From assembly GCA_030528355.1 (NCBI GenBank), contig JAUMZA010000002.1, forward strand, positions 43,070 through 107,069: 64,000 nt of DNA. The letters run 5' to 3'. Below the pieces are notes generated by a model. The model was not told where the DNA came from. It did no database searches and was given only the letters and a program-made list of their open reading frames with translations. Below, one piece after another: positions 1-64,000 of the stretch. The position numbers and the translations under genes were made by a program. Positions within the stretch are counted from its first letter, which is position 1, and each line of letters opens with the position of its first letter. The stretch comes from Candidatus Saccharimonadota bacterium (GTDB lineage: Bacteria; Patescibacteriota; Saccharimonadia; Saccharimonadales; Saccharimonadaceae).

Positions 1-994
1 CAGCAATCACTGTGCCAGCCATCAAAAGCACTCGGGCCAACACAATGGCTGCAATGCCTACCTGCTGATCAATCCCGGCTGCCACTAAAAATCCTACCAT
101 AATAATCTCATAAGCACCGGCTCCACCAGGGGTAACCATAAAGATGCCGGCCGCTCCAGCCAAGCCATATGCTACGACAAGCGGAGCGGGATTAATCGGG
201 TGCCCCAAGGCTAAAAACGCACAATAAAACATTGCAATTTCAGCTAGGTTAAATATAAATCCCCACATAAATGGCACGATCAGCATTTTTTTCTTGGCGC
301 GCACCTGGCGATAATCTTTTTGCACTTCTTCAAAAAATGCAACTAACGGACGTGACGAGGTGATTATCTGTGGACGCTTCCCAAAGGTGAACATTCGCAC
401 TACGCTATTAGCCACTGCCGTTAGACGTGCCGCCAAACCTTCAAAGTGGCGGCCATGCTCAAGCAGGTAAATCACCACTGCAATCATACCAAGAATCGCC
501 AGCACCAACACCGCCGTGAGAGTTACCGTGAGCCGATTAAGTGCTCCATCAAACAACAAGGCTAGCACTGCAATCACCAGTAAAATTGCATATGCCCCAA
601 AGGTTACAATTACACGGGTAATTTGGGCAGCGGTTGATTTACTTGGCGGCACATTATAGTGCTTTAGTCGCCACCCCATATACGACACGCCACTCACCCC
701 GGCACTTGGCAGTACATGGTTAACAAAGTTCATTTCAAGCGATAATCGTGCAAGCGATGGCACCGAAATATGCTTGACTCGCCCCTGAGCACGCAAATAC
801 GAAAACATTGATTCGCCCGTTGCATAATACGACAAAAACTGCAGCGGCACCAGCAATAAAATCATCGTTAAGTCAACTTGATGCAGTAACTCCCAGGCAC
901 GCACAATTTCGTGTCTCGATGTAAACAGTATCACCCCTAATACGACTGCGGTGACAATACTCAGCCACGCACGGCCAGAAATCTTTTTTACCAT
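1..994 (-). CDS. Lysylphosphatidylglycerol synthase TM-region / UPF0104 flippase-like membrane protein (3' end outside window)
   Basis: The minus-strand frame is open from an ATG at 994 to the window edge, about 331 codons, so the C-terminus is missing. The translation starts MVKKISGRAWLSIV and is dominated by hydrophobic helices. It contains family-like stretches: NFVNHVLPSAGVSG near residue 80 and the glycine-rich MVTPGGAGAYE near residue 290. This matches the YbhN/AglD-like UPF0104 group, the membrane half of MprF-type proteins, which handle lipid or glycolipid intermediates. There is no sign of the soluble lysyl-transfer domain in the visible part. The ATG sits 7 nt behind a TATAAT box, so the mRNA is probably leaderless. 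It is divergent from the methyltransferase gene at 1039. The substrate cannot be deduced. Confidence 0.8.
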   Translation of the reverse strand, partial: MVKKISGRAWLSIVTAVVLGVILFTSRHEIVRAWELLHQVDLTMILLLVPLQFLSYYATGESMFSYLRAQGRVKHISVPSLARLSLEMNFVNHVLPSAGVSGVSYMGWRLKHYNVPPSKSTAAQITRVIVTFGAYAILLVIAVLALLFDGALNRLTVTLTAVLVLAILGMIAVVIYLLEHGRHFEGLAARLTAVANSVVRMFTFGKRPQIITSSRPLVAFFEEVQKDYRQVRAKKKMLIVPFMWGFIFNLAEIAMFYCAFLALGHPINPAPLVVAYGLAGAAGIFMVTPGGAGAYEIIMVGFLVAAGIDQQVGIAAIVLARVLLMAGTVIA

Positions 995-1001
995 ATAAAG
1001 T

Positions 1002-1007
1002 ATTATA
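1002..1007 (-). promoter_or_regulatory. -10 box TATAAT for the UPF0104 gene
   Basis: TATAAT on the minus strand lies 7 nt before the ATG at 994, which puts the start codon at about +1/+2 (leaderless). It is nearly back to back with the divergent -10 at 1027. Confidence 0.55.
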
Positions 1008-1026
1008 CGCCATTTTAATAATCAGG

Positions 1027-1032
1027 TATACT
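1027..1032 (+). promoter_or_regulatory. -10 box TATACT for the Trm11-like gene
   Basis: TATACT is followed by six bases and then the GTG start at 1039, exactly the spacing expected if transcription begins on the start codon. No Shine-Dalgarno sequence fits in between. Confidence 0.55.
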
Positions 1033-1038
1033 AGAAAG

Positions 1039-2205
1039 GTGATTTTATGTATTTTAGGACGACAACCAGAACTTGGCCTGGCCGAGCTTGAAGCACTCTA
1101 CCCAGGCAAGGTGCGTCGCTTTGGCAGAGAGGCCGCACTGGTTGATATCGCCACACTTGATGTGCAGCAGCTGGGTGGAACCCAAAAAGCCGGTGTAGTG
1201 CAACACGATATTCCCCACGTTGACTGGCAAGTAATATCACGCACTATCGTACAACACTATGCCGCTACAGCTAGCACAGCCAAGCTTACGATTGGATTTA
1301 GTGCTTACATGCCAACTATAAAGCCCTCACAGCTTTACAAGCTTGGTTTGCAGGTAAAGACAGCCATCAAACATGCCGGCGGCAGCGTGCGGCTCATTCC
1401 TAATGCCGCTCGCACACTTAATACCGCCACAAGCCACCACAATAAACTAGGCCTGAGTCCCCATAAAAAAGAGGTGATGATTATCCAGCACGGGCGACGC
1501 ACACTTATTGCGGAAAGTATTGGGGCCCAAAATATCACCGCCCTAGCTCGCCGTGATCAAGGCCGCCCTAAGCGTGATGCCTTTGTCGGCATGCTACCGC
1601 CAAAGCTTGCTCTTATGATGGTAAACATTGGCCTCGGTATGGCACAATCTTCCAAACCCCACCCCGCCCTGCTTGACCCATTCTGCGGCACAGGAGTGGT
1701 GCTACAAGAGGCTTATCTGCGCGGAGCAACTGTCTACGGCACTGATATAAGCGATAAAATGATTGACTTTAGCCAGCAAAACCTCGCCTGGCTGCAAAAA
1801 ACTCATCCCCATGCCAAGGGTGTATTAGGGGATATCAACCCAGGCGATGCCACTGCTCATCGTTGGAAGTATGGCAAAACTCTACAGGCTGTAGTGTGTG
1901 AAACGTACCTTGGGCAACCATTTAGTGCCACTCCTAGCCCTGCAAAACTACAACAGGTACGAGGCAACTGCAACGCTATCATAGGAGGATTTTTACACAA
2001 TATTCACCCCCAGCTTGCACACAGTACGCCGCTCTGCATTGCCGTACCTGCGTGGCGTAATCTTTCCAGCGGCGTGATCACTCGCCTGCCACTCGTGCGT
2101 GAATTGCATAAATACGGCTACACCTGTCACAACACTGCACCGCTTCTCTACTACCGAGAAGATCAAGTAGTTGCCCGTGATATTTTGCTGCTACGCACTC
2201 GTTAA
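1039..2205 (+). CDS. Trm11/TrmG10-like tRNA guanosine-N2 methyltransferase
   Basis: A 388-residue protein starting at GTG. The N-terminus (CILGRQPELGLAELEALYPG) resembles the N-terminal region of archaeal TrmG10 and Trm11 enzymes. A Rossmann methyltransferase domain follows, with the SAM-binding DPFCGTG at about residues 213-219 and an acidic GTDIS at the end of the next strand. Motif IV, normally N/D-P-P-Y/F, reads C-E-T-Y-L-G at about residue 286. Known relatives methylate G10 of tRNA at N2 with SAM; that substrate is inferred by family only. The start is chosen because the TATACT box lies 6 nt upstream (leaderless) and because the family N-terminus begins here. Confidence 0.75.
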   Translation: MILCILGRQPELGLAELEALYPGKVRRFGREAALVDIATLDVQQLGGTQKAGVVQHDIPHVDWQVISRTIVQHYAATASTAKLTIGFSAYMPTIKPSQLYKLGLQVKTAIKHAGGSVRLIPNAARTLNTATSHHNKLGLSPHKKEVMIIQHGRRTLIAESIGAQNITALARRDQGRPKRDAFVGMLPPKLALMMVNIGLGMAQSSKPHPALLDPFCGTGVVLQEAYLRGATVYGTDISDKMIDFSQQNLAWLQKTHPHAKGVLGDINPGDATAHRWKYGKTLQAVVCETYLGQPFSATPSPAKLQQVRGNCNAIIGGFLHNIHPQLAHSTPLCIAVPAWRNLSSGVITRLPLVRELHKYGYTCHNTAPLLYYREDQVVARDILLLRTR

Positions 2206-2301
2206 ATCCCCCGCCCGACACAAAAGTAGCAAAATCAGGGAGACCCGCTTACAATACAAGCTGCTTGTGGCACAGGGCTAATACTTATTACGTTATAATG
2301 C

Positions 2302-2342
2302 CATAAAAAATATAACACCGTCGCTGCCGTACGGTGCTATAT
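2302..2342 (-). terminator. Rho-independent terminator of the acidic membrane protein gene
   Basis: On the minus strand GCACCGT pairs with ACGGTG(T), flanked by ATATA/TATAT, and the stem is followed by a T6 run. It lies 19 nt behind the stop at 2361. Confidence 0.75.
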
Positions 2343-2360
2343 GTATAAATGCTCGCTACA

Positions 2361-3401
2361 CTATTGCTGGGTAAATGCCTCTAGTGTCTGCATGAGCGAA
2401 TCAAGTTCTTTTTTACCAGACTTCCAAATATCCTGATCTTTTTGCTTGCTGCTAATACAGCGTTCGTCAACTGGAATAAAGGCAAAATACCAATCTCCTA
2501 GCTTCTTGACGTTCTTTTTTACATCTTTATTTTCGATAGTTTCTGGCATAGCAAGCAGGTCATCGTAGGTTGCCTTTGTCATGCGTCGCACAACCGCCAG
2601 TGTGCCATCTTCGCTATATGCCTTACAAGAATCAATCGCACCGTTTGAAAGATCGGCCGGCTTAGCACGCATTAAGCTTAATGAACGCACCTTCATCGTT
2701 TCACCACCATAGAGCGGTTCAACTGCAAACGAAAGGTCTTGACTGCCATCAGTTGCCTTGTAACGCATTGTCCACTCAGGAATCATACGATACCCGTTAA
2801 TTACCGCACCATTTGCCGCAAGACGAACTGTCGCTTCTGGTGACTCGGTGGCATTTTTTGCCGGAGCAGTCCTTGGCTTCTGAGCAAGCTCCTGTTCTCT
2901 GTTACGAAGCTGCTGTTCAAGGCTGGTAATTTTAGTATCGCTATCAATCTTTTGCAAAAATAGCCAGCCAGCCGCACCAATTGCCGCAAATGCAAGCAAG
3001 CTCATCAACACAGAAGCCAACACACTCTTCGAGCCGCCGCTCTTTTTCGGGAGACGCTTCTCTGCCTTTTTGGCGCTAGTTGCCATTTCGGCACGCATCT
3101 TGTCGATAAGCGACGCATTCTCTTCCTTCGCTGGCTCGTCTTTTACGGCTGGCACCTCTTTTTCTGGCTTTGCATCGGCTGCCGCTCGAGAAATATCATC
3201 AATTCGCCGCACTGGCACATCCTCTTGGTCGTCCGCAGCCATATCTACTACATCATCTTCATCATCCAAGATATCGTCCGCATCGGACTCAATCCCTTCA
3301 ACACGCTCCAGTTCACGATCAATATCGGTGCGTGTATCAATATCATCTGCTTTTTGCTGTACCAAATCGGACGCATTATTTTCTAGATCTTCTTTACCCA
3401 T
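2361..3401 (-). CDS. Acidic single-pass membrane protein, function unknown
   Basis: About 346 residues from the ATG at 3401. Longer in-frame starts at 3455 and 3428 exist, but 3401 follows an AAGGATAAGGGG stretch and fits ribosome binding best. The first about 110 residues are extremely acidic (runs such as DADDILDDEDDVVD), then a basic stretch precedes one membrane helix near residue 130 (VLASVLMSLLAFAAIGAAGW). A short coiled coil (LEQQLRNREQELAQ) and an extracytoplasmic domain of about 160 residues with two cysteines follow. I do not recognise the outer domain. The architecture of charged cytoplasmic head, one helix and outer domain recurs in other unknown proteins of this window. Confidence 0.75.
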   Translation of the reverse strand: MGKEDLENNASDLVQQKADDIDTRTDIDRELERVEGIESDADDILDDEDDVVDMAADDQEDVPVRRIDDISRAAADAKPEKEVPAVKDEPAKEENASLIDKMRAEMATSAKKAEKRLPKKSGGSKSVLASVLMSLLAFAAIGAAGWLFLQKIDSDTKITSLEQQLRNREQELAQKPRTAPAKNATESPEATVRLAANGAVINGYRMIPEWTMRYKATDGSQDLSFAVEPLYGGETMKVRSLSLMRAKPADLSNGAIDSCKAYSEDGTLAVVRRMTKATYDDLLAMPETIENKDVKKNVKKLGDWYFAFIPVDERCISSKQKDQDIWKSGKKELDSLMQTLEAFTQQ

Positions 3402-3458
3402 ACCCCTTATCCTTTTTCTTATACCCATGGTACAGATTTTTATAAAAAACGTCAATGC

Positions 3459-3487
3459 TTGACGAAAAAGCCTCTCTAGCGTACAAT
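3459..3487 (+). promoter_or_regulatory. Sigma70-type promoter of rpmA
   Basis: TTGACG (3459-3464), 17-nt spacer, TACAAT (3482-3487), about 45 nt before the rpmA start. Near-consensus in sequence and exact in spacing. Confidence 0.85.
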
Positions 3488-3531
3488 AGTAAAGATTGTA
3501 TTTATTAGAAGCATTTAAGGAGTGAGTTTAG

Positions 3532-3804
3532 ATGTCAAAAGTTAAAGCTGGTGGTTCAAGTAAGAACATCCACAACAACGCCGGTCAACGTCTTGGCGTG
3601 AAGCGTTTTGGCGGTCAAAAAGTGCACGCAGGCGAAGTGCTTGTACGCCAAACTGGTGCAACAAAAATTGCAGGCGAAGGCACCTATATGAGCCGCAACT
3701 ACACTATTCATGCAGCAAAAGATGGTGTAGTGACCTTCAAGAAAGTAAAGAAGACTCTCTTTACTGGCAAAACTGCCCCACGCACCCAAGTAACTGTTGT
3801 ATAA
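3532..3804 (+). CDS. rpmA: 50S ribosomal protein L27
   Basis: A 90-residue protein with the bL27 core RLGVKRFGGQKVHAGEVLVRQ and the downstream DGVVTFKK strand. bL27 sits at the peptidyl-transferase centre of the large subunit, with its N-terminal tail reaching the P-site tRNA. The tail here (MSKVKAGGSSKN) differs from the usual MAHKKGGGSTRNG, but the GGSSKN part is recognisable. The ATG follows AAGGAG with an 11-nt gap, its own promoter lies upstream and a terminator follows, so it is a single-gene unit. In many bacteria rpmA adjoins rplU; here rplU is about 50 kb away. Confidence 0.96.
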   Translation: MSKVKAGGSSKNIHNNAGQRLGVKRFGGQKVHAGEVLVRQTGATKIAGEGTYMSRNYTIHAAKDGVVTFKKVKKTLFTGKTAPRTQVTVV

Positions 3805-3827
3805 ATTGGTGCGAAGCATCGCAACAT

Positions 3828-3855
3828 ATCACCCTCCATCTGGTGGGTGATTTTT
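3828..3855 (+). terminator. Terminator of rpmA
   Basis: ATCACCC pairs with GGGTGAT around a 10-nt loop, followed by T5. Confidence 0.8.
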
Positions 3856-3890
3856 GTATAGCAACAGTAAAGCCACCACTGCCGTATTAT

Positions 3891-3918
3891 ATAAAATCCA
3901 CCTCTGTAAAAGAGGTGG
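3891..3918 (-). terminator. Terminator of ctpA
   Basis: CCACCTCT pairs with AGAGGTGG around a 5-nt loop. On the minus strand the stem runs into ATTTTAT. It sits 33 nt behind the ctpA stop. Confidence 0.7.
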
Positions 3919-3950
3919 AAACCCATCGCACATATCATCCCTCTGCTAAC

Positions 3951-5162
3951 CTACTGCAGATGAGCAAGCGCGGCGGCAAGTTGCGGGTCACGATTGTTGT
4001 TGACGTCATCGTGTGTCAGCTCAACCGCTTTATCTGGCAAAATACCTTCTTTACTAATGCTTTTGCCATGTGGTGTGTACCAATTGGCAATTGTTACCTT
4101 CAATATATCGCCTTTTGGCAAGTTAATAATTTCTTGTACACTCCCCTTGCCGTAGGACTTTTCACCAATGAGCGTTGCCACCTTGTGATCCTTTAAGGCA
4201 CCGGCCACAATCTCACTGGCACTAGCCGAGCCAGCATCAATCAACACTACCGTTGGCACCCCAGCCAGCAGTGCCTGTGTGCCAGATGTAAGCGTCTTAT
4301 TGTGACTATGCTTACCTTTTTCACTCACAACAGGCTTATCGTGTAGCCATACGCCAGCCACTTCAACCCCAGTCTGCAGATAACCGCCGCCGTTGCCACG
4401 CAAGTCAAGCACAATGCCTTTGACATTTTGCCGCTTAAATTGCTGAGCAGCAGCCCGCACCTTCGCACCACTGTCGCTACCAAATCGGCTCAACTTAATA
4501 ATGCCGACACCGTCCTTATACTCAGTTTCTACATCGGGCGACACGATTTCGGCACGCTTCACCGAAATCTCCTTTCGCTCGGTGCCTCGTTGCAATGTCA
4601 ACTTTACGGTAGTGCCAATTTCGCCACGAATTTTTCGCACTACTTCATCAACCGTTGCCGAACCAACCGACTCATCGTTGACCGCCAGCACAACATCACC
4701 CGATTGCACCCCCGCCTGAGCCGCTGGAGTGTCTTTAATTGGGCGGATGATCGTTACCTTACCATTACGCATACCCATCTCTGCACCGATACCACCGCCA
4801 ATACTACCAGTAAGTTCTTTTTCGAGTTCCTCAGCCTCTTTAGGGGTGTAATATTCGGTGTACGGATCGCCTGTTGCCGCCACAATTCCCTTGCTGGCAA
4901 ACTGGGCAAGTGTCGCCTCGTCAATGTCACCATTATATTTTGCCTTCAAGGCACGGTAGACATCCTGGGTATCGGCCAAATCTACCGAGGCAAACGGGCC
5001 ACTCTTTACGCCGAGCTGTGCGGCGATCGCTGCCACCACATTTTTACCACCCGAACCAATCATAAATCCACCTACCAAAGCACATGCCACGGCGAGCATT
5101 ACAAACATACCGCTAAACTGTCGCTTGTTAGATTGTTCTGTATGACGATTCGACTTCTGCAC
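3951..5162 (-). CDS. ctpA: Carboxyl-terminal processing serine protease (S41)
   Basis: A 403-residue membrane-anchored protease starting at GTG. One N-terminal helix (FVMLAVACALVGGFMIG) precedes a PDZ domain (about residues 120-200, with QAGVQSGDVVLAVN) and the S41 catalytic domain. The Ser/Lys pair is visible: Ser314 in GSASASE and Lys339 in YGKGSVQ, with Gln343 four residues on; the 25-residue Ser-Lys spacing is that of Bacillus CtpB. Substrates of such proteases are cell-envelope or signalling proteins. It follows the CHAP hydrolase and ftsEX, the place where Bacillus also carries ctpB. A terminator follows. Confidence 0.95.
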   Translation of the reverse strand: MQKSNRHTEQSNKRQFSGMFVMLAVACALVGGFMIGSGGKNVVAAIAAQLGVKSGPFASVDLADTQDVYRALKAKYNGDIDEATLAQFASKGIVAATGDPYTEYYTPKEAEELEKELTGSIGGGIGAEMGMRNGKVTIIRPIKDTPAAQAGVQSGDVVLAVNDESVGSATVDEVVRKIRGEIGTTVKLTLQRGTERKEISVKRAEIVSPDVETEYKDGVGIIKLSRFGSDSGAKVRAAAQQFKRQNVKGIVLDLRGNGGGYLQTGVEVAGVWLHDKPVVSEKGKHSHNKTLTSGTQALLAGVPTVVLIDAGSASASEIVAGALKDHKVATLIGEKSYGKGSVQEIINLPKGDILKVTIANWYTPHGKSISKEGILPDKAVELTHDDVNNNRDPQLAAALAHLQ

Positions 5163-5195
5163 AAACTTCTCCCTTTTATCCTCATATAATTATAA

Positions 5196-5214
5196 CGCAC
5201 ATGCTAGTTGTGCG
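5196..5214 (-). terminator. Hairpin between the CHAP hydrolase gene and ctpA, possible terminator
   Basis: CGCACA pairs with TGTGCG around a 7-nt loop, followed on the minus strand by an AT-rich stretch that also contains a TATAAT box for ctpA. The T-run is weak. Confidence 0.4.
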
Positions 5215-5247
5215 CTATAATTTATACGATTTATACAACGGTTATGA

Positions 5248-6414
5248 TTAGAAATAGATGTAAGTTAAACCGCTAGCCGAGCGAGTATACTTACGATACA
5301 AACCATCCCAAGCGAGATTGTAATCACTCACGGTAATAGTACCATCACCGTTGACACTCTCAACATACATCACGTGTCCGTAGTAGCCAACGTACTGCAC
5401 GGCAGCAGCACCAGCCTTTGGCGTAGAGCCATTTGGAATACCGTACCGGGCAGTGGTATCTGGCCACTGGTTTGCATTACCACGGCCACCAAAGTGTGGC
5501 ACAAAACGGCCAGTGCTATGGATTTTCCAGGCAACATAGCTTACACACTCACGAGTGTACAAGCCCCAATTATCAACATATGCATCGAGTGGAGCATTCG
5601 CCCATACGCCCGGGTAACCACCGCCGCCAGGGGTACCAGATGGTACCACGCCAACAGCACCGTTACGGCCACCAATCGCTGCCGCTGCTGCCCGGCGATT
5701 TTCTTCTGCCTGAGCAGCACGCAAGCGGTCGATATGTGCATTGCTTTGCTGAGCACGTTCACGGTAGGCGTTTTCCTCACCCTTGGTCTCTTCAATCAAC
5801 TTTTGCTTTTCGGCTTCTTTTTGTGCAAGCTGTTCACGCTGACTTTTTTGATTAGCGATTTCACGCTTCACTTCAAGCTGCTGTGCTTCAAGCTTCTTCT
5901 TTAGACGATTAATCTCATCGACTGTTTCGGTCAGCTTGCTTTGCATCGCCGCCTGCTGACTCATACTATCCACCACATCGGCAATATTACCCTTACTTGC
6001 CACCATTTCAAGTGGAGTGGTTTTTTGGGCAATCGAATAATCAACAATTACATCGCCAAGTGCAGCTTTGTTTTCATCGATCTTCTTTTGGCTTTCTTTG
6101 ATATCCGCTTCAAGCTTATCGTGGCGGGCTTGACTCTTCTGGAGCTGCTCTTGAATTGCACGAGATTGTGCCTCAAGATTAGCCAACTCCTCCTGATAAG
6201 TCGCCGCCATACGTGCAAACTCATCGGCGTGGCCGTTGTTACGATTAACATCTTCTTGTGCAGCCCTGATTTGATCATCATACTTATCGGCGAACACGGT
6301 TTTGCCAAGTTGAATTGGCATCGAAAGAGTCACCAATACCGCACACGCAACCGTAGCAGCCCGAGCGGCGAATGACTGTTTCGAAACTAACGTTGTGGTG
6401 GATTGTAGCTTCAT
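5248..6414 (-). CDS. Secreted coiled-coil CHAP-domain peptidoglycan hydrolase (PcsB-like)
   Basis: 388 residues. The N-terminal basic stretch and hydrophobic segment (VACAVLVTLSMPIQLG) form a signal peptide or anchor, ending near VFA. Residues about 45-245 are long coiled coil rich in E, Q, K and A. A glycine-rich linker leads to a C-terminal CHAP domain with catalytic Cys290 (ECVSYVAW) and His347 (GHVMYVE). This layout is that of streptococcal PcsB and related hydrolases, which cut septal peptidoglycan only when activated by FtsEX through their coiled coil. The gene lies directly downstream of ftsE-ftsX, which supports the same role here by inference. The start codon is 9 nt behind a TACTAT box. 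Confidence 0.9.
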   Translation of the reverse strand: MKLQSTTTLVSKQSFAARAATVACAVLVTLSMPIQLGKTVFADKYDDQIRAAQEDVNRNNGHADEFARMAATYQEELANLEAQSRAIQEQLQKSQARHDKLEADIKESQKKIDENKAALGDVIVDYSIAQKTTPLEMVASKGNIADVVDSMSQQAAMQSKLTETVDEINRLKKKLEAQQLEVKREIANQKSQREQLAQKEAEKQKLIEETKGEENAYRERAQQSNAHIDRLRAAQAEENRRAAAAAIGGRNGAVGVVPSGTPGGGGYPGVWANAPLDAYVDNWGLYTRECVSYVAWKIHSTGRFVPHFGGRGNANQWPDTTARYGIPNGSTPKAGAAAVQYVGYYGHVMYVESVNGDGTITVSDYNLAWDGLYRKYTRSASGLTYIYF

Positions 6415-6523
6415 ACTATTACCATAGTACTATAACCACAAGCAGCTTGTCAAACGCATCCGCCCTTTTTGACGTTGTGAAATCAACTAAACAACCTCCG
6501 CTCTACGAGCAGCCCCTACCCTG

Positions 6524-7507
6524 CTAAATTTTTAGGTAACGACGAGTTGCAAAGAGCGATGAAATAATCCCAATCAACGCACCAATCGCAATCAAACCAA
6601 GCAACACCACGCCCGAATAGGTTGTTACGATGTACATGGTCTGCCCCACTTGAATACCATATGATTCAAGTTTTTGCCGTGCTAACATCAACACCAACAC
6701 CCCAAGGCCGGTTGCAAGCAACGCCGCAATAAACCCATACACTATTGCTTCTACCACAAATGGCCCACGGATAAAGCCCTTATCGGCACCGATCAGCTTC
6801 ATCATCTGAATTTCTTCTTTGCGGTTAAAAATCGCCATACGGATTGTATTAAACACAATAAGCGATGAAATGGTGATCAAAATCACACTCACTGCTAAGC
6901 CAGCTTTTTCGGCAAAATTCACCCAGCGGCCAATATTATCGATAGCAGCTCGTTTTTCGCCCGCAAACGAAGCCTCTCGCTTTGGATCTTTATAGGTTTG
7001 ATAAAGTTTATTAGTCTTAATATACTCTTCTAGTGATTGCGTGTTATTAATATCAGTTAAATTAACCCGAAACACATACGAAAACTTTGTATTTGCGATT
7101 GTTAATGCATTTAGCAAGCCGGGATTGTTTTTGTTGGTTTCGGCGTAATCCTTTTGTGCTTGCTCTGGCGTAATAAGCGTTACTGTTCGCACGCCTGTCA
7201 ACTCAGCAATGTCACCTCGCATTTTTGCAAGTTCTTTCGCTGGAGCATCGTGGCGAATATAAATCGACATATCTACTTTGTCACGAATCAAAGCCACACT
7301 ATCAAGCAAAATATTACGCGACATAAGCGACACCATCACTACAAACAGCGTTAGCGTCATCATAGCAGTTGCGGCCACTGTTAGCCAGGCATTGCGGCTA
7401 AAGTTGTGTACACCATAGCGACACATTCGCACAAACGTAAGCCATTGGCGACGCTTGCGCTTTTGCAACGCAAACTCTTTGGCGTTCATCTTCTTTTTAC
7501 GGCTCAT
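6524..7507 (-). CDS. ftsX: Cell-division ABC transporter membrane subunit FtsX
   Basis: 327 residues: basic cytoplasmic N-terminus (SRKKKMNAKEFALQKRKRRQ), TM1 near residues 40-62, an extracellular domain of about 120 residues, then three helices near 200-220, 250-275 and 295-318 of the FtsX permease fold. FtsX does not transport; it relays FtsE ATP hydrolysis to an external peptidoglycan hydrolase. The ATG overlaps the ftsE stop (ATGA), so the two are translationally coupled, and the probable hydrolase partner follows immediately. Confidence 0.95.
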   Translation of the reverse strand: MSRKKKMNAKEFALQKRKRRQWLTFVRMCRYGVHNFSRNAWLTVAATAMMTLTLFVVMVSLMSRNILLDSVALIRDKVDMSIYIRHDAPAKELAKMRGDIAELTGVRTVTLITPEQAQKDYAETNKNNPGLLNALTIANTKFSYVFRVNLTDINNTQSLEEYIKTNKLYQTYKDPKREASFAGEKRAAIDNIGRWVNFAEKAGLAVSVILITISSLIVFNTIRMAIFNRKEEIQMMKLIGADKGFIRGPFVVEAIVYGFIAALLATGLGVLVLMLARQKLESYGIQVGQTMYIVTTYSGVVLLGLIAIGALIGIISSLFATRRYLKI

Positions 7508-8187
7508 TGTCGATAACTCCCCTGTACTTGATCGCTAGTGATTTTACCATGGTCCAGCACCACCACACGACGCTTTAGCTTATTGACAATCTCTACATTA
7601 TGGGTCGTGAGCAGTACCGTTGTGCCATATTTATTGATTTTTTCAAGCAACTTAACGATATCCCAACTGTGCTTAGGGTCAAGGTTACCGGTTGGCTCAT
7701 CGGCAATCAAAATCTTTGGCTGACGCACAATCGCACGAGCAATTGCCACTCGCTGCCGCTCACCACCGCTCAGCTGGTGCGGAAAACTCTTTTCTTTTCC
7801 CTTCAGACCCACCAGTTCAATCACCTTTGGCACGGTAGTTTTAATCTCACGATTGGTCATGCCGGCAATTTCAAGGGCAAAGGCCACGTTTTCAAACACT
7901 GTCCGCTGTGGCAATAGCTTAAAATCCTGAAACACCACGCCAATTTTACGACGAAGCAGCGGAATATGGCGATCCTTTAGAGTGTCATAATCGATACCAC
8001 CTACCACAATTTTACCACTGGACGGTTTTTCCTCACGGGTGAGTAGCTTAAGCAATGTTGATTTGCCTGCACCGCTCGTCCCCACCAAAATCACAAATTC
8101 TTTTGGGTTGATATGCAAACTCACCCTATTAAGTGCCGGCTTGTGGCTCTTGTTGTATGTTTTTGTTACCCTATCCAATAAAATCAT
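7504..8187 (-). CDS. ftsE: Cell-division ATPase FtsE
   Basis: 227 residues from the ATG at 8187, which starts MILLDRVTKTYN as FtsE proteins do. An ATG 11 codons upstream is possible but extends into prfB and adds nothing family-like. Walker A GTSGAGKST, Q-loop VFQDFKLLP, signature LSGGERQRVAIARA, Walker [13 protein letters not shown] and the H-loop LTTHN are all present. FtsE powers FtsX in septal wall splitting. A TATAAT box ends 7 nt before this ATG, suggesting a leaderless internal transcript for ftsEX. The stop TGA overlaps the ftsX start. Confidence 0.95.
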   Translation of the reverse strand: MILLDRVTKTYNKSHKPALNRVSLHINPKEFVILVGTSGAGKSTLLKLLTREEKPSSGKIVVGGIDYDTLKDRHIPLLRRKIGVVFQDFKLLPQRTVFENVAFALEIAGMTNREIKTTVPKVIELVGLKGKEKSFPHQLSGGERQRVAIARAIVRQPKILIADEPTGNLDPKHSWDIVKLLEKINKYGTTVLLTTHNVEIVNKLKRRVVVLDHGKITSDQVQGSYRQ

Positions 8188-8194
8188 TACTTTT

Positions 8195-8200
8195 ATTATA
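8195..8200 (-). promoter_or_regulatory. Putative -10 box TATAAT for ftsE
   Basis: TATAAT lies 7 nt before the ATG at 8187. No good -35 is seen (TTGAAA is present but only 14 nt away). Confidence 0.4.
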
Positions 8201-8209
8201 TCATAAGTG

Positions 8210-9292
8210 TTATGTTTCAAGCTGCGATTCTAAATAGGCATCGATAAAACCACCAATTTTACCATCAAGCACTGCCTTTGCGTCCTTTTCTTCGTACTTA
8301 GTGCGAGTGTCTTTTACTAACGTATACGGATGCAGTACGTAGTTACGGATTTGAGAACCCCAATTAGCACTCTCACCCGCACGCAAATCGCCCATCGTAG
8401 CGGCGTGCTGCTCGAGCTGCATTTGTACCAATTTTGAACGCAAAATTGCTAAAGCGGTTTCTTTATTTTGAATCTGACTACGCTCATTTTGAATCGCCAC
8501 CACAATCCCTGTTGGCAAATGGGTTACGCGCACAGCACTATCGGTCGTATTGACACCTTGGCCACCACGGCCACCACTACGGTACACATCAACCCTAATA
8601 TCATTCGGATCAATTGCCACTTCATCTGGCGTATCTATTTTTGGCAATACCTCAACCAATGCAAAGCTGGTTTGTCGCAGATTATCGCTATTGAACGGAC
8701 TGAGCCGTACCAATCGATGCACACCATGCTCACTTCGCAACTTGCCATACGCATACGCTCCAGTGATCTCAAATACGGTTGTTTTAACACCAGCTTCCTC
8801 CCCTGTGGAACGTTCAAGTTGACTCACCGATAAGCCAGATTTTTCCGCCCACCGCAAATACATACGCTCCAGCATCTCCGCAAAATCCTGTGCATCCGTA
8901 CCGCCCACACCAGCAGTGATACGCAAAATAGCATGATGCGAATCATACGTACCCTTAAACATGAGAAGCTTTTTTAGCTCGGCAAACTCAGCTTCCATAG
9001 CGGCAAGCTGCCCGTCAAATTCTGCCGCCAAACTATCATCACCCAACTCAAGCAATTCGTCCATATCACGCAACTGCATCTCGAGTGCCAACCACGGCTG
9101 CACCGCCGCCTGCTGGGCGGCAAACTGCTTGTTTAATTCTGTGGCATGAGCAGGATTGTTCCAGATCTCTGGGCGAGCCAGTTCCGATTCTAACCGAGCA
9201 AGTTCTTCACGCTCAATAGCAATCGATAGCCGCTCATACACCGCAGCAAACTCTGTTTGTAGCTCGTGTAGTCGCTTATGTAGCAGTTCCAT
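8210..9292 (-). CDS. prfB: Peptide chain release factor 2
   Basis: About 360 residues. The open frame extends upstream to 9535, but family similarity begins at MELLHKRLHELQTEF, so the ATG at 9292 is chosen; it overlaps the end of htpX by 17 nt. It has the RF2 tripeptide SPF (RLVRLSPFNSDN), which reads UGA and UAA, and the peptidyl-tRNA hydrolysis motif GGRGGQGVN. There is no in-frame UGA near codon 25, so the programmed +1 frameshift that autoregulates most prfB genes is absent. Presence of RF2 agrees with UGA being a stop in this genome. Confidence 0.96.
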   Translation of the reverse strand: MELLHKRLHELQTEFAAVYERLSIAIEREELARLESELARPEIWNNPAHATELNKQFAAQQAAVQPWLALEMQLRDMDELLELGDDSLAAEFDGQLAAMEAEFAELKKLLMFKGTYDSHHAILRITAGVGGTDAQDFAEMLERMYLRWAEKSGLSVSQLERSTGEEAGVKTTVFEITGAYAYGKLRSEHGVHRLVRLSPFNSDNLRQTSFALVEVLPKIDTPDEVAIDPNDIRVDVYRSGGRGGQGVNTTDSAVRVTHLPTGIVVAIQNERSQIQNKETALAILRSKLVQMQLEQHAATMGDLRAGESANWGSQIRNYVLHPYTLVKDTRTKYEEKDAKAVLDGKIGGFIDAYLESQLET

Positions 9293-10235
9293 CAGACGAA
9301 TCCTTATCGCTATGTGTTGAATCCTGCGTAGCTTCGGCCGCCTGCACCTTCTCTTGTTGCCATAGCGGTGCAAGCTTTGCGTACGTTGCCTCAATACGCT
9401 GCAGACGACGCACCAAAAACGGATGCGATGAAAAACTCTGCGTAAAGGCATTAAATGACGAATCGGTTTTATACACCTGCCACTGTTGTGCGAGCTCATT
9501 AAAGGTCGGGGCGACATCTGGGCCAACATGGACACAAATTAGTGCTTGCTTTACCTGTTCTTTATCTCGCAAATACGTTAACGCTAAGCGGTCAGCCGTA
9601 AACTCTGCCCGACGACTCCAAAAGTCTAACATCCACCCAAACAGCACCCCCAAGCCTGGAATCATACGCAGAATACTACTATACGTACTCATGGCAGTGT
9701 GTTTATATTTGATATGTGCCATTTCGTGCACCACAATCGCTTTTAGTTGATCCTTGGTGGCATACCGCACCGTACCAGAATTAAGCACAATCGTATACGG
9801 CTTCATAAACCCAAATGCAAATGCATTCATAACCGGGTCTTGTGTAATCATAATCTCGACTGGCGGCATAGCCAAATCCTTCGCCACTTGATTAGACCAT
9901 GTTCGCAACCAAGCAAAATCACTATACTCAACCTGCAGAGCATTGCCAAGATACACTTGCCGCATCATGCGAATCATCACCAGCGTAATCACCAAAACAA
10001 CTAATCCAATAAATATAAACATGGCGTTTTGTACAAAAAATGATTCCACCGGCGACAGCCCATACTCATCGACCGCTGCAGGGTCTTCGCTGTGTGCAAT
10101 ATAATACCCTATCACCAAGGCAATACCACTAATAATACAACTTAAAATCACATTTACCCAAAAGATAACATAGTCACTTTTGCGGTTAGCTTGCTGCACC
10201 GCCACCGACATATCCGAACCTGCTGTTTGTGCCAT
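9276..10235 (-). CDS. htpX: M48 family zinc metalloprotease, HtpX-like
   Basis: 319 residues with membrane helices near residues 23-47 and 68-90, then the M48 zinc site HEMAH (His170, Glu171, His174) in VVHEMAHIKYKH. A third ligand region AEFTADRLAL follows about 40 residues on. HtpX proteases remove damaged membrane proteins. The C-terminal tail after about residue 290 is acidic and probably disordered. The gene begins one base after murD ends and overlaps the prfB start, so murD-htpX-prfB form one transcript. Confidence 0.9.
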   Translation of the reverse strand: MAQTAGSDMSVAVQQANRKSDYVIFWVNVILSCIISGIALVIGYYIAHSEDPAAVDEYGLSPVESFFVQNAMFIFIGLVVLVITLVMIRMMRQVYLGNALQVEYSDFAWLRTWSNQVAKDLAMPPVEIMITQDPVMNAFAFGFMKPYTIVLNSGTVRYATKDQLKAIVVHEMAHIKYKHTAMSTYSSILRMIPGLGVLFGWMLDFWSRRAEFTADRLALTYLRDKEQVKQALICVHVGPDVAPTFNELAQQWQVYKTDSSFNAFTQSFSSHPFLVRRLQRIEATYAKLAPLWQQEKVQAAEATQDSTHSDKDSSDGTAT

Positions 10236-10236
10236 A

Positions 10237-11550
10237 TTATTGTTCTCCTTCTGCTAACGATTGTACCGCAGCAATAAATTGTTCACCACGATCTTGATAA
10301 TTCTTAAACATGCCAAAACTTGCACAAGCTGGGCTTAAAATCACTACATCGCCCGGCTGTGCGTTCGCCGCCGCATGCGTAACCGCTTGTACCATGGTGC
10401 CAGCTTCGCCCATAACTGTATATATATCATCGTGTATACCCGCCGCACGCAAGGCCTCCGCAATACGCACCGCCTCAGCCCCAATGAGTACAATATGCCG
10501 CATGGTTTGCTGAGCTACTTCTTTCGCCAATGCGGTAAAATCTGCCCCTTTGTACGAACCGCCCAAAATTAACACCTTTGGCTGCGAAAAGGCTCGCACT
10601 GCCGCAATCGCACTACCTGGCGTGGTAGCAATACTATCATCATAAAATGCCACCTTTTTTACCGTTGCAACATATTTTAACCGATGTGGTAAACCAGTAA
10701 ATGCCGCCAATCCCTGTGCAATCGCCTCTGTCGAAACTGGCAGCAAGGCCCGTACGGCTGTAATTGCTGCACACGCATTGTCCACATTATGTGTTCCCGG
10801 CAGGGTAATGGTTGTGGTTGGACACAATTTTTCGTCAGCCAACCAAATAGAACCATCTTTTTCGTACGCCCCACCATCATCCTGCACACCATAGCGACGC
10901 AACACACCAGCCTCAGTCGCACTGGCAATCGCTGCTGAGTGCGAATTGGTTGGATGATATACACACACATCACCCGCCTGCTGATAGCGGCGAATATTCG
11001 CTTTCGCCTGCACGTACTCATCAAAATCAGCATGCACCTCAAGATGGTCAGGTTCTATCATGAGCACCACAGCCACCTGTGGGCTTTTTTGCACATCCCA
11101 CAGCTGAAAACTACTCATTTCGTACACTACTACATCATCTGCCTTAATCTGCGGCAACACCTGCAATGCAGGAATGCCAATATTACCCACCAAGTGTACC
11201 GTTTCGCCCGCCGCACGTAAGATACTAGCGATAAAGCTACTGGTTGTCCCCTTGCCTTTGGTGCCAGTCACCCCAATAATTGGAGCTGGGCACTGAGCAA
11301 AAAACTCATTTGTTGCCGACCAAATACGGCGGGCGGTCGTGAGTTTATGTGGACTCAGCCCGGCAGTACGCACCACCATGTCAAACTGGCTCATATCATC
11401 ATAGGCATGCGGGCCGCACTGCAGAGCCGCACCTACAGGCGGCACAATATCAGTACGCTCATCCACAATGGTGATATCATGCCCCTGTGCCGCAAAGTAT
11501 TCATAGTTTTGCTTACCTTCGATACCATACCCTGCAATTGCAACCTTCAT
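10237..11550 (-). CDS. murD: UDP-N-acetylmuramoylalanine--D-glutamate ligase
   Basis: 437 residues. An N-terminal Rossmann-like domain (KVAIAGYGIEGK) binds the UDP-muramoyl substrate. The central ATP site GVTGTKGKGTTSS lies at about residues 93-105, and the C-terminal ligase domain contains LILGGSYKGADF. MurD adds D-Glu to UDP-MurNAc-L-Ala in the cytoplasmic phase of peptidoglycan synthesis. It lies between an M16 peptidase and htpX with gaps of 1-2 nt, not in a mur cluster. Confidence 0.93.
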   Translation of the reverse strand: MKVAIAGYGIEGKQNYEYFAAQGHDITIVDERTDIVPPVGAALQCGPHAYDDMSQFDMVVRTAGLSPHKLTTARRIWSATNEFFAQCPAPIIGVTGTKGKGTTSSFIASILRAAGETVHLVGNIGIPALQVLPQIKADDVVVYEMSSFQLWDVQKSPQVAVVLMIEPDHLEVHADFDEYVQAKANIRRYQQAGDVCVYHPTNSHSAAIASATEAGVLRRYGVQDDGGAYEKDGSIWLADEKLCPTTTITLPGTHNVDNACAAITAVRALLPVSTEAIAQGLAAFTGLPHRLKYVATVKKVAFYDDSIATTPGSAIAAVRAFSQPKVLILGGSYKGADFTALAKEVAQQTMRHIVLIGAEAVRIAEALRAAGIHDDIYTVMGEAGTMVQAVTHAAANAQPGDVVILSPACASFGMFKNYQDRGEQFIAAVQSLAEGEQ

Positions 11551-11552
11551 GC

Positions 11553-12839
11553 CTATCCTTTCTTAAACAATACTTCAAGCCTGCGTGACAGCTCGGTTGG
11601 CGATTCATGATCACCCGAGCCTACCATTGCCAATACTTGCATATCTTGATCAATAAATTTACGCGCCGTTTCAACCATACAGCTTAATGATGTACGGGCA
11701 ATTTTTTCAGGCACCTTCTCGTATTCCTTCACCGTACCATCCATAAAATACCGGCCAGTGTAAAACCCGCTAATTTGTGCCGCAGTCTGTGCACCCATTT
11801 GGTAGCGGCCGAGTGCGTAAGATTTTGCCGCCTCAAGCTCTTTTTCGGTAATTTCACCATTCAGCACCGCTTGTAGTTGCGTACAGATAATATCGAATAG
11901 CTCACCGGCAGTATCATGGTTTACCTGGCCACTAAAATCCCAGCTGCTTTCGTACGAACTTGGCGTAACTGTACTAAACATACCGTACGCCAAACCACGC
12001 TTACGAGCCGCCCCAAAAATACGTGAATGCATCGTACCCGTTAAAAGATGGTCGAGCCGAGCCATTGCCGATAATTCTTCATCCGACAACACCTCTGGTA
12101 CAATCATCGACCAGCCAAAGGTAATATTCGAAGCCTCTTTGCGACGAATAAGCGTCGGCTTGGCTGAATGAATCTCATCTTTTGGTGCCACAAAACGCTC
12201 ACCTCGTGGCAGCTTCCAGCTTTCGAGATGCCGCTTAATTGCCGCCTTTCGCCCTTTTAGTTTGCCGGTAATGACAAAACGCATGTTGTCACTAGTGTGC
12301 GTACGACGATGATGCTCTTTAATGTCAGCCAACGTAATATGTGGGATGGTTTTGAGACGCTGTGAAATTGTTAAAATATCTTCACCCACCAATTGTTGTG
12401 CTTTCAACCACAATAATCGGCCGTGGTCATTTAGGTAGCCTGTGAGTTCACTTTTTACATTACCCTTTTCGGCGGTTAGCTCACGCTCATTAAAGCGCGG
12501 CTCACAAATAGACACCGCCTGTAAGTCCAAAATACGCTCCCATTCAAAATCGGCACAATCTGCCATATACACCATACTTAAATCGCTAGTAAATGCATTA
12601 TGATAGGCTCCATTTTTGGTAAATTCAGCCTCAAACTCATGCTCATCCTTAAAGCGTGCATTAGCTCCAAATGCCATGTGCTCCATAATATGAGCCGTTT
12701 CATAGATATCCTTATGCCGCACAAAACGGTTGCCCGCCCTAAACTGAAACTCAAAACTCATTACCGTCGCATCGGGGGCATCAATCAACAACCCCCGTGC
12801 GCCATTTTGCAAGCGAACTTCCTCTACGGTATGCTTCAT
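11553..12839 (-). CDS. M16 (insulinase/pitrilysin-type) zinc peptidase
   Basis: 428 residues with the inverted zinc motif HIMEH (His50, Glu53, His54) in the typical context ETAHIMEHMAFG. The third ligand region is in TAEKGNVKSEL about 75 residues later. The second, inactive M16 half follows. It may act in the cytoplasm on peptides or signal peptides, since no export signal is visible. It is packed 3 nt from both secA and murD. Some M16 genes sit next to processing or secretion genes; no substrate can be named. Confidence 0.9.
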   Translation of the reverse strand: MKHTVEEVRLQNGARGLLIDAPDATVMSFEFQFRAGNRFVRHKDIYETAHIMEHMAFGANARFKDEHEFEAEFTKNGAYHNAFTSDLSMVYMADCADFEWERILDLQAVSICEPRFNERELTAEKGNVKSELTGYLNDHGRLLWLKAQQLVGEDILTISQRLKTIPHITLADIKEHHRRTHTSDNMRFVITGKLKGRKAAIKRHLESWKLPRGERFVAPKDEIHSAKPTLIRRKEASNITFGWSMIVPEVLSDEELSAMARLDHLLTGTMHSRIFGAARKRGLAYGMFSTVTPSSYESSWDFSGQVNHDTAGELFDIICTQLQAVLNGEITEKELEAAKSYALGRYQMGAQTAAQISGFYTGRYFMDGTVKEYEKVPEKIARTSLSCMVETARKFIDQDMQVLAMVGSGDHESPTELSRRLEVLFKKG

Positions 12840-12842
12840 AGA

Positions 12843-15479
12843 TTACCTGCGGTTCTTTTTGCGGTTTTGACGTTGTGCTTTCTTCTTCTTGCGTGCAACG
12901 TTTTTGGTATGATTTTTTTCAGCAACGGTTTTATTTTTCTTTACCGAGCCATCAAAGTCATCATCGCCTGCGTGCGTAACGGTCGCAGCCTCGTTTACGC
13001 CCTGCTCAATCGCTCCCTCCGCCAGACGAGTGAGTTCAGTTTCGTACTCATCATCAGCATTTTTTGCCGTAATATCAGTTGGTCGTACTCGCATAATAAT
13101 ACGTAATGTTTCGGTGCGAAGCATTTCCTGCAAACTTTCGAACAACTTTTGTGATTCCACTCGATACTCTACAAGCGGGTCTCGCTGCCCCACACCACGC
13201 CAGTGAATTCCCTCACGCAGGTGCTGCATATTTTCAAGATGCTGCATCCAAAGCTGATCAAGCACTTCCATATACACTTCACGTTCAACCTTGCGAAGTA
13301 TATCTTCACCCACTCGCTCTTCCTGGGTGGCATACAGCTCCTTCGCAGCTTTTAGGGCTGCAGTGTAACGTTTTTTATCATTCTTTTCAGCACCAATTGC
13401 GGTAATTGCCTCCGCTTCAATTGGGAAGAGTGCCTCAAATTCTTCTGCAAATCTTTCATTTTGCTTGGCTGGCACTACGGTTAAAGATTTAACCGCATCA
13501 CGCAACAAGCGATTCATTTCAGTCTTAATGTCATCACCCTCAAGGATCTTGCGGCGAATCGCATACACAACACGGCGGTGACGATTGATTACATTATCAT
13601 ACTGCACCACGTTTTTGCGAGTGTCAAAGTTATAGCCTTCAACCCGCTTTTGTGCCGCCTCTAGCGTCTTTGAAACCGCTTTATTTTGGATTGGCGTATC
13701 TTCATCAACACCTAATCGATCCATTAAAGTAGCAATTCGCTCACCCTGAAAAATGCGCATCAAATCATCTTCGGTCGATACGTAAAATTGCGTTTCACCA
13801 GGGTCACCCTGACGACCACCACGTCCACGTAGCTGGTTATCAATACGGCGAGATTCGTGACGCTCAGAACCAATCACCACCAAGCCACCTAGCTCACGCA
13901 CGCCTTCGCCAAGCTTGATGTCGGTACCACGCCCTGCAATGTTAGTCGCAAGCGTAATTGCACCCTTTTCGCCCGCTTTGGCCACAATAGCCGCCTCACG
14001 TTCGTTATTTTTTGCGTTCAGCAGCTCGTACTTAATACCTTCTTTATCGAGCCATTTTGCGATCAGCTCGTTCTTTACAATCGAACCAGAGCCAACCAAC
14101 ACTGGGCGACCCTGCTTGTGATATTCTTTGATCGCTTCGGCTACTGCCTTTAATTTTGCTTTTTCAGTCTTAAAGATTAAATCTTCTTTATCGATACGAG
14201 CGATTGGCTTATTTGGCGGAATTTGCACCACATCAAGACTATAGATTTGTTGGAACTCTTCTGCTTCAGTAAAGGCTGTACCAGTCATACCGCTAAGTTT
14301 TTTATACAGACGGAAGAAATTCTGGAACGATACGGTCGCAAGCGTCATACTTTCGGTCTGCACTTGCACCTGTTCTTTAGCTTCAATCGCTTGGTGCAAC
14401 CCTTCTGAATAGCGGCGGCCATGCATTAAGCGGCCGGTGTGCTCATCCACAATAATAACTTCACCATCAGTAGTTACCACATAGTCTTTATCTCGTTTGA
14501 ACAAAGTTTCTGCCCGCAATGCTTGATCCATGTGATACACCGAACGGACGTTTTCTGGAGTGTACAAATTTTTTATACCAAGCATGGCCTGCACTTTTTC
14601 AACACCCTCGTCACTCAAGCTAACCGAGCGACGCTTCTCATCAAGGATGTAGTTATCGGCTGAAGCAGCTACTTTTGCAGCAATTTTTGCAAAATTAAGG
14701 TAATGTTCTGGGTTGTCGGCGGCCGGAGCACTAATAATCAGCGGCGTACGAGCCTCATCAATAAGAATAGAATCCACCTCGTCCACAATGGCAAAATTAA
14801 GCTCACGCTGACGTAGCAATTCAGCATCGTTCACCATGTTGTCACGCAGATAGTCAAACCCGAACTCATTATTTGTTCCATAGGTAATATCGGCAGCGTA
14901 GGCTTCTTTACGGCCAACTGGACGCAGGCGACGCATTTTTTCATCGGTGTGAGCCTCGTTATCGTACTCTGGATCAAAGATAAACGAAGCATCGTTAATA
15001 ATAACACCGGTGGTCATACCCAAAAAGTGGTACAGCTCACCCATCCAGCTAGCGTCACGCTGTGCAAGATAATCATTCACCGTCACCACATGTACACCCT
15101 TGCCTTCAAGTGCATTCAGATACACTGGTAGTGTTGCTACCAAAGTCTTACCTTCACCAGTCTTCATCTCGGCTACATTACCTTCGTGTAGCACCATGCC
15201 GCCAATCATCTGTACATCAAAATGCCGCATACCAAGTACACGTTTGCCCGACTCACGCACCAAGGCAAATGCATCCGGCAAGATAGTATCCAGCGTTACC
15301 TTCTTTTTTTGCAATCGTGCCTTAAGCACCTCTGTTTGTGCAGCGAGCTTTTCATCGCTCATGGCTTGATACTTTTCTTCAAGCCCGTTGATTTCTTTTA
15401 CTCGCTTCTCTAGCCCCTTAAGGATACGACGCTGTGGGTCGCCAAACACCTTAGATAAAACCTTTTGCCTGCTTACCAT
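12843..15479 (-). CDS. secA: Preprotein translocase ATPase SecA
   Basis: 878 residues. Walker A MKTGEGKTL at about residues 105-113, DEAD-like VDEVDSILIDEAR, and the second motor domain with ATNIAGRGTDIKLGEGV. SecA drives proteins through SecYEG by ATP hydrolysis. The usual C-terminal zinc-binding cysteine cluster is missing; instead the tail is a long run of K, R and N (KKNKTVAEKNHTKN and onward). The ATG follows GAGGGAAG, and a TATAAT box lies about 50 nt upstream. Upstream hpf and downstream prfB recall the Bacillus order. Confidence 0.97.
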   Translation of the reverse strand: MVSRQKVLSKVFGDPQRRILKGLEKRVKEINGLEEKYQAMSDEKLAAQTEVLKARLQKKKVTLDTILPDAFALVRESGKRVLGMRHFDVQMIGGMVLHEGNVAEMKTGEGKTLVATLPVYLNALEGKGVHVVTVNDYLAQRDASWMGELYHFLGMTTGVIINDASFIFDPEYDNEAHTDEKMRRLRPVGRKEAYAADITYGTNNEFGFDYLRDNMVNDAELLRQRELNFAIVDEVDSILIDEARTPLIISAPAADNPEHYLNFAKIAAKVAASADNYILDEKRRSVSLSDEGVEKVQAMLGIKNLYTPENVRSVYHMDQALRAETLFKRDKDYVVTTDGEVIIVDEHTGRLMHGRRYSEGLHQAIEAKEQVQVQTESMTLATVSFQNFFRLYKKLSGMTGTAFTEAEEFQQIYSLDVVQIPPNKPIARIDKEDLIFKTEKAKLKAVAEAIKEYHKQGRPVLVGSGSIVKNELIAKWLDKEGIKYELLNAKNNEREAAIVAKAGEKGAITLATNIAGRGTDIKLGEGVRELGGLVVIGSERHESRRIDNQLRGRGGRQGDPGETQFYVSTEDDLMRIFQGERIATLMDRLGVDEDTPIQNKAVSKTLEAAQKRVEGYNFDTRKNVVQYDNVINRHRRVVYAIRRKILEGDDIKTEMNRLLRDAVKSLTVVPAKQNERFAEEFEALFPIEAEAITAIGAEKNDKKRYTAALKAAKELYATQEERVGEDILRKVEREVYMEVLDQLWMQHLENMQHLREGIHWRGVGQRDPLVEYRVESQKLFESLQEMLRTETLRIIMRVRPTDITAKNADDEYETELTRLAEGAIEQGVNEAATVTHAGDDDFDGSVKKNKTVAEKNHTKNVARKKKKAQRQNRKKNRR

Positions 15480-15527
15480 AAAAGCTCTTCCCTCTCACTT
15501 TTCTGAAATATCTGTAAACTACTACAT

Positions 15528-15533
15528 ATTATA
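15528..15533 (-). promoter_or_regulatory. -10 box TATAAT upstream of secA
   Basis: TATAAT on the minus strand with a TTTGAA-like -35 16 nt upstream. The leader to secA is about 40 nt. Confidence 0.45.
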
Positions 15534-15586
15534 CACCGATGCTAATGATTTCAAAAGAGGCAGCCCTTAAAAAACCCAAAAGCAAC

Positions 15587-15611
15587 GCACCCACCCGTAT
15601 CGAGTGAGTGC
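15587..15611 (-). terminator. Terminator of hpf
   Basis: An 11-bp stem (two to three G-U pairs) around a 3-nt loop, GCACTCACTCG with CGGGTGGGTGC, 29 nt behind the hpf stop. A T-rich stretch follows about 12 nt later. Confidence 0.55.
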
Positions 15612-15639
15612 ATCTAATACGCAACCTATTTATGTCAAC

Positions 15640-16014
15640 TTATTGCTGTTCACGCTTAAAACTACGCTTAAATCGTGCCAAAATACCTTGGCGACCAACG
15701 TGCGGAATGCGAGTTTCTTTATACTTGCGAAGTTGCGAAGCAAGTTTTACCTCTACAATGTCAACCGCCGCCATTGCATTTGGTGCCATATCTTTTGCAG
15801 TGATGGTTTTTTCTGGCACGGTGATCACCACTTCTACTTCGTACTTATTGCTATCCTTGCGCTCTAGCTGCTCAATGCGCACTACTGCAGTTGCACTTTT
15901 GCGTGCATGACGTGGCAGATAGCGATCGAGTGCACTAATTTTTTTTGTGACATATTTTTTAGTTTTTTCATCAACGTCGTACTTAATACCTGTAATTGTT
16001 AATGCGTCAATCAT
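15640..16014 (-). CDS. hpf: Ribosome hibernation promoting factor / sigma54 modulation family
   Basis: 124 residues with the beta-alpha-beta-beta-beta-alpha HPF fold: DALTITGIKYDVDEKTKKYVTKKISALDRYL, then strands ATAVVRIEQ and YEVEVVITVPEKTI and helix DIVEVKLASQLRKYK. It is the short form, without the C-terminal dimerisation domain of long HPF. HPF binds the decoding site of idle 30S subunits and promotes ribosome inactivation. The ATG is preceded by a strong AAGGAGG with a normal leader, unlike the many leaderless genes here. Bacillus hpf (yvyD) also sits next to secA. Confidence 0.92.
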   Translation of the reverse strand: MIDALTITGIKYDVDEKTKKYVTKKISALDRYLPRHARKSATAVVRIEQLERKDSNKYEVEVVITVPEKTITAKDMAPNAMAAVDIVEVKLASQLRKYKETRIPHVGRQGILARFKRSFKREQQ

Positions 16015-16058
16015 GCGGCCTCCTTTAGACGTAACATGTTGGTTTATTTTATAGCTTC

Positions 16059-16064
16059 ATTATA
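16059..16064 (-). promoter_or_regulatory. -10 box TATAAT of hpf
   Basis: TATAAT about 45 nt before the hpf start, giving a leader that holds the AAGGAGG ribosome site. Confidence 0.5.
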
Positions 16065-16075
16065 CCACAAAATCA

Positions 16076-17320
16076 CTAAATACGTTCACGACCCTGCATG
16101 TACGGGCGTAGTACTGCTGGCACAGTAAGCGTACCATCTTCGTTTTGGAAATTCTCTAGGATAACGACCAACGAACGAGCTAGGCTCACCGCCGTCCCGT
16201 TTAATGTATGCAACACCTCTACTTCACCACTGTCACGGCGAACCCGAATGTTCAAGTTGCGCGCCTGAAAATCAGTACAGTTACTACAGCTGGTGAGCTC
16301 ACGATAGGTTTCATCCACTGGCGACCAGTACTCAATATCGTATTTTTTAGCCGCTGGTGCACCCAAATCACCCGCCGCAATATTCACTACATGGTACGGA
16401 ATGCCGATTGCCTGCCACAGTTCTTCTTCAAGTGCCAAAATCTTTTCGTGCATATCACGTGATTGCTCCGGCGTACAAAATACATACATCTCAAGCTTAT
16501 TAAACTGATGCACCCGGAACAACCCACGAGTATGCTTGCCATACGTCCCCGCCTCTTTGCGGTAGCATGGGCTATAACCCACATAGCACAGCGGCAACTT
16601 AGCCTCATCGATAATCTCATCAGCATGATAGCCCGTCAGCGGCATTTCAGCGGTGCCAATCAAGGTTAAATCTTCACCTTCCACAAAATATTGATCGTTA
16701 CTCTTCACCCCTTTTGGTGCAAAACCCGCCCCAGCCGAGGTGCGAGAATTCACCATATTTGGCACGGTCATATACGTAAAGCCTTTTTCTAGCAGATACT
16801 GCAACGCAAACTGAGTAATGGCATTTTCGAGCAACGCCAAATCACCTTTTAGATAGTAAAATTTAGTGCCAGCCACCTTCGCACCACGCTCAAAATCAAC
16901 CCAATCACGCTTAGTGGCAAATTCAAGATGATCAACCGCACCAGTGGCTTGTTCGCCCCAACGCTTCACTTCTACACTATCTTCTTCACCGCCCAGCGGT
17001 ACATCATCAAACGCAGGATTTGGCACAGCTTGCATAGCCACTAGGTAATCGGCTTCAACTTGCTTAAGCTGCCCCTCTTGTGTAGCCAGTTCTTGCTTTA
17101 CTTGCTTGCCTTTTTCAATCAAGGCCGGATCGGGCTTGCCGCCCTTCATCTGCGTGGCAATCTCGTTGCGAGTCTGACGCAACTCATCAACCTGCTGCTG
17201 CAAGCTGCGGCGAGTATCATCTAGCTGCAAAAGTTCAGAGATAGATACCTCATACCCCTTTTGTGCCGCCGCCTCTTGCACACGAGCAGCATTCTCCCTA
17301 ATAAAACGAATATCTAACAT
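16076..17320 (-). CDS. serS: Seryl-tRNA synthetase
   Basis: 414 residues. N-terminal helical hairpin arm (about residues 25-105) that grips the long variable arm of tRNA-Ser, then the class II catalytic core. Motif 2 reads CYRKEAGTYGKHTRGLFRVHQF and motif 3 NGTAVSLARSLVVILE. It charges tRNA-Ser, and usually tRNA-Sec in other organisms, with serine. The ATG is 6 nt behind TACAAT, so the message is probably leaderless. Confidence 0.97.
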   Translation of the reverse strand: MLDIRFIRENAARVQEAAAQKGYEVSISELLQLDDTRRSLQQQVDELRQTRNEIATQMKGGKPDPALIEKGKQVKQELATQEGQLKQVEADYLVAMQAVPNPAFDDVPLGGEEDSVEVKRWGEQATGAVDHLEFATKRDWVDFERGAKVAGTKFYYLKGDLALLENAITQFALQYLLEKGFTYMTVPNMVNSRTSAGAGFAPKGVKSNDQYFVEGEDLTLIGTAEMPLTGYHADEIIDEAKLPLCYVGYSPCYRKEAGTYGKHTRGLFRVHQFNKLEMYVFCTPEQSRDMHEKILALEEELWQAIGIPYHVVNIAAGDLGAPAAKKYDIEYWSPVDETYRELTSCSNCTDFQARNLNIRVRRDSGEVEVLHTLNGTAVSLARSLVVILENFQNEDGTLTVPAVLRPYMQGRERI

Positions 17321-17326
17321 AATTTT

Positions 17327-17332
17327 ATTGTA
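17327..17332 (-). promoter_or_regulatory. -10 box TACAAT of serS
   Basis: TACAAT ends 6 nt before the ATG at 17320. A TTGATT -35 lies 16 nt upstream. Confidence 0.55.
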
Positions 17333-17388
17333 GCACTTTGCCAGTAGTAATCAAATGAGCATTTGCTACACTTCAAAGAGTGTAAATA

Positions 17389-17417
17389 TAGACTTTTATG
17401 TTGTTATATGATAAAAC
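17389..17417 (+). promoter_or_regulatory. Promoter of cassette 1
   Basis: TAGACT, 17-nt spacer, TAAAAC. Same position relative to the leader hairpin as in the other four cassettes. The spacer matches that of the promoter at 56894-56922 in 14 of 17 positions. Confidence 0.7.
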
Positions 17418-17425
17418 TAGTATCA

Positions 17426-17451
17426 ACACCTGTTCAACCCCGAACAGTTGT
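17426..17451 (+). promoter_or_regulatory. Cassette 1 leader hairpin with AACCCC loop
   Basis: CTGTTC and GAACAG pair around a six-base AACCCC loop, with ACA/TGT below a single mismatch. It begins within about 3 nt of the expected mRNA 5' end and is one member of a covarying set of five. Confidence 0.75.
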
Positions 17452-17475
17452 CGCACCTAGGAAAAGGAGACTGCC

Positions 17476-17982
17476 ATGGGATTGTTTTCTTATAAAGGAG
17501 ACTATACCTACGAAGGGAGATTTCCCTGCCCCCTGTCATCGATAACAAAGCACTCAAAGCCCACCGAACCGATTGACCTTGTTGAGTACTGCCATCGGAA
17601 ACTCGGCCTTGTGATAACAGTAAAAGTCACCGAGCAAAAGGAGGCCGGCTTTGTGATTGTGCCCTACGAGGTACCGAATCAATCAACACCAAGGACCGTC
17701 CTTGCCCGTGTGTACCGGGTAGATCCAGGCATCGCAAGCGTGACACCTTTCGTACGATTCGCTAAATTCGAGAAGTGGCATCGGCAACACGCATCCACGA
17801 TACGCTTAAAGCGATATGTCACGATCGGCAAACCTGTTAAACCAACCCTTGACATTGGCCACCTTCCTCGTGATGTACGTAACACCAGAAGAGCTCTCGC
17901 CGCAAGACCAGTACAAACGGCAAGCAGCTTTAGCGTACCTCAATGGTATCTCGCAACCCTTCTCTCTGGCTACACCCCCTAG
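17476..17982 (+). CDS. Cassette 1: small soluble protein of unknown function
   Basis: 168 residues, no signal peptide or membrane segment, so probably cytoplasmic. I do not recognise a domain. It is clearly homologous to the products at 18149 and 18861. Shared landmarks are an N-terminal FP-P-SS, IDL-E-C, FVIVPY, TVLARVYR, a TI-LKRY strand, and a C-terminal VP-YL-LL-YT ending. AAGGAG lies 6 nt before the ATG. The stop TAG is embedded in CCTAGG, the same hexamer found in the leader at 17456-17461. It is less like copies 2 and 3 than they are like each other. All neighbours outside the array run on the other strand. Confidence 0.85.
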   Translation: MGLFSYKGDYTYEGRFPCPLSSITKHSKPTEPIDLVEYCHRKLGLVITVKVTEQKEAGFVIVPYEVPNQSTPRTVLARVYRVDPGIASVTPFVRFAKFEKWHRQHASTIRLKRYVTIGKPVKPTLDIGHLPRDVRNTRRALAARPVQTASSFSVPQWYLATLLSGYTP

Positions 17983-17998
17983 GCACCCGCCTACCAAC

Positions 17999-18062
17999 AC
18001 AGCCTGCCAATCCGAGCCTTCCGCTCTTGGCATACCTGCGATTGGTAGGCTGTTTTATTTTT
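17999..18062 (+). terminator. Cassette 1 long terminator
   Basis: A 14-bp stem, ACAGCCTGCCAATC with GATTGGTAGGCTGT (one G-U), encloses an inner GAGC-CTTCC-GCTC hairpin and is followed by TTTTATTTTTT that runs into the -35 of cassette 2. An alternative fold pairs CCTACCAA (17990-17997) with TTGGTAGG. Confidence 0.85.
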
Positions 18063-18090
18063 TGACTTTTTTATCAATACGTGATATAAA
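18062..18090 (+). promoter_or_regulatory. Promoter of cassette 2
   Basis: TTGACT, 17-nt spacer, TATAAA. The -35 is fused to the T-tract of the preceding terminator. Confidence 0.85.
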
Positions 18091-18098
18091 TAATATCA

Positions 18099-18124
18099 AC
18101 AACTGCTCAATCCCGAACAGTTGT
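18099..18124 (+). promoter_or_regulatory. Cassette 2 leader hairpin with AATCCC loop
   Basis: ACAACTG pairs with CAGTTGT; above one C-A mismatch TC/GA closes the six-base loop AATCCC. Confidence 0.75.
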
Positions 18125-18148
18125 CGTACCTAGGAAAAGGAGATTATC

Positions 18149-18658
18149 ATGGGGACATTCACCCGTGAAGTAAAGTATACCCACGACGGAAGATTTCCGC
18201 TCCCGTTTTCATCCATATGGCGGTACCTGCGCCGATCCACTGATACAATCGATCTTGTCGAGCTCTGTTGTTGCGCTCTAGGGGTCGTGGCAGTAACAAG
18301 AGTCGCTGAGCATGAAGAGGCTTGCTTTGTGATTGTGCCCTACAAGGTACTACATCGGCCAACTCCCAACACTGTCCTTGCCCGTGTGTATCGTGCCGAG
18401 CCAACCCTTGCAAGCGTACTAGCCTTGTCAAGCTTTAAGGATTTTAGTGCACTGCATACACAGCACGCCACAACAATACAACTCAAGCGATATATCAAGT
18501 TTGATAAGCCTATTGAATCAGCCTTTGGTGCCGGCCAACTTTCTCGTACGGCACGCAACACAAAAAAGGCGCTTGCCACAGGGTATGTATGCACAGCGGG
18601 TAGATTTAGCGTACCGCAAGACTACCTAGATAGCCTTCTCTCTGATCATACCTCCTAG
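18149..18658 (+). CDS. Cassette 2: paralogue of cassette 1 protein, unknown function
   Basis: 169 residues, soluble, no recognised domain. The body matches cassettes 1 and 3 in the core FVIVPYKV, TVLARVYRAEP, HATTIQLKRYIKFDKP and the FSVPQDYLDSLL ending. The N-terminal quarter is variable and holds a cysteine run (ELCCCALG). AAGGAG lies 6 nt before ATG. Leader and trailer are almost identical to those of cassette 3, and CCTAGG again flanks the ORF on both sides (18129-18134 and 18654-18659, the latter containing the stop). Conserved flanks with more divergent coding sequence suggest duplication followed by divergence or exchange of ORFs. Confidence 0.85.
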   Translation: MGTFTREVKYTHDGRFPLPFSSIWRYLRRSTDTIDLVELCCCALGVVAVTRVAEHEEACFVIVPYKVLHRPTPNTVLARVYRAEPTLASVLALSSFKDFSALHTQHATTIQLKRYIKFDKPIESAFGAGQLSRTARNTKKALATGYVCTAGRFSVPQDYLDSLLSDHTS

Positions 18659-18674
18659 GCACCCGCCTACCAAC

Positions 18675-18737
18675 ACAGTCTACCAATCCGAGCCTCCCGC
18701 TCTTGGTATGTCTGCGATTGGTAGGCTGTTTTATTTT
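18675..18737 (+). terminator. Cassette 2 long terminator
   Basis: ACAGTCTACCAATC pairs with GATTGGTAGGCTGT, followed by TTTTATTTT. Relative to cassette 1 the inner TGCCAA/TTGGCA pairing has changed to TACCAA/TTGGTA, a compensatory change. Confidence 0.85.
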
Positions 18738-18774
18738 GGGTCGCAAATTGTATTAATTTCAAGATTGTAAGGTA

Positions 18775-18802
18775 TTGACTTTTTGTAAATTTGTACTATA
18801 AA
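18775..18802 (+). promoter_or_regulatory. Promoter of cassette 3
   Basis: TTGACT, 16-nt spacer, TATAAA. Confidence 0.8.
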
Positions 18803-18810
18803 TAGTAATA

Positions 18811-18836
18811 ACAACTGCTCAATCCCGAACAGTTGT
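18811..18836 (+). promoter_or_regulatory. Cassette 3 leader hairpin with AATCCC loop
   Basis: Same stem and loop sequence as cassette 2, nine nucleotides behind the -10. Confidence 0.75.
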
Positions 18837-18860
18837 CGTACCTAGGAGAAGGAGATTATC

Positions 18861-19367
18861 ATGGGAGTATTCACCTATACGGTAGATTACACCTGCGAAG
18901 GAAGCTTCCCTTTACCCTTTTCATCCTTAGGGATGCATCCCCACTCTATTGATCCAATCGATCTTACCGAGCTCTGCGAAGAGGGTGTAGGACTTGTTAT
19001 AAGAACAAAAGCTGCCGAACGCAAGGAGGCTTGCTTTGTAGTAGTGCCTTACAAGGTGCAACAGCAGCTTATGTCAAAAACGGTCCTTGCCCGTGTGTAT
19101 CGTGCCGAGCCAAACATCGTAAGAATGATGCGTTTTTCGGAATTTGATAATTTCAGAAGATTCCACACGCAGCATGATGCAACAATACAACTCAAGCGAT
19201 ATATCAAGTTTGATGAACCTGTTGAAGCAACACGCAGTGCCGAGGATCACTCTGACACCGCACGAAGCACGGTAAAAGCACTTGCCACAGGGCATGTATC
19301 TAAAATAGGAGGATTTACTGTGCCGCAGGATTATCTAGAGGATCTCCTTGCTGGCTACACCCCCTAG
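18861..19367 (+). CDS. Cassette 3: paralogue of cassette 1 and 2 proteins, unknown function
   Basis: 168 residues, soluble, unrecognised. It shares with cassette 2 nearly the whole central block (EACFVVVPYKV, TVLARVYRAEPN, ATIQLKRYIKFDEP) and the KALATGHV and FTVPQDYLEDLLAGYTP ending, while residues about 20-50 and 120-135 differ. The leader (AAGGAG, 6-nt gap) and the trailer follow the array pattern. CCTAGG at 18841-18846 and 19363-19368 bounds the ORF. Cytoplasmic location is inferred from the lack of a signal peptide. Confidence 0.85.
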   Translation: MGVFTYTVDYTCEGSFPLPFSSLGMHPHSIDPIDLTELCEEGVGLVIRTKAAERKEACFVVVPYKVQQQLMSKTVLARVYRAEPNIVRMMRFSEFDNFRRFHTQHDATIQLKRYIKFDEPVEATRSAEDHSDTARSTVKALATGHVSKIGGFTVPQDYLEDLLAGYTP

Positions 19368-19383
19368 GCACCCGCCTACCAAC

Positions 19384-19445
19384 ACAGCCTGCCAGTCCGA
19401 GCCTTCCGCTCTTGGCATGCCTGCGATTGGTAGGCTGTTTTCTTT
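19384..19445 (+). terminator. Cassette 3 long terminator
   Basis: ACAGCCTGCCAGTC pairs with GATTGGTAGGCTGT (G-U pairs), followed by TTTTCTTTTT; inner GAGC/GCTC hairpin as in cassettes 1 and 2. Confidence 0.85.
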
Positions 19446-19484
19446 TTCAGCCACCGAGCCGGTTTACTGAATCATTGCCAGAAC

Positions 19485-19513
19485 TTGACTTTTTTATAAA
19501 TGTGTGCTATAAG
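19485..19513 (+). promoter_or_regulatory. Promoter of cassette 4
   Basis: TTGACT, 17-nt spacer starting TTTTTATA, TATAAG. Confidence 0.85.
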
Positions 19514-19521
19514 TAATAATA

Positions 19522-19547
19522 ACTTTTGTTCAATCCCGAACAGAAGT
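19522..19547 (+). promoter_or_regulatory. Cassette 4 leader hairpin with AATCCC loop
   Basis: ACTTTTGTTC pairs over 10 bp (one U-G) with GAACAGAAGT. Both sides of the lower stem differ from cassettes 2 and 3, yet pairing and loop are kept. Confidence 0.8.
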
Positions 19548-19571
19548 CGGTCCTATTGGAAGGAATTCATC

Positions 19572-19958
19572 ATGTCGGACAATACTCTGGCATACATTGG
19601 CTACGACGCTATCAACCTGCTCACTCTTGATCCCAAGAAAGACGCACTCTATGTCACCACCGATGGCAACGAAACGTTTATCATCGAACGTGCCGATAGC
19701 AAACCTGCCAACACGCAAGAAGAAGTTCGCATCAATCTGTTTAGAGACACCGCCAATACCAGCAAAGGCACTTTTTCAGCAACTGCTGAAAACCCAATCT
19801 TTTTACCAATACTTGTAGCTGTAGGAAAACATATGGCACTCCATATTACGTCTTACAACTCAAATCGCCTTTCACGCGGCATGGTTCTTACCACCAAAAC
19901 AGTACGCAGCATCACTGTTGTCCCTCTTGATATGGTACCCCCCATGACAGGCAACTAG
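19572..19958 (+). CDS. Cassette 4: small soluble protein, probably a distant member of the cassette family
   Basis: 128 residues from the ATG at 19572, chosen because it lies behind GGAAGGA and at the same distance from the hairpin as in the other cassettes; an upstream in-frame ATG would lie inside the promoter. No domain, signal peptide or membrane segment is recognised. Sequence identity to cassettes 1-3 is low, but the order of hydrophobic strands is similar (ETFIIERA, VRINLFRDT, GKHMALHITSYN, SITVVPLDMV). The trailer begins at the stop codon, as in the other cassettes. Confidence 0.8.
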   Translation: MSDNTLAYIGYDAINLLTLDPKKDALYVTTDGNETFIIERADSKPANTQEEVRINLFRDTANTSKGTFSATAENPIFLPILVAVGKHMALHITSYNSNRLSRGMVLTTKTVRSITVVPLDMVPPMTGN

Positions 19959-20030
19959 CCCACTGATTAAGCCCTCCGATTGAGCCTTGTGGCTCTCGTG
20001 CAGCATAGTTTAATCGGTGGGCTTAATTTT
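19957..20030 (+). terminator. Cassette 4 long terminator
   Basis: AGCCCACTGATTAA pairs with TTAATCGGTGGGCT (one U-G) around an inner GAGCC-TTGT-GGCTC hairpin. TTAATTTT follows. The layout matches cassettes 1-3 but the sequence is different. Confidence 0.8.
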
Positions 20031-20034
20031 ATAG

Positions 20035-20063
20035 TTGACTTTTTTATAGATATATGCTTAAAT
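20035..20063 (+). promoter_or_regulatory. Promoter of cassette 5
   Basis: TTGACT, 17-nt spacer starting TTTTTATA, TTAAAT. Confidence 0.75.
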
Positions 20064-20071
20064 ATAACTAC

Positions 20072-20095
20072 CTTTTGCTCAATCCCGGGCAAAAG
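20072..20095 (+). promoter_or_regulatory. Cassette 5 leader hairpin with AATCCC loop
   Basis: CTTTTGCTC pairs over 9 bp (one U-G) with GGGCAAAAG around AATCCC. Confidence 0.8.
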
Positions 20096-20119
20096 CAGCA
20101 CCTAGAAAAGGAGATTCCG

Positions 20120-20551
20120 ATGTCTAAAAGGCCATCACTCCCTAAGGCAATCACCGATCTACTGCAAGCAGAGTGGTACGTTGACCTCAAGCGGCTACTC
20201 GATGAGAAAGAAGCCCTGCTGCTACGAAACATCAGCGGATCCTTCTACCTAATCGTGCCACAAACCGCTAAGCCGAACCACCTTGCCCCGGTAGACTCAC
20301 TGATTGTGCATATCTACGAACTTGAAGATTGTGCACTCAAAGGCGCTCGAGCAGTCACCAAGAAATTCTTGCGTGGCAACCCAAAGCGTACCGTCGCCCT
20401 TATGGATAGAAGTGTCACGGTGAACAGTTCATTGGCCGCCAGCGTCCTGCAATCCGATTTGGGTTCAGCCCGGCACCAAGAACTCATCATAAACTACTCT
20501 CCTATACTAGCAATGCGTACCGTTTCTATGCCAGATGACCTAGAACGGTAG
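20120..20551 (+). CDS. Cassette 5: small soluble protein, probably a distant member of the cassette family
   Basis: 143 residues from the ATG at 20120, behind AAAAGGAG; a longer in-frame start at 20054 lies within the promoter and is rejected. No signal peptide. Alignable landmarks with cassettes 1-3 are FYLIVPQ (their FVIVPY), SLIVHIYELE (their VLARVYR-E), RTVALMDRSVTV (their TIRLKRYVTI) and a C-terminal TVSMPDDLE (their FSVPQ-YL). This supports common ancestry by eye only. Function is unknown. Confidence 0.8.
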   Translation: MSKRPSLPKAITDLLQAEWYVDLKRLLDEKEALLLRNISGSFYLIVPQTAKPNHLAPVDSLIVHIYELEDCALKGARAVTKKFLRGNPKRTVALMDRSVTVNSSLAASVLQSDLGSARHQELIINYSPILAMRTVSMPDDLER

Positions 20552-20562
20552 CCCATCAATCC

Positions 20563-20629
20563 ACAGCCCACCCCAATTATGCATATTGCTTTTTGGTACC
20601 ACGCTTGGTTGGTGGGCTGTTTTCTTTTC
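20563..20629 (+). terminator. Cassette 5 terminator
   Basis: ACAGCCCACC pairs with GGTGGGCTGT, followed by TTTTCTTTT. It ends about 10 nt before the 3' end of the opposing ABC permease gene. Confidence 0.8.
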
Positions 20630-20638
20630 TGTAAGTAG

Positions 20639-22003
20639 CTATTCGGTTCGCAACGCCTCGATTGGATCAAGCTTGGCCGCCTTGCGACTTGGCAAAAAGC
20701 CCGCCACAATCGCCACAAGCATCAACACCAACACCACAGCAGCTGCGGAGATTGGCTGAAAAATCAGTAGTGAATGCTCGCCAAAGTTCAAACTTTTTGA
20801 AATCCACGGATTTGCTGCCGTCGCGGCCGCCCACGCACCCAACACGCCAATCGCACCACCAATAAAGCCAATCCAAGCAGCTTCGTAGCGGAACATACGG
20901 CCAATGTCGCGCCTTGAAGCGCCTAGTGCTTTCATCAAGCCAATCTGCTGCGTGCGCTCAAGCACCGAAATGTACATGGTGTTAACGATACCAAAAATGC
21001 TCACAATCAGCGCCAGCAAACCAAAGCCAAGCACGATATTCTGCAGCACATTTACAAAGGTAAATAGCATACCTTGCACATCTTTCGAGGTAAGCGCCGC
21101 CAAATTCAGTTCCTTTTTGAGCGCTTCTTTGACATCTTCTGGATTTTTGCCATCCACCACTGTTGCCGTCACGCTGACATATTTTTGATGATGATCGGTG
21201 CCGATGGTCGAAAATTCAGCCAATTCTTTTGCCGCCGCCAAGCTAACGTAGGCATTTGGCGTATTAGTGGCTTGTTCTGGCGATTTTTTTGAAACCGCCA
21301 CGATTTTTAGATCTTTGTGCATCAGCTTACTGCTGGTTAGCTCACGCACACCTGCCTCGCCGCGCGTAGCGTAGACTTTGGCAATATCCGCCTCGCTGAC
21401 GTTTTGCGGCAACTGCTCGACCGTCATTTGCACCGTGGTGCCAATCAGTGATTCTGGCGATACTTTCAGCTCTTCGGCATATGCCGCCGGGACGATCATT
21501 TCGTTATCCGCCAACTGCACACCCTTATCCATCGCCTTGCCCGCCGCCGATTCAACCCGAATGCCACTATCACGCATCATCACCTCGCCGGTGTATTTTT
21601 TATCCGGCTTGGCGCTAAATGTAAAATATTTTGGCTGCAACTGATACAGCGGCGCCACATTTTTCAAGTCACTGCGCGCCTCGAGCTTCGCCAAATCATC
21701 TGGCGTCACCGCTTGATATTCGCGGCCGTAGTACGTCGCCTTATCTGGATTGTATTCTTTTAGCGCCGCCTGACTACCGCCGCCCACGCCAAATGTTTCT
21801 GTATTTTTTGCGATAATCAACCCCTGCGGATCAATGTTGCTACTGATAATGCGGTCAACATACTGGCGCGCACCCTCGCCCGCCATTAGGCTAGCCATAA
21901 TGGCAAAACCGCCCACGGCAATCGCCACGCTGGTTAGCAAGGTTCGCATTTTTGCGCGGCGCAAATTTCGCCCCGATCGTCGCACGATATCAAGCATTCT
22001 CAT
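20639..22003 (-). CDS. MacB-type ABC transporter permease
   Basis: 454 residues: N-terminal TM helix (LLTSVAIAVGGFAIMASLMAG), a periplasmic-type domain of about 250 residues, then three C-terminal helices of the FtsX fold (IVLGFGLLALIVSIFGIVNTMYI, GFIGGAIGVLGAWAAATAA, AAAVVLVLMLVAIVAGFLP). The coupling segment TQQIGLMKALGASRRDIGRMF is typical of MacB/LolC permeases. It overlaps its ATPase gene by 4 nt (ATGA). Such pairs extrude peptides or lipoproteins or transmit envelope signals; no substrate can be named. Its codons look richer in GC-ending forms than the cassette genes beside it. Confidence 0.9.
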   Translation of the reverse strand: MRMLDIVRRSGRNLRRAKMRTLLTSVAIAVGGFAIMASLMAGEGARQYVDRIISSNIDPQGLIIAKNTETFGVGGGSQAALKEYNPDKATYYGREYQAVTPDDLAKLEARSDLKNVAPLYQLQPKYFTFSAKPDKKYTGEVMMRDSGIRVESAAGKAMDKGVQLADNEMIVPAAYAEELKVSPESLIGTTVQMTVEQLPQNVSEADIAKVYATRGEAGVRELTSSKLMHKDLKIVAVSKKSPEQATNTPNAYVSLAAAKELAEFSTIGTDHHQKYVSVTATVVDGKNPEDVKEALKKELNLAALTSKDVQGMLFTFVNVLQNIVLGFGLLALIVSIFGIVNTMYISVLERTQQIGLMKALGASRRDIGRMFRYEAAWIGFIGGAIGVLGAWAAATAANPWISKSLNFGEHSLLIFQPISAAAVVLVLMLVAIVAGFLPSRKAAKLDPIEALRTE

Positions 22004-22749
22004 GACGCTACCTCCTTTTTGGCTGTCTTTTTTGTGGTTGGTGCTTTGGCGGATGCTTTTAATGCATCGGTGCGATTATCGCACACCTCTACAACCTTGC
22101 CATCTTTAATGCGCACGAGCATTTCGCAGCGGCGCGCCAAATCTTCATCGTGGGTAACAATAATGAGCGTTGCCTGCTTGCGCTGCTGATAATCAAACAG
22201 CAAATCTTCTACCACGCGGGCCGTTGCCGAATCGAGGTTGCCAGTTGGCTCATCGGCAAACAAAATGCGTGGCTCGCCAGCAATGGCGCGGGCAATCGCC
22301 AGGCGCTGTTTTTGTCCACCCGAAAGATCTTTGGCTTTTGATTGCGCCTTTTGCTCGAGCTCAACTGCCTCGAGCGCCGCCATAATGCGCTCCTTGCGCT
22401 GATGACGCGGCACACCCGCCGTCTCAAGCGAAAGACTCACATTGTTATAGCAAGTTTCGCCGCCCTCCACAAAAAAGCTTTGAAAAATAAAACCCATTTT
22501 TTGTGCCCTAAAAGCGTCTGTAGCCCGTGGCTTAAGTTGCAAAATATCCTCGCCATCCACCAGCACCTCGCCTTTTTGCGGCTTATCTAGGCCTGAAATT
22601 GCATGCATTAAAGTAGATTTACCCGAGCCAGACTTGCCCAAAATCGCCACCGAAGTATTGTCTGGAATCTCCAAACTCACATCATCGAGCGCGGTAAAAA
22701 GATTCTGCTTTTTACCGTACGTTTTGGTAATATGCTTGGCGTGTATCAT
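22000..22749 (-). CDS. LolD/MacB-type ABC transporter ATP-binding protein
   Basis: 249 residues: Walker [11 protein letters not shown] near residue 36, Q-loop FIFQSFF, signature [15 protein letters not shown], Walker [13 protein letters not shown] and H-loop IVTHD. A lysine/alanine-rich tail of about 25 residues follows the ATPase fold. It energises the permease encoded directly downstream. AAAGGAGG lies before the ATG. No membrane-fusion protein or outer-membrane partner is in the window, as expected for a cell with a single membrane. Confidence 0.93.
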
Positions 22750-22873
22750 TCTGTCCTCCTTTGCGACACTTGTCTACTACTTTTATTATACACGCTTTAG
22801 TAGGTTGAGTGCAGACCTATAGTGTTACAGGTACCGACAGAATCACGACCTCAAACCTGAAACCTGAATCAAA

Positions 22874-23139
22874 TCAGATCGTCGGATCTCCGGCTCCAGC
22901 GGCGTCATATAGCGCCCTGACAGCCACAAGCATCCTTTGCTGAATACGTAAATCATCTTTAACGCGAGTGTTAAAAAAATCCTCTATCGAATCGGGATAT
23001 TCCTCGTCCGGTGTGTCATACAAAAAAGCCTCTTGCAGCACTTTTTTATCTTCGGGTGAAATATCATCAAAAAATCTGGATGAAAATCGTAAAGCCACTC
23101 AAGTCGAGTCTGCAACTCAAGGTATTTACTGTATTCCAT
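22874..23139 (-). pseudogene. Small acidic hypothetical protein interrupted by a frameshift
   Basis: Two overlapping minus-strand frames join into one sensible protein. The first part (MEYSKYLELQTRLEWLYDFHPDF) continues, after a one-base shift at the A6 run at 23069-23074 (T6 on the coding strand), into DDISPEDKKVLQEAFLYD and on to AGAGDPTI at 22874. Restoring one T gives a continuous protein of about 88 residues. No domain is recognised. It is either a decayed gene, a slippage site or a sequencing error in the homopolymer. A longer first-frame start at 23169 exists. Confidence 0.55.
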
Positions 23140-23193
23140 GCTGGTATTCAATACAACTAATTTTAGCACATATCAGCTGGCTACAAACTTTAT

Positions 23194-23222
23194 TTGCAAT
23201 ATTATATATGAATTGATACTAT
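23194..23222 (+). promoter_or_regulatory. Promoter of the small gene at 23335
   Basis: TTGCAA, 17-nt spacer, TACTAT. It implies a leader of about 105 nt that contains an 8-bp hairpin (GCGGAGAA with TTCTCCGC) just before the Shine-Dalgarno. Confidence 0.6.
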
Positions 23223-23334
23223 GACAATAGCTTCTGCAATCAGCAAAGGCCGACATTTCACCAAGTCCCATTGGCTGAGATGTGAAAATTTGCGGAGAAC
23301 AACCTTCTCCGCCCGACTCCACGAGGAGTTAATT

Positions 23335-23538
23335 ATGGGATGGAATCTTTTTGCTGAAAACGAGGACGAGAAAGTTCTCGAGAAGCAGCGAGATGACGGC
23401 GGAACTGAGTATCCACACTTCTACAAGGATGAGTCTCTCTCACAAGAAGCCTCCGCCAGCAGGGAGAAGGGTCGGGATCATGACCATATCACTTTTTACC
23501 CTGATGGAAGTACGAAGTATGATTCGACTCAGCTCTAG
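23335..23538 (+). CDS. Small hydrophilic protein, unknown function
   Basis: 67 residues from the ATG at 23335, chosen because GAGGAG lies about 8 nt upstream and family-like sequence would not include the upstream leader. The product is very charged (AENEDEKVLEKQRDD) and ends in HITFYPDGSTKYDSTQL, which could be a short beta hairpin. No signal peptide, membrane helix or known domain. It has its own promoter and long leader and is transcribed opposite to most neighbours, like the cassettes at 17-20 kb, but shares no sequence with them. Confidence 0.65.
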   Translation: MGWNLFAENEDEKVLEKQRDDGGTEYPHFYKDESLSQEASASREKGRDHDHITFYPDGSTKYDSTQL

Positions 23539-23604
23539 CTAAGATTCATACCTAGACATGTCACAAAACTGTCTATTTTACTCGGTAATTTGAATTTCAT
23601 CTTT

Positions 23605-24183
23605 ATGCCACAAACCCACACACTTATTCGCAACAATATAGAAAGCTTCTGGCTTGACAAAACAAAGCAAATAACTAACGAAAACAGTCTAAGGCTGTTT
23701 GTATGCGAATACATAGATTTACTAGGAGCTGATTATGATGCCTCTATTGCAAAGGCACTTCTCCAGCTTCAGCACGTAAGCAATCCGTCACTACAGCCGC
23801 TAGCTGACGAGCTTATCAACCTTGCAATATCAATCCGCAGCGAACACGACATAGCCACCCGCCTGCAATTGTGGCAAAAGGTGGCAATGCTTGCCCGTTA
23901 CAAAAAGAAAGTCACCGGCTTAGAGGTCAATCTCACAACCAGAAAAGAGGTTATTGCATACATTACACTACTTCTATCTGATACGTACTCCCAGCTATGG
24001 CCACCGCATGACATCGCCTACAAGATTGTCAATGTCATGGCACATTACGATATACAAAAAGACGATTCGCTTCTGTATACAATCTGGGACTTGGCAACAG
24101 AAATAGAAACAATGACCACTTTAGAAATGAATACCACAAATAAGTGGAGTAGCCTTGTGCGATTGGGCAAGAAGCTCGCTTAA
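23605..24183 (+). CDS. Hypothetical helical protein
   Basis: About 192 residues from the ATG at 23605 (MPQTHTLIRNNIESFW); an in-frame ATG at 23590 adds five residues and cannot be excluded, since neither has a Shine-Dalgarno. The sequence is predicted mainly helical and soluble, rich in leucine, with no known motif. It ends before the convergent uppP gene. Function unknown. Confidence 0.65.
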   Translation: MPQTHTLIRNNIESFWLDKTKQITNENSLRLFVCEYIDLLGADYDASIAKALLQLQHVSNPSLQPLADELINLAISIRSEHDIATRLQLWQKVAMLARYKKKVTGLEVNLTTRKEVIAYITLLLSDTYSQLWPPHDIAYKIVNVMAHYDIQKDDSLLYTIWDLATEIETMTTLEMNTTNKWSSLVRLGKKLA

Positions 24184-24225
24184 ATAGCACACAAAGCTTG
24201 TACGTATCCAAATAAGAACCAGAAC

Positions 24226-25068
24226 CTACACCGCACTAATCACACCACTGGCTAGCAGTGCGATAATCACTATGCCAAGCACCACACGGTACCATATAAA
24301 GGCCGAAAAGTTGTTGCTAGCTACAAACTTTAGCAGCCAAGCAATTGAAAGATAGCCGACCACACACGACACTACTGTCGCAAGCAGGGTCATGCCCCAG
24401 CCAACGCCGCCTGCAATATGGTGATATTCGGTGACTGCCTGCAGCACGCCCGCCGCTACCAAAGCAGGAATCCCCAAAAAGAAGCTCAGTTTTGTTACCG
24501 TGACACGATCAAAGCCACGCAGCAACCCAACCGAAATCGTCGCGCCCGAACGACTCACGCCAGGGATAAGAGATATACACTGCCCCAGCCCGATAATCAG
24601 CGTGTCCTTCCAGGTTGTGTCCTTTTCGGTACGCTTACCGGAGCCATGCCTATCTGCCAGCCACATTACGCCGCTCCATACAATCAACGCACCCGCCACA
24701 AACCACAAACTTCGCAAAACTGTTTCGATTTCATCCTTAAAAGTTATCCCAATCACCGCAATAGGAATCGAGCCAAGAATAATTGCCCAGCCGTAGTTAT
24801 AATCAAAGGTGTTGCGTTTTCGCACCTGCCACAAACCTTGCCACCAGGCGATAAGCACCCGCCAAATATCACGCCAAAAGTAGATAATAGCTGCTGCAAT
24901 CGCACCAATTTGAATAATCGCCGTAAAGGCAATCAGGCTTTTGTCATCTAATGGCATACCCATTAGTTTTTCGACAATAGTTAAATGCCCCGTCGATGAG
25001 ATGGGTAAAAATTCCGTAATTCCTTCGACGATTCCCAAAATAATCGCCTGCCACCATTGCATTGTCAT
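24226..25068 (-). CDS. uppP: Undecaprenyl-diphosphate phosphatase (BacA/UppP)
   Basis: 280 residues, about eight membrane helices. Both family signatures are intact: EGITEFLPISSTGHL near residue 15 and PGVSRSGATIS near residue 165. It dephosphorylates undecaprenyl pyrophosphate to recycle the lipid carrier for cell-wall synthesis, and high levels give bacitracin resistance in other bacteria. Together with uppS, murD, LCP and galU in this window it belongs to wall building. The ATG lies 7 nt behind TATAAT, so it is probably leaderless; a second ATG two codons on is possible. Confidence 0.96.
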   Translation of the reverse strand: MTMQWWQAIILGIVEGITEFLPISSTGHLTIVEKLMGMPLDDKSLIAFTAIIQIGAIAAAIIYFWRDIWRVLIAWWQGLWQVRKRNTFDYNYGWAIILGSIPIAVIGITFKDEIETVLRSLWFVAGALIVWSGVMWLADRHGSGKRTEKDTTWKDTLIIGLGQCISLIPGVSRSGATISVGLLRGFDRVTVTKLSFFLGIPALVAAGVLQAVTEYHHIAGGVGWGMTLLATVVSCVVGYLSIAWLLKFVASNNFSAFIWYRVVLGIVIIALLASGVISAV

Positions 25069-25075
25069 GCGTACT

Positions 25076-25081
25076 ATTATA
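25076..25081 (-). promoter_or_regulatory. -10 box TATAAT of uppP
   Basis: TATAAT ends 7 nt before the ATG at 25068, leaving no room for a Shine-Dalgarno. Confidence 0.55.
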
Positions 25082-25173
25082 CCACGACCAGAGAGATACC
25101 CCTAGCTAAAATGCAGCACATAGCCCGGTGAAGACTATGTGCATACATGTTCAATCTTTATCAGTACTACCTG

Positions 25174-26115
25174 CTACATCGCCTCCATTACCTTTGCAGC
25201 AAAGTCATAGCGATCAAGCGTGTCCTCATACCTTGCACGCTCCCCCTTATAACCATAAGCTGGTTGAGAGATATCAAATTCCTTGGTGAGATACATGAGC
25301 TGATCTCGATTAGTAGCCACTTCGCTTCCATCGGTCATTTTTATCACCATTTCATCAATATACATTTTTTCATCCACAAAGCGATCAACTGCATCTTCAG
25401 CCGTTTCTAACTCATACGCTGGATCGTCCTTATAGCGAGCAATAAACAATACGCCGGATACATCCTTGCCATCAACCGCAAGCGGCAAGGCAAATTGATT
25501 AGTAAGCAATACCGCTGGGCCCTTTGCGTAGCCATCATTAAATGTCAATACAGAATCTCCTCCGTAAGTGTGTTGATGCACTACCGCTTCTTGAGGAATC
25601 ATCTTTTCTACAGTATAACGTGCCCAATCAAGACTTTCTTCTAGCGTAGCGACATCGCCATTACTGCGATCAAGCGTTGCTACTCGCCACTGTCCCCAAG
25701 TGCTGTTATTTGGCACCACCAGCCTATCTCGCACCTCAATATCTGTTTGGCCGCCCAGTGATTTACCTCGCACCGTATCCATGCTAATATTTGTACTGTC
25801 GTTTGCAAATGCATCTTCAAAGTACGCCAGTGCTGACTCTTGTAGTGCCTCATGCTTTTCGGCAATTTCGGCAAAATACCGTGCATCTTCTTCTCGGGTT
25901 GTAACATATTCGCCGCTTGGCAACTCAGCCGCCGTACTGCTACTAACACTTTCGCCTTCGGGTTTATCCTGCTCAGATCCGCAGGCACTAAGACCAAAAA
26001 TCGCCACCGAGCTGACTGCTGCAGTAGCGATTAACCGACGTGCTTTATCGTGTATACATTCACGCTGCTCATTATTGTTGATACTCCCACCTGATTCATA
26101 CCGTTGCTGTTTCAT
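25174..26115 (-). CDS. Lipoprotein, function unknown
   Basis: 313 residues. A long basic N-region precedes a hydrophobic segment (ATAAVSSVAIFGLSACG) ending in the lipobox LSAC, so cysteine 45 or nearby would be lipidated after cleavage. An acidic, serine-rich linker leads to an external domain of about 240 residues (YTVEKMIPQEAVVHQHTYGGDSVLTF) that I do not recognise. It has its own near-perfect promoter whose -10 ends 6 nt before the ATG. No terminator is obvious behind it. Confidence 0.8.
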   Translation of the reverse strand: MKQQRYESGGSINNNEQRECIHDKARRLIATAAVSSVAIFGLSACGSEQDKPEGESVSSSTAAELPSGEYVTTREEDARYFAEIAEKHEALQESALAYFEDAFANDSTNISMDTVRGKSLGGQTDIEVRDRLVVPNNSTWGQWRVATLDRSNGDVATLEESLDWARYTVEKMIPQEAVVHQHTYGGDSVLTFNDGYAKGPAVLLTNQFALPLAVDGKDVSGVLFIARYKDDPAYELETAEDAVDRFVDEKMYIDEMVIKMTDGSEVATNRDQLMYLTKEFDISQPAYGYKGERARYEDTLDRYDFAAKVMEAM

Positions 26116-26121
26116 ATCTTG

Positions 26122-26150
26122 ATAATGAACGATTTTTATAAATCTGTCAA
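26122..26150 (-). promoter_or_regulatory. Promoter of the lipoprotein gene
   Basis: TTGACA (26145-26150), 17-nt spacer, CATTAT (26122-26127), then six bases and the ATG at 26115. This is the clearest leaderless arrangement in the window, because the -35 is perfect consensus. Confidence 0.75.
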
Positions 26151-26164
26151 TACCCTATACAGCC

Positions 26165-27919
26165 CTACCAGCCGCCGCCACCGCCACCACCACCGCCGCC
26201 GCCAGCGAAGCCGCTACCAGATGAACCGCCCGAAGATGAGGAATAATCGCTTACACTAGCCGCCGCAGAGGAAAGATTGCTCATACTAGAGGCAAATACT
26301 GCCGCAGAAAACACCCCATCACCACTATACCAATCTGGATTTTTACCAAGTTGCTCGTAATACTCACCCAGCTGCTTCACCCACTGCTTTTCCTGCCCAA
26401 ATAACACTGCGTACGGCAATACTCGTTCATATAGTTTGACCTGCTGTGCTGTGCCGCTCTTCGTATCAAAGCCAGCGGCAGCCACTTTTTCGGCTCCTTC
26501 GGGGCTTTGTAGCATCTTTAGTCGCTCTTCTTCAGCCACGCCAATGTACATTTTTAAGCCTGCCAAGTAACGCCGCAATGCCAAGCCCTTATCCGTTAGC
26601 GACCAACCATGAGACTGCACATAGGCAACAATCGCCGCCACCGCCACCGCAGGCGAAAGCCCCACCAGTGCCAACAGCCCAGTAGCTATTGCATGATGAC
26701 GAAACCGCTTGGCAAATTGTGCACTTTGCATTTGTATATCATATTCACCCCGCAACAACTCTTCAAGCTTTTTATCATTATCAAGCGTACGCTTTGCATA
26801 ACTTGAATTATATTGTAGCTTTTTAAGATTGAGGCGCTGTCCCTTCCCCGGCAGGCTACCATCAAACATATCCGAAAGCACCTCTCGCTCTTCCGCTTTT
26901 AGTGTTTGCATATCCTTAACAACCTCTATTTCATACTGTGCCGACTTGAAGAAAGTCGCCGGGCTCACCTCGTACAGCTTAATGTAATGACGCACTGCCA
27001 AATCAAGCAACTGTGCCACCATTGCCGAACCTCGCAAGCTATCATACTGCCGCAACACCTCTGCTGATACAAGCACGCTCGCATCCTTTGGTGGAATATA
27101 CTCTGGTGCAATCGGCTTAATTTCACTCTTACGCCCTGTCATATACCACTTCATGTACGAAAATACCCCTATGAGCACCATTGCAAGTATCGATAGTGGT
27201 ATCTGTGCCATAAACCAATATTCACCAAATAATTCAGCGGGTGATTTTTGATACGGCATAAAGGTACCGGGTGAAAATCCAATTGCAATCGTTACGCCAT
27301 TGCGAGCTCGTAGCTGTGTGGCGGTAGCGGTCAGCGTAGTAGTATCAATCGTATCACATGGTACATTGCTACCATGCAGACCTTTGTAGCATTGTAGATT
27401 AGTTTGTAAGAGTGGGCGAATCTCGTCGCTTACGCTCAGCGATACCATCGCCTGTTGGATTGGCACTCGCCAGTCAACTCCAATCGCATCCCAATAAAAC
27501 TCTGTTTTACCCGTGTCGGCATATTCTTTAGTAACATCACGCTGGGTATAGGTAATCACATACGTCTTTTGGCCTTCAACATACGTATTTTTGTTGCCGA
27601 TACGTAGTTCGCCCTCCTTCCAGGCATACTCCAAATTGTTGCCATGCTCATCTTTCACCGACCGCAAAGTAAAATTAGTGTGATGTCCGTCATATTCTTC
27701 TACAAACGTTCGTACCAAGCCATGGTTTTGATTGGGCGGAAAGTTGGCCGTAATCGTTTCGGTGGTGGTTAGGGTAGAACGCCGCTCCTTGTCGCGCCCG
27801 AGTTGCATATTTACTTTGTAATCAGTAATAACAAAGTTATTCTTTGCTGCATGTGCTGGCAGCGACCCTCCACAAGCCAGCACCACTGCTGCCATTCCCC
27901 CAAAAAGCCATCGTTTCAT
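26165..27919 (-). CDS. DUF2207-type membrane protein
   Basis: About 584 residues from the ATG at 27919; the frame extends 23 codons further but that part overlaps the promoter. A signal peptide (MKRWLFGGMAAVVLACGGSLPAHA) precedes an external domain (about residues 25-230) containing HGLVRTF and FYWDAIGVDWRVPI. Then come a TM helix (IPLSILAMVLIGVFSYM), a cytoplasmic region, further helices near residues 410-440 and a C-terminus of serines and eleven glycines. This is the usual layout of DUF2207 proteins, whose function is not established. TATACT ends 6 nt before the ATG. Confidence 0.88.
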   Translation of the reverse strand: MKRWLFGGMAAVVLACGGSLPAHAAKNNFVITDYKVNMQLGRDKERRSTLTTTETITANFPPNQNHGLVRTFVEEYDGHHTNFTLRSVKDEHGNNLEYAWKEGELRIGNKNTYVEGQKTYVITYTQRDVTKEYADTGKTEFYWDAIGVDWRVPIQQAMVSLSVSDEIRPLLQTNLQCYKGLHGSNVPCDTIDTTTLTATATQLRARNGVTIAIGFSPGTFMPYQKSPAELFGEYWFMAQIPLSILAMVLIGVFSYMKWYMTGRKSEIKPIAPEYIPPKDASVLVSAEVLRQYDSLRGSAMVAQLLDLAVRHYIKLYEVSPATFFKSAQYEIEVVKDMQTLKAEEREVLSDMFDGSLPGKGQRLNLKKLQYNSSYAKRTLDNDKKLEELLRGEYDIQMQSAQFAKRFRHHAIATGLLALVGLSPAVAVAAIVAYVQSHGWSLTDKGLALRRYLAGLKMYIGVAEEERLKMLQSPEGAEKVAAAGFDTKSGTAQQVKLYERVLPYAVLFGQEKQWVKQLGEYYEQLGKNPDWYSGDGVFSAAVFASSMSNLSSAAASVSDYSSSSGGSSGSGFAGGGGGGGGGGGW

Positions 27920-27925
27920 ACTTTT

Positions 27926-27931
27926 AGTATA
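27926..27931 (-). promoter_or_regulatory. -10 box TATACT of the DUF2207 gene
   Basis: TATACT ends 6 nt before the ATG at 27919; the -35 is weak. Confidence 0.5.
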
Positions 27932-28003
27932 GCAGAGAATAGCCTCGCTGACTGCCACTATGCACGGCACGCTATATTTAGCGGTCATTTTGCCATACTA
28001 CGC

Positions 28004-28028
28004 AAAAACCACGCTACAGATAGCGTGG
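28004..28028 (-). terminator. Terminator of lysS
   Basis: CCACGCTA pairs with TAGCGTGG around a 4-nt loop, followed on the minus strand by T5. Confidence 0.8.
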
Positions 28029-28041
28029 CTGCGTTGGTATT

Positions 28042-29544
28042 TTATAAATTAACCTGCGGATAAATCGCCTTGGTGGTTTCGTCGATTTCGTGCTTCAGCT
28101 GTGGGAACGGCACTCCTTCACGGGCACTCACCCCTTCAAAAATCCAAAAGACACGTTCACTAAAGCCGTAGCCACAGGCTGGCGGCATGCCATATTCAAG
28201 CATTTCAACGTAATCGATATCGAGCATCATCGCCTCGTCATCGCCGGCATCGCGCATAGCTTGTTGCTCAACAAAGCGCTCGAGCTGGTCGATTGGGTCG
28301 TTGAGTTCGCTAAAACCGTTGCCAAGCTCCGAGCCAGCAATCACCGGCTGGAAACGCTCGGTGGTAAGTGGATTATCTGGATTGGTTTTTGATAGCGGCG
28401 AAATAAACTTTGGTGTATTCACTAGCCATACTGGGCCAGTCACATCTTTACGAACGTTCTTCCAGAGCTTATCGATGCCACGCGGGATAGAATCGCTCTT
28501 CTCTACCTCGATATGATGCTCGCGTAGCGTGGCGGCCACTTCTTCGATTGTAGTATTATACACATCAATACCGTAGTGTTTCTTGATCACTTCGGCATAA
28601 TCCCATACTTCCCACTCGCCGCTCATATCAACTTCAAAGCCGCGCACGGTAAATTGCAACGTGCCAAAGGTCTGCTCGAGCACATATTTATACATCGCTT
28701 CCATAAAGCGCATGCCCTCTTGCCAATCCCAGTAGGCAGCGTACCATTCCATAGCGATATGCTCTGGCAAGTGCTCCTCGGTATAGCCTTCGTTACGAAA
28801 ACGCGGACCAAGGTCGTAGACTCGCTCAAAGCCAGCCCCAATCAAACGCTTCAGCGGTAGCTCGTGGCTAATGCGCAGATAAAATTGCTGGTCATCAAGT
28901 GCATCCATATGGGTCACGAATGGGTTGGCGTCTGCTCCGCCAGTGGTGTGCTCGAGCACTGGAATATTTACCTCGGTAAAGCCGTGCTGATTAAGGAAAT
29001 CACGGGTCGCCTGCCAAAACTTGCTGCGACGCACAAATCGCTCGCGCACCTCTGGGTTCACCATCATGTCAACATAGCGGCGACGGAAGCGCTCTTCTTT
29101 GTTTTCGAGCTTTTCTGGAGTTGGACGCAAGGCTTTAGTAAGCAAACGTAGCTCACGCACTCCCACCGAAATTTCGCCTGTTTTGGTTTTGATAACCGCA
29201 CCGGTTGCTTGCACGTAATCACCCGTATCAAGCAATGAAAGCTGCTTCATGCCCAGCACGCCGCGCGGCGCATCAAGCTCGGCAACATCTGGGCCATGCA
29301 AAAATAGTTGCACCTGGCCGCTCATATCACGTAGCACAATAAATGCCAGCTTGCCAAACTTACGCAGGCCCATCACCCGGCCAACTACCGTCACTTCGCT
29401 ACCCTCAAGCGTAGCAAATTCATCAATAATCGCCTGGCACGTGTGCGTGCGGGTGCTGTTTGCAGGGTATGGGTTAACGCCAAGCTCCTGCAGCTCGGCT
29501 AGCTTACGAAGTCGTTCGTTGCGATAATCTTGTAGTGTTGCCAT
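28042..29544 (-). CDS. lysS: Lysyl-tRNA synthetase, class II
   Basis: About 500 residues from the ATG at 29544 (MATLQDYRNERLRKL); the frame extends to 29598 without family similarity. An N-terminal OB fold binds the anticodon (EVTVVGRVMGLRKFGKLAF), and the class II core follows with motif 2 FRNEGYTEEHLPEHIAMEWY. It charges tRNA-Lys. A TATACT box ends 10 nt before this ATG, giving a leader of only about 3-4 nt although GGAAAGGA would otherwise look like a Shine-Dalgarno. Confidence 0.96.
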   Translation of the reverse strand: MATLQDYRNERLRKLAELQELGVNPYPANSTRTHTCQAIIDEFATLEGSEVTVVGRVMGLRKFGKLAFIVLRDMSGQVQLFLHGPDVAELDAPRGVLGMKQLSLLDTGDYVQATGAVIKTKTGEISVGVRELRLLTKALRPTPEKLENKEERFRRRYVDMMVNPEVRERFVRRSKFWQATRDFLNQHGFTEVNIPVLEHTTGGADANPFVTHMDALDDQQFYLRISHELPLKRLIGAGFERVYDLGPRFRNEGYTEEHLPEHIAMEWYAAYWDWQEGMRFMEAMYKYVLEQTFGTLQFTVRGFEVDMSGEWEVWDYAEVIKKHYGIDVYNTTIEEVAATLREHHIEVEKSDSIPRGIDKLWKNVRKDVTGPVWLVNTPKFISPLSKTNPDNPLTTERFQPVIAGSELGNGFSELNDPIDQLERFVEQQAMRDAGDDEAMMLDIDYVEMLEYGMPPACGYGFSERVFWIFEGVSAREGVPFPQLKHEIDETTKAIYPQVNL

Positions 29545-29554
29545 AATCCTTTCC

Positions 29555-29560
29555 AGTATA
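29555..29560 (-). promoter_or_regulatory. -10 box TATACT of lysS
   Basis: TATACT ends 10 nt before the ATG at 29544. Confidence 0.45.
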
Positions 29561-29622
29561 ACAGAGGTGTAACTGCAACTCAAGCAGCTTACTACCACCT
29601 CGACCTAGTAGCACCGTCTCAT

Positions 29623-29659
29623 AAAATCACCCTACTTCTCGTAATAGCAGGGTGATTTT
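29623..29659 (-). terminator. Terminator of greA
   Basis: AAAATCACCCT pairs with AGGGTGATTTT (11 bp), giving a T4 run at the end on the minus strand; it lies 4 nt behind the greA stop. Confidence 0.8.
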
Positions 29660-29662
29660 GTG

Positions 29663-30127
29663 TTACTGTAGTGATTCAACCTTATAGGACAGTTCGCCCT
29701 TTGGTGTCGTGATAACCACTTCGTCGCCCACCTTCTTGCCCATTAAAGCCTCACCGATTGGTGATTCGTTGCTGATTTTACCAGCCAATGGGTCAGCCTC
29801 AACTGGACCGACTACCGTATAGGTTACCGTTTTTGCCCCAGCAGTCAATTCAACGGTCGAACCCAGTCCAACGGCATCTTTTGAACCTGCAGTAATTAAT
29901 ACAGCATTTTGCAAAATATCTTCAATCTCAGCAATACGTGTTTCCACTACACCCTGTTCTTCACGGGCTGCATCGTATTCAGCATTTTCACTTAAATCAC
30001 CGTAATCACGGGCTTCAGCGATTTTTTCAGCAATCTCACCACGACGACCCTTTAACGATGTGAGCTCGGTCTCTAGCTCTTGTTTACCTTGTGCGGTAAT
30101 CTGATACACTTTCTTCATAGTTTCCAT
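29663..30127 (-). CDS. greA: Transcript cleavage factor GreA
   Basis: About 154 residues from the ATG at 30127, which follows GGAGAGGAA; an upstream ATG at 30151 is less likely. The N-terminal coiled coil carries the tip acidic residues in ARDYGDLSENAEYDAAREEQ, which enter the RNA polymerase secondary channel and stimulate cleavage of backtracked RNA. The C-terminal globular domain ends in GEALMGKKVGDEV-like sequence typical of GreA. Its position next to lysS is common in bacteria. Confidence 0.95.
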   Translation of the reverse strand: METMKKVYQITAQGKQELETELTSLKGRRGEIAEKIAEARDYGDLSENAEYDAAREEQGVVETRIAEIEDILQNAVLITAGSKDAVGLGSTVELTAGAKTVTYTVVGPVEADPLAGKISNESPIGEALMGKKVGDEVVITTPKGELSYKVESLQ

Positions 30128-30207
30128 TTCCTCTCCGACAAATCGCCACATCTACAATCACAGGCAGTAACTTGTCTTGAATTACTATTCGGAAGCCACC
30201 CTCAAAT

Positions 30208-31452
30208 TTATTGGTTTAGTATAGCAAATAGTGCCTCGTGCGTCAATGCTTGTGCTTCCCCACCCTGGCGTGCAGTGAGTTCGTACTGGTTTGCGTCGCA
30301 TAAACGATCACTGACTGTCACCATATATGGAATCCCCATCAGCTCACCGTCAGCAAATTTTTCACCAGGACGAGCCTCTCGGTCATCATAAATCACTTCG
30401 ATACCCTTTGCTTGCAATTCTTTATACAGTGCGTCAGCTGTCGCAACAGCCTTTTCGCCACCAATTCGCACTAGGTACACCTTCGCAGGTGCAACCTCGG
30501 CTGGCCACACCAAGCCCTTATCATCGGCAAATTTTTCTACAATCACTCCCATCACCCTCGTGATGCCAATGCCATAGCTCGCAAGATAGACCGGCTTTTT
30601 CTGCCCGTCACGATCGGTATAATATACACCCATTTGTTCAGATTTTTCAGTGCCAAACTTAAAGATATTACCCACTTCAGCACTTTTCACTGGCGAAAGT
30701 GATGCCTTATCTACACCAAGCTCAGTCTCTACATCTTGCAACACTTCTTCGTTTACTGCCACGGTACGATCTGTATTTGCATACAGCACATCCTCACCCG
30801 CATCACAAATAGTTTGAAACTCATGGCTAAACTTCGTAAATGCACCACCCGCCGCAAAGGTCAGGAAGGTACTATCGCCCAATCCAAACCGTTCGTAGCA
30901 GCGCTTATATGCCTCTATAACCTCATCGTAGTACTGATCACAGTCTTCTTGAGTAGCGTGTAGTGAGTACATATCCTTCATGACAAACTCACGACCTCGC
31001 ATAATACCACTCTTGGCTCGCAACTCATTACGGAGCTTGGTTTGGAACTGGTACACCGACTGCGGCAAATCTTTATAGCTATGCACAAATTGCTGCATCA
31101 TTTCCATGATAGCCTCTTCGTGACTCCAGGCTAAACCTAGCTCGTTACCATCTTGTAGCTTGGTCTTAAACCATACATCAACCACCTCATCGTCCCATCG
31201 CCCGGTTGCATCCCATGTTTCAGGGCGCTGCAGACTTGTCATGGTAAGCTCCTGCCCTTGCACAGCGTTCATCTCTTCACGTACAATTTGCTTAATGTTT
31301 TCGAGTACTCGAAGACCTAGCGGAGTGTAGGCATAAACACCCGCCATCACCTTATACACAAAGCCAGCCTTAATAAGCAGCTGTGCGTTTTTTGCTGTTT
31401 CGTTTGATGGTGTGGTCTTGCTTGTTTTAATAAATAATTCACTTCTTCGCAT
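30208..31452 (-). CDS. proS: Prolyl-tRNA synthetase, short form without editing domain
   Basis: 414 residues, against about 570 for the usual bacterial enzyme. The class II core is complete: the N-terminal KAGFVYKVMAGVYAYTPLG, motif 2 region TKLRNELRAKSGIMRGREF, and motif 3 region YGIGITRVMG, then a C-terminal anticodon-binding domain starting YLVRIGGEKAV. Between motifs 2 and 3 there are only about 110 residues, so the YbaK-like insertion domain that hydrolyses Ala-tRNA-Pro is absent, as in mitochondrial and some other short ProRS enzymes. Mischarged Ala-tRNA-Pro would need another editing protein, or is tolerated. Confidence 0.94.
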   Translation of the reverse strand: MRRSELFIKTSKTTPSNETAKNAQLLIKAGFVYKVMAGVYAYTPLGLRVLENIKQIVREEMNAVQGQELTMTSLQRPETWDATGRWDDEVVDVWFKTKLQDGNELGLAWSHEEAIMEMMQQFVHSYKDLPQSVYQFQTKLRNELRAKSGIMRGREFVMKDMYSLHATQEDCDQYYDEVIEAYKRCYERFGLGDSTFLTFAAGGAFTKFSHEFQTICDAGEDVLYANTDRTVAVNEEVLQDVETELGVDKASLSPVKSAEVGNIFKFGTEKSEQMGVYYTDRDGQKKPVYLASYGIGITRVMGVIVEKFADDKGLVWPAEVAPAKVYLVRIGGEKAVATADALYKELQAKGIEVIYDDREARPGEKFADGELMGIPYMVTVSDRLCDANQYELTARQGGEAQALTHEALFAILNQ

Positions 31453-31475
31453 ACTAATCCTCTCAAATTTTATTG

Positions 31476-32312
31476 CTACAGGCCAATCCTAAATATCACC
31501 GGTACTGCGAATAGCACCAAGAAGGCAATGGTATTTTGAATCATATGGATGATAATACCTGCCCATACGCTACCGGTCACCTCTCTCGCAATGCCAATAG
31601 ATAAGCCAAGCACAAACGTCGCAATAGCAATGTTCCACTGGAGCGACTCGAGCTGGCCAATGCCTAAATGCAGCACACTAAACACCACAGCCGTTAGTAC
31701 AATGGTAGCCGCCGCCGATAATTGCTGACGAACCCTTCCAAACAAATACCCTCTAAATAGCAGCTCCTCCGCCACTGGCGCTATCACTGCTAAAGTTACA
31801 TACACCAGCAGCAGTTCATACCGCTGCGTAATGGTGGTTGCAGTGAACCCTACCGCTTGCGTTTGTGTAATATCAAAGTGCGGGAGCAGTTTGGAAACTA
31901 TTATCAACACCCCTGCAGAAACTAGCAAGCTTGCAATATATACCAGCGGAGCAATCCCCATATCGCGCCAGGTTGGCAACCGCTGCTCCATGCCGATATC
32001 GTGCAGAGTTACCTTTTTTTTGTACCATTTTGCAGGGATATACAACACACAGAAAATCGTTGCCACATACACCAAGGCGGTTAATATGGCTTGTACTGCA
32101 ACCTTGTTATACGAAGCTAGCGGCACGCCTAGTTGCAACAACCCTTGTAAAAGCAGCTGGACAGCTAACTGCGTAACATAAAACCAAAACACCGTCCACA
32201 CACATACGCCAATGGCGATTGCCGTACGCCGCTGCCACGACCCTCGTCGGACGGGCGTAGTGCGTGCACCTGTCTTTTTTTGCAATGATACACGAATGGG
32301 CTTTTTCTGCAT
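31476..32312 (-). CDS. CPBP family intramembrane glutamic protease (CAAX/Abi-like)
   Basis: 278 residues: basic N-terminus, then about eight helices. The family motifs are present: EELLFRGYLFG (EExxxR) at about residues 183-193, SVLHLG about 30 residues later, and a third histidine in GIIIHMIQN. Bacterial CPBP proteins include bacteriocin self-immunity proteins and membrane proteases; no specific role can be read here. It starts 5 nt behind rseP and likely shares its transcript. Confidence 0.88.
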   Translation of the reverse strand: MQKKPIRVSLQKKTGARTTPVRRGSWQRRTAIAIGVCVWTVFWFYVTQLAVQLLLQGLLQLGVPLASYNKVAVQAILTALVYVATIFCVLYIPAKWYKKKVTLHDIGMEQRLPTWRDMGIAPLVYIASLLVSAGVLIIVSKLLPHFDITQTQAVGFTATTITQRYELLLVYVTLAVIAPVAEELLFRGYLFGRVRQQLSAAATIVLTAVVFSVLHLGIGQLESLQWNIAIATFVLGLSIGIAREVTGSVWAGIIIHMIQNTIAFLVLFAVPVIFRIGL

Positions 32313-32317
32313 ACCAG

Positions 32318-33478
32318 TTACCGTACCTTTCCGATATCAGCAATGGTTACCAATATCATAAGTACTAGCAATGTAACTATGCCGATTGTCTGAATTTTCT
32401 CTTCACGCTCTTGCGTGAGTACCTTATTACGCACACGATACCATGTCATAACTGCCCAGCGTCCACCATCAAGGGCAGGAATTGGTAGAGTGTTCATAAC
32501 TGCTAGGCTTAGTGAAATTAATGCGGCCAAGAATACTACAGCCGTAACGCCGCCTTGCCCTGCTTGCGGAAAGATGACCGCTAAAATCCCCAGCGGACCA
32601 GTAACACTTTGGCTCACCTCATCAAGTTTTTTGTTGCCAGTTGTTCGGACTGATTCATCGGTATTGAACTTATCAACCAACCCAGTGGCCAATTTAACTA
32701 CCATATCACCAAGCCCCTGCAACGTAAGGCCAGTAAACTGTATCGTGGTGCCAATGCCAACCAACGGTGCCGACCACGTACTGTAGCGTAGTTCACGGGC
32801 ACGATATTCACCAATCCCCACGCCCAATATCTCATTGGTTGGCGAGACGGTCACATTTTTTTGCACACCGCTGCGATCTACTGTTAGAGTCAGGCCCGCT
32901 TCACGCTGCAATTTAATTATCCGACTGAGTTGCGATGCCGCCGTCACTGGTTCTTGATTGATACGCAACACTACATCACCCTGCTGCAAACCGGCCTTTT
33001 CGGCAACAGATTGTGACTTAATTTTTGCTAGCACTACCTTACCAGGCTCTACCACTTCGGTACGAGTATCCCCCATGATCGTAAACTGATTATCGGTAAT
33101 CTTCGGTAAACCCGTCCAGGCAAGGATGGTTAATAAAATTGCCGCAATTGCCCAGTTGACCGCTACACCGGCGAACAAAATTTTTGTCTTCGCCCAATAG
33201 CCAGCTGCACCGTAATCACCTTTTTTATTCGAGCAGTCATACTCACCTTGCATGCGAACATACCCGCCCAAAGGCAGCCAGTTAAAACTATAGATAACAT
33301 TTTTACCCAAAAAACTCTTTTTTGGCTTTTTGCTCAATGCTTTTGGCGGGAAGCCAATGGCAAATTCTTCTACTACTACTCCGTTGCGACGCGCAACAAT
33401 CGCATGCCCCAACTCGTGTGCAGCCACTAGTAAAATCAGCACCAACAGGCCAATAATAATCCCTACTACTAACATCAT
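32318..33478 (-). CDS. rseP: Site-2 protease, RseP/RIP metalloprotease
   Basis: 386 residues. The first helix holds the zinc site HELGH (His21, Glu22, His25). One PDZ domain follows (about residues 155-215, with KAGLQQGDVVLRINQ), and the last helices carry NTLPIPALDGGRW, the conserved third-ligand region. Such proteases cleave anti-sigma factors or remnant signal peptides inside the membrane. No anti-sigma factor is in the window. Its ATG overlaps the uppS stop. The frr-uppS-rseP order is common, though cdsA and dxr are not here. Confidence 0.95.
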   Translation of the reverse strand: MMLVVGIIIGLLVLILLVAAHELGHAIVARRNGVVVEEFAIGFPPKALSKKPKKSFLGKNVIYSFNWLPLGGYVRMQGEYDCSNKKGDYGAAGYWAKTKILFAGVAVNWAIAAILLTILAWTGLPKITDNQFTIMGDTRTEVVEPGKVVLAKIKSQSVAEKAGLQQGDVVLRINQEPVTAASQLSRIIKLQREAGLTLTVDRSGVQKNVTVSPTNEILGVGIGEYRARELRYSTWSAPLVGIGTTIQFTGLTLQGLGDMVVKLATGLVDKFNTDESVRTTGNKKLDEVSQSVTGPLGILAVIFPQAGQGGVTAVVFLAALISLSLAVMNTLPIPALDGGRWAVMTWYRVRNKVLTQEREEKIQTIGIVTLLVLMILVTIADIGKVR

Positions 33479-34173
33479 TACTTCCCAAATCTCCTATGCC
33501 GATTAGCGTATTCTTGCAAAATATGCGTTACATCCTCGGCTGTCATATCTGGCCACGCTTTGTCTAAAAAGAGCAGTTCACTGTATGCCACTCGCCACAA
33601 CATAAAGTTACTAATACGCTGCTCACCACTTGTTCGCACTACCACATCAACTTGCGGAATATCTGGCGAGTACAGTCGTTGTGCAATTGCATCAGGGGTA
33701 ATACTTTCCATTGGCACGCCATCTTGAACAATCTTTTTGCACGCTTCCGCAATCTCAAGGTGGCCACCATAATTAAAGCAAATCGCCAAAGTACCAGCAG
33801 TATTGCTAGCTGTTGCTGCTTCGGCATTATCGATCGCCGTAACAATTTTTGGATCAACTCCCTCACGAGAGCCAAGAATCTTCAGGCGAATATTGTGCCG
33901 CTGAAACTCTGGCAAATCATCAGATAGCAACCGCAACACCAGCCCCATCAACTTGCCAACTTCATCTTGCGAGCGTTGCCAATTTTCGGTACTAAATACG
34001 TACGCACTAACATACGACACGCCCGCATCAAAAGTAGTCTTTGCAATGTCTTTAATGACATTGTAGCCAGCCAAGTGCCCCTCATATGTTGGCAAGCCAT
34101 GTTTACGTGCCCAACGTCGATTCCCATCAACAATATACCCAACATGACGTGGTACTGAAGTGTGAGTTTCCAT
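33478..34173 (-). CDS. uppS: Isoprenyl (undecaprenyl) diphosphate synthase, cis-prenyltransferase
   Basis: 231 residues. The substrate-binding DGNRRWARKHG begins at Asp16, followed by the Y-VSAYVFSTENW and C-terminal DVVVRTSGEQRISNF-LW-Y-E motifs of cis-prenyltransferases. It makes undecaprenyl diphosphate, the wall lipid carrier that UppP dephosphorylates. The start codon overlaps the frr stop by 1 nt and the end overlaps rseP, so frr-uppS-rseP are translationally coupled. Confidence 0.96.
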   Translation of the reverse strand: METHTSVPRHVGYIVDGNRRWARKHGLPTYEGHLAGYNVIKDIAKTTFDAGVSYVSAYVFSTENWQRSQDEVGKLMGLVLRLLSDDLPEFQRHNIRLKILGSREGVDPKIVTAIDNAEAATASNTAGTLAICFNYGGHLEIAEACKKIVQDGVPMESITPDAIAQRLYSPDIPQVDVVVRTSGEQRISNFMLWRVAYSELLFLDKAWPDMTAEDVTHILQEYANRHRRFGK

Positions 34174-34727
34174 TAGACCGTAAGGATTTCCTTTTCTTTG
34201 GCCTTGAAAGTATCCTCGATACGCTGCTGCATGTCGGCCATTAGCTTATCAATTTCTTTTTCGATACGCTTTTGGTCATCCTCAGACAACTCCTTCGCCT
34301 CTTTCTTTGCCTTAATGTCTTTAAGTGCATCCTGGCGAATTGTACGCAGGGCAATTCGTACGTCCTCTACCTTTTCGCTAGCAAGTTTCACCATCTGCTT
34401 ACGACGCTCTTCAGTTAAGGCTGGCACTGGCACACGTACTACACGACCATCGTCACTTGGATTGAACCCTAAAGCCTGATTATCACGAATTGCTGCAGTG
34501 ATTGCAGTGATATTGCTTGGGTCAAACGGTGTTACTAACAACATCTGTGCCTCTGGGGCGGTGATATTTGCTACTTGGTTAAGCGGCATCATTTGACCAT
34601 ACGCTTCAACCTCGACACCATCTAGCATACCGGCATGAGCTCGGCCAGTTCGCACCTTACGCAGTTCTTCCTCAAAATGGGTAAACGCACCCTGCATTTT
34701 ATCTTCATACGGCTTCGTATCAAACAT
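34173..34727 (-). CDS. frr: Ribosome recycling factor
   Basis: 184 residues with the long three-helix bundle and the small domain (VEAYGQMMPLNQVANITAPEAQMLLVTPFD), and the conserved VRVPVPALTEERRKQMVK. RRF splits post-termination ribosomes with EF-G. It has its own promoter (TATACT at 34756-34761) and a GAGGAAG Shine-Dalgarno, and begins the frr-uppS-rseP-CPBP unit. pyrH, which usually sits between tsf and frr, is missing. Confidence 0.97.
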   Translation of the reverse strand: MFDTKPYEDKMQGAFTHFEEELRKVRTGRAHAGMLDGVEVEAYGQMMPLNQVANITAPEAQMLLVTPFDPSNITAITAAIRDNQALGFNPSDDGRVVRVPVPALTEERRKQMVKLASEKVEDVRIALRTIRQDALKDIKAKKEAKELSEDDQKRIEKEIDKLMADMQQRIEDTFKAKEKEILTV

Positions 34728-34755
34728 ACTTCCTCACTTTTTTACTCTTCTTACT

Positions 34756-34761
34756 AGTATA
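34756..34761 (-). promoter_or_regulatory. -10 box TATACT of frr
   Basis: TATACT 28 nt before the frr ATG, with a normal Shine-Dalgarno (GAGGAAG) in the leader. Confidence 0.5.
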
Positions 34762-34788
34762 GCATTGTGCTTGCGTTCATGCCATATA

Positions 34789-34824
34789 AAAAGAGCGAGT
34801 CAGCTCAGTGCCGCCCGCTCTTTT
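34789..34824 (-). terminator. Terminator of tsf
   Basis: AAAAGAGCG pairs with CGCTCTTTT; T4 ends exist on both strands. It separates rpsB-tsf from frr. Confidence 0.75.
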
Positions 34825-34836
34825 GTTGCAATGTAG

Positions 34837-35433
34837 TTACTCGTTCACCCCAAGTTCGATGCGCTTAAACTGGCCAACGACAATGTTTTCGCCTAGTTTT
34901 GCAATCGCTTCTTTCACGTGATCTTCAACCGTCTTCTTGTCATCAAGAATATACGCCTGGCTCATCAACACTTGTTCAGCAAAGTGCTTCTTTAGCTGAC
35001 CTTCAACAATCTTTTCAGCCATATCAGCTGGCTTGCCTTCGCTTTTGATTGCTTCGATCTTTTCAGCCTTTACACGGTCGTATTCTTCAGCTGGGATATC
35101 AGCTTCGGTTGCGTAGCGTGGACTCATGGCGGCAATCTGCATGGCAAGTTCGTGGGCAAGCTGCTTAAAGTCATCAAGACGTGCCACAAAGTCGGTTTCA
35201 CAGTTAAGCTCAAGTACCACACCAATACGGCCAGAGTGCACGTAGCTATCGATGATACCTTCGCGAGCTTCACGATCGCCCTTCTTTTCGGCACGGGTCA
35301 AACCTTTTTTGCGCATCGCTTCAAGTGCTTTATCAAAATCGCCGTTCGCTTCTACCAAGGCACCTTTGGCATCAGTCAAACCAACACCGGTTAGCTCTTT
35401 TAGCTTCTTAATATCTTCGAGTGAAATCCCCAT
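34837..35433 (-). CDS. tsf: Elongation factor Ts
   Basis: 198 residues, the short EF-Ts form. The N-terminal UBA-like domain (LKELTGVGLTDAKGALVEANGDFDKA) and the core motif SYVHSGRIGVVLELNCETDFVAR are present; the TDFVAR loop releases GDP from EF-Tu. The second half-domain is reduced, as in Thermus and mitochondrial forms. It follows rpsB by 1 nt. Confidence 0.97.
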   Translation of the reverse strand: MGISLEDIKKLKELTGVGLTDAKGALVEANGDFDKALEAMRKKGLTRAEKKGDREAREGIIDSYVHSGRIGVVLELNCETDFVARLDDFKQLAHELAMQIAAMSPRYATEADIPAEEYDRVKAEKIEAIKSEGKPADMAEKIVEGQLKKHFAEQVLMSQAYILDDKKTVEDHVKEAIAKLGENIVVGQFKRIELGVNE

Positions 35434-35434
35434 C

Positions 35435-36148
35435 CTACTTCTCCTCTTTCTTTACTTCTTTGCTTGCACCAGCGCCTTCGGCAACCGCTTGGGTAAAGTA
35501 CTCAAGCAAGAGCTTTACACCCTTGATTGCGTCATCGTTAGCTGGAATTACATAGTCGATACCATCTGGATTAGCGTTTGTATCAACAATTGCGACTACT
35601 GGAATGCCAAGCGTCTTGGCTTCACGTACGGCGTTAGCATCAGCAATCACATCAGTTACCACCACTGCACCCGGGCGGCCGTTCATATTCTTAATGCCAC
35701 CGTATTTTTGGTTGAGTGAGTCAATTTCCTCTTGATAGCGTTGCACTTCAAGCTTGTTGTAACGCTTTTCAAGATCACCACTTGCCATGCGCTTTTCAAG
35801 ATTCTTCAGCTTCTTAAGCTGCTGCGTGATGGTGCTCACGTTAGTAAGCATACCGCCAATCCAGCGTTCGGTCACGTATGGCTGGTTAATTGCTTCGGCA
35901 GCTTCTTTGGTTGCCTGCTTTACTTGCTTTTTGGTACCTACAAACAGCACTGGCTTAGTTGCGGCAGTTTTAGTAAGAAACGGCAAAGCTACCTCGAGTG
36001 CTTCAACGGTTTTTACCAAGTCAATAATGTGACTATCCTGACGTTTGCTATGAATGTATGGCGCCATTTTAGGATGCCAACGGCTCGTTTTGTGGCCAAA
36101 ATGCACACCAGCTTCGAGCAAAGCTTTAATATCAACCTTCACGGCCAT
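35435..36148 (-). CDS. rpsB: 30S ribosomal protein S2
   Basis: 237 residues with the uS2 signatures LLEAGVHFGHKTSRWHPKM near the N-terminus and GIPVVAIVDTNANPDGIDYVIPANDDA near residues 180-205. It binds the small subunit near the bS1 site. AAGGAG precedes the ATG and a TATAAT box lies at 36219-36224. Forms an operon with tsf. Confidence 0.97.
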   Translation of the reverse strand: MAVKVDIKALLEAGVHFGHKTSRWHPKMAPYIHSKRQDSHIIDLVKTVEALEVALPFLTKTAATKPVLFVGTKKQVKQATKEAAEAINQPYVTERWIGGMLTNVSTITQQLKKLKNLEKRMASGDLEKRYNKLEVQRYQEEIDSLNQKYGGIKNMNGRPGAVVVTDVIADANAVREAKTLGIPVVAIVDTNANPDGIDYVIPANDDAIKGVKLLLEYFTQAVAEGAGASKEVKKEEK

Positions 36149-36218
36149 GATATTACTCCTTTTTCCTCACCCCGCACCCTGATAAATCAGGAGTATGTGA
36201 CGGGGCTGTGTCGTTAAA

Positions 36219-36224
36219 ATTATA
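36219..36224 (-). promoter_or_regulatory. -10 box TATAAT of rpsB-tsf
   Basis: TATAAT about 70 nt before rpsB; a second TATAAT is at 36237-36242. The leader contains a small CTGAT/ATCAG hairpin. Confidence 0.45.
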
Positions 36225-36281
36225 TTACCGCACCATTATAGCAGATTGCCAGTAATTTCTCAAGTGTGCCACACAATCACA

Positions 36282-36310
36282 ATAGCCCACCTCATACTAC
36301 CGTGGGCTAT
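36282..36310 (-). terminator. Hairpin behind the small gene at 36333
   Basis: ATAGCCCAC pairs with GTGGGCTAT around an 11-nt loop. No T-run follows, so termination is likely but not certain. Confidence 0.5.
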
Positions 36311-36332
36311 GTGACGACTACTGTCTACGTCA

Positions 36333-36656
36333 TTATAATTTGTCGGCGTTTTCGGCCAGCTCGCCAAGAATAATCGTAACATTATCCTCGATGATATTGT
36401 CATACTCTGGGATGGCACTACGGAACCAGTTATTGATCTGCTCATCTGAAGCACCGCTCTCCTGAAGCGATTCAAGCTCCTTTAGCTGCTCTGCTGTCAG
36501 ACTTTCAAGTACCTCTTCTACAATAAGATTACTCGCACTATCTTCAATATGCTGGATTAAAGCTGCGATTTGCTCATCTGGTAGGTTTACGCCAATTGAA
36601 GCGAGCTGTTCTTTTGTAATAAAAGCGGCTGCGTTGATTGATGGTTGTTCGTTCAT
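36333..36656 (-). CDS. Small acidic protein resembling DUF5663
   Basis: 107 residues, acidic, helical, no export signal. The centre VVEE-LTAEQLKELESLQESGASDEQINNWF resembles the helical repeats of DUF5663-type proteins from Patescibacteria and also the protein at 54391. The resemblance is by eye. AAGGAA precedes the ATG and TATAAT lies about 40 nt upstream, overlapping the end of the next gene. Function unknown. Confidence 0.65.
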   Translation of the reverse strand: MNEQPSINAAAFITKEQLASIGVNLPDEQIAALIQHIEDSASNLIVEEVLESLTAEQLKELESLQESGASDEQINNWFRSAIPEYDNIIEDNVTIILGELAENADKL

Positions 36657-36697
36657 GTATGTTTCCTTTTAGATAGTTATGTGTATATTATAGCGTG

Positions 36698-37882
36698 TTA
36701 TTGTTCTTTGTCGCCAGAGTTTTGTTCGGCACTTACCTCTGCGGCACTATGTTTGAATGTTTCGGCCGCTTGTTTACGAGAGAAGAAGGCACCAAGACTC
36801 TTAATTTTTGCACGAGTTTTTGGCTGAATCAACCCCGAAACTCCCTTAACGGAATCTAGGGCGGCACCACCCATATCAGCCAACTGTTCTCTACGAAGTG
36901 ATCGTCGAGCCGCCTTACGAGCCGCTGCCTTGCCCTTAAGGCCACTCAGCTCTTCCTTCATTGCATCAATAAGACCCTCTTGTTTGCTGGTGAACTTGTT
37001 ATACATGGCCACGTCACCCTCTGCATCAATGTGCTCTAGACGAGCTGCTTCTTGAGCGTCTTCCGCCTGGCTAAAGTTTACTTCGGCAATTTTTAGATTT
37101 GCCTCAGCCATACGTAACTCGTTCATTGCCGCCCTGTCACTTGGATTTTCGCCAAATTTTGCTCGCAACTCCTCTAGAGTGGCTCGAGCTTCCGCCTCCG
37201 CCTTGCGAGCTTCCGCAGTTTCGGAAATTGCAACACTATATGCATACTTTGCTTCATCAAGACGACTTTCTGCACCTTCAACTCGATTTTGTTTATAGCC
37301 CAAGCGACGTTCGCCGTCTTTGATTGCTTCTCGATTATCCTTCTTCAGCTGCTTATCAAAGGCTGCTTCGTCTGCGAATTGCTCGCTCAACTGTGCCCGC
37401 TGGTTGGCACGAGCTTCACGCCCCGAAATACGAGTTGCCATTTTACCTTCTTCAGATAAAATCTTCGATTCGTTCCTCTGCACCGCCGCTGCAAATGCCT
37501 CTTTACGCTGGGCAATATTACCCTTCGCCTTAGCAACAAGCCCCTTCAGGCCACTTTTTGCGGTGCTGCAAAACTGTGACGTTGCACCAACGGCAGCATA
37601 AAAACTATCACCCGAAAAAGCATTCCAGCTTGCAAGCTTTTCTTTTAGCCTGCCGACTATCTCACGCCCTTCCTGAATACGTGCCTCTTTGCTATCCACA
37701 GCAACATCTTCTGCGGATTCTGAGCGTTCTATTACCTTGTTAAAGTCGGCGTCCAACTGAGCCGATTCTTGCTGTGTATAATCGGCTGGCGTTTCGGCAC
37801 TCACTCTATCAAGATTCTCCGCATCCGGTGCAACATCCTGCTCCACCGATGCGACTGGCATTTTATTCATGTTTTTAGGCAT
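36698..37882 (-). CDS. Long coiled-coil protein, function unknown
   Basis: 394 residues, soluble, dominated by alanine-, glutamate- and lysine-rich heptads (about residues 60-340), with an acidic N-terminal head and a basic stretch near residue 320 (KGKAAARKAARRSLRRE). No signal peptide or membrane helix. It could be a cytoskeletal or scaffold-like protein; the sequence gives no enzymatic motif. A strong promoter (TTGACA-17-TAGTAT) lies about 75 nt upstream and AAAAGGAAAC serves as ribosome site, a leader type also seen at 36656 and 56837. Confidence 0.75.
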   Translation of the reverse strand: MPKNMNKMPVASVEQDVAPDAENLDRVSAETPADYTQQESAQLDADFNKVIERSESAEDVAVDSKEARIQEGREIVGRLKEKLASWNAFSGDSFYAAVGATSQFCSTAKSGLKGLVAKAKGNIAQRKEAFAAAVQRNESKILSEEGKMATRISGREARANQRAQLSEQFADEAAFDKQLKKDNREAIKDGERRLGYKQNRVEGAESRLDEAKYAYSVAISETAEARKAEAEARATLEELRAKFGENPSDRAAMNELRMAEANLKIAEVNFSQAEDAQEAARLEHIDAEGDVAMYNKFTSKQEGLIDAMKEELSGLKGKAAARKAARRSLRREQLADMGGAALDSVKGVSGLIQPKTRAKIKSLGAFFSRKQAAETFKHSAAEVSAEQNSGDKEQ

Positions 37883-37959
37883 AGTTTTGTGTGTTTCCTT
37901 TTATGTTTTACCTATGGGCACGCCCCTGTAGGTAATGATATTAAATTGTTTATGCTTTA

Positions 37960-37988
37960 ATACTACTCTATTTTTGTATTTTTGTCAA
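37960..37988 (-). promoter_or_regulatory. Promoter of the coiled-coil gene
   Basis: TTGACA (37983-37988), 17-nt spacer, TAGTAT (37960-37965). Confidence 0.8.
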
Positions 37989-38035
37989 GTAGTATGTATT
38001 ATGCTTGTTTTATTATATTTAGTATGTTTTTATAA

Positions 38036-38659
38036 TCACTTAAATAATACGCCGACAATGCGCCGATCAATATCCTGTAGCAGCCTTACCACCTCTGTAT
38101 GCGCCTTCGCTTGGACATCGGCCGCCCCCTCTTGCAGACGATACTCTTGCACCAAGCCCCACAGCTGTTCAACAGTCGCATTTCGCATATACTGCATAAA
38201 GCGATACGGCTGACGCAACGCAGTCACATCATTGATCGAAACCTGCGAAAGATGCCGCAGTAACGCTACGCAAGCCTCATCACTGGCTTCTTGCGTAAAA
38301 AGCTCCACAAATCGGCGGCCGGCCGCTCCACCAGGCTGCTGCCGATACTGCTCCCCTTTAGCCATCACCTCCGCAAGCTCGCTATCAATTGCTTCAAGAC
38401 ATTGCCGTGTTGCGAGCTCAAACGGGGTAACTGCGTCATCAAGCTGTTGGTCATACACCGATAAGTGCCGTTTTTCACTCACCAAAAAATCCCGAGCTAA
38501 CAACCGATTACCAATCCCTTCAATTACCGCATTCATAGGCTGCCGCTCAATCGCTGCACGCACCGCACCACTCTCACCCGTGGCGATAGCAGTTTGCAAC
38601 TCGTGCGAAAACGCTTCACTGGCTGGTGGTTGTTCTTTCATACGGCGATACTCCATCAT
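38036..38659 (-). CDS. Hypothetical helical protein
   Basis: 207 residues; the first two codons are both ATG behind AAGGAG, so the start may be 38659 or 38656. Soluble, helical, alanine- and glutamate-rich, no recognised motif. It starts 7 nt after the larger protein at 38667 and is likely co-transcribed with it. An AT-rich stretch follows without a clear terminator. Confidence 0.7.
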   Translation of the reverse strand: MMEYRRMKEQPPASEAFSHELQTAIATGESGAVRAAIERQPMNAVIEGIGNRLLARDFLVSEKRHLSVYDQQLDDAVTPFELATRQCLEAIDSELAEVMAKGEQYRQQPGGAAGRRFVELFTQEASDEACVALLRHLSQVSINDVTALRQPYRFMQYMRNATVEQLWGLVQEYRLQEGAADVQAKAHTEVVRLLQDIDRRIVGVLFK

Positions 38660-38666
38660 ATTCTCC

Positions 38667-40457
38667 TTACTGACTCATCGCATTATGAGCACGAAAACGC
38701 TGAATATTATGTAATGATTCACGGGTAACACCCTCTGCACGATACGGACGCACAATATTGGTAGCTGGCGGCATATCCACTGCATTATACCCCTGTTGGT
38801 GTAAATCTTGTACGGCATTACCCAGCACTGTTTCAAAATCATAATCTGTTGATGAATGAAACCCAGTGATATATGCCCCAAGATGTGAATGCTCCGCGTT
38901 ATGTGCCTGATAATACGCACGAATTGGCAATGTCTCCTCCCCGCACGTCACAGGATCGTACAAAGTGAGACCGTTCTCCACCCTATCCTGACTAGCCACG
39001 ATAAGCTGTGCTTCAATCGCATGAGCCAGTTCTGGTTTACGCAGTAGCAATTCAACATACACATGTGCCAGCTGCGAACCGCTAAGCGTCCAGTCATCCA
39101 GCAAAATTACTCGTGTGTCTTCTGGTGTGGCCGTAATGTCATCCTCATGTAGCACGAGCCGATCCTCGTACGCATCTCGTTCTTCATCTGAAAATTCTTG
39201 CAAAATAGTATTGAGTAAATATTCATCACTTTTGATTTGAGCGGTGCCGGTGGCACTATCCTGATACTCTGGGGCTTTTGCAATTTCGCCAGCAATCACA
39301 CACAGCTGCAGATTTTTATTTTCCGCCAGCAGGCCCTTCCAATATTCAGCAATGCCCTTGGCAGCCTCTTGATATTCTTTTTCGCCAATAAAGGTAAGGT
39401 TTTCATGTATATCCTGCAACTTATTTGCACAGGCTTCATCCTTCACGATAGCCCGCAGCTCCATAAAATCATACAAACCTTGCAAGCTTGCCTGTTCACT
39501 CATGTCGTGACGACTATGTTTGCTCACCTCGGAGGTTGCACTAAATTTAGGTGTTGCTTGATGTGCCAAATAGGTCAGCATATTAGTACGATTACCGTCC
39601 TGTAGCTGCTCAGCCAGCCGAGGAGCCTGCTTTGCCGCACGGTTCATCTCAAGCGACTGCACGATTTCTTTCGGGTTTAGTTGTACACTACTTTCAGGGA
39701 GTGATGGTATATCGGATATATTTTCAATCGGCTCATGCCACGCATCCGACGCATGGATTGCCTCGCCTGGCGGGCCAAGATATGGCATATTGATAAACAA
39801 CTTCTCATCTTCTACAGTGTCATACCCATACTGCCCCATTGGCTCTTTTGTGCCCGCAACTGTCTTCCATTCGGCATACTTAAGATGATCAGTCGCATCT
39901 TCCTTGTAGACAGGGTATACAGCTGGCAGCTCTGGCGACGGTTGCTTGAATAGCTTTGTAGCAAACGCATTGGTAACCCCAAGGGTTTTACGCCTTGCTG
40001 TATCACTAAATTGATGCACCTTACGAGCCACCTTCGCCACAAATGCCGCATACGCCGATGTACGCTTTACCGCCCCTAACTCCTTCACTGTACTAGCCAC
40101 AGTTGTTGGGTGCGACCATTCTAGCTGCGAAATTGGATTATACGGCGTTAAGCCCTCTACCTTGCCCTGCGAAGCAGCGGACGCATCTAGCTGATTTATA
40201 CCCGAAAATAAAGCTACCTCCGTATCGGCAATTGTGTCCTGTAAAGAGGCACCAGTTGCAATATCATAATCCACTTTATCCACAAAGTAATCGCCGGTGA
40301 CTTGCTCGGCTTCGGGAGAATCAGGAGCAATATGTAGCTCGTGGGCAATCGCCTGCTTAGCAACGGCATGACGCTCAGTAAAATCAGGCGATAGCTGGCG
40401 CTCATGCGACACTTCCTGTTCGTGATGATGCAATTGACGATTATGCTCTATGGCCAT
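38667..40457 (-). CDS. Large hypothetical protein with phosphoribosyltransferase-like motif
   Basis: About 596 residues from the ATG at 40457, which follows AGGAAT; an ATG five codons upstream is less well placed. The N-terminal third is acidic and histidine-rich. Around residues 455-475 it has RVILLDDWTLSGSQLAHVYVEL, which has the hydrophobic-strand, Asp-Asp, Thr/Ser-Gly-Ser pattern of the PRPP-binding loop in type I phosphoribosyltransferases. Family membership is an inference from that motif. No signal peptide. Co-transcribed with 38036. Confidence 0.7.
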   Translation of the reverse strand: MAIEHNRQLHHHEQEVSHERQLSPDFTERHAVAKQAIAHELHIAPDSPEAEQVTGDYFVDKVDYDIATGASLQDTIADTEVALFSGINQLDASAASQGKVEGLTPYNPISQLEWSHPTTVASTVKELGAVKRTSAYAAFVAKVARKVHQFSDTARRKTLGVTNAFATKLFKQPSPELPAVYPVYKEDATDHLKYAEWKTVAGTKEPMGQYGYDTVEDEKLFINMPYLGPPGEAIHASDAWHEPIENISDIPSLPESSVQLNPKEIVQSLEMNRAAKQAPRLAEQLQDGNRTNMLTYLAHQATPKFSATSEVSKHSRHDMSEQASLQGLYDFMELRAIVKDEACANKLQDIHENLTFIGEKEYQEAAKGIAEYWKGLLAENKNLQLCVIAGEIAKAPEYQDSATGTAQIKSDEYLLNTILQEFSDEERDAYEDRLVLHEDDITATPEDTRVILLDDWTLSGSQLAHVYVELLLRKPELAHAIEAQLIVASQDRVENGLTLYDPVTCGEETLPIRAYYQAHNAEHSHLGAYITGFHSSTDYDFETVLGNAVQDLHQQGYNAVDMPPATNIVRPYRAEGVTRESLHNIQRFRAHNAMSQ

Positions 40458-40477
40458 GATATTCCTATTCACTGTTT

Positions 40478-40483
40478 AGTATA
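40478..40483 (-). promoter_or_regulatory. -10 box TATACT of the 38667/38036 pair
   Basis: TATACT 20 nt before the ATG at 40457, with AGGAAT in the leader. Confidence 0.45.
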
Positions 40484-40529
40484 CCACATACTGCTCATAC
40501 TTATGACTGCTATGTAACATATATCGCCC

Positions 40530-40558
40530 TTTACATACTCTAAAAAATGCGGTACAAT
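40530..40558 (+). promoter_or_regulatory. Promoter of rpmE
   Basis: TTTACA (40530-40535), 17-nt spacer, TACAAT (40553-40558), then 9 nt to the ATG; the leader would be 2-3 nt. Confidence 0.75.
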
Positions 40559-40567
40559 TTAACAGAT

Positions 40568-40906
40568 ATGAAGAGCAGTATTCACCCACAGGATTACCGA
40601 CTTGTCGTATTTAGCGATGAAGTTGCCGGGTTTGCGTTTTTGACACGTTCAACCGCGCAGACCAAAGAAACAATTAAATGGGAAGATGGCAACGAGTACC
40701 CACTCGTTAAGGTGCACATCTCAAGCGCCTCTCACCCATTCTTTACCGGCGAAGAGAAGATTATCGACACCGAAGGTCGTGTTGATCGCTTCAAGGCTCG
40801 CATGGAAAAGGCCGCTCAGCAAAAAGCTGCACTGGCCAACAAAGCCAAAAAAGCTGCCGCTAATCGTGCAAAAAAAGCCAAACAGGCTACAAAAACCACT
40901 GCGTAA
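40568..40906 (+). CDS. rpmE: 50S ribosomal protein L31, type B-like
   Basis: 112 residues from the ATG at 40568 ([15 protein letters not shown]); the frame opens 7 codons earlier, inside the promoter. The bL31 core is clear: [30 protein letters not shown] and [10 protein letters not shown]. It lacks the zinc cysteines, as expected for the type B form. A C-terminal extension of about 30 lysines and alanines ([20 protein letters not shown]) is longer than usual and probably contacts rRNA. A terminator follows. Confidence 0.93.
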
Positions 40907-40942
40907 AGCAGTAAGTTACAGTTAGTTTATTAAATTTAAATG

Positions 40943-40980
40943 AACCAGGGCACATCTATGGTGAAGTCCTGGTTTATTTA
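40943..40980 (+). terminator. Terminator of rpmE
   Basis: AACCAGG pairs with CCTGGTT around an 18-nt loop, followed by TATTTAA. Moderate quality. Confidence 0.55.
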
Positions 40981-41000
40981 ATACAGAAAGGTCGCTTGCT

Positions 41001-41606
41001 ATGATCGCATTAGCTGGACTCCTGGGCATCATCGGTATGCTCTAATTTGGCGTGCTACTTACCAGCAACGCCGTTATTATGTCGTTTATTCTTACAGGGG
41101 CGAGCATCATTATCGTCGCTATCTCCAACCTGTCCGGTGATTCCTCCGACTATGGCAAGCTACCAACAGGGCAACTCCTCACTTCAGTGCTACTCATCAT
41201 CCTCGCCACTGCAGTTGTCCAGTTTTGGATACGCCAGCGGATATTTCTCAAATTTCCCCGCCTAAAACTCAGCATCAACGAGTATGAAGTGGCTGAGTAC
41301 TTCATCCATTCGCCTAACAATATCAATTCGGTCATCCAGCCCCTGCTGATCGCCGCCTGGATCGTCATCGTCATGGAGAAACTCCACCAGCAACATACCA
41401 ACACACCACACTCAAAGCAGCAGAAAAAGCCTACAACCGCCAATCAATCTCGCCGCGACCGTGTTCCGCCAAAAAACTGGTTCGCCCGACTAAATGGCTT
41501 CTATACCAATGAATACATTCTTGCTGCCACTGCCGCTGACTGTGCCTGCATAATTCGCAAAGAATTACCAGGAGCAAGGTCCTCCAGCAGGCAGCGCTTG
41601 GCATAA
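41001..41606 (+). pseudogene. Decayed membrane-protein gene with internal stop and chimeric 3' end
   Basis: An ATG at 41001 behind GAAAGG opens a frame MIALAGLLGIIGML, hits TAA at 41043-41045, and then continues in the same frame as FGVLLTSNAVIMSFILTGASIIIVAI and on to 41606. Translation could restart at GTG 41052 or ATG 41085. Three hydrophobic segments are visible (near 41085, 41180 and 41345). From about 41431 the frame reads through an antisense copy of the ung 3' end and then into the complement of the kinase gene, so the C-terminus is not original. I read this as a gene damaged at both ends by the neighbouring insertion. Confidence 0.6.
41431..41502 (-). repeat. Degenerate duplicate of the ung 3' end
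   Basis: About 70 nt match 43470-43541 (the 3' end of ung, including the stop) with seven differences, mostly transitions, and one extra A. In minus orientation it still reads FLAEHGRGEIDWRL-stop against FLAEHGRGEIDWQL-stop in ung, but the extra base shifts the frame upstream of it. Confidence 0.85.
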
Positions 41607-42496
41607 AAGCACACCATCGCTGCTAGCAGTTCCTTATTTAGATAACTCAGCCAAGGCGTAACATCCAATCCTCTTCTGCTAAGATCCACTAAAAACTCCG
41701 TCGCACCAAAACCCTTGGGCACATAGGAAGACCAGTTCCAATCTACAAATTTTATCTTACCGCTAACTAGATTGAAGGTGATATTATCACTCCGGACATC
41801 CCCATGCCCAAAACTACTGTTTGGCTGACTTAATAGGGCCTCAGCGCTATCAGTTATTGACTGGATAGACCTATCGTGTCTGAGCAGCTTTAGCATATCA
41901 CAGTAAGCACTTGCCATAAATTTGTTACGCTCGTTATCTATTAGTTGGTTGTATTTATCTAGTATAGTTTTCTTATGGGTATGATTCGAGCGTAGCAAGT
42001 CAATTCCAGAATCGTTACCAAGCTTATCTCTTAAAAATGGCGACAGCTTCAGTTCCCTCCTCTTGCGGTCACTTATTTCTAGCTTCTCAAGCAGCATAAT
42101 GTTATCTAGCACAACTTGAACATACGTATCAAGCAAGCCTGTATCCTGAGGTGCACCCCACAACCATCCTTCTTCTTTGCAGTAGGCCTTAATACACAGA
42201 ATCTTACCATCATTCAAAAGCCGAGGATTTTCTGGTGCTATGTCTATATTTTTATCCCGTAATAGCTTGATACACGAGAAGTCTTTACTCAGCCACTGAA
42301 GCTCGGTCTCGCCATTATCGGGCAGTAGCTGTAAGTCAACCTCTTTTACAAAAACCCACCTATCTCCATCTCCCACTATCGATCTTCTATTTCTAGAATA
42401 TCCACCCTCTACGCCCTTGATGGCTACGGAAGACTTATTAAGGTGAAACGAAGCCACAACACAATCAAGAGCTTCTTGAGATATTACTTGATTCAT
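41501..42496 (-). CDS. Aminoglycoside-phosphotransferase-like kinase
   Basis: 331 residues with the APH/choline-kinase active site: HGDVRSDN at residues 231-238 (catalytic Asp233, Asn238) and the metal-binding VDWNW at residues 251-255. The N-lobe glycine-rich stretch is VEGGYSRNRR near residue 30, with a lysine in VFVKEVD near 51. Such enzymes phosphorylate small molecules such as antibiotics, choline or sugars; the substrate is not predictable. It follows the nucleotidyltransferase genes by 11 nt and ends exactly at the degenerate ung copy, so it belongs to the inserted segment. Confidence 0.8.
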   Translation of the reverse strand: MNQVISQEALDCVVASFHLNKSSVAIKGVEGGYSRNRRSIVGDGDRWVFVKEVDLQLLPDNGETELQWLSKDFSCIKLLRDKNIDIAPENPRLLNDGKILCIKAYCKEEGWLWGAPQDTGLLDTYVQVVLDNIMLLEKLEISDRKRRELKLSPFLRDKLGNDSGIDLLRSNHTHKKTILDKYNQLIDNERNKFMASAYCDMLKLLRHDRSIQSITDSAEALLSQPNSSFGHGDVRSDNITFNLVSGKIKFVDWNWSSYVPKGFGATEFLVDLSRRGLDVTPWLSYLNKELLAAMVCFYAKRCLLEDLAPGNSLRIMQAQSAAVAARMYSLV

Positions 42497-42507
42497 TATC
42501 TTAACCT

Positions 42508-43074
42508 CTACCCCTCTTCTCTATAGACCATATTATCAGTAATATAACCAGTCCGCTCATAAGATCTAATGCGGTACTCATTCCTAAATTTATCTATGGT
42601 TGAACTTATGTCTCTCGCAATTTTTTCACTTAAATCAACCGTTAAAAACGGTGACGCAGGGTAAGCTTTCAACGCGCCTAAGCTTATATCTGCTCCAGGA
42701 ATCTTGTAGCTCCTTGAAGACGTGAATACAAAAGAAACATCACCCCGCCCTGCACGAGTCCTAATATATTTCGCATAATCTACATTAAACTGGCGTATAT
42801 AGTCGATGGACTCATCGTCCAGTGACAACATGTCATCAATATCTAGACCTTCAAAGCCCCGTTTGATGTTATCTTCAACCCTCTCGTTAGCTTTTACTAT
42901 TCGAGCCGTAAGTGTATCTAATCGCATGTGCCTTATTTCGTCATCATAAAACGGCGCAAATACCTCGTTCATCTCTTCCGCCAATGGAACTGTGTCGCCA
43001 ATAATATTTATGCTGTATTTATAAAAATTACTATACAGCAAGTCAAGGTTGTCATGTGCAGCAGTTTGATGCAT
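42508..43074 (-). CDS. Partner or C-terminal half of a nucleotidyltransferase
   Basis: 188 residues from the ATG at 43074, which follows AGGAG inside the end of the preceding gene; the frame is open to 43113 but that part lies out of frame over the upstream gene. The start MHQTAAHDNLDLLYSNFYKYSINIIGDTVPLAEEMNEVF looks like the second half of an antibiotic-type nucleotidyltransferase domain (helix, then a strand leading to G-x-x-VPL). The rest is helical and unrecognised. The stop of the upstream gene and this ATG are 1 nt apart, so the two may be coupled or be the halves of a frameshifted gene. Confidence 0.6.
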   Translation of the reverse strand: MHQTAAHDNLDLLYSNFYKYSINIIGDTVPLAEEMNEVFAPFYDDEIRHMRLDTLTARIVKANERVEDNIKRGFEGLDIDDMLSLDDESIDYIRQFNVDYAKYIRTRAGRGDVSFVFTSSRSYKIPGADISLGALKAYPASPFLTVDLSEKIARDISSTIDKFRNEYRIRSYERTGYITDNMVYREEG

Positions 43075-43075
43075 T

Positions 43076-43321
43076 CTATCCACTCCTGGTAAGCCGGGTG
43101 GCAAAATATTCATATCTATCTAGCTGCATATCAGGGGAGAATGCACATACATCTATATCCGAAGTGCCTTCCTTAAAATAATCACCCCCCATTGTACTAG
43201 ATCCAAAAATAATTACCGAACTTATAGCAAGTCGCCCAAGCCCCTCCTGGATAAATTCCTTCAGTTGATCTAGGATGTGTTCATATTTCGTATAGTTAAT
43301 ACTGCACTCGCCTCTCAGCAC
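43076..43321 (-). CDS. Minimal nucleotidyltransferase domain
   Basis: 81 residues starting at GTG. It contains the polymerase-beta-type motif FGSSTMGGDYFKEGTSDIDV: Gly-Ser, a spacer, then the metal-binding Asp-x-Asp. The third acidic residue of the fold would normally come 30-60 residues later, beyond this ORF's stop, in the downstream frame. It is therefore either a very short MNT-type protein or the truncated first half of a split enzyme. The promoter has a consensus TTGACA at 43370-43375 and a TATAAA about 15 nt away. Confidence 0.65.
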   Translation of the reverse strand: MLRGECSINYTKYEHILDQLKEFIQEGLGRLAISSVIIFGSSTMGGDYFKEGTSDIDVCAFSPDMQLDRYEYFATRLTRSG

Positions 43322-43469
43322 CTTTCTACTCCATGTCTTTTTAGTATTTTTATATCACAACAATTTATATGTCAATGCTTTTGCAACTGCTTGGCGCCCC
43401 TGCAGTACAAAAATCAGACTCTTATAGCATATCTTGCCCTGCAATTTTAAAGAGAACGGAACTACCCAC

Positions 43470-43541
43470 CTACAGCTGCCAGTCAATCTCGCCGCGGCCG
43501 TGTTCCGCCAAAAACTGATTTGCCCGACTAAACGGCTTGCT
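43470..43541 (-). repeat. 3' end of ung, parent copy of the duplication
   Basis: The final codons and stop of the intact ung gene, matched by the degenerate copy at 41431-41502. Confidence 0.85.
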
Positions 43542-44138
43542 GCCAAAGAAACCTCGGGCGGCTGAAAATGGCGATGGATGTGCACTGGCGATTTTGCAGT
43601 GCTGTGGATTGGTAATAACCGCACCAACCTTTTGGGCGTGCGCACCCCACAGTACAAACACCAGCGGCTCCGGGTAGTCATTCAGTAGTGTCAGTACATG
43701 CTCCGAAAAGGTCGCCCAACCCAGCCCGGCATGACTGCCCGGTTTGCCACGCTCAACACTCCAGCTTGTGTTCATCAGCAACACCCCTTGCACTGCCCAG
43801 GCTTCTAAAAAGCCATTCTCCGGTGCTGACACACCCATATCATCCTGCAATTCTTTAAAGATATTCTGCAAACTTGGCGGCACCTTTACCCCTGGCCGCA
43901 CCGAAAAACTCATGCCATGTGCCTGCCCCGGGCCGTGATACGGATCTTGCCCGATAATCACTACTTTCACCGTATCAAGCGGACACGCCCGAAAACACGA
44001 AAACATATCCTCTCGTGCCGGATAGATATCTTTTACCTTACGTTCAGCATCCACTGTATGTATCAATTGCCGAAAATATGGCTGCACTGCCTCCGCTTCA
44101 ACAAATTCACGCCAAGTCGCGTACTTCATACTATTCAT
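43470..44138 (-). CDS. ung: Uracil-DNA glycosylase, family 1
   Basis: About 222 residues from the ATG at 44138 (MNSMKYATWREFV); an ATG at 44129 is 7 nt behind TTTAAT and is also possible. Catalytic motif GQDPYHGPGQAHGMSFSV (Asp65), the PPSLQNIFKEL loop, LLMNTSWSVERG and HPSPFSAARGFFG are intact. It removes uracil from DNA as the first step of base excision repair. Its last codons are duplicated 2 kb downstream around an insertion. Confidence 0.97.
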   Translation of the reverse strand: MNSMKYATWREFVEAEAVQPYFRQLIHTVDAERKVKDIYPAREDMFSCFRACPLDTVKVVIIGQDPYHGPGQAHGMSFSVRPGVKVPPSLQNIFKELQDDMGVSAPENGFLEAWAVQGVLLMNTSWSVERGKPGSHAGLGWATFSEHVLTLLNDYPEPLVFVLWGAHAQKVGAVITNPQHCKIASAHPSPFSAARGFFGSKPFSRANQFLAEHGRGEIDWQL

Positions 44139-44195
44139 TAAACCACATTCACCGGCCGACCCACCACCCCTTTGCCAACCCCTCACGCACTGTAG

Positions 44196-44201
44196 TATAA
44201 T
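44196..44201 (+). promoter_or_regulatory. -10 box TATAAT of prfA
   Basis: TATAAT with a TTGCCA -35 18 nt upstream; the ATG follows 11 nt later, so the leader is about 4 nt. Confidence 0.55.
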
Positions 44202-44212
44202 GGGTAGTAATT

Positions 44213-45283
44213 ATGCCAAAAATTACGCTTAATCTACAAGATCTTATCGCCGAAAAGCAAGCTTTGGGTGATTTTTTAGCCACGCCAAACGCCTACAGCG
44301 ATCCAGAATTTAGCAAAAAAAATAAACGCTTTTCAGAGCTTGAAACCTTGGTTGAAGTTGCCACTCGCCGTGAACAGCTGGTAAAAAATATCGCCGAGGC
44401 CAAAGAGCTGGCCAACGGTAATGATGAGCTGGCCGAACTTGCCAAGCAAGAGCTAGCCGATGCGCAAGCCGAGCTCGCCACGCTTGAAGACGACCTGTTT
44501 ATTATGCTGGCACCAAAAGATCCAAACGATGATAAAAACCTGATTATGGAAATCCGTGCCGGCGCGGGTGGTGATGAAGCGAGCTTGTTTGCGGCCGAAC
44601 TCTACCGCATGTACCTACGCTACTGCGAAACACACAGCTTTAAAACTGAGCTAATTAGCGAATCGCCAAATGATGCCGGCGGCTACAAAGAAGTGGTCTT
44701 TAGCATTAAGGGCGATAGCCCGTACGCCAAGCTCAAGTTTGAATCTGGCGTCCACCGTGTACAACGCGTGCCAGCCACCGAAAGTCAGGGCCGTGTCCAT
44801 ACCAGCACCGTGACAGTTGCCGTGCTGCCAGAGGCCGAAGAAACCGATATTGAAATCCACGCCAACGACCTTAAGATCGATGTCTTTCGTGCGGGCGGCC
44901 ACGGCGGTCAAAGCGTGAACACTACCGACAGTGCGGTGCGCATTACTCACCTGCCAACCGGACTAGTGGTTACCAACCAAGACGAAAAATCGCAAATCAA
45001 AAATAAAGAAAAGGCCATGAGCGTACTTCGTAGCCGCCTACTTCAGGCCAAGATTGATGAAGAACAAGCCAAGCTAACTGCCGAACGTCGCAGCTTAATT
45101 GGCAGCGGCGATCGCAGTGAAAAAATCCGCACCTACAACTTCCCGCAAGATCGCATCACCGATCACCGCATTGGCTACAGCCGCAGCGGCATTCCACAGG
45201 CAATGGACGGACGAATTGATGATTTGACCGAAAAGTTGCAAGCCTACGAGCGTGAATTGGCTGCACAAAACGCACAGGCATAA
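44213..45283 (+). CDS. prfA: Peptide chain release factor 1
   Basis: 356 residues. The RF1 tripeptide PAT is seen in [13 protein letters not shown] and the hydrolysis motif in [16 protein letters not shown]. It terminates at UAA and UAG. Codon choice is notably GC-rich (many GCC and GGC codons) relative to the small plus-strand genes. It is followed after 2 nt by prmC, which methylates its GGQ glutamine. Confidence 0.97.
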
Positions 45284-45285
45284 CC

Positions 45286-46104
45286 ATGACCATCCAGCAA
45301 TGGATCACCACCGCAACCGCTCAACTCACCAAGGCCGGCATTACCTCGGCACGACTTGATGTAGAGCTACTCCTTGCTCACACACTTGGCCGCACCAGAA
45401 CCTCGCTCCACGCACACCCGGAAGCGATTATTACTGCTGCATTTCTACCTGTGCTGGCTGCCCAGTTGCAACTACGCACCGAGCGAGTCCCGCTGGCCTA
45501 CCTTTTGGGTTATAAAGAATTTTACGGCCGCACGTTTACCGTAACACCAGCCACACTGGTGCCACGCCCTGAGTCAGAGGCCATTATTACTCAGCTGCTT
45601 ACACTAGAGGAGACCTCAAACCAGCCTAAAACACTAATTGATATTGGTACAGGTAGTGGCATTCTTGGTATTACCAGTCAGCTTGAGCTGCCCCATATTA
45701 CCGTTACTTTATCCGATATTAGCCCAGCCGCACTAGAGGTCGCCACACACAACGCCGCACAACTTGGAGCCCATGTAACCATCGCACCAGCAGCCCATCT
45801 TCTTTCGCAACAAACCAAACCCTATGACTACATCATCGCTAACCTACCATATGTAGCCGCTGAATGGGACGATGTCTCACCAGAACTACAGCACGAACCG
45901 CAAACTGCATTATACGCTGACAACCATGGCCTGGCATTAATCTACGAGTTACTGCCGCAAGCTGCCAGCTTACTTACGCCCAATGGCTATCTCTTGCTTG
46001 AAGCCGACCCTACTCAACACGGTGCCATTATCGCACGTGCACATCAGGTTTCGTTGGCGACACACCAGCAACAAGACTACTGCTTAGTACTCACCCGTGC
46101 CTAG
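45286..46104 (+). CDS. prmC: Release factor glutamine methyltransferase
   Basis: 272 residues: N-terminal helical domain, then a SAM-binding domain with DIGTGSGILGI near residue 120. Motif IV, normally NPPY, reads NLPYV near residue 184, a change of the first proline in the loop that positions the glutamine amide. The enzyme methylates the GGQ glutamine of RF1 and RF2. Its stop shares four bases with the convergent htrA stop, and no terminator separates them. Confidence 0.93.
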   Translation: MTIQQWITTATAQLTKAGITSARLDVELLLAHTLGRTRTSLHAHPEAIITAAFLPVLAAQLQLRTERVPLAYLLGYKEFYGRTFTVTPATLVPRPESEAIITQLLTLEETSNQPKTLIDIGTGSGILGITSQLELPHITVTLSDISPAALEVATHNAAQLGAHVTIAPAAHLLSQQTKPYDYIIANLPYVAAEWDDVSPELQHEPQTALYADNHGLALIYELLPQAASLLTPNGYLLLEADPTQHGAIIARAHQVSLATHQQQDYCLVLTRA

Positions 46105-47282
46105 CGGCCAAATAGACTATCGAATAGTGACTCTTCTTCAATTGTATCGTTTCGCAATGGAGTTTGCGGGCGTTGCAATGCCGTATCTACCGAAGTATAT
46201 GCCACAAGCTGCACCTTTAATACTTGCTCTTTACCCTCGCGCAATACGGTTACCTGCACCGTATCACCGGGTTTATATGCAGCAATCAGGCTACTAACAC
46301 CGCCATGCTGCCCCACGGCAAGTTCGCCAATTTTGACAATAATATCACCGTCTTGCATACCCGCTCGATCTGCTGGTCCACCCTTTTCGACACCACTGGC
46401 CGATGCAGCCCCAGCAACCAACGCACCTTTCTTAACTGGCAGCTTCTTCTGCTTGGCGATTGCCGGCGTAATTGCCACATAGCGGACCCCTAAATACGGA
46501 CGCTCTACTTTACCGTGAGCCAGCACCCCAGCCAACATGCCCTTAACTGCGTTAATCGGAATCGCAAACCCAATCCCTTGTGCATTATTTACCACCGCCG
46601 TATTAATACCAACTACTTGCCCCGCCAAATTGACGAGTGGTCCGCCAGAATTACCTGGATTAATGGCAGCATCTGTCTGTACTAAATCGGTGAGCGATTC
46701 CGCCCTGCCGCCTCGCTCTGATTGTGCCGCTACTGGACGACCCAAGCCTGATACAATACCACTAGTGACCGTATTTTGATATTCACCCAAGGTATTACCA
46801 ATTGCCACTACCGTCTGACCAACCTGCAAAGTACTTGATTCACCCAAGGTGGCTGCGGGCAAATCCTTGGCGTGGTTAATCTTCAAAAAGGCCACGTCGT
46901 TGAGCGGATCGGTGCCGATTATCTTCACATCATCATGCACCGTACCGTCCGAGCGTGTAATCGCTGCATTAGTGGCACCCTCTATGACGTGCTTATTTGT
47001 AATCACGTAACCATCTGCACTTACAATAATACCAGTGCCCGCTCCCTGCTGCGAAACAAGCCCCTGGGCCTTTTCAGCCATAATTGAGACTACACTCGGC
47101 GACACCTCCTGTGCAACCTTTGCAACACTCACCTCGCCCTGTAGGCGTATTGCATTTCCGTCAGCACCAGCCTGATACACCCCAGGCGATGCTTGCCGCA
47201 TCACAAGCCAGGTTGCCACCACACCACCGCACGCTGCTATACATACCAGCACGCACATCAAAGCTATCATCTTTTTTGACAT
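46101..47282 (-). CDS. htrA: HtrA/DegP-type serine protease with PDZ domain
   Basis: 393 residues: N-terminal membrane anchor (IALMCVLVCIAACGGVVATWLV), trypsin-like domain with His98 (NKHVIEG), Asp129 (DPLNDVAFL) and Ser212 (NPGNSGGPLVN), then one PDZ domain (about residues 270-365). It degrades or refolds damaged proteins outside the membrane. The hydrophobic stretch includes two cysteines, but no proper lipobox. Confidence 0.95.
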   Translation of the reverse strand: MSKKMIALMCVLVCIAACGGVVATWLVMRQASPGVYQAGADGNAIRLQGEVSVAKVAQEVSPSVVSIMAEKAQGLVSQQGAGTGIIVSADGYVITNKHVIEGATNAAITRSDGTVHDDVKIIGTDPLNDVAFLKINHAKDLPAATLGESSTLQVGQTVVAIGNTLGEYQNTVTSGIVSGLGRPVAAQSERGGRAESLTDLVQTDAAINPGNSGGPLVNLAGQVVGINTAVVNNAQGIGFAIPINAVKGMLAGVLAHGKVERPYLGVRYVAITPAIAKQKKLPVKKGALVAGAASASGVEKGGPADRAGMQDGDIIVKIGELAVGQHGGVSSLIAAYKPGDTVQVTVLREGKEQVLKVQLVAYTSVDTALQRPQTPLRNDTIEEESLFDSLFGR

Positions 47283-47305
47283 ACTACCCCCTCTGTCTTA
47301 CTACC

Positions 47306-48100
47306 CTACACACTTGCTGCTGAGCTAAATACCATTAGTAGCACCACGATTGTCGCCACAGAAAAGATAATCGGTGCACTATACTCAGACTGGCGAAGCA
47401 ACTGCCCTGTACGTGCTGCCGAATAAAATCGCTCAAACGACAAGCCCACCAAAACTATGATAATTGCCACCTGCGGCAACCTAAACGCATCGACTGCTCG
47501 CACCCCGTAGCCAATTGTCCAGTGTGAAGCCACCCAGCCAATCTCTGCCACTACTAGGCCAAACAGCATGGCTAGCATCGACAGTTGCTTTTCTTTATAC
47601 ATAGAAAGCATGTGTCGTGCCGAACCATACCCCACTGCAAACAGTAGCACCTCTACCACAAACGGCACAGCCGATAGGACGTGTGCAAATGCCATTACCG
47701 CCCACGTACCGACAAATAGGCTGATTAACGCCTGTGCTGCCATCGCCTTTTTACTTGAAAGTGGCTTAACAGCAATCAGCCACACTGCATATAGCACCGT
47801 AATACCAAGCTGTAGCCATAGGCTCATTTGCCCCGCAACTTCACCCGCAAGATATAACAACCCAACCACACTACAGCCTACTGTGATATCCACCAAGTTG
47901 GCCAAGATATTTGCCTTCCAATACCGCATACGCACGGCAAAAATACGCCATTTACTAATTAATACCAGCAACAAGGCTGCTTCTGGCTGCTTTGCAATAT
48001 ATAGCAGTAAAAATACCATTGCTGCCAGTGCGATATTAAACAACACATGCAGCAAGGTACTCATAATACCTCTACCTTTTACGACTCGTAAAAACTCCAT
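47306..48100 (-). CDS. Multi-pass membrane protein, function unknown
   Basis: 264 residues from the ATG at 48100, 11 nt behind TATAAT; an internal ATG at 48064 behind AGAGGT gives 252 residues and starts right at the first helix. About eight hydrophobic segments, no conserved polar motif that I can name. It lies between htrA and the LCP gene on the same strand, with gaps of 23 and 22 nt, so it may belong to an envelope unit. Confidence 0.7.
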   Translation of the reverse strand: MEFLRVVKGRGIMSTLLHVLFNIALAAMVFLLLYIAKQPEAALLLVLISKWRIFAVRMRYWKANILANLVDITVGCSVVGLLYLAGEVAGQMSLWLQLGITVLYAVWLIAVKPLSSKKAMAAQALISLFVGTWAVMAFAHVLSAVPFVVEVLLFAVGYGSARHMLSMYKEKQLSMLAMLFGLVVAEIGWVASHWTIGYGVRAVDAFRLPQVAIIIVLVGLSFERFYSAARTGQLLRQSEYSAPIIFSVATIVVLLMVFSSAASV

Positions 48101-48122
48101 ATCTACCTTCTATTATATCACG

Positions 48123-49820
48123 TTACTGTGTTTGTTGCTGCCCGGCCGAAGTCCCCAATACAATCACAAACTGCACACCGCTTGGTGGTGTTACTGGCGG
48201 AGAGCCTGCTGTTACTTTCACGCCATATCGCTGCTCGAGCATTGCACGGGTTGCTGCATAACCCTCACCTACCTGATACAAAGCACTAATCTGTCGATTT
48301 CCGCCCGGAGCATTGCCACGTGCAGCCACTGATACCCCCTTGGTTTCAAGCGTATCACCCTCACGCTTGGCAAGCCCTTCAATGCCAGAGCCATTATACA
48401 CCGCCACTTTGGCAGATTCTTTGATAATCGGATTATCGCTGATTTTCTTTGCGACCAGTGCCCTAATGCCAGAGTAGTCAAATATGCCAGCCACCGGACG
48501 TACGATACTTCGCCCCTGGTAATTACCAGTTGTTACCACAGCTGCATCTTCATCGTCCAATGCAATTGATTGCAATTTATCACCTTGAATATCTTTAGCA
48601 AGATCCAGCAACGTACGAACCTCACTTGTTTCTACATTAGTACGCAAATTATTACCAAGTGCATCAATCAAGCTTATTACCTTTGTAGGATTAGTGAGCG
48701 TACCCGCACTTAATGCTTTCGCCTGCAGTGCACGAAGGATTTTTTGCTGATTACGCTCACGGTCAAAGTTACCGCCTGGCAATCCATACCCGCCTTGTGC
48801 GTTACGAGCACGTGCCAACGCCAAAGCGTGCTGTCCGTCTAGATGGGCCACCTCACCTTGCTTATAGTAGACCATCTTACATTGATGATTACACTTCCAG
48901 TCAAAGTTAGGGTCGTAAATACCTCGTGGGTCATCGGTTTCAATCTTTACATCCACCCCGCCGACTGCATCGACCGCATCGGCCACTACTTTATAGTTAA
49001 GGTGTGCATAGTACTGAATATCGACACCAAGAATCTGCCCAACTTTTTTACGCAGATCATCAGCACCTTTTTGCTCTTGCTTGCCATCCTGTGAGCTACA
49101 CATATACACCACATTAAGCTTTTCCTCGTAGCCAACACTACACGGTGCATCAAGTTTTACCCATAAGTCACGTGGTAAGCTCACCATAAAGGCATCTTTT
49201 TTAGTTTGATGAACACTCAGCAGCATAATAGAGTCTGTAAGGTTGCCGCCAGGATGCTCACCGTTGTCACTATCTTCTGAAGTGCCAAAAATTAAAATAT
49301 TTGAGCGCCCGTTTGCATCTTGCTTAAGTTTAGCAGACTGAATAAAGCCAAACACCCCGCCACGCAGCGATTTGTTGCTAGCAAGCATTGCCTTCACTCC
49401 AATCGCCACCCCAACTGCCAACACAGCCACAACAATGCCTATAGTAATCCACTTAATTAGCTTACGGCGACGAGCCCTCTTTTCGGGACTTGGCGACTTC
49501 TTTTGCTCAGTTTTCTCTTGTAAATCGATCGCCTTGAGAGATGATTCAATATCCGAACGACCAGCTCGAGTCATCGCCTCGTCAAACGAACGTCGCCCCG
49601 CTGGCCGCACCACTGGACGAGCCGGCTGCGGCTTTTGTGGCAATGGCTTTTTTTGTACAGTTTTTTTATGCAGACCCCGTGGAGCTGCAGCTACTGGCTG
49701 CACCACCTTGCCAATTGGCGCACGAGCCACCCCAATCTGCGGATTGCTTGGGCTACCCACCACACCAGTAGAACGGCGGCGAGCCACAAAGCCATCAATA
49801 GAACCACTCTTCTTATTCAT
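48123..49820 (-). CDS. LytR-CpsA-Psr (LCP) family protein with LytR_C domain
   Basis: About 565 residues from the ATG at 49820, behind AGGAAGAG; the frame extends 22 codons further without support. A basic, proline-rich cytoplasmic head (about 110 residues) precedes one TM helix (WITIGIVVAVLAVGVAIGV). The LCP domain follows with NILIFGTSE, GNLTDSIMLLSV and VSLPRDLWV, and the DQ-ALALARARN region. The C-terminal LytR_C domain starts at VAVYNGSGIEGLA. LCP enzymes transfer undecaprenyl-linked glycopolymers to peptidoglycan. This indicates a Gram-positive-like wall with attached polymers. Confidence 0.94.
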   Translation of the reverse strand: MNKKSGSIDGFVARRRSTGVVGSPSNPQIGVARAPIGKVVQPVAAAPRGLHKKTVQKKPLPQKPQPARPVVRPAGRRSFDEAMTRAGRSDIESSLKAIDLQEKTEQKKSPSPEKRARRRKLIKWITIGIVVAVLAVGVAIGVKAMLASNKSLRGGVFGFIQSAKLKQDANGRSNILIFGTSEDSDNGEHPGGNLTDSIMLLSVHQTKKDAFMVSLPRDLWVKLDAPCSVGYEEKLNVVYMCSSQDGKQEQKGADDLRKKVGQILGVDIQYYAHLNYKVVADAVDAVGGVDVKIETDDPRGIYDPNFDWKCNHQCKMVYYKQGEVAHLDGQHALALARARNAQGGYGLPGGNFDRERNQQKILRALQAKALSAGTLTNPTKVISLIDALGNNLRTNVETSEVRTLLDLAKDIQGDKLQSIALDDEDAAVVTTGNYQGRSIVRPVAGIFDYSGIRALVAKKISDNPIIKESAKVAVYNGSGIEGLAKREGDTLETKGVSVAARGNAPGGNRQISALYQVGEGYAATRAMLEQRYGVKVTAGSPPVTPPSGVQFVIVLGTSAGQQQTQ

Positions 49821-49897
49821 AAATACTCTTCCTATAATACATAAGCTGTTCAAATTATGAAACCCCCAAACACATATTTTTCGCACAAAAAGTAGTG

Positions 49898-49903
49898 TAT
49901 AAT
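49898..49903 (+). promoter_or_regulatory. -10 box TATAAT of lepB
   Basis: TATAAT ends 7 nt before the ATG at 49911; leaderless by spacing. Confidence 0.55.
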
Positions 49904-49910
49904 AAGATGA

Positions 49911-50507
49911 ATGAGCGTTAGTTTTTTACAACGGCACCCTAACATTAAAGATGGCATTAATTTACTGCTTTTTGCCGCATGTGTTGCAGTGGGGACAATC
50001 TTTATCAACAGCTTTGTGTTTCGTACCTTTTCGGTAGTTGGGCCAAGTATGGAAACCACGATGTATACTGGCGATAGGCTGATTGTCAATCGCCTACCAG
50101 TGACCGCTAGCCAGCTGCAAAATAAATCATACAGCCCAAAGCGTGGCGAGGTTATTGTATTCAAAAATCCACACTACAGCAGCTCTGGACAAGACGAATA
50201 TATCGTGAAGCGAGTTATCGCCTTCCCTGGCGAGCAGGTAGTACTACGCAACGGCACCTTTACAGTACGTAACCCAGAAAACCCTCAAGGTTTCAATCCA
50301 GATGCCGCCACTAAAGAGCCTGGCCACCCTACTAGCGGCACAGTCGATACCATTGTGCCAGAAGGTACCCTATTTGTTGCGGGCGACCACCGTGAAGACA
50401 ATTACTCGTTCGATTCTCGCAACGGGCTCGGCTTCGTACCGCTCTACGATGTAGTTGGCCCAGTTGGGCTTCGTATTTGGCCACTCAATAAGCTGCGTAC
50501 ATTTTAA
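49911..50507 (+). CDS. lepB: Signal peptidase I
   Basis: 198 residues. One N-terminal helix (INLLLFAACVAVGTIFI), then catalytic Ser46 in VVGPSMETTM and Lys100 in EYIVKRVIAFPGE, and the conserved GDHREDNYSFDSR box. It cleaves signal peptides of exported proteins such as those at 5248, 26165 and 62762. The gene is divergent from the LCP gene and ends in a strong terminator. Confidence 0.97.
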   Translation: MSVSFLQRHPNIKDGINLLLFAACVAVGTIFINSFVFRTFSVVGPSMETTMYTGDRLIVNRLPVTASQLQNKSYSPKRGEVIVFKNPHYSSSGQDEYIVKRVIAFPGEQVVLRNGTFTVRNPENPQGFNPDAATKEPGHPTSGTVDTIVPEGTLFVAGDHREDNYSFDSRNGLGFVPLYDVVGPVGLRIWPLNKLRTF

Positions 50508-50529
50508 GTGCACAAAAAATGTATACATA

Positions 50530-50560
50530 AAAATATCGCCTCCTGCGTGGCGATATTTTT
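50530..50560. terminator. Bidirectional terminator between lepB and parB
   Basis: AAAATATCGCC pairs with GGCGATATTTTT around an 8-nt loop; T-runs on both strands serve the convergent lepB and parB genes. Confidence 0.85.
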
Positions 50561-50580
50561 TACTCATCCATTACCTTAGA

Positions 50581-51471
50581 TTAACGCTCTAGCAACTTTT
50601 GTAGTCGGGCATATTCATCCGCATCCTTAAAGGCAATAGTAATGCGGCCAGCCCCTTTACTATTGCTACTAATCTTTACTTTTGCACCCAAATGCTCGCT
50701 CAAACGGGCAATATCGTTATCATAACTTGTGACAGCCTTCTTCACCGCCTTGGCCGGCTCCTCTGCCTTTGATTGCTGCTTTAATTGTACAATTAATTGT
50801 TCCACCTTACGGGCACTCCAACCCTCTTTAGCAATGCGTGCAGCAATATCGAGTGCCATCGCTTCGTCAAGCCCAATTAGCGGACGCACCTGACCTTCTG
50901 TGAGCGAGCCTTCAGCGATCATCAGCCTCACCTGCTTGGGTAATTTTAATAGGCGCATTTTATTGCTGATTGTACTGACTGATTTTGCCCCCATACGACG
51001 AGCAATAGTATCAAGCGAAAGATTAAATTGATCTCGCAGCTTCACATACGCAGTTGCCGTTTCGATTGGGTTTAGATCATGTCGCTGCAAGTTTTCAATC
51101 AATGATAACTCTAACTTATGCTGATCACTCAACGTTCGAACAATCGCAGGAATCTTATCCAACTTCGCAATTGTTGCAGCCCGCCATCGTCGCTCGCCCG
51201 CTACAATCATATAGCCACCCTCACGTGGCACCACTACAATTGGCTGCAGCACCCCATGCTCACGAATTGATGCAGCCAACTCTTCAAGCCCGGCTTCATC
51301 AAATACACGGCGTGGCTGATCTGGGTCTGGTGCAATTTCCGCCAGCTTAATAGTCCGTAAATCACTTACCTGCTCATCCTGTGACGCAGTCGGGTCAAAT
51401 GATTCATCAAACAGCTCATCCGGAATCAGTGAACTAAATCCTCTGCCTAATCCCCTCTTTTTAGCCGACAC
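50581..51471 (-). CDS. parB: Chromosome partitioning protein ParB
   Basis: 296 residues. The ParB/Spo0J domain has DPDQPRRVFDE near residue 50 and the CTP-binding GERRWRAA near residue 95, followed by ENLQRHDLNPIE and the helix-turn-helix (IARRMGAKSVSTISNKMRLL). The C-terminus is a short dimerisation segment. It loads on parS and spreads as a CTP-dependent clamp. Its start overlaps parA by 11 nt. Confidence 0.96.
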   Translation of the reverse strand: MSAKKRGLGRGFSSLIPDELFDESFDPTASQDEQVSDLRTIKLAEIAPDPDQPRRVFDEAGLEELAASIREHGVLQPIVVVPREGGYMIVAGERRWRAATIAKLDKIPAIVRTLSDQHKLELSLIENLQRHDLNPIETATAYVKLRDQFNLSLDTIARRMGAKSVSTISNKMRLLKLPKQVRLMIAEGSLTEGQVRPLIGLDEAMALDIAARIAKEGWSARKVEQLIVQLKQQSKAEEPAKAVKKAVTSYDNDIARLSEHLGAKVKISSNSKGAGRITIAFKDADEYARLQKLLER

Positions 51472-52222
51472 GCTCTAGCACCTCCTTGGCCACAGCCTTG
51501 TATGCCCGAGCACCTTTGCTCCACTTGTCGTACTCACCAATTGGCACCCCATGACTTGGTGCTTCCGCAAGGCGAATATTGCGTGGAATTGTCTGCTTAA
51601 ACACCTTACCAGGGAAGTGTTTTTTGATCTCTTCGTGTACTTGCTGACTTAAGCTTGTCCGACTATCTACCATTGTAGGCAGCACGCCCAACAAGTCTAG
51701 TACCGGGTTCATATTTTTGCGCACCAACTTCATCGTTTCAAGCAATTGCCCAAGTCCTTCCAAGGCATAAAATTCTGCCTGCACCGGCAGCAATACGTAG
51801 CGAGCCGCAATCAGCCCGTTGACGGTGAGTAAGCTCAAGCTTGGCGGACTATCGATAATTACAATATCAAATTCTGGTGCCTGCTCAATCGCTGTACGCA
51901 AACGCCCAAAACGACGATTTGCCTGGGCTAGCTCCGCCTCTGTATTGGCAAGATGTGGCGTAGTGGGAGCAAGCCATAAGTTTTCGTATTCCGTGCGGAT
52001 AATCACATCCTTAAGTTGCTTTTTCTCAAGCATGACATCACTCATTGTCGCAGTTAACGATTCCTTATCCACCCCAAGTCCGCTTGTTGCGTTCCCTTGC
52101 GGGTCGAAGTCAACCAATAGCACTTTTTTACCCATTTTTGCAAGGTAATACGCAATATTGACCGCACTGGTTGTCTTGCCAACGCCACCCTTTTGATTTG
52201 TTACAGAAATTACTACTGCCAT
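51461..52222 (-). CDS. parA: Chromosome partitioning ATPase ParA/Soj
   Basis: 253 residues. The deviant Walker A KGGVGKTTSAVN is at about residues 10-21, Walker A' LLVDFDPQGN at about 35-44, and Walker B DIVIIDSPPSLSLLT. It forms the ATP-bound DNA gradient that moves ParB-parS. Coupled to parB. These genes are usually near the origin of replication, but no dnaA, gidA or rnpA is seen here. Confidence 0.97.
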   Translation of the reverse strand: MAVVISVTNQKGGVGKTTSAVNIAYYLAKMGKKVLLVDFDPQGNATSGLGVDKESLTATMSDVMLEKKQLKDVIIRTEYENLWLAPTTPHLANTEAELAQANRRFGRLRTAIEQAPEFDIVIIDSPPSLSLLTVNGLIAARYVLLPVQAEFYALEGLGQLLETMKLVRKNMNPVLDLLGVLPTMVDSRTSLSQQVHEEIKKHFPGKVFKQTIPRNIRLAEAPSHGVPIGEYDKWSKGARAYKAVAKEVLERVG

Positions 52223-52287
52223 TATCCGTTTCCCCTTATGCTATCTCTATTATAGCACGAACACTCCTGACCAGCCGTGAAAAATAG

Positions 52288-53292
52288 CTATTTTTGCTGC
52301 CCAAATGTACTTTTATGCACTAGGGTAAGCCCCGTAGCAACCCCAAGTACCGCCATTGCCGAAATAAACAAACTTACCGCCACGCCACCGCTGATAAAAT
52401 AGCGGAACGAAAACGCAATAATCGATAGTACTAAAAATATCGCAGCCACAATAAACGAGGCTCGCTTTTTATGTGATATGCCCCGATAAAACAACAGCGA
52501 CAGTGCAGCTAACATCGCCAAGTGCCATAAGGCGGCGTTGGTCGGGGAGAGCGTAAATATAAAGATAGCCAATAGCGTCAGTAACTGCCCCACCACCATA
52601 AAACCCTCTCTCAGCTCAGAATAATATTGCCGCCAAGTCACCCCATACGCTACCGCAGGCAGTGCAGTGGTAAGTAGCAGAGTAACTGCCTGATAAATTG
52701 ACAGTGTGTGCACCTGGCCATCTAGCTGTAAGGTGCCGATAACTACACAAATCACTGCCACCCACAGCGCTAATGTCGCCATACCTAGTGCAAATGCGCT
52801 CCGCACCACTCTATCATAACCAATGTGTAATACTCCAATAGCCATAAAACCGGCCGTCAGCACATAGAGTGACAAACTAAATGTCATAACATACCCTGCC
52901 CGCAGTGCGTCAACTGCATATAGCGGCACAAGACACCACGACCACGACCCTGCAAGCAATAGTGCGCGTGAAATGCCACCAGCCAGCAAGCCATCACCCG
53001 TGCGACGACGTGCCACCATAGCCGGTATCCATAACACCATAGCTGCTAGTGCCGCCAATAGCATACGAGCAATGTTTAGCTCCGGCACAGATAACACAAT
53101 TGCAAACTGCAACGCCGCACACAACACTGCTCCGCCCGCAAAAAACATCCAGTCACTCAGGTGAATCTGCCCCGATATTCTATGGTCAGCACCCAAACTA
53201 CCCTGCCGCATCACACGGCCTAATTCTTCAACCGTCGCCCCAGACTCTCGCAATAAGGCAGCGGCTTTTTGCAATGCAACTTGTTTATCCAT
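52288..53292 (-). CDS. DUF2157 membrane protein
   Basis: 334 residues. The N-terminal soluble segment (KAAALLRESGATVEELGRV) is typical for DUF2157, followed by about nine membrane helices. Function unknown in the family. Its start overlaps the stop of the gene at 53292-53909, so the two are coupled. Confidence 0.8.
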   Translation of the reverse strand: MDKQVALQKAAALLRESGATVEELGRVMRQGSLGADHRISGQIHLSDWMFFAGGAVLCAALQFAIVLSVPELNIARMLLAALAAMVLWIPAMVARRRTGDGLLAGGISRALLLAGSWSWCLVPLYAVDALRAGYVMTFSLSLYVLTAGFMAIGVLHIGYDRVVRSAFALGMATLALWVAVICVVIGTLQLDGQVHTLSIYQAVTLLLTTALPAVAYGVTWRQYYSELREGFMVVGQLLTLLAIFIFTLSPTNAALWHLAMLAALSLLFYRGISHKKRASFIVAAIFLVLSIIAFSFRYFISGGVAVSLFISAMAVLGVATGLTLVHKSTFGQQK

Positions 53293-53909
53293 TACGCACC
53301 TACCCAGCCAATAAACAAGATATCTCGTGCGTAATATGAGTTAACGTCACCCTGTAAATATACTGGTTTATATGTACGGCCTTTTTGCAATGTCCAGCCA
53401 GTTTGCCGATTGTCGTGCGAATAGAAAAACAAAATACCAGAATCTACACCATCATGACGCACCAATGCGTACCCATCCTTAGATCGCCTATTGGTAGTTA
53501 GCTGCAGTGCATTTACTTCTTCTATAGAAAGTTCATCAGATTCTTGCCGCTGCTGGCTGTACCGAAAGAACTTTACCCCGTCACTGCCGCCTCGCAATAT
53601 GTATGCCTCTCCATCCTTGGCCGCAGGCGGCACTGTAGTCACCTTACCCTCTTTCGTCACAATAATTTCATCATCACAGCCGCCACTGCAAGTTGCATAT
53701 ACAAAATCATACTGCGGCCTTGCCGTCATCTGTGGCCAATAAAACGCAAGCATCACCCCTATAAATAGTACGATTGGTGCGATAAATAACACCCACATAA
53801 CCCAGGAATATTTTGGTGCAGGTGGCGTAGGTGACACCTCTCCCGTTGCTGTACTTTTTGTACCTGCCGTATGCTTTATATTGTGTATAGCTGCTGACTG
53901 CTTGCCCAT
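53292..53909 (-). CDS. Single-pass membrane protein coupled to DUF2157
   Basis: 205 residues: hydrophilic N-terminus, one TM helix (VMWVLFIAPIVLFIGVMLAFYW), then an external domain that ends in GDVNSYYARDILFIGWVGA. DUF2157-type proteins are often followed by a small protein carrying a GDYxxLxY motif; GDVNSYYA is at the right place and could be a variant, which is an inference. A TATAAT-like stretch is not clear. Function unknown. Confidence 0.7.
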   Translation of the reverse strand: MGKQSAAIHNIKHTAGTKSTATGEVSPTPPAPKYSWVMWVLFIAPIVLFIGVMLAFYWPQMTARPQYDFVYATCSGGCDDEIIVTKEGKVTTVPPAAKDGEAYILRGGSDGVKFFRYSQQRQESDELSIEEVNALQLTTNRRSKDGYALVRHDGVDSGILFFYSHDNRQTGWTLQKGRTYKPVYLQGDVNSYYARDILFIGWVGA

Positions 53910-53973
53910 AGATACCCTCTATCGTTATTACTACCCTCATTGTACTACACTGCGGCACACTATCAAACTAATA

Positions 53974-53998
53974 TCACCCCGCTGCTATGGCGGGGTGA
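53974..53998 (-). terminator. Terminator of rplU
   Basis: TCACCCCGC pairs with GCGGGGTGA around a 7-nt loop, followed on the minus strand by TATTAGTTT. Confidence 0.65.
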
Positions 53999-54007
53999 GT
54001 ATCGGCA

Positions 54008-54319
54008 TTATTTAATGCTAGTGATTTCGATGCGGCTGTGCTTTTGGCGGTGGCCAGTTTCTTTGTGTACACGCTTTTTCGCCTTGTAGCGGATAATGCG
54101 TAGCTTATCACCTTTTACCAGTTCGTCCACTACCTTTGCGGTTACCTTCACACCTTTAACGGTTGGGGTACCGACAGTGGTAGTGTCACCGTCAATCACC
54201 AAGAGTGCTTCAGTCTTGAGCTCTTTTGTGCCTTCCGGGAGGAGATCCACCAGGAGGGTCTCTTTTTCAGCAACAAGATATTGTTTGCCGCCTACTTTAA
54301 TGACTGCTTTCTTTGCCAT
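54008..54319 (-). CDS. rplU: 50S ribosomal protein L21
   Basis: 103 residues with the bL21 pattern: AVIKVGGKQYLVAE at the N-terminus and KLRIIRYKAKKRVHKETGHRQKHSRIEI at the C-terminus. GAGGAA precedes the ATG. It is separated from rpmA (3532), its usual neighbour. Confidence 0.96.
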   Translation of the reverse strand: MAKKAVIKVGGKQYLVAEKETLLVDLLPEGTKELKTEALLVIDGDTTTVGTPTVKGVKVTAKVVDELVKGDKLRIIRYKAKKRVHKETGHRQKHSRIEITSIK

Positions 54320-54390
54320 ATATTCCTCTTACAATTAATTATTCAATCCCATTAATTGTATCAGATACAGCCTAAAAATGCAATATGTCT

Positions 54391-54681
54391 TTACTTTGCA
54401 AGCTGTGCTCGCTTTTCGGCAAGATAATCACCCAGCAGTGCCGCATATAATTCTTGCGTATTAACCACGTGCTGCTCAAGCCACAGGCGTGCCGCAACCG
54501 CATCATTTTCTTCCTGAATCTTCTCAAATTCGGCCCGCTGTTCGTCGGTTAGCATCTCATCTACCATCATCATGAGTCGGTTTTCGACCACTGCCTCTAC
54601 GCTCTGTATGATTTCTTGCTGCACATCAGCCGGTGCATCCTCCATGCGTAAGGCTTGTAAAATTTGTGTGTTACTATCCAT
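54391..54681 (-). CDS. Small acidic helical protein resembling DUF5663
   Basis: 96 residues, soluble. LMMMVDEMLTDEQRAEFEKIQEENDAVAARLWLEQHV resembles the centre of the protein at 36333 (L-T-E-Q-x-x-E-x-E-x-L/I-Q-E). AAGGAT precedes the ATG and TATACT lies about 35 nt upstream. It precedes the large surface-type gene block. Function unknown. Confidence 0.65.
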   Translation of the reverse strand: MDSNTQILQALRMEDAPADVQQEIIQSVEAVVENRLMMMVDEMLTDEQRAEFEKIQEENDAVAARLWLEQHVVNTQELYAALLGDYLAEKRAQLAK

Positions 54682-54725
54682 TTTTGTGTAAATCCTTTAT
54701 CTTACTATGTTAGTATACTACGTAT

Positions 54726-56837
54726 TTAGCTATGCCACAAACCACGGCTTTGCATCCATTCCTGAATTGCTTCAGGTACGCCATTTTCCCATGATGCTCC
54801 GCCAGGGTTGCTTAGTCGCACATCCGAACCATACATATAGGTGTCAGTTGGGGCGGCATCAATGTTGATATAATCCTGGCCAAACGTATCTACCAAGTAG
54901 TTGTGTAGCTCTACCGACTGCTCAGGGCTTAAGTTCTGGCCATTCGCCTGGGCAAACTGTGTAAGCTCGTTAGTGTAGCCACTACCATATTCAACGGTGA
55001 AATTTTGACCTTCCAAGGCCTGAACTGGCTCAGCCTCCGGAGTCGGTGTCGTTTCTGCTGGTGGCTGCACACTTGCTTTCACCTCTTGGGCTGGCGTGTC
55101 CGTCATAAACGAACCAACCTGCTCTCGCAGCATTGCCCCGCCATTAAAGCCCAATCCCGCTGCGGTTGCGCCTAGTGCCGAAGCAATCTTCATACGACGA
55201 CGGTTTCCAAGCACTTCGTCGTTCGTGCGCTGTTCAGTCTGCTCGTTCACCAGTGCGTAATTCACCTCACCCGTTTCGGCATCACGGTACTCGCCTTGTT
55301 GAATCGCAGATTGCTTTGCTTCAATATCCTGCTTCGCTTGCATGTCCGCCATTGCCATCGTACGACCATCACCAAGCCGCACTTCTGCGTTCGCTCGTCG
55401 CTTGGTTACATGGTTGGCAATCGCTGCACCAGCCCCAGCTCCAGCTGCTGCAAATGCGTACGAACCAGCTGCAACCGTACCTACAGCCAAGCCACCGGTC
55501 AAGCCAATAGCAACACCAGTACCTACAACAATACCAGCCTTCTTTAACTTACCAGACACACCCTTTTGGTTCACCCACCAGTTAACAAATTTATTGGTTG
55601 GCTTACTCTGTTCCATGCGAGCATCACGAATGCCAGCTTCTAGCAAAAAGTCGTTATCAAGCAGTGTTCGTACAACCGTAGAGTTTCGTACCATTTCACT
55701 ATAGCCAGCCTGCTCGAGTTGTGTTTCAAGGTCTGCGATAGCCACCTCAACTGCAGCCTCATATTCATCACGTAACTCAAATTGCTTGGCACTGGTTTTA
55801 TTATTAATCGTATCAAACAGCTTGCTCATGCCAGGAATCTTTCGCAGCAACCTGTTTGTGAGTGCACTATCGCTCATCGCCAAACGCTTCCAGGTGGCAT
55901 TTCTTTCTTTCGCAACTGCTGCCGCATAACTCGAACGTGCTTCACCCAAGGCCGCCATTATTTCAGGCGGTAATTCGATAGCTGGCGTATTCTTGGCTTC
56001 GCCAGTAGCTTTGTCCTTTTCTGTCTCATCTGGTGCAGAATCAGACGCTTCTTCGCTGATAGTTTTAGCTTCTTTTGGCTCTGTCTCCAGAGCGGCCTCT
56101 TCCGTTGTCTCCTTCTCTTCATCACCATAGATACCTTCAATAATGGCATCCAAATCTCGCTCACCAGCTTCTTCAGTAATTACTTCTCGTTCAATATTGT
56201 GATACAAACGGTTTTCAAGGTGCCACTCGGCTGCAAGCATAGCTTCTTTATCGCCTGCCAGCCGGGCATCACGGGCGAGCTGAATTAAATCTTTCGTGCC
56301 AAGTGTATCATATCGCTCATCTTTGGCTACTTCTGCACCCTTCTCTGTCGATTCACTTGTTTCATGGGGAGATTGTTCAGTATCGGTGCCCTTTTTTACG
56401 CCGTCTTTATCTTCGTAGATATTTTTAAGGATAAAATTAAGATGTCGCTCACCAGCCTCTTCACTGATAATGCCGTTTTCAATCGCTGTATGCAAACGCT
56501 GCTCGATATGACCTTCCGCATCAAGCATAACGCCTTTATCGCCTGCCAGCCGGGCATCACGGGCAAGCTGAATCAACTCCTTCATACCAAGATCTTCATA
56601 CGCCTTCCGAGTGTGAGCTTCTGGCGTAGTGGCAGTTTCATTCATCACCTCGTCGTAACGTGCCCACTCACGCTGCAATTCGTAGCGCTCCTTGGCATTA
56701 CCCGCAGATTCAACTGCCTGCGGTGCCTCTGGGCGTTGTGCAATATATTCTTCAAATGTCATCCCCTGCTCGTCCTGTGGCGATTCAGGGCTCTGCTCGA
56801 CAATTACGACGTGCATTTTAGGTGCTTTCTCTGCCAT
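54726..56837 (-). CDS. Large acidic membrane-associated protein with internal duplication
   Basis: 703 residues. An N-terminal EYIAQRPEAP motif (residues 30-39) is shared with the protein at 60762. Residues 80-143 and 176-239 are a tandem duplication (both with LIQLARDARLAGDK and ITEEAGER-like segments). A long acidic linker and a coiled-coil region follow. Then come a glycine/alanine-rich hydrophobic stretch (near residues 430-470, VAIGLTGGLAVGTVAAG) and GLGFNGG, a motif also in 58503. The C-terminus (VEYGSGYTNELTQFAQANGQ) looks like an external domain, perhaps LysM-like or related, but I cannot assign it. Strong promoter upstream. Confidence 0.8.
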   Translation of the reverse strand: MAEKAPKMHVVIVEQSPESPQDEQGMTFEEYIAQRPEAPQAVESAGNAKERYELQREWARYDEVMNETATTPEAHTRKAYEDLGMKELIQLARDARLAGDKGVMLDAEGHIEQRLHTAIENGIISEEAGERHLNFILKNIYEDKDGVKKGTDTEQSPHETSESTEKGAEVAKDERYDTLGTKDLIQLARDARLAGDKEAMLAAEWHLENRLYHNIEREVITEEAGERDLDAIIEGIYGDEEKETTEEAALETEPKEAKTISEEASDSAPDETEKDKATGEAKNTPAIELPPEIMAALGEARSSYAAAVAKERNATWKRLAMSDSALTNRLLRKIPGMSKLFDTINNKTSAKQFELRDEYEAAVEVAIADLETQLEQAGYSEMVRNSTVVRTLLDNDFLLEAGIRDARMEQSKPTNKFVNWWVNQKGVSGKLKKAGIVVGTGVAIGLTGGLAVGTVAAGSYAFAAAGAGAGAAIANHVTKRRANAEVRLGDGRTMAMADMQAKQDIEAKQSAIQQGEYRDAETGEVNYALVNEQTEQRTNDEVLGNRRRMKIASALGATAAGLGFNGGAMLREQVGSFMTDTPAQEVKASVQPPAETTPTPEAEPVQALEGQNFTVEYGSGYTNELTQFAQANGQNLSPEQSVELHNYLVDTFGQDYINIDAAPTDTYMYGSDVRLSNPGGASWENGVPEAIQEWMQSRGLWHS
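56121..56312 (-). repeat. Internal gene repeat, copy 2
   Basis: Codes residues 176-239 of the 703-residue protein; paired with 56409-56600. A 30-nt stretch around the LAGDK codons is nearly identical between the two copies, pointing to recent duplication. Confidence 0.8.
56409..56600 (-). repeat. Internal gene repeat, copy 1
   Basis: Codes residues 80-143 of the 703-residue protein; see copy 2. Confidence 0.8.
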
Positions 56838-56893
56838 AGTAGTAGATTTCCTTTGCGTAAAGCTATGTTTATATTTGTGTGTTATATGATATT

Positions 56894-56922
56894 ATACTAT
56901 CACAAAACAGCATAAAAGTCAA
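56894..56922 (-). promoter_or_regulatory. Promoter of the 703-residue protein gene
   Basis: TTGACT (56917-56922), 17-nt spacer, TAGTAT (56894-56899). The -35 and spacer closely resemble those of cassette 1 at 17389. Confidence 0.75.
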
Positions 56923-56981
56923 TAATAAAACACCGTTTTTGCAAAAAACGCAATAATATTTCTATCTCAATCTTCTCACGC

Positions 56982-57017
56982 AAAAACGCCCCGCTACACT
57001 TGATAGCTAGGGCGTTT
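56982..57017 (-). terminator. Terminator of the LPKTG protein gene
   Basis: AAACGCCC pairs with GGGCGTTT, followed on the minus strand by T5. Confidence 0.75.
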
Positions 57018-57035
57018 GCAATAGTGCTAGGTTGA

Positions 57036-58469
57036 CTATTTTTTATCTGAGGTTTCAGTGTGCTCGTGGCGTTCTTTCACCAATTTTGGTGCGTCTTCCA
57101 CCACTGATGCATCACTACCCGCCAACATTCGCTTCATGTCTTGGCGACTCTTATACCAGTAAACCACTGCAGCAACCAAGGCGATTAAGCCAATTGAACT
57201 AAGTACCATTTCGGCAGGACCAGTCTTTGGCAAGGTGCCAGCGGCGTCGACACAGTTACCCTTTTCGTCAACAATCTGACCAGGTTGTGGCACGCAGCCG
57301 TTTGCACAGCGAGCATCACCATGCGGGATACCTGGCTTACATTCATTTGGCTTACATGGATTTTCAACCGTTACAGTTGCGGTAGCTTGCTTGTTGCCGT
57401 TTGGCGTAATAATTGTACCGTAGTTTACCAATTCGTTAGTGCCACATTTTTCCAGCTTATCGATAGTTGCACTAAAGCGCAGTGCTGCATTCCCACGTGG
57501 GGCATACGAGCCGATGTTCGCACCGGTAGTAGTGACACCGTCTTTATCTGGTGTACCGGTTGGATGTTTCGAGTTGGCCAAAATTGTCGAACCAGCTACA
57601 TAGCTCATACCGCCTGGCAATGCATCCTTAATAATCACATTGTCTTGCTGAACGGTGCCAGTGTTTTGGTAGCTAATCAAAAAGTCAACTTTTTCACCTA
57701 GCTTAGCAACAATTTTATCCTTCCATTCTTTCTCGCCAGCTTTACGCACCTGCTTTTTGATAGTAAAGTTTGGTGCATCGGCACGGAACTTGAAGGTTAC
57801 ATAGCCAGAATATTCATTACAACCTGGCAATAAGCCGTTTAGACTATCATACCCAAGGTGTGTACCGGTTGCCGAAAATAGTGCATCTGGCAACTTTTTA
57901 TCATTAACGCCACCCTTTGATTTTACGACTGCAGAACCAGGGATGTATCGCAAGGCAACATCGGCGGTTGCAGTCATATATGAGTTGTCGTGTACGGTGC
58001 CTGGGTTGGCATTATCTGCACTAATATACCCGGTAATACCGGTTCGCTCGCCCGCCTTTAAGCCACCAGGCATGGCCATGCGAAGGCGTGCATTTTGTGC
58101 AATACCCTTTTTACCATGGGCAGCATCGTTAAGAGTTTTTGAGGCGTTATTATGGAAGTACACATATACTTCATATTCTTTGCCCGGTTGCACCTTTGTG
58201 TCATCGCTAAAGGCAGAAGCTGGTGCGGTTGCCTCTTTAATGCGAACAAAGTTACGCTCATCCCCGTATGCAGGGTTATTAGTGATAGAGTTAAAGGTAA
58301 CGTAATCGGCCGGCTTTTCGATCGTAAAGGTAGGTCGGTCAGGCCCCCATGCCAATACGGATGAGCCGGTCGCAAGTACGACAAGCCCTGCCGCCAATAC
58401 GCCACCTAGGCGAGCTGGCACACTGGTATACAGTGTACGCAGCTTGCTGGTGTGCTGGTGTGTCTTCAT
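57036..58469 (-). CDS. Secreted DUF11-type surface protein with LPKTG motif
   Basis: 477 residues. Signal peptide (LGGVLAAGLVVLATGSSVLAWG), then Ig-like beta domains; the second (about residues 215-370, FTIKKQVRKAGEKEWKD to NYGTIITP) has the DUF11 pattern YQNTGTVQQDNVIIKDALPGGMSYV. A cysteine-rich linker follows, then LPKTG at residues 413-417 and a TM helix. The tail after the helix is about 38 residues, longer than in classical sortase substrates. It may be sortase-anchored or simply membrane-anchored; no sortase is in the window. It lies 33 nt behind 58503, so they share a transcript, and AAGGAG precedes the ATG. Confidence 0.88.
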   Translation of the reverse strand: MKTHQHTSKLRTLYTSVPARLGGVLAAGLVVLATGSSVLAWGPDRPTFTIEKPADYVTFNSITNNPAYGDERNFVRIKEATAPASAFSDDTKVQPGKEYEVYVYFHNNASKTLNDAAHGKKGIAQNARLRMAMPGGLKAGERTGITGYISADNANPGTVHDNSYMTATADVALRYIPGSAVVKSKGGVNDKKLPDALFSATGTHLGYDSLNGLLPGCNEYSGYVTFKFRADAPNFTIKKQVRKAGEKEWKDKIVAKLGEKVDFLISYQNTGTVQQDNVIIKDALPGGMSYVAGSTILANSKHPTGTPDKDGVTTTGANIGSYAPRGNAALRFSATIDKLEKCGTNELVNYGTIITPNGNKQATATVTVENPCKPNECKPGIPHGDARCANGCVPQPGQIVDEKGNCVDAAGTLPKTGPAEMVLSSIGLIALVAAVVYWYKSRQDMKRMLAGSDASVVEDAPKLVKERHEHTETSDKK

Positions 58470-58502
58470 TCTGTGTTCTCCTTTTTATGTTATATTGCGT
58501 AT

Positions 58503-60599
58503 CTACTGGGTGGTAATCTCGGATTCTGTCCCCGCACTATCCTGGCCCGTTGCCCCTTCCATCTGGACGGCCTCTTCTATTGCGGAACCAATGCTTTGGT
58601 TGAGATCAATCTTCGCTGCTTCTTCTGTCCAGCCTTGGGTGCCAACTTCAGCAGTAATACCGCTGCGGTCACCATCACCTGTACCAATCACAGCTTCTGC
58701 CGCTTGGCCGCCAACTTGCTCTTGCGAAACTTGGCTACCTGGCTGCTGATGATACACCTCCTCGGTCTGCTTTTGCACCGGCTGCTCTACCGCCCCAGCC
58801 TCAGCGTCCGGAGCTTCTTCGATATGCACATAATCAGCTGGGTTCTCTGATTTCGGCTCTAAATCTACCTGTGGCTGCTCTTCAACCGGAGGTGGAGGCA
58901 CTACCACATTTTCCTCTGGCTTTTCCTCAATTGGTGGGGGAGGGGTTTCACCAGTTGGCGGATTTGCTGGTGGATTTTCCGGTGGCGTCTCTGGCGGTGG
59001 GCCAGATGGCGGCACCTCTTGTGATGGTGGAGGGCCAGATGGTGGCACTTCACCGCCACCTTGCGGTGGTGTTTCCGGTGGAGGTACTTCACCGCCACCC
59101 TGCGGCATAACTAGATCTGCTATCTCTGCTGGAACAGCATCACCGCCACCCTGCGGCAAGGCTACTTCTGCTGGTGGTTGCCTAAATATCAGCTGACCAC
59201 ACCGATCCCTAAATTCAAGGGCTTGCCCTACACCATTCTTATCCGTATAGTGCATTACGGTTACACCACTTTCGCCGTTTGTGACATAATCGTCGTAAGA
59301 CATAATCACACCCTGTTCGGTACCAGCACCGTAGTAGCTACCATAGCTTTCGTTTGCCCCAATTGCACGGCCCTCGCTAAAGTATGGCCCTGCACCGGTA
59401 AACTTATCCCACATCTCCCGAGCAAACTCTATATCACTTTCCATACGAGCCTGAGCCTCAGCCGCAGTCATACCCTCTTCAAGCAAGTCCATGTTTTCAA
59501 GCACGATAGAGAACTCACCAGGCGAACTCCGCAAACCTTCCTGCAGGCTTTCACCACGAGCAGCAGCGTCAACCCCTTCTAGTGGCGGCATCCAGTCATG
59601 TGCCCCCAGCTTACCTTCTTGATTAAAGATATCTTCAGCAGTAAGATAGCCATCAAACATATTACCAAGACGGTTGCCGCCAGCACCTTCTGCCCCAGCG
59701 ATATCCATTGCAATAATCTCTTTGCTGCCGCCGCTGCCACCATTAAATCCTAGGCCATTATCGAGCCAGTCAACACCCGTACTAAAACCACTGGCTTCCA
59801 TACCCTGCCTTGCTTGGTAGATTTTTGTGGCCAGCACCGCACCACCAACGGCCACCGCACCGAGAGCAAGCAATCGCTTATTGCGTTTTTTGCGTTTTTC
59901 GTGCTGTTCATCGGTTTCACCAGCTCGACGCTCAGCTGCTTTTTGGTTTCTTTTCTGCATGAACTGAGAGATTGCATACGGCATGTTCGCAAATTTCGCC
60001 CCTGCAGTATCCCATATACGGCGAAGAATATTACCCCGTACCGGCTCCTGATTAAGCGTCTCTGCTACCTCCTGAGCTTCGGCGGTAGTTGGAATATCAC
60101 GGTTGCGTGGCCCTGGCTGTTTTTCTGCAGCAGCTTCATCAAGTGCTGCATCTTTTTCTGCAGACAAGCGAGTTTTTTCTTTGGCTTCAACTGCCTGTTC
60201 AGCTGCCTGTGTCGTATCGCTAGCTGGCATTTCACCATGTAGCGGTACATTTTCATACTTTTTATAGATAGCAAAGGTGCCATTTGCCAAGTATTGACCC
60301 TTACTAATCACCTTACCATCGGCATCACGTAGATTGGCCTCGTTTTTTGAATCGGCCAAGATTTTTTGCATATCTTTGTTGATAAGATTGGTACGCTCAT
60401 CAATTTTATCTGCCAATTTAGCAAACTCTTCCGGTGTAGCTTTCCTGCCAAGCTCTGCTTCGTACTGATCACGAACCATCGCCTCAGCAATTAGCCGCAC
60501 CTGGCTCACAGGCTTCTTTTCTTGCCCCTGTTCTTGCTCTTTGTTCTGCACCGGCTCCTGCTCTTGCGAGGCAGCTGGTGCGATTTTTCGTTCCGACAT
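58503..60599 (-). CDS. Large membrane protein with proline/glycine-rich external region
   Basis: 698 residues. An acidic, glutamine-rich N-terminal head (about 240 residues) is followed by a TM helix (LLALGAVAVGGAVLATKIY), then DNGLGFNGG, an external domain of about 170 residues, and a long proline/glycine-rich region with repeats such as PQGGGEVPP and PPSGPPP. An acidic C-terminus without a second TM follows. The GFNGG motif directly after the glycine-rich helix is also found in 54726. The proline region could cross the wall. Promoter TTGACA-17-TAAACT upstream and GGAG before the ATG. Function unknown. Confidence 0.8.
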   Translation of the reverse strand: MSERKIAPAASQEQEPVQNKEQEQGQEKKPVSQVRLIAEAMVRDQYEAELGRKATPEEFAKLADKIDERTNLINKDMQKILADSKNEANLRDADGKVISKGQYLANGTFAIYKKYENVPLHGEMPASDTTQAAEQAVEAKEKTRLSAEKDAALDEAAAEKQPGPRNRDIPTTAEAQEVAETLNQEPVRGNILRRIWDTAGAKFANMPYAISQFMQKRNQKAAERRAGETDEQHEKRKKRNKRLLALGAVAVGGAVLATKIYQARQGMEASGFSTGVDWLDNGLGFNGGSGGSKEIIAMDIAGAEGAGGNRLGNMFDGYLTAEDIFNQEGKLGAHDWMPPLEGVDAAARGESLQEGLRSSPGEFSIVLENMDLLEEGMTAAEAQARMESDIEFAREMWDKFTGAGPYFSEGRAIGANESYGSYYGAGTEQGVIMSYDDYVTNGESGVTVMHYTDKNGVGQALEFRDRCGQLIFRQPPAEVALPQGGGDAVPAEIADLVMPQGGGEVPPPETPPQGGGEVPPSGPPPSQEVPPSGPPPETPPENPPANPPTGETPPPPIEEKPEENVVVPPPPVEEQPQVDLEPKSENPADYVHIEEAPDAEAGAVEQPVQKQTEEVYHQQPGSQVSQEQVGGQAAEAVIGTGDGDRSGITAEVGTQGWTEEAAKIDLNQSIGSAIEEAVQMEGATGQDSAGTESEITTQ

Positions 60600-60666
60600 G
60601 GTGTGGTGACTCCTTGTCTATGTCTATATGTTGTTTGTGTTGTATTTACTTATTATTCTATGTGTG

Positions 60667-60695
60667 AGTTTAGCATAAGTATAATTTTGTGTCAA
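60667..60695 (-). promoter_or_regulatory. Promoter of the 58503-57036 operon
   Basis: TTGACA (60690-60695), 17-nt spacer, TAAACT (60667-60672); leader about 60 nt. Confidence 0.75.
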
Positions 60696-60713
60696 ATATT
60701 TTACCCTACAAAA

Positions 60714-60739
60714 TACCACCCCTACAAACAGGGGTGGTA
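60714..60739 (-). terminator. Terminator of the gene at 60762
   Basis: TACCACCCCT pairs with AGGGGTGGTA around a 6-nt loop; on the minus strand TTTTGT follows. Confidence 0.75.
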
Positions 60740-60761
60740 CGTGTACGATATGCTGTAAAAA

Positions 60762-61739
60762 TTACGCCGCAGAACGCTTAAACAACCTACGGAGCGAGAA
60801 TCGTCCGAGCATTTTTTGTACTCGCTTCCTACGAGAGCGTTCTTCTAGCTCTTTACTTACTTCATGCAGTCGACTGCTCGAAATTGCTTGCACCTGGCTA
60901 TCAAGCAGTGCATTCTCTACAATTATACCTTTGTCAGCCATCTCAGCCTGATACTTCTGAGCTTGAGCCGCCCGGTCTGCCTCGATAAGCGACATGCCAT
61001 CAAGTATACCGTGCGTTTCCTCTTCATCCAACTCCACAGGCTCTTCATCAGCCTCTTGTGCCTCAGGTGATGTCGCAAGTGTCTCAGCAGCTGTCTCTAC
61101 CATTGGCTGCGGAATAGTTTCAGGAGATGGAGTAGCGACAGGCTCATCTACGGCCGATTCAACAGAGCTATCCTCACCAGTTGGTTCGGCGGTCTGTTCT
61201 GACGGATCAGCTGTAGCCTGTTCGGCCTGCTCATCAGATCGCTTAATGAGCGTGTCGATTGATTCAGCATGATTAATAGCAGCCTCGAAAGTCATCTTTT
61301 CATCGTTCACCATCTCTAATAGGCGGTTATGTATGCCTGCCATTGCTACGTCACGCAGCTCAGCATCATCCTTCGCTAAGCGAGCTACTTCTATAGTGTC
61401 AGCAAGAGAGGTCTCACCGCTTACTATTTTTTGACTTATGCGATCTTGTTTTATATGGGCAAGAGCTTCACCCTGTGTTGATTTATCCTCTACTTCAGCA
61501 GCACTGTGTACCAAATCTATCAATTCCGTCAAGGATAGGTCATCATAGGAAAAATCACCCAGTAAACGACCATCTGCATACTTCCCCGGCTCTTCATCCT
61601 GTGGCCGACCAACCCAGCCTTTTGGAGCCTCTGGGCGTGCTGCTAAATATTCATCAAGCGTTAGTTCGGTCTTTGGAGCAGTTTCTGCACCCCAAGCCTG
61701 CATGCGTTCTTCCATAGTGGTTGGTACTCGTTCTATCAT
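60762..61739 (-). CDS. Acidic protein, related at its N-terminus to the 703-residue protein
   Basis: 325 residues, soluble, very acidic between residues 175 and 250 (TADPSEQTAEPTGEDS). The N-terminal LDEYLAARPEAP corresponds to FEEYIAQRPEAP in 54726, and LTELIDLVHSAAEVEDKSTQ corresponds to its repeat start MKELIQLARDARLAGDK. No membrane helix; the C-terminus is basic (SRRKRVQKMLGRFSLRRLFKR). It appears to be a paralogue that lacks the membrane part. Function unknown. Confidence 0.7.
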   Translation of the reverse strand: MIERVPTTMEERMQAWGAETAPKTELTLDEYLAARPEAPKGWVGRPQDEEPGKYADGRLLGDFSYDDLSLTELIDLVHSAAEVEDKSTQGEALAHIKQDRISQKIVSGETSLADTIEVARLAKDDAELRDVAMAGIHNRLLEMVNDEKMTFEAAINHAESIDTLIKRSDEQAEQATADPSEQTAEPTGEDSSVESAVDEPVATPSPETIPQPMVETAAETLATSPEAQEADEEPVELDEEETHGILDGMSLIEADRAAQAQKYQAEMADKGIIVENALLDSQVQAISSSRLHEVSKELEERSRRKRVQKMLGRFSLRRLFKRSAA

Positions 61740-61843
61740 AATAATTACCTATACCTATCGTTTATCTAATTGCTTATCTTGCGTTTACTATTGCCTATTT
61801 CTTGTGTACATTTCTTACAATAGCATAAATGCAATAAAAAAGC

Positions 61844-61870
61844 AATAGCCTAACAATAAATTAGGCTATT
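61844..61870 (-). terminator. Terminator of galU
   Basis: AATAGCCTAA pairs with TTAGGCTATT around a 7-nt loop; on the minus strand GCTTTTTTATT follows. Confidence 0.8.
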
Positions 61871-61893
61871 TTACAAAAATATTGAGTATTTAC

Positions 61894-62721
61894 TTATTGA
61901 CCCAATCGAGCACCCAAAATCACCTGATTGGCCTGCAGCCACGCATAGGCATCACCCGCATCAAAATACTGCCCCTGCACTGGTACCACCTTCATACTAC
62001 CGCCCGTTAACACATATTGGTTAATTGGTTCGGTAATCATATACTCACCCGTAATTTCTACATTTGCATAGGCTGCAGTTGCCTGAAGCAGTTCGTAATT
62101 AAAGATATACTTGCTCACGTTAATGTAATTGCTTGGGGCGGTCTCTGGCTGTGGATGTTCCACCATCTGGTAATAATTACCGTTCTGGTCAAACTCAATC
62201 ACCCCGTATTTTTCAACTGATTGCGGGTCCACCTGTGCACTTAACATCGAACAGCCACCCTCCGGCGTTTGTGCAATCAGCCGTGCCAGTTCGGAGCTAC
62301 CATCGGCATTATAGATAAAATCATCACCCATCATCACCGCTACTGACTCGCCCGGCTTAATATATGGCAAACACATACCAACTGGAATAGCCGTACCATA
62401 TTTGGTATTAATTTCTTGATCAATGTAGTAAAAATTAATCCCCTGCGGCGGCATAATATACCGCATATACTCTGTTTTACCAGTATATTGCAAATACTGC
62501 TCGAGCCGCTGATGGCGACTATAGTACTGTTCGAGCTGCGTATCTGCCGCATTAACCACAAAGTAGATATCGGTGATACCCGCTAACACCGCATCTTGCA
62601 CCACGTAATCGATCACCGGACGATTACCGATTGGTAGCATGCACTTTTCAATCGCTTTTGTAACTGGCAAGCGGCGTGTGCCCCACCCTGCCACAGGAAT
62701 GATTGCTTTTGTAATACTCAT
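61894..62721 (-). CDS. galU: UTP--glucose-1-phosphate uridylyltransferase
   Basis: 275 residues. The nucleotide-binding loop reads AGWGTRRLPVTKAIEKCMLPI, where most GalU proteins have G-x-G-T-R-x-L-P-x-T-K-x-x-P-K-E-M-L-P; the family match is clear, with a serine-rich variation. VMMGDDFIYN is the metal/UTP site. It makes UDP-glucose for cell-wall glycopolymers, consistent with the LCP protein. TATAAT lies 6 nt before the ATG (leaderless). Confidence 0.93.
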   Translation of the reverse strand: MSITKAIIPVAGWGTRRLPVTKAIEKCMLPIGNRPVIDYVVQDAVLAGITDIYFVVNAADTQLEQYYSRHQRLEQYLQYTGKTEYMRYIMPPQGINFYYIDQEINTKYGTAIPVGMCLPYIKPGESVAVMMGDDFIYNADGSSELARLIAQTPEGGCSMLSAQVDPQSVEKYGVIEFDQNGNYYQMVEHPQPETAPSNYINVSKYIFNYELLQATAAYANVEITGEYMITEPINQYVLTGGSMKVVPVQGQYFDAGDAYAWLQANQVILGARLGQ

Positions 62722-62727
62722 ATCGTT

Positions 62728-62733
62728 ATTATA
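62728..62733 (-). promoter_or_regulatory. -10 box TATAAT of galU
   Basis: TATAAT ends 6 nt before the ATG at 62721; the -35 is weak. Confidence 0.55.
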
Positions 62734-62761
62734 CCAGGCAACGAAGCGTTAACACTAATTG

Positions 62762-63979
62762 CTACTTCATTAGACGGCGTACACCTAGCCATACCGCACC
62801 AAGCACGCCAACTCCACTCCACCAGTACCATTCAATACCAAATAATTTTGGTGTTGAGGTCTGAGAGTCTGTCGCAGCAGCCTTACTGTCTGCTTTTTTA
62901 TCAGGCAATGCCAGACTGACCGCCTCCATTGCATCCATATTCACAGTCTTTTCCGTTGCAGCTGGCGTAGACTGGGCCGCCGATGATACCTTTACTGGTA
63001 CCGCCCCGCCGCCGCCAGACCTTCGTGCCACTACTACCGCAGGGCGACGTGATTCAACCGACTTTTTTACCGCATACGGCACCGAAAAATCTGTTGATAA
63101 CACCACTTCATTCGTGACTGGCTTTAGCTCCTCGAGCGGTGGCTGTGCAGCTTGGCTGGCTGTTGTTTCCTCTGGCTTACCTGGGGCTGGATTCGGTGCA
63201 GGATTTGAACTCACCGCCGATTCTTTTACTGTCAGTGGTACTGGTGCAGTTTTTGCAATCTCAATAGACGTCCCGCTAACTTCCTGCAGTACGACAAGCA
63301 CAAGCGCATATTCACCAGCTGGCAGTAGCTCTAGTAACTTTGAAATCTCAAGGATATCTCGCTGCTCACCTCGAACAGATTTATCAATCGGCAGAGACGA
63401 TAATTCCTTGCCGTGTGTATCCACCACCATCAACTGTACAGCTGCCGAGTCTGGCACAGCAACAATTGAGCCTCGGACGGTGCATACCGCTGCACTTTGC
63501 TTTGTGTAGGTGTATGCTTCATCAGTAAACGATACTTTTGGCACAGATACAGGGGTAGTCACTTTTACAGTATGTGTCGCAACAATACGTGCTAGCCGTG
63601 CATCTTCTATCGTAGCCGTTACGACATGCTCACCTGGCATTGTATCTTTATAGTAAACAGTGCCAACGGCAGTATTGGCAGCAAGCGGCAATGTAGTAAT
63701 GGCCCTGCTCGCCTCTTTGTCTGCAAAGAACACACCTGTAGCAGAACTTGACTGCAGCCTTACCACCAACTCATCGCCATCCACTACTGCCAACTGAGCA
63801 GCCTCATCTTGCAGTCGCAACACAATCTCTTGCAGGCTAGATGCCTCAATCTGTGCTACAGGTGAGCTTATATTAATAGCTTTGATGTCAGCAGTAGCGG
63901 CCATTGCCGCCGTATTAGACAATAGCCCGCTAACTACTACCACTCCTCCAATATATAGGGCATATATAGTACGCTTCAT
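62762..63979 (-). CDS. Secreted C-terminally anchored protein, function unknown
   Basis: 405 residues. Signal peptide (YALYIGGVVVVSGLLSNTAAMAA), an external part with two Ig-like beta domains (about residues 30-260, with TYKDT-like PGEHVVTATIEDARLA and PAGEYALVLVVLQE), a proline/alanine-rich stretch, and a C-terminal TM helix (WYWWSGVGVLGAVWLGV) followed by RRLMK. The layout of signal peptide, beta domains and terminal helix with basic tail is that of a surface protein anchored by its C-terminus. No LPxTG is present. It may be the last gene of an upstream unit that lies outside the window. Confidence 0.8.
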   Translation of the reverse strand: MKRTIYALYIGGVVVVSGLLSNTAAMAATADIKAINISSPVAQIEASSLQEIVLRLQDEAAQLAVVDGDELVVRLQSSSATGVFFADKEASRAITTLPLAANTAVGTVYYKDTMPGEHVVTATIEDARLARIVATHTVKVTTPVSVPKVSFTDEAYTYTKQSAAVCTVRGSIVAVPDSAAVQLMVVDTHGKELSSLPIDKSVRGEQRDILEISKLLELLPAGEYALVLVVLQEVSGTSIEIAKTAPVPLTVKESAVSSNPAPNPAPGKPEETTASQAAQPPLEELKPVTNEVVLSTDFSVPYAVKKSVESRRPAVVVARRSGGGGAVPVKVSSAAQSTPAATEKTVNMDAMEAVSLALPDKKADSKAAATDSQTSTPKLFGIEWYWWSGVGVLGAVWLGVRRLMK

Positions 63980-64000
63980 ACCACTCCTCGCATTTACCCG

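Follow-up and report, generated by a model that had tools for sequence, protein, structure and literature searches.

A species-restricted array of five small-gene cassettes joined by a common leader hairpin in a Saccharimonadaceae bacterium

Organization of the locus

The window, that is, the whole stretch of DNA analysed, comprises 64,000 nucleotides from a Candidatus Saccharimonadota bacterium of the family Saccharimonadaceae. At positions 17389–20630 it carries five plus-strand units between serS and an ABC exporter, and each of them, as read from the sequence, consists of a promoter, a hairpin at the 5' end, a Shine–Dalgarno (SD) site, one ORF and a long terminator (Table 1). The flanking genes lie on the minus strand, with serS ending at 17320 and the ABC permease starting at 20639. 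ORF calls and the sequence itself confirmed an initial annotation of five small plus-strand ORFs among minus-strand neighbours at this place.

The same annotation had assigned every unit its own TTGACT-type promoter, leader hairpin, SD and long terminator. The leader hairpins were recovered in five of five units by folding and leader alignment, the SD sites lie where they had been placed in all five, and all five terminators form hairpins, with energies of −28 to −36 kcal/mol. The TTGACT-type promoter holds for cassettes 2–5; cassette 1 offers TAGACT and TAAAAC alone, so its promoter is degenerate. Since no signal peptide or transmembrane (TM) segment is evident by eye in the array proteins, they are probably cytosolic.

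Table 1. Features of the five cassettes (window positions)
Cassette	Feature	Position	Strand	Basis
1	Promoter, degenerate, TAGACT-17-TAAAAC	17389..17417	+	Read from sequence; missed by near-consensus scan
1	Leader hairpin	17427..17450	+	Folding and leader alignment
1	ORF, 168 aa	17476..17982	+	ORF call, paralogue comparison
1	Terminator, long branched hairpin	17999..18053	+	Folding
2	Promoter, TTGACT-17-TATAAA	18062..18090	+	Promoter scan
2	Leader hairpin	18100..18123	+	Folding and leader alignment
2	ORF, 169 aa	18149..18658	+	ORF call, paralogue comparison
2	Terminator	18675..18729	+	Folding
3	Promoter, TTGACT-16-TATAAA	18775..18802	+	Promoter scan
3	Leader hairpin	18812..18835	+	Folding and leader alignment
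3	ORF, 168 aa	18861..19367	+	ORF call, paralogue comparison
3	Terminator	19384..19438	+	Folding
4	Promoter, TTGACT-17-TATAAG	19485..19513	+	Promoter scan
4	Leader hairpin	19523..19546	+	Folding and leader alignment
4	ORF, 128 aa; kinship to 1–3 not demonstrable	19572..19958	+	ORF call, shuffles
4	Terminator, sequence unlike 1–3	19965..20028	+	Folding
5	Promoter, TTGACT-17-TTAAAT	20035..20063	+	−35 by scan, −10 read from sequence
5	Leader hairpin	20072..20095	+	Folding and leader alignment
5	ORF, 143 aa; similarity to 1–3 borderline	20120..20551	+	ORF call, shuffles, profile
5	Terminator	20563..20620	+	Folding

Coding sequences and untranslated ends

Cassettes 1–3 had been described as clear paralogues and prove to be so, with mutual protein identities of 48–56% and shuffle z values of 33–53. 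Identities at the three codon positions were 0.64/0.75/0.50, 0.70/0.68/0.43 and 0.72/0.77/0.55 for the three pairs, and dN/dS (NG86) was about 0.39, 0.24 and 0.39, which argues that these are protein-coding genes kept under purifying selection. Judged by these comparisons, the three genes are kept yet evolving quickly, and this combination would fit proteins that bind changing partners.

The 75 bases 3' of the stop codon are 91–96% identical among cassettes 1–3, whereas the coding sequences are only 60–68% identical; the genes have thus diverged faster than their ends. This can reflect either constraint or gene conversion, which three copies cannot separate. Over the 70 bases 5' of the start codon, cassettes 4 and 5 are 65–76% identical to cassettes 1–3, and their leader likeness could stem from plain common descent; their terminators are unlike those of cassettes 1–3 (55–59%). 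The proposal that the locus was built by repeated duplication thus stands for cassettes 1–3, where it covers coding sequence, leader and terminator, and extends across all five for the promoter–leader module only.

The further claim that cassettes 4 and 5 belong to one protein family with cassettes 1–3 found no support at the sequence level. For cassette 4, 78–260 of 400 shuffles scored as well against cassettes 1–3, which is the level of noise; for cassette 5 the count was 10–37 of 400, a borderline value, and common descent of this protein with those of cassettes 1–3 is possible. Against none of the other cassettes could cassette 4 be told from shuffled sequence. Profile comparison (hhalign) of cassettes 4 and 5 with cassettes 1–3 gave E-values of 0.42 and 0.5 with probability near 0. 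AF2 models of cassettes 1 and 5 were poor (pLDDT 38.7 and 45.0). At this low pLDDT, both show a short helix, three strands and another helix in succession: H35–40, E43–51, E55–64, E76–82 and H95–104 in cassette 1, and H23–28, E31–36, E42–48, E60–68 and H73–86 in cassette 5. The common order of strands once claimed for cassettes 4 and 5 thus finds no more than a weak echo, in cassette 5. A dsRBD-like fold could be read into the H-E-E-E-H order, but this was set aside, as the models stand at pLDDT 39–45; Foldseek searches with both low-confidence models returned nothing at E below 0.05.

A leader hairpin common to all cassettes

The element that unites all five cassettes is the leader. The five leaders align over 69 bases with a mean column identity of 82%, and share a 9-bp stem closed by an AAYCCC loop. 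Across the five sequences, 93% of stem cells are paired, and shifting the partner by 1–3 columns in the alignment lowers pairing to 29–60%. Four stem pairs are changed on both sides, the loop is invariant except for one Y, and the covariation score was equalled by 4 of 500 shuffles. When the transcription start site is predicted from the −10 box, the hairpin falls within a few bases of the 5' end. An SD-proximal CCUA is constant among the leaders, as is the loop, while the stem varies on both sides; the leader may therefore be read by a trans-acting factor common to the units, and the constant loop in particular hints at such a reader. The 'individual control' originally ascribed to the units is borne out by a promoter for each, but with the same leader element in all five, shared control is the better description.

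A covariance model of the leader retrieved the five cassettes from the genome at E-values of 1e-18 to 8e-14 and found no other copy there (next best, E 3.8); cmscan gave no Rfam match for positions 17300–20700 at E up to 5. A likeness of the loop to the tRNA T-arm (TTCAAYCC) was dropped, as cassettes 2, 3 and 5 have C in place of the first T, which itself belongs to the stem. A leader match in G082, a genome from outside the genus (26 bits, E 0.036 per genome, 121 genomes), is within chance; its local fold is not hairpin-like, yet it precedes a small ORF that is one of several small genes in a row.

Distribution in related genomes

The array proteins had no credible match in Pfam, PHROGs, NCBIfam, PADLOC or the PDB; the PDB profile matches to Rap1 (E 0.11) and a plant virus capsid protein (E 0.89) are chance. 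A profile of the three paralogues, run against 394 genomes of the family, matched its own genome only, apart from weak matches at E 0.001–0.009 that were taken as chance, and profile searches found no relatives of the array proteins in the 393 other genomes. Among the weak protein matches in relatives (E 0.001–0.07), those read (L005, L077, L078 and L080) lie inside or antisense to unrelated genes. No array relatives were detected in phages and plasmids by tblastn, nor in GTDB species genomes and IMG/VR by pattern scans, which reach close relatives only.

A survey of the serS/ABC exporter site in other Saccharibacteria, suggested by the initial annotation, showed that the array is no constant part of the site. 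The one congener examined has no array there, and its permease stops ~26 bases short of serS; where the flank upstream of serS was read in other relatives, the site is empty or holds other genes. This pattern implies either recent gain in the present species or loss in the others, of which recent gain is the simpler. The best reading is that the array is a young, species-restricted ORFan cluster, so far seen in one species.

Hairpin leaders on other species-only genes

A scan of 284 kb of genome stretches for near-consensus promoters that precede an SD and an ORF yielded 33 genes. By the criterion of an MFE of at most −8 and a z of at most −1.3 in the first 45 transcribed bases, 14 had a 5'-end hairpin and 19 had none. 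Among the hairpin genes, 13 of 14 had no Pfam family above cut-off (10 of 11 with the array left out), the sole exception being nusA. Only 6 of the 19 genes without a hairpin lacked a family, and this set includes rpsB, rpsP, infA, inorganic pyrophosphatase and RNase J. The association between hairpin and ORFan status (Fisher p 0.0009 with the array, 0.0024 without) is small and comes from a count in which some housekeeping genes were named by eye. It should be regarded as a lead, because the rule was set after the array had been seen and 15% of random 45-mers from the window also pass the hairpin criterion.

At L091 (G000:C6), positions 63–1569 of the minus strand, two adjacent ORFans of 206 and 170 aa are 45% identical over 76 residues, were found in none of 60 relatives and share a leader hairpin that contains AACCCAGTYRCCCCGRCTGGGG. 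This pair is a second small species-only array of the same design. With the design recurring on other species-only genes, the five-cassette array would seem to be the largest local example of something more general.

Two unlinked ORFans of 156 and 172 aa (L093 from 1582 and L089 from 2510, both plus) have leader stretches in common, namely TTGGCA..TGCCAYGTTCATTTACAT, and CCCTACCC near the SD. In the window itself, a 67-aa ORFan at 23335–23538 (plus) is preceded by the perfect hairpin GCGGAGAACAACCTTCTCCGC and an SD. A hairpin-leader gene on the minus strand of L091, from 9873, encodes a protein with two TM segments; past an in-frame TAA, its frame stays open for a further, helical-looking tail of ~150 codons. 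Beside trmD in the G082 genome (L068/L069), several small genes, none with a Pfam match, follow one another on the plus strand, and some of them have leader hairpins.

Proposed mechanism and alternative explanations

Collectively, the array is real, coding and species-restricted, and consists of three paralogues and two further genes joined to them by the leader, not by demonstrable protein kinship. In the model we propose, each unit would be transcribed into its own short monocistronic mRNA, starting at or a few bases from the 9-bp hairpin and ending in the long GC-rich terminator hairpin. The former would hinder attack at the 5' end and the latter attack at the 3' end, giving stable, well-expressed mRNAs for small cytosolic proteins. 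Transcription may be constant or under one shared signal, and a shared trans-acting factor might also read the leader. The proteins themselves would, at a guess, be fast-evolving intracellular interaction proteins engaged in conflict or partner binding. In E. coli and B. subtilis, a hairpin close to the 5' end is known to shield mRNAs against decay that depends on that end (PMC3997798). RNase J is encoded by the present genome, and by analogy the array mRNAs are probably stable. On balance, we lean towards this model as a whole, a young ORFan cluster with hairpin-capped stable mRNAs and fast-evolving intracellular proteins.

The reading of the initial annotation, that all five proteins form one family diverged past sequence recognition, is a serious contender, although we incline slightly against it. 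The order and spacing of AF2 elements in cassette 5 repeat those of cassette 1, cassette 5 outscores most shuffles against cassettes 1–3 (10–37 of 400 as high) and the leader type is identical throughout, but the models stand at pLDDT 39–45, hhalign gives E 0.4–0.5 and the similarity of cassette 4 is at noise level. Retention of the leader where the coding sequence is unrecognisable would also follow if unrelated ORFs had been placed under a promoter–leader module (terminator included), whose AAYCCC loop a protein or small RNA would read to form a regulon. The loop, constant though the stem varies on both sides, and the two unlinked ORFans that have stretches of another leader in common point the same way. 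Such capture is nevertheless unlikely, as the five sequences all come from one locus, and local duplication with fast coding divergence yields the same picture.

The array form, the small soluble proteins, the species restriction and the rapid turnover could further be reconciled with an orphan immunity or anti-phage array, akin to acquired interbacterial defence clusters; such immunity genes without partners are already known from gut bacteria (PMC12247911). We judge this quite improbable: none of the proteins matches PADLOC, Pfam or PHROGs, no toxin gene was noticed nearby and no mobile element was seen at the edges. The earlier comparison with effector, immunity or host-interaction gene sets found no support either, NCBIfam and the PDB also giving no match and no toxin or secretion gene being noticed among the neighbours. 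That the ORFs are spurious, lying in a repetitive intergenic stretch, would agree with their having no database homologue but is barely credible in the face of codon-position identities such as 0.64/0.75/0.50 and a dN/dS well below 1 for cassettes 1–3, and of the promoter, SD and terminator that go with every one of the ORFs.

A bolder generalization is one that we consider a long shot: Saccharibacteria may mark a class of species-specific proteins at the RNA level, by a hairpin at the 5' terminus whose loop is specific to the family and is read by a common factor, the array being the most visible case. If so, the leader would define a regulon in which the proteins are replaced faster than the regulatory RNA. 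The species that carries the array is a tiny parasitic bacterium with a very small, host-dependent genome, which nevertheless keeps, under purifying selection, several genes that are confined to one species and bear elaborate expression signals. Should the leader truly mark such genes, it would offer a sequence handle on fast-evolving, possibly host-facing genes of Saccharibacteria, a set missed by homology searches.

Comparison with known systems

Integron gene cassettes likewise form rows of single-ORF units that each end in an imperfect palindrome; the array differs in having a promoter in every unit, and no attC core sites (RYYYAAC/GTTRRRY) were noticed by eye at its terminators. The orphan immunity genes of gut bacteria (PMC12247911) similarly encode small, fast-changing, soluble proteins without partners, whereas in the array neither an immunity family nor a toxin or a mobile context could be recognised. 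In the 5' stabilising stem-loops of ompA, papA and aprE (PMC3997798), the hairpin also lies at or near the 5' end, which in the array is a predicted one, and upstream of the SD; the array differs in that its loop is constant over five genes, a constancy that stabilisation alone would not call for. Tandem lineage-specific ORFan clusters resemble the array in their local duplication, in that no homologues are found in other species and in that relatives lack them at the syntenic site. From these the array is set apart by copies that are each monocistronic with their own promoter, and by a leader hairpin that is better conserved than the proteins it precedes.
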